The position numbers were made by a program, and so were the translations under genes. Below the pieces are notes generated by a model that was given only the letters and a program-made list of their open reading frames with translations, was not told the origin of the DNA and searched no databases. Of a stretch of DNA of 10,382 nucleotides, positions 1 to 10,382 are shown piece by piece (positions within the stretch are counted from its first letter, which is position 1; every line of letters starts with the position of its first letter). This DNA comes from Cyanobacteria bacterium T3Sed10_376R1m (GTDB lineage Bacteria > Cyanobacteriota > Cyanobacteriia > Cyanobacteriales > Cyanobacteriaceae), in NCBI GenBank assembly GCA_003566215.1, contig PXEJ01000158.1:1-10382 (forward strand), given 5' to 3'.

Positions 1-374
1 AAACTCCAGAGATAGTATGCTATAAAAGCTGGTACGCCCATAATTAGCGCATTAATTCCTAAGGTTGATAATCCGCCATGTTGAAAAAATACTGCTTGAA
101 AAAATAAACCAATTAATATCGCAGGAAAAGCAAAATAACCTAAGATAATTCCCATTAAACCATTTAAAATTAAATGAATACTAAAGGGAGGAATAGGAAT
201 ATGAATAAGAGAAGAAATAAAGAAAGTGGCGGTTAATAATGATGCCTTTGGTATTTCCTCTTGATAATTAGTTTTTTTGTTAATTTGACGTAGAGAAAAC
301 CATGTTAATCCCCCTGTGACGGCATAACCAGAAATCGACACCGCAGGGGGTAATAAACCATCGGGAATGTGCAT
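1..374 (-). CDS. CbiM/NikM-type cobalt/nickel ECF transporter permease, N-terminal part (truncated by window edge)
   Basis: Membrane substrate-binding (S) component of an energy-coupling factor importer for Co2+ or Ni2+. Only the first 124 codons are in the window; the reading frame is still open at base 1. The protein begins MHIPDGLLPP, the hallmark start of the family. Metal is held by the free N-terminus, His2 and a later His; His67 here falls at the position reported for the nickel ligand of a structurally studied NikM. Hydrophobic stretches at about 9-28, 44-61 and 67-118 fit a polytopic membrane protein. The ATG at 374 is fixed by the conserved start, since His2 must be residue 2. The gene follows a secreted helper-like gene by 63 bp on the same strand, which suggests co-transcription; the CbiQ/CbiO-type partners would lie off the left edge. 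I cannot decide between cobalt and nickel from this part alone. Confidence 0.9.
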   Translation of the reverse strand, partial: MHIPDGLLPPAVSISGYAVTGGLTWFSLRQINKKTNYQEEIPKASLLTATFFISSLIHIPIPPFSIHLILNGLMGIILGYFAFPAILIGLFFQAVFFQHGGLSTLGINALIMGVPAFIAYYLWS

Positions 375-437
375 TTCGATTCGTAATTAAAATTTTAGTA
401 ATATCTGAATTTGGTTAACGATTAATAGTTAATTTTT

Positions 438-974
438 TTATTCTTCTAATCTTTTTTTTGGGCGAGAAAAAAATAAGGCTGTGCCGACAAAACCCCAAAC
501 TCCAGATACTGCCATTAATAGTTTTTGGGAATTGTTGGGAAAAGATTGCATACTGCTGTTATTGGGATTAATCTTGATTTGACTTTCTTTGGTGGAGGAT
601 TTGGTTTCATTTTCCATGTCTGAGTCTATTACTGTGGTTTGGGTAACAGGTTCGATAGGAATGTTAATTATACTACCATGACCTGCGGTTCTTACCCTTA
701 CTGTCCAATTTCCCGTGATACTTTTATCAGGGGTAAAGGTAAAATTGCCTTTTTCGTCAGCAACTCCTTGCAAGTATGGTTCACTCGGATTATCAGGGGC
801 ATAAACTACCACTTGGGCATTGCTCATTGGTTGCCCGGTGTCATATTGAGCTATAAGTGCGATCGCATCTACTTTTTCATAATTAATAATAGCACCATGG
901 GCTAAAGTCTTGTTAACGGTAGAAATGAAAGATAAAAAAAAGGCAAAACTAAGCCAGGATAATTTAGTCAACAT
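438..974 (-). CDS. Secreted, membrane-anchored accessory protein resembling NikL/NikK of nickel/cobalt ECF importers
   Basis: A 178-residue protein. It has an N-terminal signal peptide (about 1-25, hydrophobic 6-20, likely cleavage after TLA), a beta-sandwich-like domain (about 28-110) of the carboxypeptidase-regulatory/DUF4198-like kind, a Ser/Asn-rich linker (about 118-150), one C-terminal membrane helix (151-170) and a basic tail RPKKR. The predicted topology is extracytoplasmic domain outside, tail inside. If cleavage is as predicted, the mature protein starts with His26 (HGAI), echoing the metal-binding N-terminal His of CbiM. A second HG pair lies at 99-100. The gene is immediately upstream of the cbiM-like gene on the same strand, where NikK/NikL-type extra components are known to occur. 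The role in metal capture is inferred from context and architecture, not from a motif specific enough to name the gene. The ATG at 974 is chosen because it gives a complete signal peptide. Confidence 0.72.
   Translation of the reverse strand: MLTKLSWLSFAFFLSFISTVNKTLAHGAIINYEKVDAIALIAQYDTGQPMSNAQVVVYAPDNPSEPYLQGVADEKGNFTFTPDKSITGNWTVRVRTAGHGSIINIPIEPVTQTTVIDSDMENETKSSTKESQIKINPNNSSMQSFPNNSQKLLMAVSGVWGFVGTALFFSRPKKRLEE
859..866. repeat. HIP1 palindrome GCGATCGC
   Basis: Exact copy of the highly iterated palindrome found throughout many cyanobacterial genomes. It lies inside the coding region of the NikL-like gene. It supports the cyanobacterial assignment. Confidence 0.85.
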
Positions 975-983
975 AAAAAAATT

Positions 984-1027
984 AAAAGATAGATTAATCT
1001 ATTCCCATGGTTTAATAGCTATCTTTT
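984..1027 (-). terminator. Hairpin with T-rich flank between atx1 and the NikL-like gene
   Basis: A perfect 9-bp stem (984-992 AAAAGATAG with 1019-1027 CTATCTTTT) encloses a loop of about 26 nt. On the minus strand the stem is followed by AATTTTTTT, so it can act as an intrinsic terminator for atx1. The T run directly abuts the start codon of the downstream gene at 974. Read on the plus strand it also has a T9 run, but no plus-strand gene lies upstream. Its AT-rich stem makes it a modest terminator. It could instead mask or expose the translation start. Confidence 0.5.
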
Positions 1028-1076
1028 TTTTTCAATACCCCTGTGGGGCATTCAATTTCTTTGTTTTCTAATATGC

Positions 1077-1271
1077 TTATCCTTCAATAGTATGTCCAGC
1101 ATCAATGATAGCTTTTTTGATAGTCTCAATACTGCCTTGAGTCTCCACATTGACAACTTTAGTACCAACATCAATATTAACATCGGCTTGAGGCTCACTA
1201 TTTTTAATTGCTTTTGTAATAGTTTCGGCACATACTTCACAGGCAATACTTGGTACTTTGAAGGAAAACAT
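1077..1271 (-). CDS. atx1: Atx1-type copper metallochaperone (HMA domain)
   Basis: A 64-residue cytosolic heavy-metal-associated domain with ferredoxin-like fold. The copper-binding CxxC is Cys11-Glu-Val-Cys14 in the loop IACEVCAE. His60 in the C-terminal DAGH loop corresponds to the extra His ligand typical of cyanobacterial Atx1. From family knowledge, such Atx1 hands Cu(I) to the P-type ATPases CtaA and PacS to supply plastocyanin and cytochrome oxidase in thylakoids. Length and the ends of the protein match the cyanobacterial family. The ATG at 1271 gives the standard MFSFKVPSIAC start; no Shine-Dalgarno is evident, as is common in cyanobacteria. It lies upstream of the nickel/cobalt importer genes on the same strand, separated from them by a hairpin. 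Confidence 0.9.
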   Translation of the reverse strand: MFSFKVPSIACEVCAETITKAIKNSEPQADVNIDVGTKVVNVETQGSIETIKKAIIDAGHTIEG

Positions 1272-1505
1272 AATTTTTAATAATTAATAATAAAAAGTCT
1301 AGGATGTTGATAAATTAATCGTTCTGAATCCATCATAATCATATTTTATGTAGAAGTCAGTCTAATGAAAACTGTAGTAAATATAACATCTCCCCACAAA
1401 GATAAAGCTTGAAACCCAAAATTTATAGTTAAATATTAAAATTTGTTACGCATATAAGCACCAAAATCCGTTAAATTAGAAGAAAGAGCATAGCAAAAAA
1501 AAATC

Positions 1506-2144
1506 ATGACATCATCCTCCATCGCTGTTAGAGAATTACCATTGTTTCCTCTGCCTGAAGTCGTATTGTTTCCCGGAAGACCATTACCATTACATATTTT
1601 TGAATTTCGTTATCGTATGATGATGAATACCATCTTAGAATACGATCGCCGTTTCGGTGTATTAATGATTGATTCTACCAACGGAGAAATTGCTCAAATA
1701 GGCTGCTGTGCGGAAATTATCCATTTTGAACGTTTACCTGATGATCGTATGAAAGTGCTTACCCTCGGGCAACAAAGATTTAGAGTGTTAGAATACGTCA
1801 GAGAAAAACCTTATCGGGTAGCCTTAGTAGAGTGGATTGAGGACATACCCACCCCAGACGATATGCAAGAAAAAGCCCATGAAGTGAGAAGTTTATTAGA
1901 AGATGTGGTAAAACTTTCGGCTAAATTAACTGACCAAAAAATAGAATTACCAGAAAATTTGCCCACCTCTGCTACAGAATTATCTTATTGGGTTGCGAGT
2001 AATCTTTATGGAGTAGCCACCGAACAACAAGCCCTATTAGAAATGCGTGATACTAGGGAACGTTTGCAAAGGGAAGCGAATATACTAACTACCACAAGAG
2101 GAAACTTGGCGGCTAGAACGGCCCTCAAGGATGCTTTAAATTAG
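1506..2144 (+). CDS. Stand-alone LON substrate-binding domain protein
   Basis: A 212-residue soluble protein that is essentially one LON N-terminal (substrate-binding) domain. The opening ELPLFPLPEVVLFPGRPLPL followed by HIFEFRYRMM is the characteristic start of this domain. There is no AAA+ ATPase or Ser-Lys peptidase domain, so it is not a Lon protease itself. The C-terminal third is helical and charged, with a run of MRDTRERLQREANIL. Cyanobacteria and plants commonly carry such single-domain proteins. Their biochemical role is not well defined; an adaptor or protein-quality role is only inference. The ATG at 1506 follows an A-rich stretch without a clear Shine-Dalgarno. The gene is monocistronic here, divergent from atx1 and convergent with psbM. 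Confidence 0.87.
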   Translation: MTSSSIAVRELPLFPLPEVVLFPGRPLPLHIFEFRYRMMMNTILEYDRRFGVLMIDSTNGEIAQIGCCAEIIHFERLPDDRMKVLTLGQQRFRVLEYVREKPYRVALVEWIEDIPTPDDMQEKAHEVRSLLEDVVKLSAKLTDQKIELPENLPTSATELSYWVASNLYGVATEQQALLEMRDTRERLQREANILTTTRGNLAARTALKDALN

Positions 2145-2163
2145 CGTGGAGTGTTGTAAATGG

Positions 2164-2202
2164 ATAAACAAAAATTGACTTTGCTAAATCTCTAGTCAAT
2201 TT
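2164..2202 (-). terminator. Intrinsic terminator for psbM (also between convergent genes)
   Basis: A perfect 9-bp stem (2172-2180 AAATTGACT with 2194-2202 AGTCAATTT) has a 13-nt loop. On the minus strand it is followed by TTTTTGTTTAT, which fits an intrinsic terminator about 95 nt past the psbM stop codon. It may also stop plus-strand transcription from the LON-domain gene, where a second small hairpin GGGCAAAATTTTCACCC (2203-2219) follows. Confidence 0.6.
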
Positions 2203-2295
2203 GGGCAAAATTTTCACCCATTAGGCATAAAAAATTAGTACACCATAATGCTATTGATTACTATTGCAAAGCCAAAGTGTTCTTAAAAAAATATA

Positions 2296-2400
2296 TTATG
2301 CCTCGTTTTTTCCAGTTTGAATATACAAAATTAACAGAAAAACCGTAGGCACAAGTACAAACATCAATGTGGCAACAAAGCCTAAATCGTTAACTTGCAT
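2296..2400 (-). CDS. psbM: Photosystem II reaction centre protein M
   Basis: A 34-codon gene, easily missed because of its size. The product begins [20 protein letters not shown], continues [11 protein letters not shown] and ends NEA. This is the PsbM pattern: a short lumen/stroma-exposed start MQVNxLGFxAT, one transmembrane helix (about 8-27) and a conserved IQT end. PsbM is a single-helix subunit at the dimer interface of photosystem II in the thylakoid membrane. The ATG at 2400 and TAA at 2296 give the usual family length. It stands alone between the LON-domain gene (convergent) and feoB (same strand, 173 bp upstream), followed by a hairpin terminator. Confidence 0.95.
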
Positions 2401-2573
2401 TTTATTAATTTCTCAAATATTAAATTAACCCTAACTAGAATATCATATTGCTGTCTCTAACTTGGTTTATGGATAAAAATTAAAATTAATCTCAACATAA
2501 TAGTAACTTAGAACCTACTCAAAAAGTTTCATCGTCTCCATTGCCCAAAATCTATGTATATTAAAAATCTCAT

Positions 2574-4412
2574 CTATTGAAAACCTAATAACAATGCCCC
2601 ATGATAAAAAATATAAGTAACAATCCAAGCATACACCAGAGAAAAAATTAGGGACAATAGGGTAAAACCCCATGATTTTGACTCCGCCTTTACCGTTGCT
2701 ACCGTTGTTAAACAAGGGGTATAAAGTAAACAAAATACACAAAATGCGATCGCACTACTAGGATTAATCGTAAGGGCAAACTGTGCCGACAAAGCTGAAG
2801 CCCCCATACCGTAAATAGTAGCAAAAGAACCCACCACAATTTCTTTGGCAATAAACCCAAAAATTAAAGAAAGAGTTAAATAAGGATTAATGCCAATAGG
2901 TTGCATAATAGGAGAAAGAAAAACCCCAATTTGCCCCCCCCAAGTATCTAAACCAGTTGCATTTTCAGGAAAATAAGTTAAAAACCACACCGCAACACAA
3001 CCGACAATAATAAAATTAGTCGCTCGACGCAAAAACTCCTTCACCTCACCCCATCCCCTCAACAAAACCTGCTTAAAAGTAGGTAAACGATAGGGTGGTA
3101 ACTCAATCACAAAAGGTTCTGTACTTTGAAACTGTTGGGTTTTACTAAAAACAAAAGCCACCGCAAAACTAGCCACAAAACTAAGAATATACAAAGAAAA
3201 TAAAACAATAGGGCCTAAATTAGCAGGAAAAATCGCCCCAATAATAAAAACAAAAACAGCCAATCTCGCTGAGCATAAAGCAAAAGGAATAATCAACATA
3301 GACAATAGACGCATAGGGCGAGAGCGAATAATTCTCGTACCCATCAAAGCAGGGACATTACAACCAAAACCCATCATCTGCATCACAAAAGCCCTACCAT
3401 CAAGACCCATTTTTGCCATAAAAGCATCCATCAAATAAGCCGAGCGAGATAAATAACCACTATCCTCCACCGCCGCCATCACAAAAAAGAAAATCACAAT
3501 CAAGGGTACAAAAGATGCCACCGTTGCCACCCCAAGCCATAGCCCATTAAGTACAAAACTCTGCACCATCTCAGGCAAAGGATAAATAACCGGCTCAATA
3601 ATTTGTTCCCCAACCCACGTAGTGACAATATCCATCACATCTTGAGACGGTAAGCCTAAATACCAAATTAAAAAGAAAATCCCCAACATAGAAGCGAAAA
3701 AAATAGGAATTCCCAACCAAGGATGCAGTAAAACATTATCTAAACTATCCGTAAAGGTTTTTACATCCTCAGAAGGCATTATCACCGTATCCGTCAAAAT
3801 TTGTTGTCTTTGGCTATCTGTAATAGGATTATTGACAAAATAATCATTTAAATTATTAACAGTAAAAGAATTTTCTTGTTCTTTGATTGCCTTGCCCATA
3901 GCCGTCAAAACTCCCTCCCATCCTTTGCCATACTTAGCACTAATTAAAAATACAGGTATTCCCAACTCCTGTTCTAATTTTTGCTTATTAATCTCCACCC
4001 CATAGCGTTTTGCTTCATCAGCCATATTTAAAATGACCATAGAGGGTAATCCTAAAGCCTTTAGTTCTAAAACAAGGTTTAATTGGCGATCGACCTGAGA
4101 CGCATTAATAACCACTAAAACCAAATCGATAGCAAAATTGCTTAAAAAATCTTTAACCACCGATTCATCTTCCGAAAAACCTTTTAAATCATAAATACCA
4201 GGTAAATCAACTATCTCAACAGTTTCCCCATTAAAAACAATTTCCGCCTGTAACAAATCAACAGTAATACCCGGCCAATTACCCACATGGGCATTAATAC
4301 CAGTGAGACGGTTAAAAAAAGTCGATTTACCCGTGTTAGGTTGCCCAATTAAAGCAATTCTTTTTCGAGCATTACCTGTAACAATAGTTAAGGGCGAGTG
4401 ACAAGTTTGCAT
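2574..4412 (-). CDS. feoB: Ferrous iron transport protein B
   Basis: A 612-residue inner-membrane Fe2+ importer with an N-terminal G domain. GTPase motifs are all visible: G1 GQPNTGKS (23-30), G2 region VGNWPGIT (43-50), G3 DLPG (69-72), G4 NMAD (129-132) and G5 SAK (158-160). A helical linker follows, then the membrane domain (about 229-612). Family gate motifs are present: GFGCNVPA (348-355), PFALCSAR (376-383, Cys380) and YTPC (564-567). It is shorter than the Escherichia coli protein (773 residues) and lacks a long C-terminal tail, as in other cyanobacterial forms. The start MQTCHSPL comes from the ATG at 4412. It lies 38 bp downstream of feoA on the same strand, so co-transcription is likely. 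No feoC is visible. No Fur box was recognised. Confidence 0.96.
   Translation of the reverse strand: MQTCHSPLTIVTGNARKRIALIGQPNTGKSTFFNRLTGINAHVGNWPGITVDLLQAEIVFNGETVEIVDLPGIYDLKGFSEDESVVKDFLSNFAIDLVLVVINASQVDRQLNLVLELKALGLPSMVILNMADEAKRYGVEINKQKLEQELGIPVFLISAKYGKGWEGVLTAMGKAIKEQENSFTVNNLNDYFVNNPITDSQRQQILTDTVIMPSEDVKTFTDSLDNVLLHPWLGIPIFFASMLGIFFLIWYLGLPSQDVMDIVTTWVGEQIIEPVIYPLPEMVQSFVLNGLWLGVATVASFVPLIVIFFFVMAAVEDSGYLSRSAYLMDAFMAKMGLDGRAFVMQMMGFGCNVPALMGTRIIRSRPMRLLSMLIIPFALCSARLAVFVFIIGAIFPANLGPIVLFSLYILSFVASFAVAFVFSKTQQFQSTEPFVIELPPYRLPTFKQVLLRGWGEVKEFLRRATNFIIVGCVAVWFLTYFPENATGLDTWGGQIGVFLSPIMQPIGINPYLTLSLIFGFIAKEIVVGSFATIYGMGASALSAQFALTINPSSAIAFCVFCLLYTPCLTTVATVKAESKSWGFTLLSLIFSLVYAWIVTYIFYHGALLLGFQ
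2746..2753. repeat. HIP1 palindrome GCGATCGC
   Basis: Second exact HIP1 octamer in the window, inside the 3' part of feoB. Confidence 0.85.
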
Positions 4413-4450
4413 TTTTTAGATCTTTTTGTAAAACACTTTTTCAGTAAACC

Positions 4451-4720
4451 CTAAATACATAATAATCGAACCATAATTAGATTCGCTTCAGCTTGACGAA
4501 TAGCGATAACTGTAGTTTTACCAACTTGCACTTGCAGGGGACTTCCCCACCAAAATCTACGTAATACCCTCACGGTATTACCCTTAACAAAACCCATTGC
4601 TTTAAGTCTATTTTTTAAAACTTCCCCATAAATACCAGTATCAACACAATCTATCACAGCAGTTTGATTTTTGTTTAAACTCCCTAAACTGATTAATGTA
4701 TCACTTTCATTAAGACTCAA
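4451..4720 (-). CDS. feoA: Ferrous iron transport protein A
   Basis: An 89-residue SH3-like FeoA protein, a cytosolic partner needed for FeoB-driven Fe2+ uptake. Family traits are [12 protein letters not shown] near the start, the middle block [21 protein letters not shown], and the [24 protein letters not shown] end. The frame has no ATG at its beginning. The TTG at 4720 is the only usual start before the upstream in-frame stop at 4727-4729, and AGGGTG lies 7 nt before it as a Shine-Dalgarno. This places the start 11 bp inside the end of thrC, suggesting translational coupling. feoB follows 38 bp downstream. The ATG at 4710 is out of frame. Confidence 0.9.
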
Positions 4721-5819
4721 AGCCCATCACCCTAGCCACTTCCTGTAAATTTACCTTAATACCTCTTCTGATATTACTCTCACTATTACTCATGGCATTA
4801 TCAGGATCTTTTAAACCATTACCAGTTAAAACACAAACAACAGTACCATTATCGGGAATTCGATCCTTTAACTTTAATGCCCCCGCAACAGATGCCGCAC
4901 TAGCCGGTTCACAAAAAATACCTTCCTCTCTGCCCAACATTTTGTAAGCTTCTATAATTTCTCCATCAGTAACCGCATTAAATTCACCACTAGAGGACTC
5001 CCTAACCGATAAAGCCTTATCCCAGTTAGCCGGATTTCCAATCCGAATAGCAGTAGCTATAGTATCAGGCTTCATAATCTGATGTCCTGCCACCAAAGGT
5101 GCCGAACCTGCCGCCTGAAAACCCATCATTCTAGGTAAACTATCACACCTGTTTTCTCCATGATACTGACAAAAGCCCATCCAATAAGCAGTAATGTTAC
5201 CGGCATTCCCCACAGGAATACAGACCCAATCAGGAGCATATCCGAGGGTATCCACCACTTCAAAAGCGGCTGTTTTCTGTCCCTCTAAACGATAGGGATT
5301 AAGAGAATTGACCAGAGTAACAGGATAATTTTCAGCAATTTCTCTGACAATAGTTAGAGCATCATCAAAATTACCATCGATAGCCAAAACTTCAGCTCCA
5401 TAAATAAGAGCTTGTGCTAGTTTCCCTAGTGCCACATAGCCATCTGGTACAATTACAAATGCTTTTAGCCCAGCCCTTGTAGCATAAGCCGCCGCCGCCG
5501 CCGAAGTGTTTCCCGTACTCGCACAAATAACAGCCTTGGCTCCCGCCTCTTTCGCTTTGGTGATAGCCATAGTCATCCCCCTGTCTTTAAAAGAACCAGT
5601 TGGATTTAGACCATCATACTTAACAAATACTTTAACATTACGTCCAATAATATTGGAAATGTAGGGAACAGGAATTAGGGGAGTGTTTCCTTCTCTAAGA
5701 GTTACAACAGGAGTGCTTTCGGTCACAGGTAAGTAGGCTCTATATTCTTCGATTAAGCCTCTCCAACCGCTTCTAGGGTACGCATTTATTGTGTTTGGGG
5801 GAATCTTCGTTGCTACCAC
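4710..5819 (-). CDS. thrC: Threonine synthase
   Basis: A 369-residue cytosolic PLP enzyme that converts O-phospho-L-homoserine to L-threonine, the last step of threonine synthesis. The PLP lysine is Lys78 in GSFKDRGM (75-82). STGNTSA (101-107) and the phosphate-binding loop GNAGN (204-208) are present, as is the late [12 protein letters not shown] segment. The N-terminal [13 protein letters not shown] followed by EGNTPLIP is typical of the shorter bacterial class. The start is the GTG at 5819; the in-frame stop at 5847-5849 leaves no ATG upstream, and no strong Shine-Dalgarno is seen. A TGTTATAAT extended -10 lies about 30 bp upstream. It is the first gene of the thrC-feoA-feoB run and diverges from rplJ. 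Confidence 0.96.
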
Positions 5820-5850
5820 AGGTGTTAATTTTGAATAGACAATTCTTTAA

Positions 5851-5859
5851 ATTATAACA
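5851..5859 (-). promoter_or_regulatory. Extended -10 promoter element for thrC
   Basis: On the minus strand the sequence reads TGTTATAAT, a TGn extension plus a perfect TATAAT hexamer. It lies about 31 bp before the GTG start of thrC, implying a short leader of roughly 25 nt. The -35 region at the normal distance (around 5874-5879, AAAAAC) is poor, which is acceptable for extended -10 promoters. Confidence 0.55.
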
Positions 5860-5880
5860 TATCGTGGTCAAAAGTTTTTA

Positions 5881-5909
5881 TTGACACAGACAGATTAATC
5901 AGTTATAAT
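5881..5909 (+). promoter_or_regulatory. Consensus sigma-70-type promoter for rplJ-rplL
   Basis: A perfect TTGACA (5881-5886), a 17-bp spacer and a perfect TATAAT (5904-5909). The expected transcription start is around 5916, giving a leader of about 290 nt before rplJ. Such an exact match to the group 1 sigma factor consensus fits a strongly expressed ribosomal protein operon whose output is then limited by the leader. Confidence 0.85.
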
Positions 5910-5943
5910 AATATGCTTGGAGTCAAAAAAAATATTAAATTTG

Positions 5944-6003
5944 GCTACAGCCGAAGACAGTGGGTGCAACAACATTGCTTAATTATCCTACTCAGGTTGA
6001 TGC
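5944..6003 (+). ncRNA. Ribosomal protein L10 leader (autoregulatory mRNA structure)
   Basis: Outer helix 5944-5952 (GCTACAGCC) pairs with 5995-6003 (GGTTGATGC) with two mismatches. Inner helix 5959-5964 (AGTGGG) pairs with 5987-5992 (CCTACT). They are separated by the asymmetric GAAGAC / CAG internal loop, as in the kink-turn of known L10 leaders. The primary sequence CCGAAGACAGTGGGTG followed by CCTACTCAGG resembles the L10-leader family in other bacteria. There, free L10(L12) complex binds and represses its own operon. Position between the promoter and rplJ supports the call. Identification is by eye; a covariance-model search would settle it. Confidence 0.75.
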
Positions 6004-6017
6004 AGATAACTATTAAC

Positions 6018-6052
6018 AGTGAATTTCAGATTATTTAATTGAGAAAATCACT
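6018..6052 (+). other. Second hairpin of the rplJ leader
   Basis: A 10-bp stem with one mismatch (6018-6027 AGTGAATTTC with 6043-6052 GAAAATCACT) around a 15-nt AT-rich loop. It lies between the L10 leader and the terminator-like hairpin. It could be a spacer structure or part of an alternative fold; no function is assigned. Confidence 0.45.
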
Positions 6053-6090
6053 AATTATATTAAAAAACTATCTTTACATCATCAACCCAG

Positions 6091-6126
6091 AACCCGGCTA
6101 GAAATAGTGAGGGTTTTTCTGTTTTT
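6091..6126 (+). terminator. Putative attenuator (intrinsic terminator) in the rplJ leader
   Basis: Stem AACCC (6091-6095) pairs with GGGTT (6111-6115). It is topped by a CTA-GAAA-TAG tetraloop hairpin (6098-6107) across a small internal loop, and followed by TTTTTCTGTTTTT. This looks like an intrinsic terminator about 80 nt before rplJ. With the upstream L10 leader, it suggests premature termination when L10(L12) binds, as described for Firmicutes. The regulatory link here is inference; the lower stem is short. Confidence 0.55.
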
Positions 6127-6193
6127 AGTTGTTCTATAAATGTTTTGGGCTAACCAAAAATCATCTTAAAAAACAACGAATTTTAAAATATCC

Positions 6194-6203
6194 GAGGAGG
6201 TGA
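6194..6203 (+). promoter_or_regulatory. Strong Shine-Dalgarno of rplJ
   Basis: GAGGAGGTGA is almost fully complementary to the 16S rRNA 3' end. It is unusually strong for this window, where most genes show none. Its AGGAGG ends at 6200, 8 nt before the ATA at 6209. It overlaps the GTG at 6200, so that GTG cannot be the start served by this site. It therefore decides the rplJ start. Confidence 0.85.
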
Positions 6204-6208
6204 GAACC

Positions 6209-6742
6209 ATATCTAAATCCCTTGAGAGCAAACAAAAAGAAGTAGCCTATATCAAAGGCTTACTTGCCGAAACCCAATTAGCGTTAGTCATTGACTATCA
6301 AGGGCTTAGTGTTGCTGAAATTAGAGATTTGCGTAATCGCCTAAGAGAAAACAACAGTACTTGTAAAGTGACTAAAAATACTTTAATGAGTAAGGCTGTC
6401 GAAGGAGACGCAAATTGGGAACCAATTAATCAATTTTTAAAAGGTTCTTCCGCTTTTATTTTAGCTGACGCCGACAACATCGGCGGTGCGGTGAAAGCCT
6501 ACCAAGCATTCCAAAAAGATCGCAAAAAAAGCGATTGTCGTGGCGGTGTTATGGAAGGTCAAGCCCTTACCAAAGATCAAGTCAAAGCCCTTGCTGACTT
6601 ACCCACCAAAGAGGAACTCATTGCACAAATTGCTGGTTCTATTAACTCTATTACTGCGAAAGTGGCTCGTAGCATTAATGAAGTACCTAGTTCCTTGGCT
6701 CGTGCGGTGGATGCCGTTAAATCTCAAAAAGAAGCGGCTTAG
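6209..6742 (+). CDS. rplJ: 50S ribosomal protein L10
   Basis: A protein of about 177 residues that anchors L7/L12 dimers on the large ribosomal subunit stalk and, as free L10(L12), represses its own mRNA. Recognisable blocks are LALVIDYQGLSVAEIRDLR, the TCKVTKNTLM segment, LKGSSAFI, RGGVMEG and the C-terminal helix that binds L12. The frame offers no ATG near the start. The GTG at 6200 lies within the Shine-Dalgarno. The ATA at 6209 lies 8 nt after AGGAGG and gives [M]SKSLESKQ, the same length from start to IDYQGL as I remember for Synechocystis L10 (MGRT...). I therefore choose ATA; starting at 6200 would add three residues. First gene of rplJ-rplL, 60 bp before rplL. Confidence 0.93.
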   Translation: MSKSLESKQKEVAYIKGLLAETQLALVIDYQGLSVAEIRDLRNRLRENNSTCKVTKNTLMSKAVEGDANWEPINQFLKGSSAFILADADNIGGAVKAYQAFQKDRKKSDCRGGVMEGQALTKDQVKALADLPTKEELIAQIAGSINSITAKVARSINEVPSSLARAVDAVKSQKEAA

Positions 6743-6802
6743 GTCAAATCTTTTTGACTGTAGTTTTGTTGAATAATTTTTAATAGGAGATCGAATCTAA
6801 TC

Positions 6803-7186
6803 ATGTCTGATAAAGTAGCAAATATTGTTGAAGAATTAAAAACTTTAAGTCTTTTAGAGGCTTCTGAGCTTGTTAAAGAAATTGAAGAAGTTTTTGGTGT
6901 AAGTGCCGCTGCCCCTGTTGGCGGTATGATGATGGCCGCTCCTGCGGCTGGTGCGGCGGAAGAAGCTGAAGAGAAGACCGAATTTGATGTTGTTCTCGAA
7001 AGCTTTGGTGATTCTAAAATGAATGTTCTTAAGGTTGTTCGTGGAATCACTGGTTTAGGCTTAAAAGAAAGCAAAGAGTTAGTTGAAGCTGCTCCTAAAG
7101 CTATTAAAGAAGCTGTAAGCAAAGAAGATGCTGAAACCATGAAGAAACAATTGGAAGAAGCTGGAGCTAAAGTTTCTATCAAATAA
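6803..7186 (+). CDS. rplL: 50S ribosomal protein L7/L12
   Basis: A 127-residue stalk protein that recruits and activates translation GTPases. The N-terminal dimerisation and L10-binding helices (about 1-32) are followed by an Ala/Gly-rich hinge with [13 protein letters not shown] (about 40-55). The C-terminal domain begins [13 protein letters not shown] and contains the conserved [20 protein letters not shown] segment, ending in AGAKVSIK. Length is normal. AGGAGA (6785-6790) precedes the ATG at 6803 by 12 nt. It is co-transcribed with rplJ and followed within 25 bp by a strong terminator. Confidence 0.98.
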
Positions 7187-7207
7187 TTTCATTTCGTAAA
7201 TATCCTT

Positions 7208-7244
7208 TCCCTATACTTTATTCTTAAGGTATGGGGATTTTTTA
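7208..7244 (+). terminator. Intrinsic terminator of rplJ-rplL
   Basis: A 12-bp stem with two G-U pairs (7208-7219 TCCCTATACTTT with 7226-7237 AAGGTATGGGGA), a 6-nt loop and a T6 tract (7238-7243). It begins 22 bp after the rplL stop codon. Confidence 0.9.
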
Positions 7245-7339
7245 TTGTTAAATTGCCCCAATCAAAATAGCGTGTTGCTTAATCTTGATCTGAAATACTA
7301 TCGAATTATGATAAGTATTTGATATTCAAAATATGATTA

Positions 7340-7366
7340 CTATTCCCCATTCCCAGTTCTCACGAC
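7340..7366 (-). repeat. Dispersed repeat, copy 1
   Basis: On the minus strand it reads GTCGTGAGAACTGGGAAT then GGGGAATAG. It closely matches 9679-9704 on the plus strand (GTCGTGAGACGATGAATA then GGGAATAG). Both copies are intergenic and in opposite orientation. They look like members of a short dispersed intergenic family in this genome. Confidence 0.55.
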
Positions 7367-7389
7367 TCCACTTTTTCCGCAGGCCCTAC

Positions 7390-8010
7390 CTAATTACTTT
7401 TACCAGGGGGAATAAATCTTATTTCAATCCTTCTTCTAGTTTCATCTTCATCACGGTTTAAAGAAGCTAATTCTCCCGATGGTAAATATAACTGAGCGCC
7501 AGAATAAGCTCTAAATTGCAAGTTTTTTAACTCTTGTTGTGATTGTAATTCTTGTACCACTGCCAAAGCTCTCATTAGAGCTAAATCAGCATTTGAACCT
7601 GCTCTTAATTGGTTTACTGGGATTTCATTTTGTGATACCCTCTCTAGGTTTTCATCTAAATTGCCCATTGCTCCTAAAATTTGCCCATCCGTATGCCCAA
7701 TTACTTGAATAAAGTCTATATCTCTTTCACGAATAATTGTTTCAATTTGCGGTAATATTTCTTCTTTTATGTATTTTCTTAATGGTGGGGTTAATTCTGC
7801 ACTACCAGAGTTAAACTTAAAGTTACTAGATTCTTCATCAATTACAATGGGGGTCGCTGACTGTAATCTTTGATTTAATTCAAAGGATTGAAATAAAGCT
7901 AATAATAATAAAAAGCTCATAATCATAAAAGCGTTAGACATTAAATCGGTAAAAGAAGGAAAAACATCTAAATCTTCATTGTCTCTGGTATTTCGTTTTC
8001 TAACTCTCAT
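7390..8010 (-). CDS. MotB-like OmpA-domain inner-membrane protein (no partner gene adjacent)
   Basis: A 206-residue protein with a short basic N-terminal tail (RVRKR). One membrane helix (about 24-41) is preceded by PSFTDLM with Asp22 at the membrane edge. A periplasmic OmpA/MotB-type peptidoglycan-binding domain spans about 64-200. The OmpA motifs FNSGSAEL (66-73), GHTDG (105-109, Asp108), NADLALMRALAV (140-151, Arg147) and RRRIEIRF (192-199) are all present. The layout is that of proton-channel stator subunits (MotB, ExbD/TolR-like, ZorB-like), where the Asp carries protons. A MotA-like partner would normally be adjacent; the neighbours here are a YciI-like gene and rplL. Function is therefore open. 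I choose the ATG at 8010; an in-frame TTG at 8022 would add four residues. Confidence 0.83.
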   Translation of the reverse strand: MRVRKRNTRDNEDLDVFPSFTDLMSNAFMIMSFLLLLALFQSFELNQRLQSATPIVIDEESSNFKFNSGSAELTPPLRKYIKEEILPQIETIIRERDIDFIQVIGHTDGQILGAMGNLDENLERVSQNEIPVNQLRAGSNADLALMRALAVVQELQSQQELKNLQFRAYSGAQLYLPSGELASLNRDEDETRRRIEIRFIPPGKSN

Positions 8011-8186
8011 CTTGTAAACCAAATTTGACTCATCAATGTAATGGATTTTTGTTTAAGTATCATGATTGATATTGTAGTTAAAAAAATAAAATAGAGCTAA
8101 GGGTGTAAAATAATTTTGCATTCATAGAGTTTTTAAATCATAAAAAAGTAAAATTGGTAAAGTTTTAATAATTTTAAATAAAGAAA

Positions 8187-8453
8187 ATGCCCTGGTTCGT
8201 AAAAATAGAAAAAGGAATTGTACCGAAAGAAGTTTTTGATCAATTTGTTCCCCAACATAAAGAATATGTAAAAAACTTGAATCAATTAGGTCATGAAGCA
8301 AAAACGGGATATTGGAAACAAGATCAAGGGGGAATGTTATTGTTTAAAGCCAATTCCATGGAAGAAGCCAAAAAAATCGTTGAAAATGATCCTTTAATTA
8401 AAAATAAATGTGTTGAATATATCCTACATCAATGGTGTATAGTCGATAGTTAA
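8187..8453 (+). CDS. YciI-family small protein
   Basis: An 88-residue soluble protein with the ferredoxin-like (dimeric alpha-beta barrel) YciI pattern. A strand MPWFVKIEKG is followed by a helix holding His24 in PQHKEYVKNL. Then come GGMLLFKANSMEEAKKIVENDPL and a closing strand with EYILHQWCIV. The His and the NDP motif (67-69, Asp68) are the conserved pair of the family. Related proteins include enzymes and stand-alone proteins of unknown activity, so no reaction is assigned. The ATG at 8187 follows AAAGAAA, a weak ribosome-binding site. The last 30 bp overlap the 3' end of fmt on the other strand. Confidence 0.82.
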   Translation: MPWFVKIEKGIVPKEVFDQFVPQHKEYVKNLNQLGHEAKTGYWKQDQGGMLLFKANSMEEAKKIVENDPLIKNKCVEYILHQWCIVDS

Positions 8454-9434
8454 AATTTCCCCTAACTCTAAATGAGTCCCATTGACAAAATTCCAAGCAG
8501 ACTGTAGTTTTTTACCAGCTAATTGTACTTGCAAAATTAATAACAAACCTGAACCTGTTTGAACTACAAAACCAAAATTTTTGATAGTTTTAACTATTTC
8601 CCCTACCTCCCCTTTTATTTGCTCAAGGTTAGATAAATAGGATTTAACTTTGCTTAATTCTGGTGGTAATTCAAGACCATCTAAATCATCTAAAGGTAAA
8701 GTTTGACTAATCTTTAAATTTTCCCCTCTAAAAGAAGTCACACAGTTAGGATAAAAAGCCCTAACCTGATTATGAATTGCTAAAGCCGATTTTGACCAGT
8801 TGATTAAATAATCTTCTTTAGTTATTAAACGAGCGTAGGTAGCTAAATTATTGTCTTGGGATAGGGGTTTAATTTCGGGCAACTTAGCAAGGGTTTCCAT
8901 CAATAAATTTGCACCTTGAAAAGCTAACCTTTGAGCTAATGTATCAGCATTATCGAACAAAGAAATTGGACTATGGGCTTCTAATAAAGTTGCCCCTGTG
9001 TCCATACCCTCATCCATTGCCATGGTAGTAATACCTGTTTTGGTTTGACCATCATAGATACTCCATTGAATAGGTGCCGCTCCTCGGTATTGGGGTAATA
9101 TTGATCCGTGGACATTAATACATCCGTACTTGGGCATATTCAATATTTGAGAGGAAAGAATTTGTCCATAGGCAACGACTACAAAAAAGTCTGCTTGAGT
9201 TGTTTCTAATAGTTTAAGAGTTTGTTGATCTTTTTTGATGCGATTAGGGTGCCAAACTGGAATATTATGATTTAGGGCGACTTTTTTAATGGGGGAAGGA
9301 ATGGTTTTACTACCTCGGCCTCGGCGTTTATCGGGTTGAGTGACAACGGCGATAACCTCATGATTTTGATCGATTAACAGTTTTTCAAGGGTAGGAACAG
9401 CAAAATCTGGGGTACCGAAAAAAACAACACGCAT
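8424..9434 (-). CDS. fmt: Methionyl-tRNA formyltransferase
   Basis: A 336-residue cytosolic enzyme that formylates Met-tRNAfMet with 10-formyltetrahydrofolate for translation initiation. The N-terminal Rossmann-type domain starts MRVVFFGTPDFAVPTLE. The catalytic triad is visible as Asn107 and His109 in NVHG and Asp145 in DEGMDTG. The folate-binding SLLPxxRG motif appears as SILPQYRGAAPI (111-122), with Ile for the first Leu. The tRNA-specific loop QPDKRRGRGSK (33-43) is conserved. A C-terminal OB-like domain follows about residue 210. Normal length and ATG start. It overlaps the YciI-like gene tail to tail by 30 bp; its own last codon before the TAG is Met. Confidence 0.97.
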   Translation of the reverse strand: MRVVFFGTPDFAVPTLEKLLIDQNHEVIAVVTQPDKRRGRGSKTIPSPIKKVALNHNIPVWHPNRIKKDQQTLKLLETTQADFFVVVAYGQILSSQILNMPKYGCINVHGSILPQYRGAAPIQWSIYDGQTKTGITTMAMDEGMDTGATLLEAHSPISLFDNADTLAQRLAFQGANLLMETLAKLPEIKPLSQDNNLATYARLITKEDYLINWSKSALAIHNQVRAFYPNCVTSFRGENLKISQTLPLDDLDGLELPPELSKVKSYLSNLEQIKGEVGEIVKTIKNFGFVVQTGSGLLLILQVQLAGKKLQSAWNFVNGTHLELGEILTIDYTPLM

Positions 9435-9762
9435 TATTAAGACTTGATTGATTTTAGTTTTTAGGTAACTCTCATGTTATCAAAATTAAGGGGTTCTTAA
9501 TTGATTGATTGATTTTATTATGAATTTGTTTTTTTTTGGAGATAATTCAAGTTATTTTTCAACTGCTCAAACTATCCCCTTCTAGTTTTCCCCTTAGGAT
9601 TGTTGCTTTATGGTTTATATTTTGGCAATTATCTGGAATTTGGATTGTAGATTTGAGAATATCGCCATCCTAGATTAAGTCGTGAGACGATGAATAGGGA
9701 ATAGAGTTGACAACCCCTTATTCTCCCGTCAAAGTCTCCTTTTGAATTATTATGATAGTGTC
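9435..9762. other. 328-bp spacer between yraN-like gene and fmt; no gene seen
   Basis: No recognisable protein or RNA gene on either strand; the open stretches are about 20 codons and match nothing I know. It holds a perfect 7-bp inverted repeat (9484-9490 AATTAAG with 9496-9502 CTTAATT), the 13-bp direct repeat TTGATTGATTTTA at 9444-9456 and 9505-9517, and the dispersed repeat at 9679-9704. There is also a hairpin (9692-9699 GAATAGGG with 9715-9723, one bulged T) flanked by GACG/CGTC. Confidence 0.6.
9679..9704 (+). repeat. Dispersed repeat, copy 2
   Basis: Matches 7340-7366 (minus strand) with a short indel and few substitutions. The shared core is GTCGTGAGA, then GAAT and GGGAATAG. It continues into a hairpin-forming segment up to about 9723. 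Confidence 0.55.
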
Positions 9763-10191
9763 TCAAAAAGCATTTTCAAGGTATTTATAAATAGTAAACT
9801 CATAACCCTGATATAATATTTTATTGTTAAGTACTTTAAAATTATTTGTATAATTTGTCAAACTATTTCTGTCATTTTTGTAATTAACTAAAGCAACATC
9901 AAAACGGCAATTATAACAATTATAATTATGATTTTTAGCAAGAAAAAGTTCCGCTGTCCATATAATTTTTTCTTGTTTTAAATTATTAATTGAAAACAAA
10001 CCATTATGATCCCAATTATAAGATTTACGAGTTTTAACCTCCACAAAGATTAAATTAGAAGTGTTTTTTTCTAAAGCAATAATATCTATTTCACCCCAAC
10101 GACAACGCCATTGGTTGTAGAGTATTTGATATTTTTTTTGCTCCAACCAAAAACCAATAACTTGTTCCCCTAATTCTCCAATTTTAGCCAT
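9763..10191 (-). CDS. YraN/UPF0102 family nuclease-like protein
   Basis: A 142-residue protein of the UPF0102 family, with a PD-(D/E)XK-type nuclease fold. The family start is KIGELGEQVIGFWLEQKKY. The probable active-site residues are in GEIDIIA (33-39, Glu34 and Asp36) and FVEVKTR (49-55, Glu51 and Lys53). The CRFDVALVNYKN segment matches the family's RFDVV strand. The C-terminal part is Asn/Tyr-rich and AT-biased, longer than in many homologues. Family members are predicted endonucleases linked loosely to DNA uptake or repair; no specific substrate can be given. The ATG at 10191 fits the family start. It is on the same strand as fmt but separated by 328 bp. Confidence 0.87.
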   Translation of the reverse strand: MAKIGELGEQVIGFWLEQKKYQILYNQWRCRWGEIDIIALEKNTSNLIFVEVKTRKSYNWDHNGLFSINNLKQEKIIWTAELFLAKNHNYNCYNCRFDVALVNYKNDRNSLTNYTNNFKVLNNKILYQGYEFTIYKYLENAF

Positions 10192-10356
10192 AGTTAAAAT
10201 TTAATGAACAATTTACTAATGATACCAAATTTGAAAAGAAGAATAAATTAAAAAGAAAGAAAATCAATGGCAAGAAAAGTATATTTAGCAAATTATTTTA
10301 GTAGTGAAAAATTCAAAAATAAATATAGCAATTATCATGGTTACGGGGTACAAAAC

Positions 10357-10374
10357 GATCCCCCTAAATCCCCC
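10357..10374 (+). repeat. Cyanobacterial dispersed motif GATCCCCCTAAATCCCCC
   Basis: This C-rich motif recurs in intergenic DNA of many cyanobacteria and stands out from its AT-rich surroundings. The repeat probably continues past the right edge. From 10192 to 10382 there is otherwise no gene I can support. Confidence 0.6.
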
Positions 10375-10382
10375 ACAAATTC

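Follow-up and report, generated by a model that had tools for sequence, protein, structure and literature searches.

The rplJ gene for ribosomal protein L10 very probably initiates at an AUA codon throughout the cyanobacterial family Cyanobacteriaceae, with AUU in its place in one genus. This start, proposed in the original prediction, is well supported by its position and phase, its conservation, the Shine-Dalgarno sequence ahead of it, the ATG column of outgroup genes and two public entries. The wider statement, that the AUA start also serves to limit L10 relative to L12, is plausible but falls somewhat short of probable. The window, i.e. the whole stretch of DNA analysed (10,382 nt), is contig C96 of a genome that is available in 431 contigs and is 63% complete. 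The following features of the window are relevant here:

5881..5909, + strand: promoter-like sequence TTGACA-17-TATAAT, 5' of the rplJ leader, with 12 of 12 consensus bases; putative, from the consensus match alone
5933..6128, + strand: L10 leader RNA, Rfam RF00557, 44.8 bits against a gathering score of 44
6195..6203, + strand: Shine-Dalgarno sequence AGGAGGTGA, 9 nt, the longest match to the 16S complement
6195..6222, + strand: possible hairpin of the Shine-Dalgarno sequence with codons 2-5, AUA in a 6-nt loop (6206-6211); tentative, from pairing across the family
6200..6202, + strand: in-frame GTG, part of the Shine-Dalgarno sequence, judged a non-start from spacing, variability and the outgroup comparison
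6209..6211, + strand: ATA, proposed start codon of rplJ, from the alignment column, family conservation, outgroups and public entries
6209..6742, + strand: rplJ, ribosomal protein L10, 177 aa given the ATA start; Pfam PF00466 is precomputed in its relatives
6803..7186, + strand: rplL, ribosomal protein L7/L12, a putative name given by its sequence; ATG start, AGGAG, 60 nt after rplJ

Positions 6194-6211 of the window read G6194 A G G A G G T G A6203 G A A C C A6209 T A6211, and the L10 frame is opened by the ATA at 6209-6211 in the context GAGGAGGTGAGAACC-ATA-TCTAAATCC, as read directly from the window. The distance from the last G of GGAGG (6200) to the A of ATA is 8 nt. The 16S 3' end used for the match, GGATCACCTCCTT, was taken from the same-genus relative G002 and not from the window's own genome. 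In the upstream open frame of rplJ the GTG at 6200-6202 is the only standard start, and ATG, GTG and TTG are absent from the 10 open codons that precede it. The nearest standard start 3' of the ATA is a TTG at codon 41, the use of which would delete the first 40 residues. The window sequence thus bears out both the strong in-frame Shine-Dalgarno sequence 8 nt ahead of ATA and the lack of an ATG there, with the sole standard codon lying inside the Shine-Dalgarno sequence. It had further been claimed that the ATA occupies the initiator position of L10, and this held as well: the same alignment column is ATG, TTG or GTG in 94 of 94 outgroup loci.

The conservation of the ATA in close relatives, proposed as a check at the outset, was assessed in a family sample of 15 genomes, in 14 of which rplJ was matched; the miss was G005, which is 67% complete. 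The start column of these 14 genes from 4 genera holds ATA 12 times and ATT twice, and ATG, GTG and TTG do not occur in it. The ATT is confined to one genus (2 genomes), while ATA is also present in Geminocystis sp. GBBB08 (L002) and Cyanobacteria bacterium CG_2015-22_32_23 (L003). Upstream, the sequence GGAGGTGAG (6196-6204; -13 to -5) is identical in all 14 genes, and a Shine-Dalgarno run of 8-10 nt at spacing 8 was found at 16/16 family loci (standing for the 14 genomes). The four bases preceding the start codon are variable, as are most positions further 5'. The codon directly before ATA is ACA in 8, AAA in 2, GTC in 2, ACC in 1 and GCA in 1 of the genes (Thr, Lys, Val, Ala), and the one before that is AGA in 12 and AGG in 2. 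An invariant GGAGGTGAG next to a variable codon before ATA makes the GTG at 6200 look like a piece of the Shine-Dalgarno sequence and not like a start. Downstream, codons 3-6 of rplJ show synonymous changes alone, codons 2 and 7 one replacement each, and later codons are mixed. With no standard codon in the start column across genera and an extended Shine-Dalgarno sequence, rplJ shares these sequence features of near-cognate starts as a class, and 42 public protein clusters are in line with the conservation. The 14 genomes have a shared ancestry and do not represent 14 independent events, which counts against our explanation.

How exceptional this arrangement is can be seen from orthologs of G002 and of G011, which belongs to another genus, compared over 1.2 Mb each. 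The 354 reciprocal best pairs were reduced to 314 by limits on identity and length and to 260 by removal of overlaps; 178 of them had an aligned standard start (rplJ being included via its GTG) and 82 had none in range. ATG stands on both sides in 146 of the 178 pairs. On the G002 side, 129 of the 178 lack a Shine-Dalgarno run of at least 4 nt and the longest run is 7 nt, compared to 9 for the rplJ ATA. Runs of at least 8 nt on both sides do not occur in the 178 pairs; ahead of the rplJ ATA, at spacing 8, the run is 9 nt long in G002 and G011 alike. Aligned non-standard codons with a Shine-Dalgarno run of at least 5 nt in both genomes were found in 16 rows; rplJ aside, the runs are 5-6 nt long and five of these other rows are without an aligned standard start in range. 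Apart from the rplJ ATA, no aligned near-cognate codon of G002 and G011 has a run longer than 6 nt, though further near-cognate starts may exist among the 82 pairs that lack an aligned standard start. In the same two stretches of 1.2 Mb (partial genomes), 23 and 12 tRNAs were detected; their Met anticodons are CAU, and no UAU tRNA was among them.

The 94 outgroup loci comprise two sets of 80 and 30 minus 16 family loci, with some genomes in both sets. Their L10 start column holds ATG at 84, TTG at 7 and GTG at 3 loci, and a Shine-Dalgarno run of at least 8 nt is present at 79 of them. GGAGG is separated from the start by 10 nt at 60/94 outgroup loci versus 8 nt in the family, and it is this difference that places the GTG in frame in the family. 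Based on these alignments, the family rplJ seems to derive from a gene with an ATG start in which the spacer was shortened and the ATG turned into ATA. In Hormoscilla (L018, L020, L032) an in-frame GTG and an ATG are both present. TTG starts of rplJ were observed in L009, L014, L025, L028, L029, L065 and L103, under Shine-Dalgarno runs of 9-10 nt.

Two wider scans were also made. A class-wide scan for the AUH pattern used too short a spacer and returned AUH in 10/388 genomes, with an ATG control at merely 22/388, so that it is uninformative. With a wider spacer, 187/242 genomes gave some match, many of them chance strings. Among the matches listed were rplJ-like sites with ATG, TTG and GTG, as well as an ATA (G126) and an ATC (G030) string, and both of these genomes also show an ATG rplJ-like site. 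AUH starts of rplJ in other cyanobacterial lineages were judged from the 94 outgroup loci alone. As a side observation, the rplJ match at G043:C273:4079-4599 consists of two overlapping pieces with an internal TAA, in a genome that is 61% complete; this is either a broken gene or an assembly error.

The start is embedded in what seems, from these matches, to be an operon with the usual L10(L12) feedback site. Promoter-like sites number 3 in the window versus 1.7 expected in shuffles, and the one at 5881-5909 alone matches 12/12. The family model RF00557 ends in a terminator-like hairpin with a U run; a simple terminator scan of the window returned no + strand terminator at the L10 leader. RF00557 also scored above threshold in 11/13 other family loci and 6/7 outgroup loci, while the regions upstream of rplJ in L092 and L093 (genus g3) and in the outgroup L009 have no L10 leader at threshold. 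With the leader present, the effect of a weak start would come in addition to leader control. Elsewhere in the window, the reverse strand at 8424-9434, 1.2 kb from rplL, carries what we take to be methionyl-tRNA formyltransferase, an initiation gene, and at 2574-4720 (- strand) there are two ORFs that presumably resemble those of the ferrous iron transport proteins FeoB and FeoA.

In the mechanism that we favour, the ordinary initiator tRNA would read the AUA of rplJ (AUU in one genus), and the Shine-Dalgarno sequence of about 9 nt would hold the mRNA with AUA in the P site. Initiation would then stay well below the AUG level, and selection would keep the weak codon since it would reduce the output of L10 compared with that of L12; the latter comes from the next gene, with an ATG of its own, and several copies of it are required per L10. 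The AUA would be a fixed brake on translation, in addition to the control of the operon by the L10 leader. A weak start on the first gene followed by an ATG on the second is an anatomy that fits such a dosage brake, and 4 to 8 L12 are bound per L10, with one L10 per stalk (PMC4592705, PMC6021402). That not one of the 14 genes has ATG, although a single transition would create it from ATA, argues for selection. Against a dosage role it counts that the same long Shine-Dalgarno sequence stands ahead of an ATG in most outgroups, so that the L10:L12 ratio is attainable without a weak start. A brake would therefore have to offset something specific to the family, perhaps a stronger promoter. The dosage role and the next two alternatives all presuppose the AUA start.

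The AUA could be the true start and have no regulatory role, having drifted in when the codon was nearly neutral under a very strong Shine-Dalgarno sequence. We regard this as a serious competitor, if on balance an unlikely one. A single origin would account for the whole family, and the start codon looks tolerant, given that 10 of the 94 outgroup loci start with TTG or GTG and that runs of 8 nt or longer are present at 79 of the 94. Drift is harder to reconcile with the absence of ATG, a single transition off, from all 4 genera, and with the cost of such codons elsewhere: in S. aureus, AUA and AUU take away about 70-90% of the output despite an extended Shine-Dalgarno sequence (PMC13009471), and for the start of Listeria rsbW the order of strength is ATG > ATA > ATT (PMC13068326).

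Another possibility, raised in the original prediction, is a sensor of initiation fidelity, in which IF3 or its activity represses initiation at the AUA and the output of L10 reports IF3; we consider it improbable. Near-cognate starts are repressed by IF3 in E. coli and Streptomyces (PMC5472188). The start of infC itself is ATT in E. coli and B. subtilis (PMC5472188 and PMC6097659, respectively), ATC in Streptomyces (PMC5472188) and AUA in S. aureus (PMC13009471). In the family studied here infC has a GTG in one conserved context at 14/14 loci (L112-L125; start inferred from the alignment). It is present in 14/15 family genomes, away from rplJ, and was not found in the window's own incomplete genome. 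Outgroup infC reads GTG at 25/26 loci (L247-L274), the remaining one, L269, being GTA, and five outgroup loci have an additional ATG two codons upstream of the GTG. A CCT just 5' of the infC GTG was seen in the 14 family loci and most outgroup loci, including L263, where it follows a stop codon. With GTG as its start, infC of the family does not show the classical AUU feedback, which leaves room for another IF3-responsive gene. The gene with the AUA start is rplJ, and so does not encode IF3 as an infC-type sensor would.

The IF3 proteins of the 14 family loci were compared with those of 26 of 29 outgroup loci (L246, L256 and L265 were not matched by the motif and were dropped). The family differs by 9 diagnostic substitutions, a number that would favour a sensor but that means little without a control protein from the same branch. 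They include a change from E-A to A-I at two columns that are invariant in the 26 outgroup IF3s and that we take to lie in the interdomain linker. We know of no IF3 loop that involves L10, and a limitation of L10 relative to L12 is simpler than a sensor and explains the anatomy at least as well. It is similarly improbable that the stalk base protein L10 of this family stands under an IF3-policed AUA, by which stalk assembly and translation-factor recruitment would be coupled to initiation fidelity; if it did, no earlier case of a sensor of this kind in the gene of a ribosomal protein would be known to us.

A further alternative, compatible with the other readings and itself rather doubtful, is that the weak start and the hairpin at 6195-6222 together let L10 or another factor gate initiation. 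Nine pairs hold across the 11 distinct sequences compared, with 98% of the cells paired as opposed to 23-63% when the pairing is slid, and the covariation score was matched by 9/500 shuffles. There is one double change, from A-U to G-C at -4/+4 in genus g3, but one such change was reached by 170/500 shuffles, and the structure was derived from one of the sequences compared. The predicted openness of the Shine-Dalgarno sequence is 0.36 in the 14 family genes versus 0.46 in 74 distinct outgroup sequences (ATG 66, TTG 6, GTG 2; p 0.044). This comparison covered sequences with at least 60 nt upstream and a GGAGG within the last 18 nt, after the removal of duplicates. The start codon, in contrast, is predicted to be more open in the family (0.84 versus 0.44 in the outgroup), and the stability of the native fold is equalled or surpassed by 6-65% of synonymous variants, which is not significant. 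The hairpin is therefore kept as a tentative lead.

The GTG at 6200 as the true start, with L10 three residues longer and the ATA an ordinary internal Ile codon, appears very unlikely. The in-frame GTG is present in 14/14 family genes and is followed by Arg in 14/14, the shortened family spacer puts it in frame, and a GTG start without a Shine-Dalgarno sequence is conceivable when so many of the ortholog pairs lack even a run of 4 nt. Nevertheless, this GTG is the core of the Shine-Dalgarno sequence, and by spacing the equivalent bases are out of frame at 69/94 outgroup loci. No Shine-Dalgarno match was found 4-12 nt 5' of the GTG in G002 or G011. The Arg codon would be largely fixed by the Shine-Dalgarno bases alone, and among public relatives this position can also be Ile, Ser or Thr. 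An internal Ile codon would be expected to drift to ATT or ATC, but ATA is kept: G002 uses ATA for 12.9%, ATT for 56.8% and ATC for 30.3% of 6510 Ile codons, and drawing at least three ATA among 4 genera from this usage has a probability of about 0.008 (hand calculation with the G002 frequencies). The four other fully conserved Ile columns of L10 contain ATA in 0/56 codons of the 14 genes, and a single codon is kept in all 14 at 4 of the 77 invariant residues after the ATA.

Public annotation bears on the same question. A protein search kept 113 of 2299 candidates at E <= 1e-60, from which 42 clusters were then chosen by their N-terminal motif. Of these, 40 have Ile in the start column and are annotated from the GTG or further 5', some with an NCBI source (P0004, P0011, P0032), which speaks for the GTG as the start; an AUA start would explain this upstream annotation. 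The two residues preceding the Ile are RT in 24, RI in 5, RK in 3, IT in 3, SL in 2 and SK, TT and RV in 1 each, a variation that is more in keeping with a Shine-Dalgarno sequence and an unconstrained spacer than with the N-terminus of a protein. In the other two clusters the column holds the annotated start Met. Both correspond to loci with ATA in the DNA: the NCBI-named Geminocystis proteins of NIES-3708 (P0009, 177 aa) and GBBB08 (P0012, 178 aa), which start with MSKSLES, match L087 and L088+L002, respectively, all ATA. In two metagenomic entries, P0029 and P0041, the residue of the start column is Ile and is followed by the GRT N-terminus common in other cyanobacteria; judged from these proteins, the AUN start may predate the SKS change of the family, and they possibly represent an early branch of an AUN-start lineage.

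A single-base sequencing or assembly error of ATG, conceivable for a genome as fragmentary as that of the window, is refuted by ATA in 11 further genomes from three genera and ATT in two, all 13 of them 96-100% complete and none with ATG.

Two NCBI-named entries have thus already placed the ATA start, with no comment seen there, and no report of an AUA start of rplJ was found in the open-licence literature searched. Near-cognate AUA and AUU starts are known in few genes, several of them regulatory, and to find one conserved in the gene of a core ribosomal protein is unexpected. The rplJ AUA offers a natural system for studying how a strong Shine-Dalgarno sequence compensates for a weak codon and whether the choice of start codon sets the L10:L12 ratio.

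Among known systems, the closest by gene are the cyanobacterial rplJ genes with TTG or GTG (e.g. L009, L014, L028, L103, L011), which share the Shine-Dalgarno run of 9-10 nt and a non-ATG start; theirs are standard codons, whereas the ATA and ATT of the family are of the AUN kind. With infC, rplJ has in common that a core translation gene begins at a near-cognate AUN codon, which in S. aureus infC also stands behind an extended Shine-Dalgarno sequence; unlike IF3, the rplJ product polices no start codons itself, and infC of this family shows GTG. S. aureus ccpN (AUA) and cvfC1 (AUU) likewise combine a conserved codon with an extended Shine-Dalgarno sequence, and initiation there is low (PMC13009471): the AUA and AUU starts of ccpN, citZ and cvfC1 reach about 10% of AUG in poor medium, and that of ccpN up to 30% in rich medium. 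Those are Firmicute genes known from ribosome profiling and reporters, while the cyanobacterial rplJ is known from its sequence. Streptomyces sigR has a GTC start with the RBS AGGAGGTG, is repressed by IF3 at this start, and its product, the first of the operon, is kept below the second (PMC5472188). The codon, the gene and the phylum are different and the effect of IF3 was measured in sigR, but both are the first of a two-gene operon, with a product that should be the scarcer one, an extensive RBS and an annotation that was shifted to an upstream standard codon.
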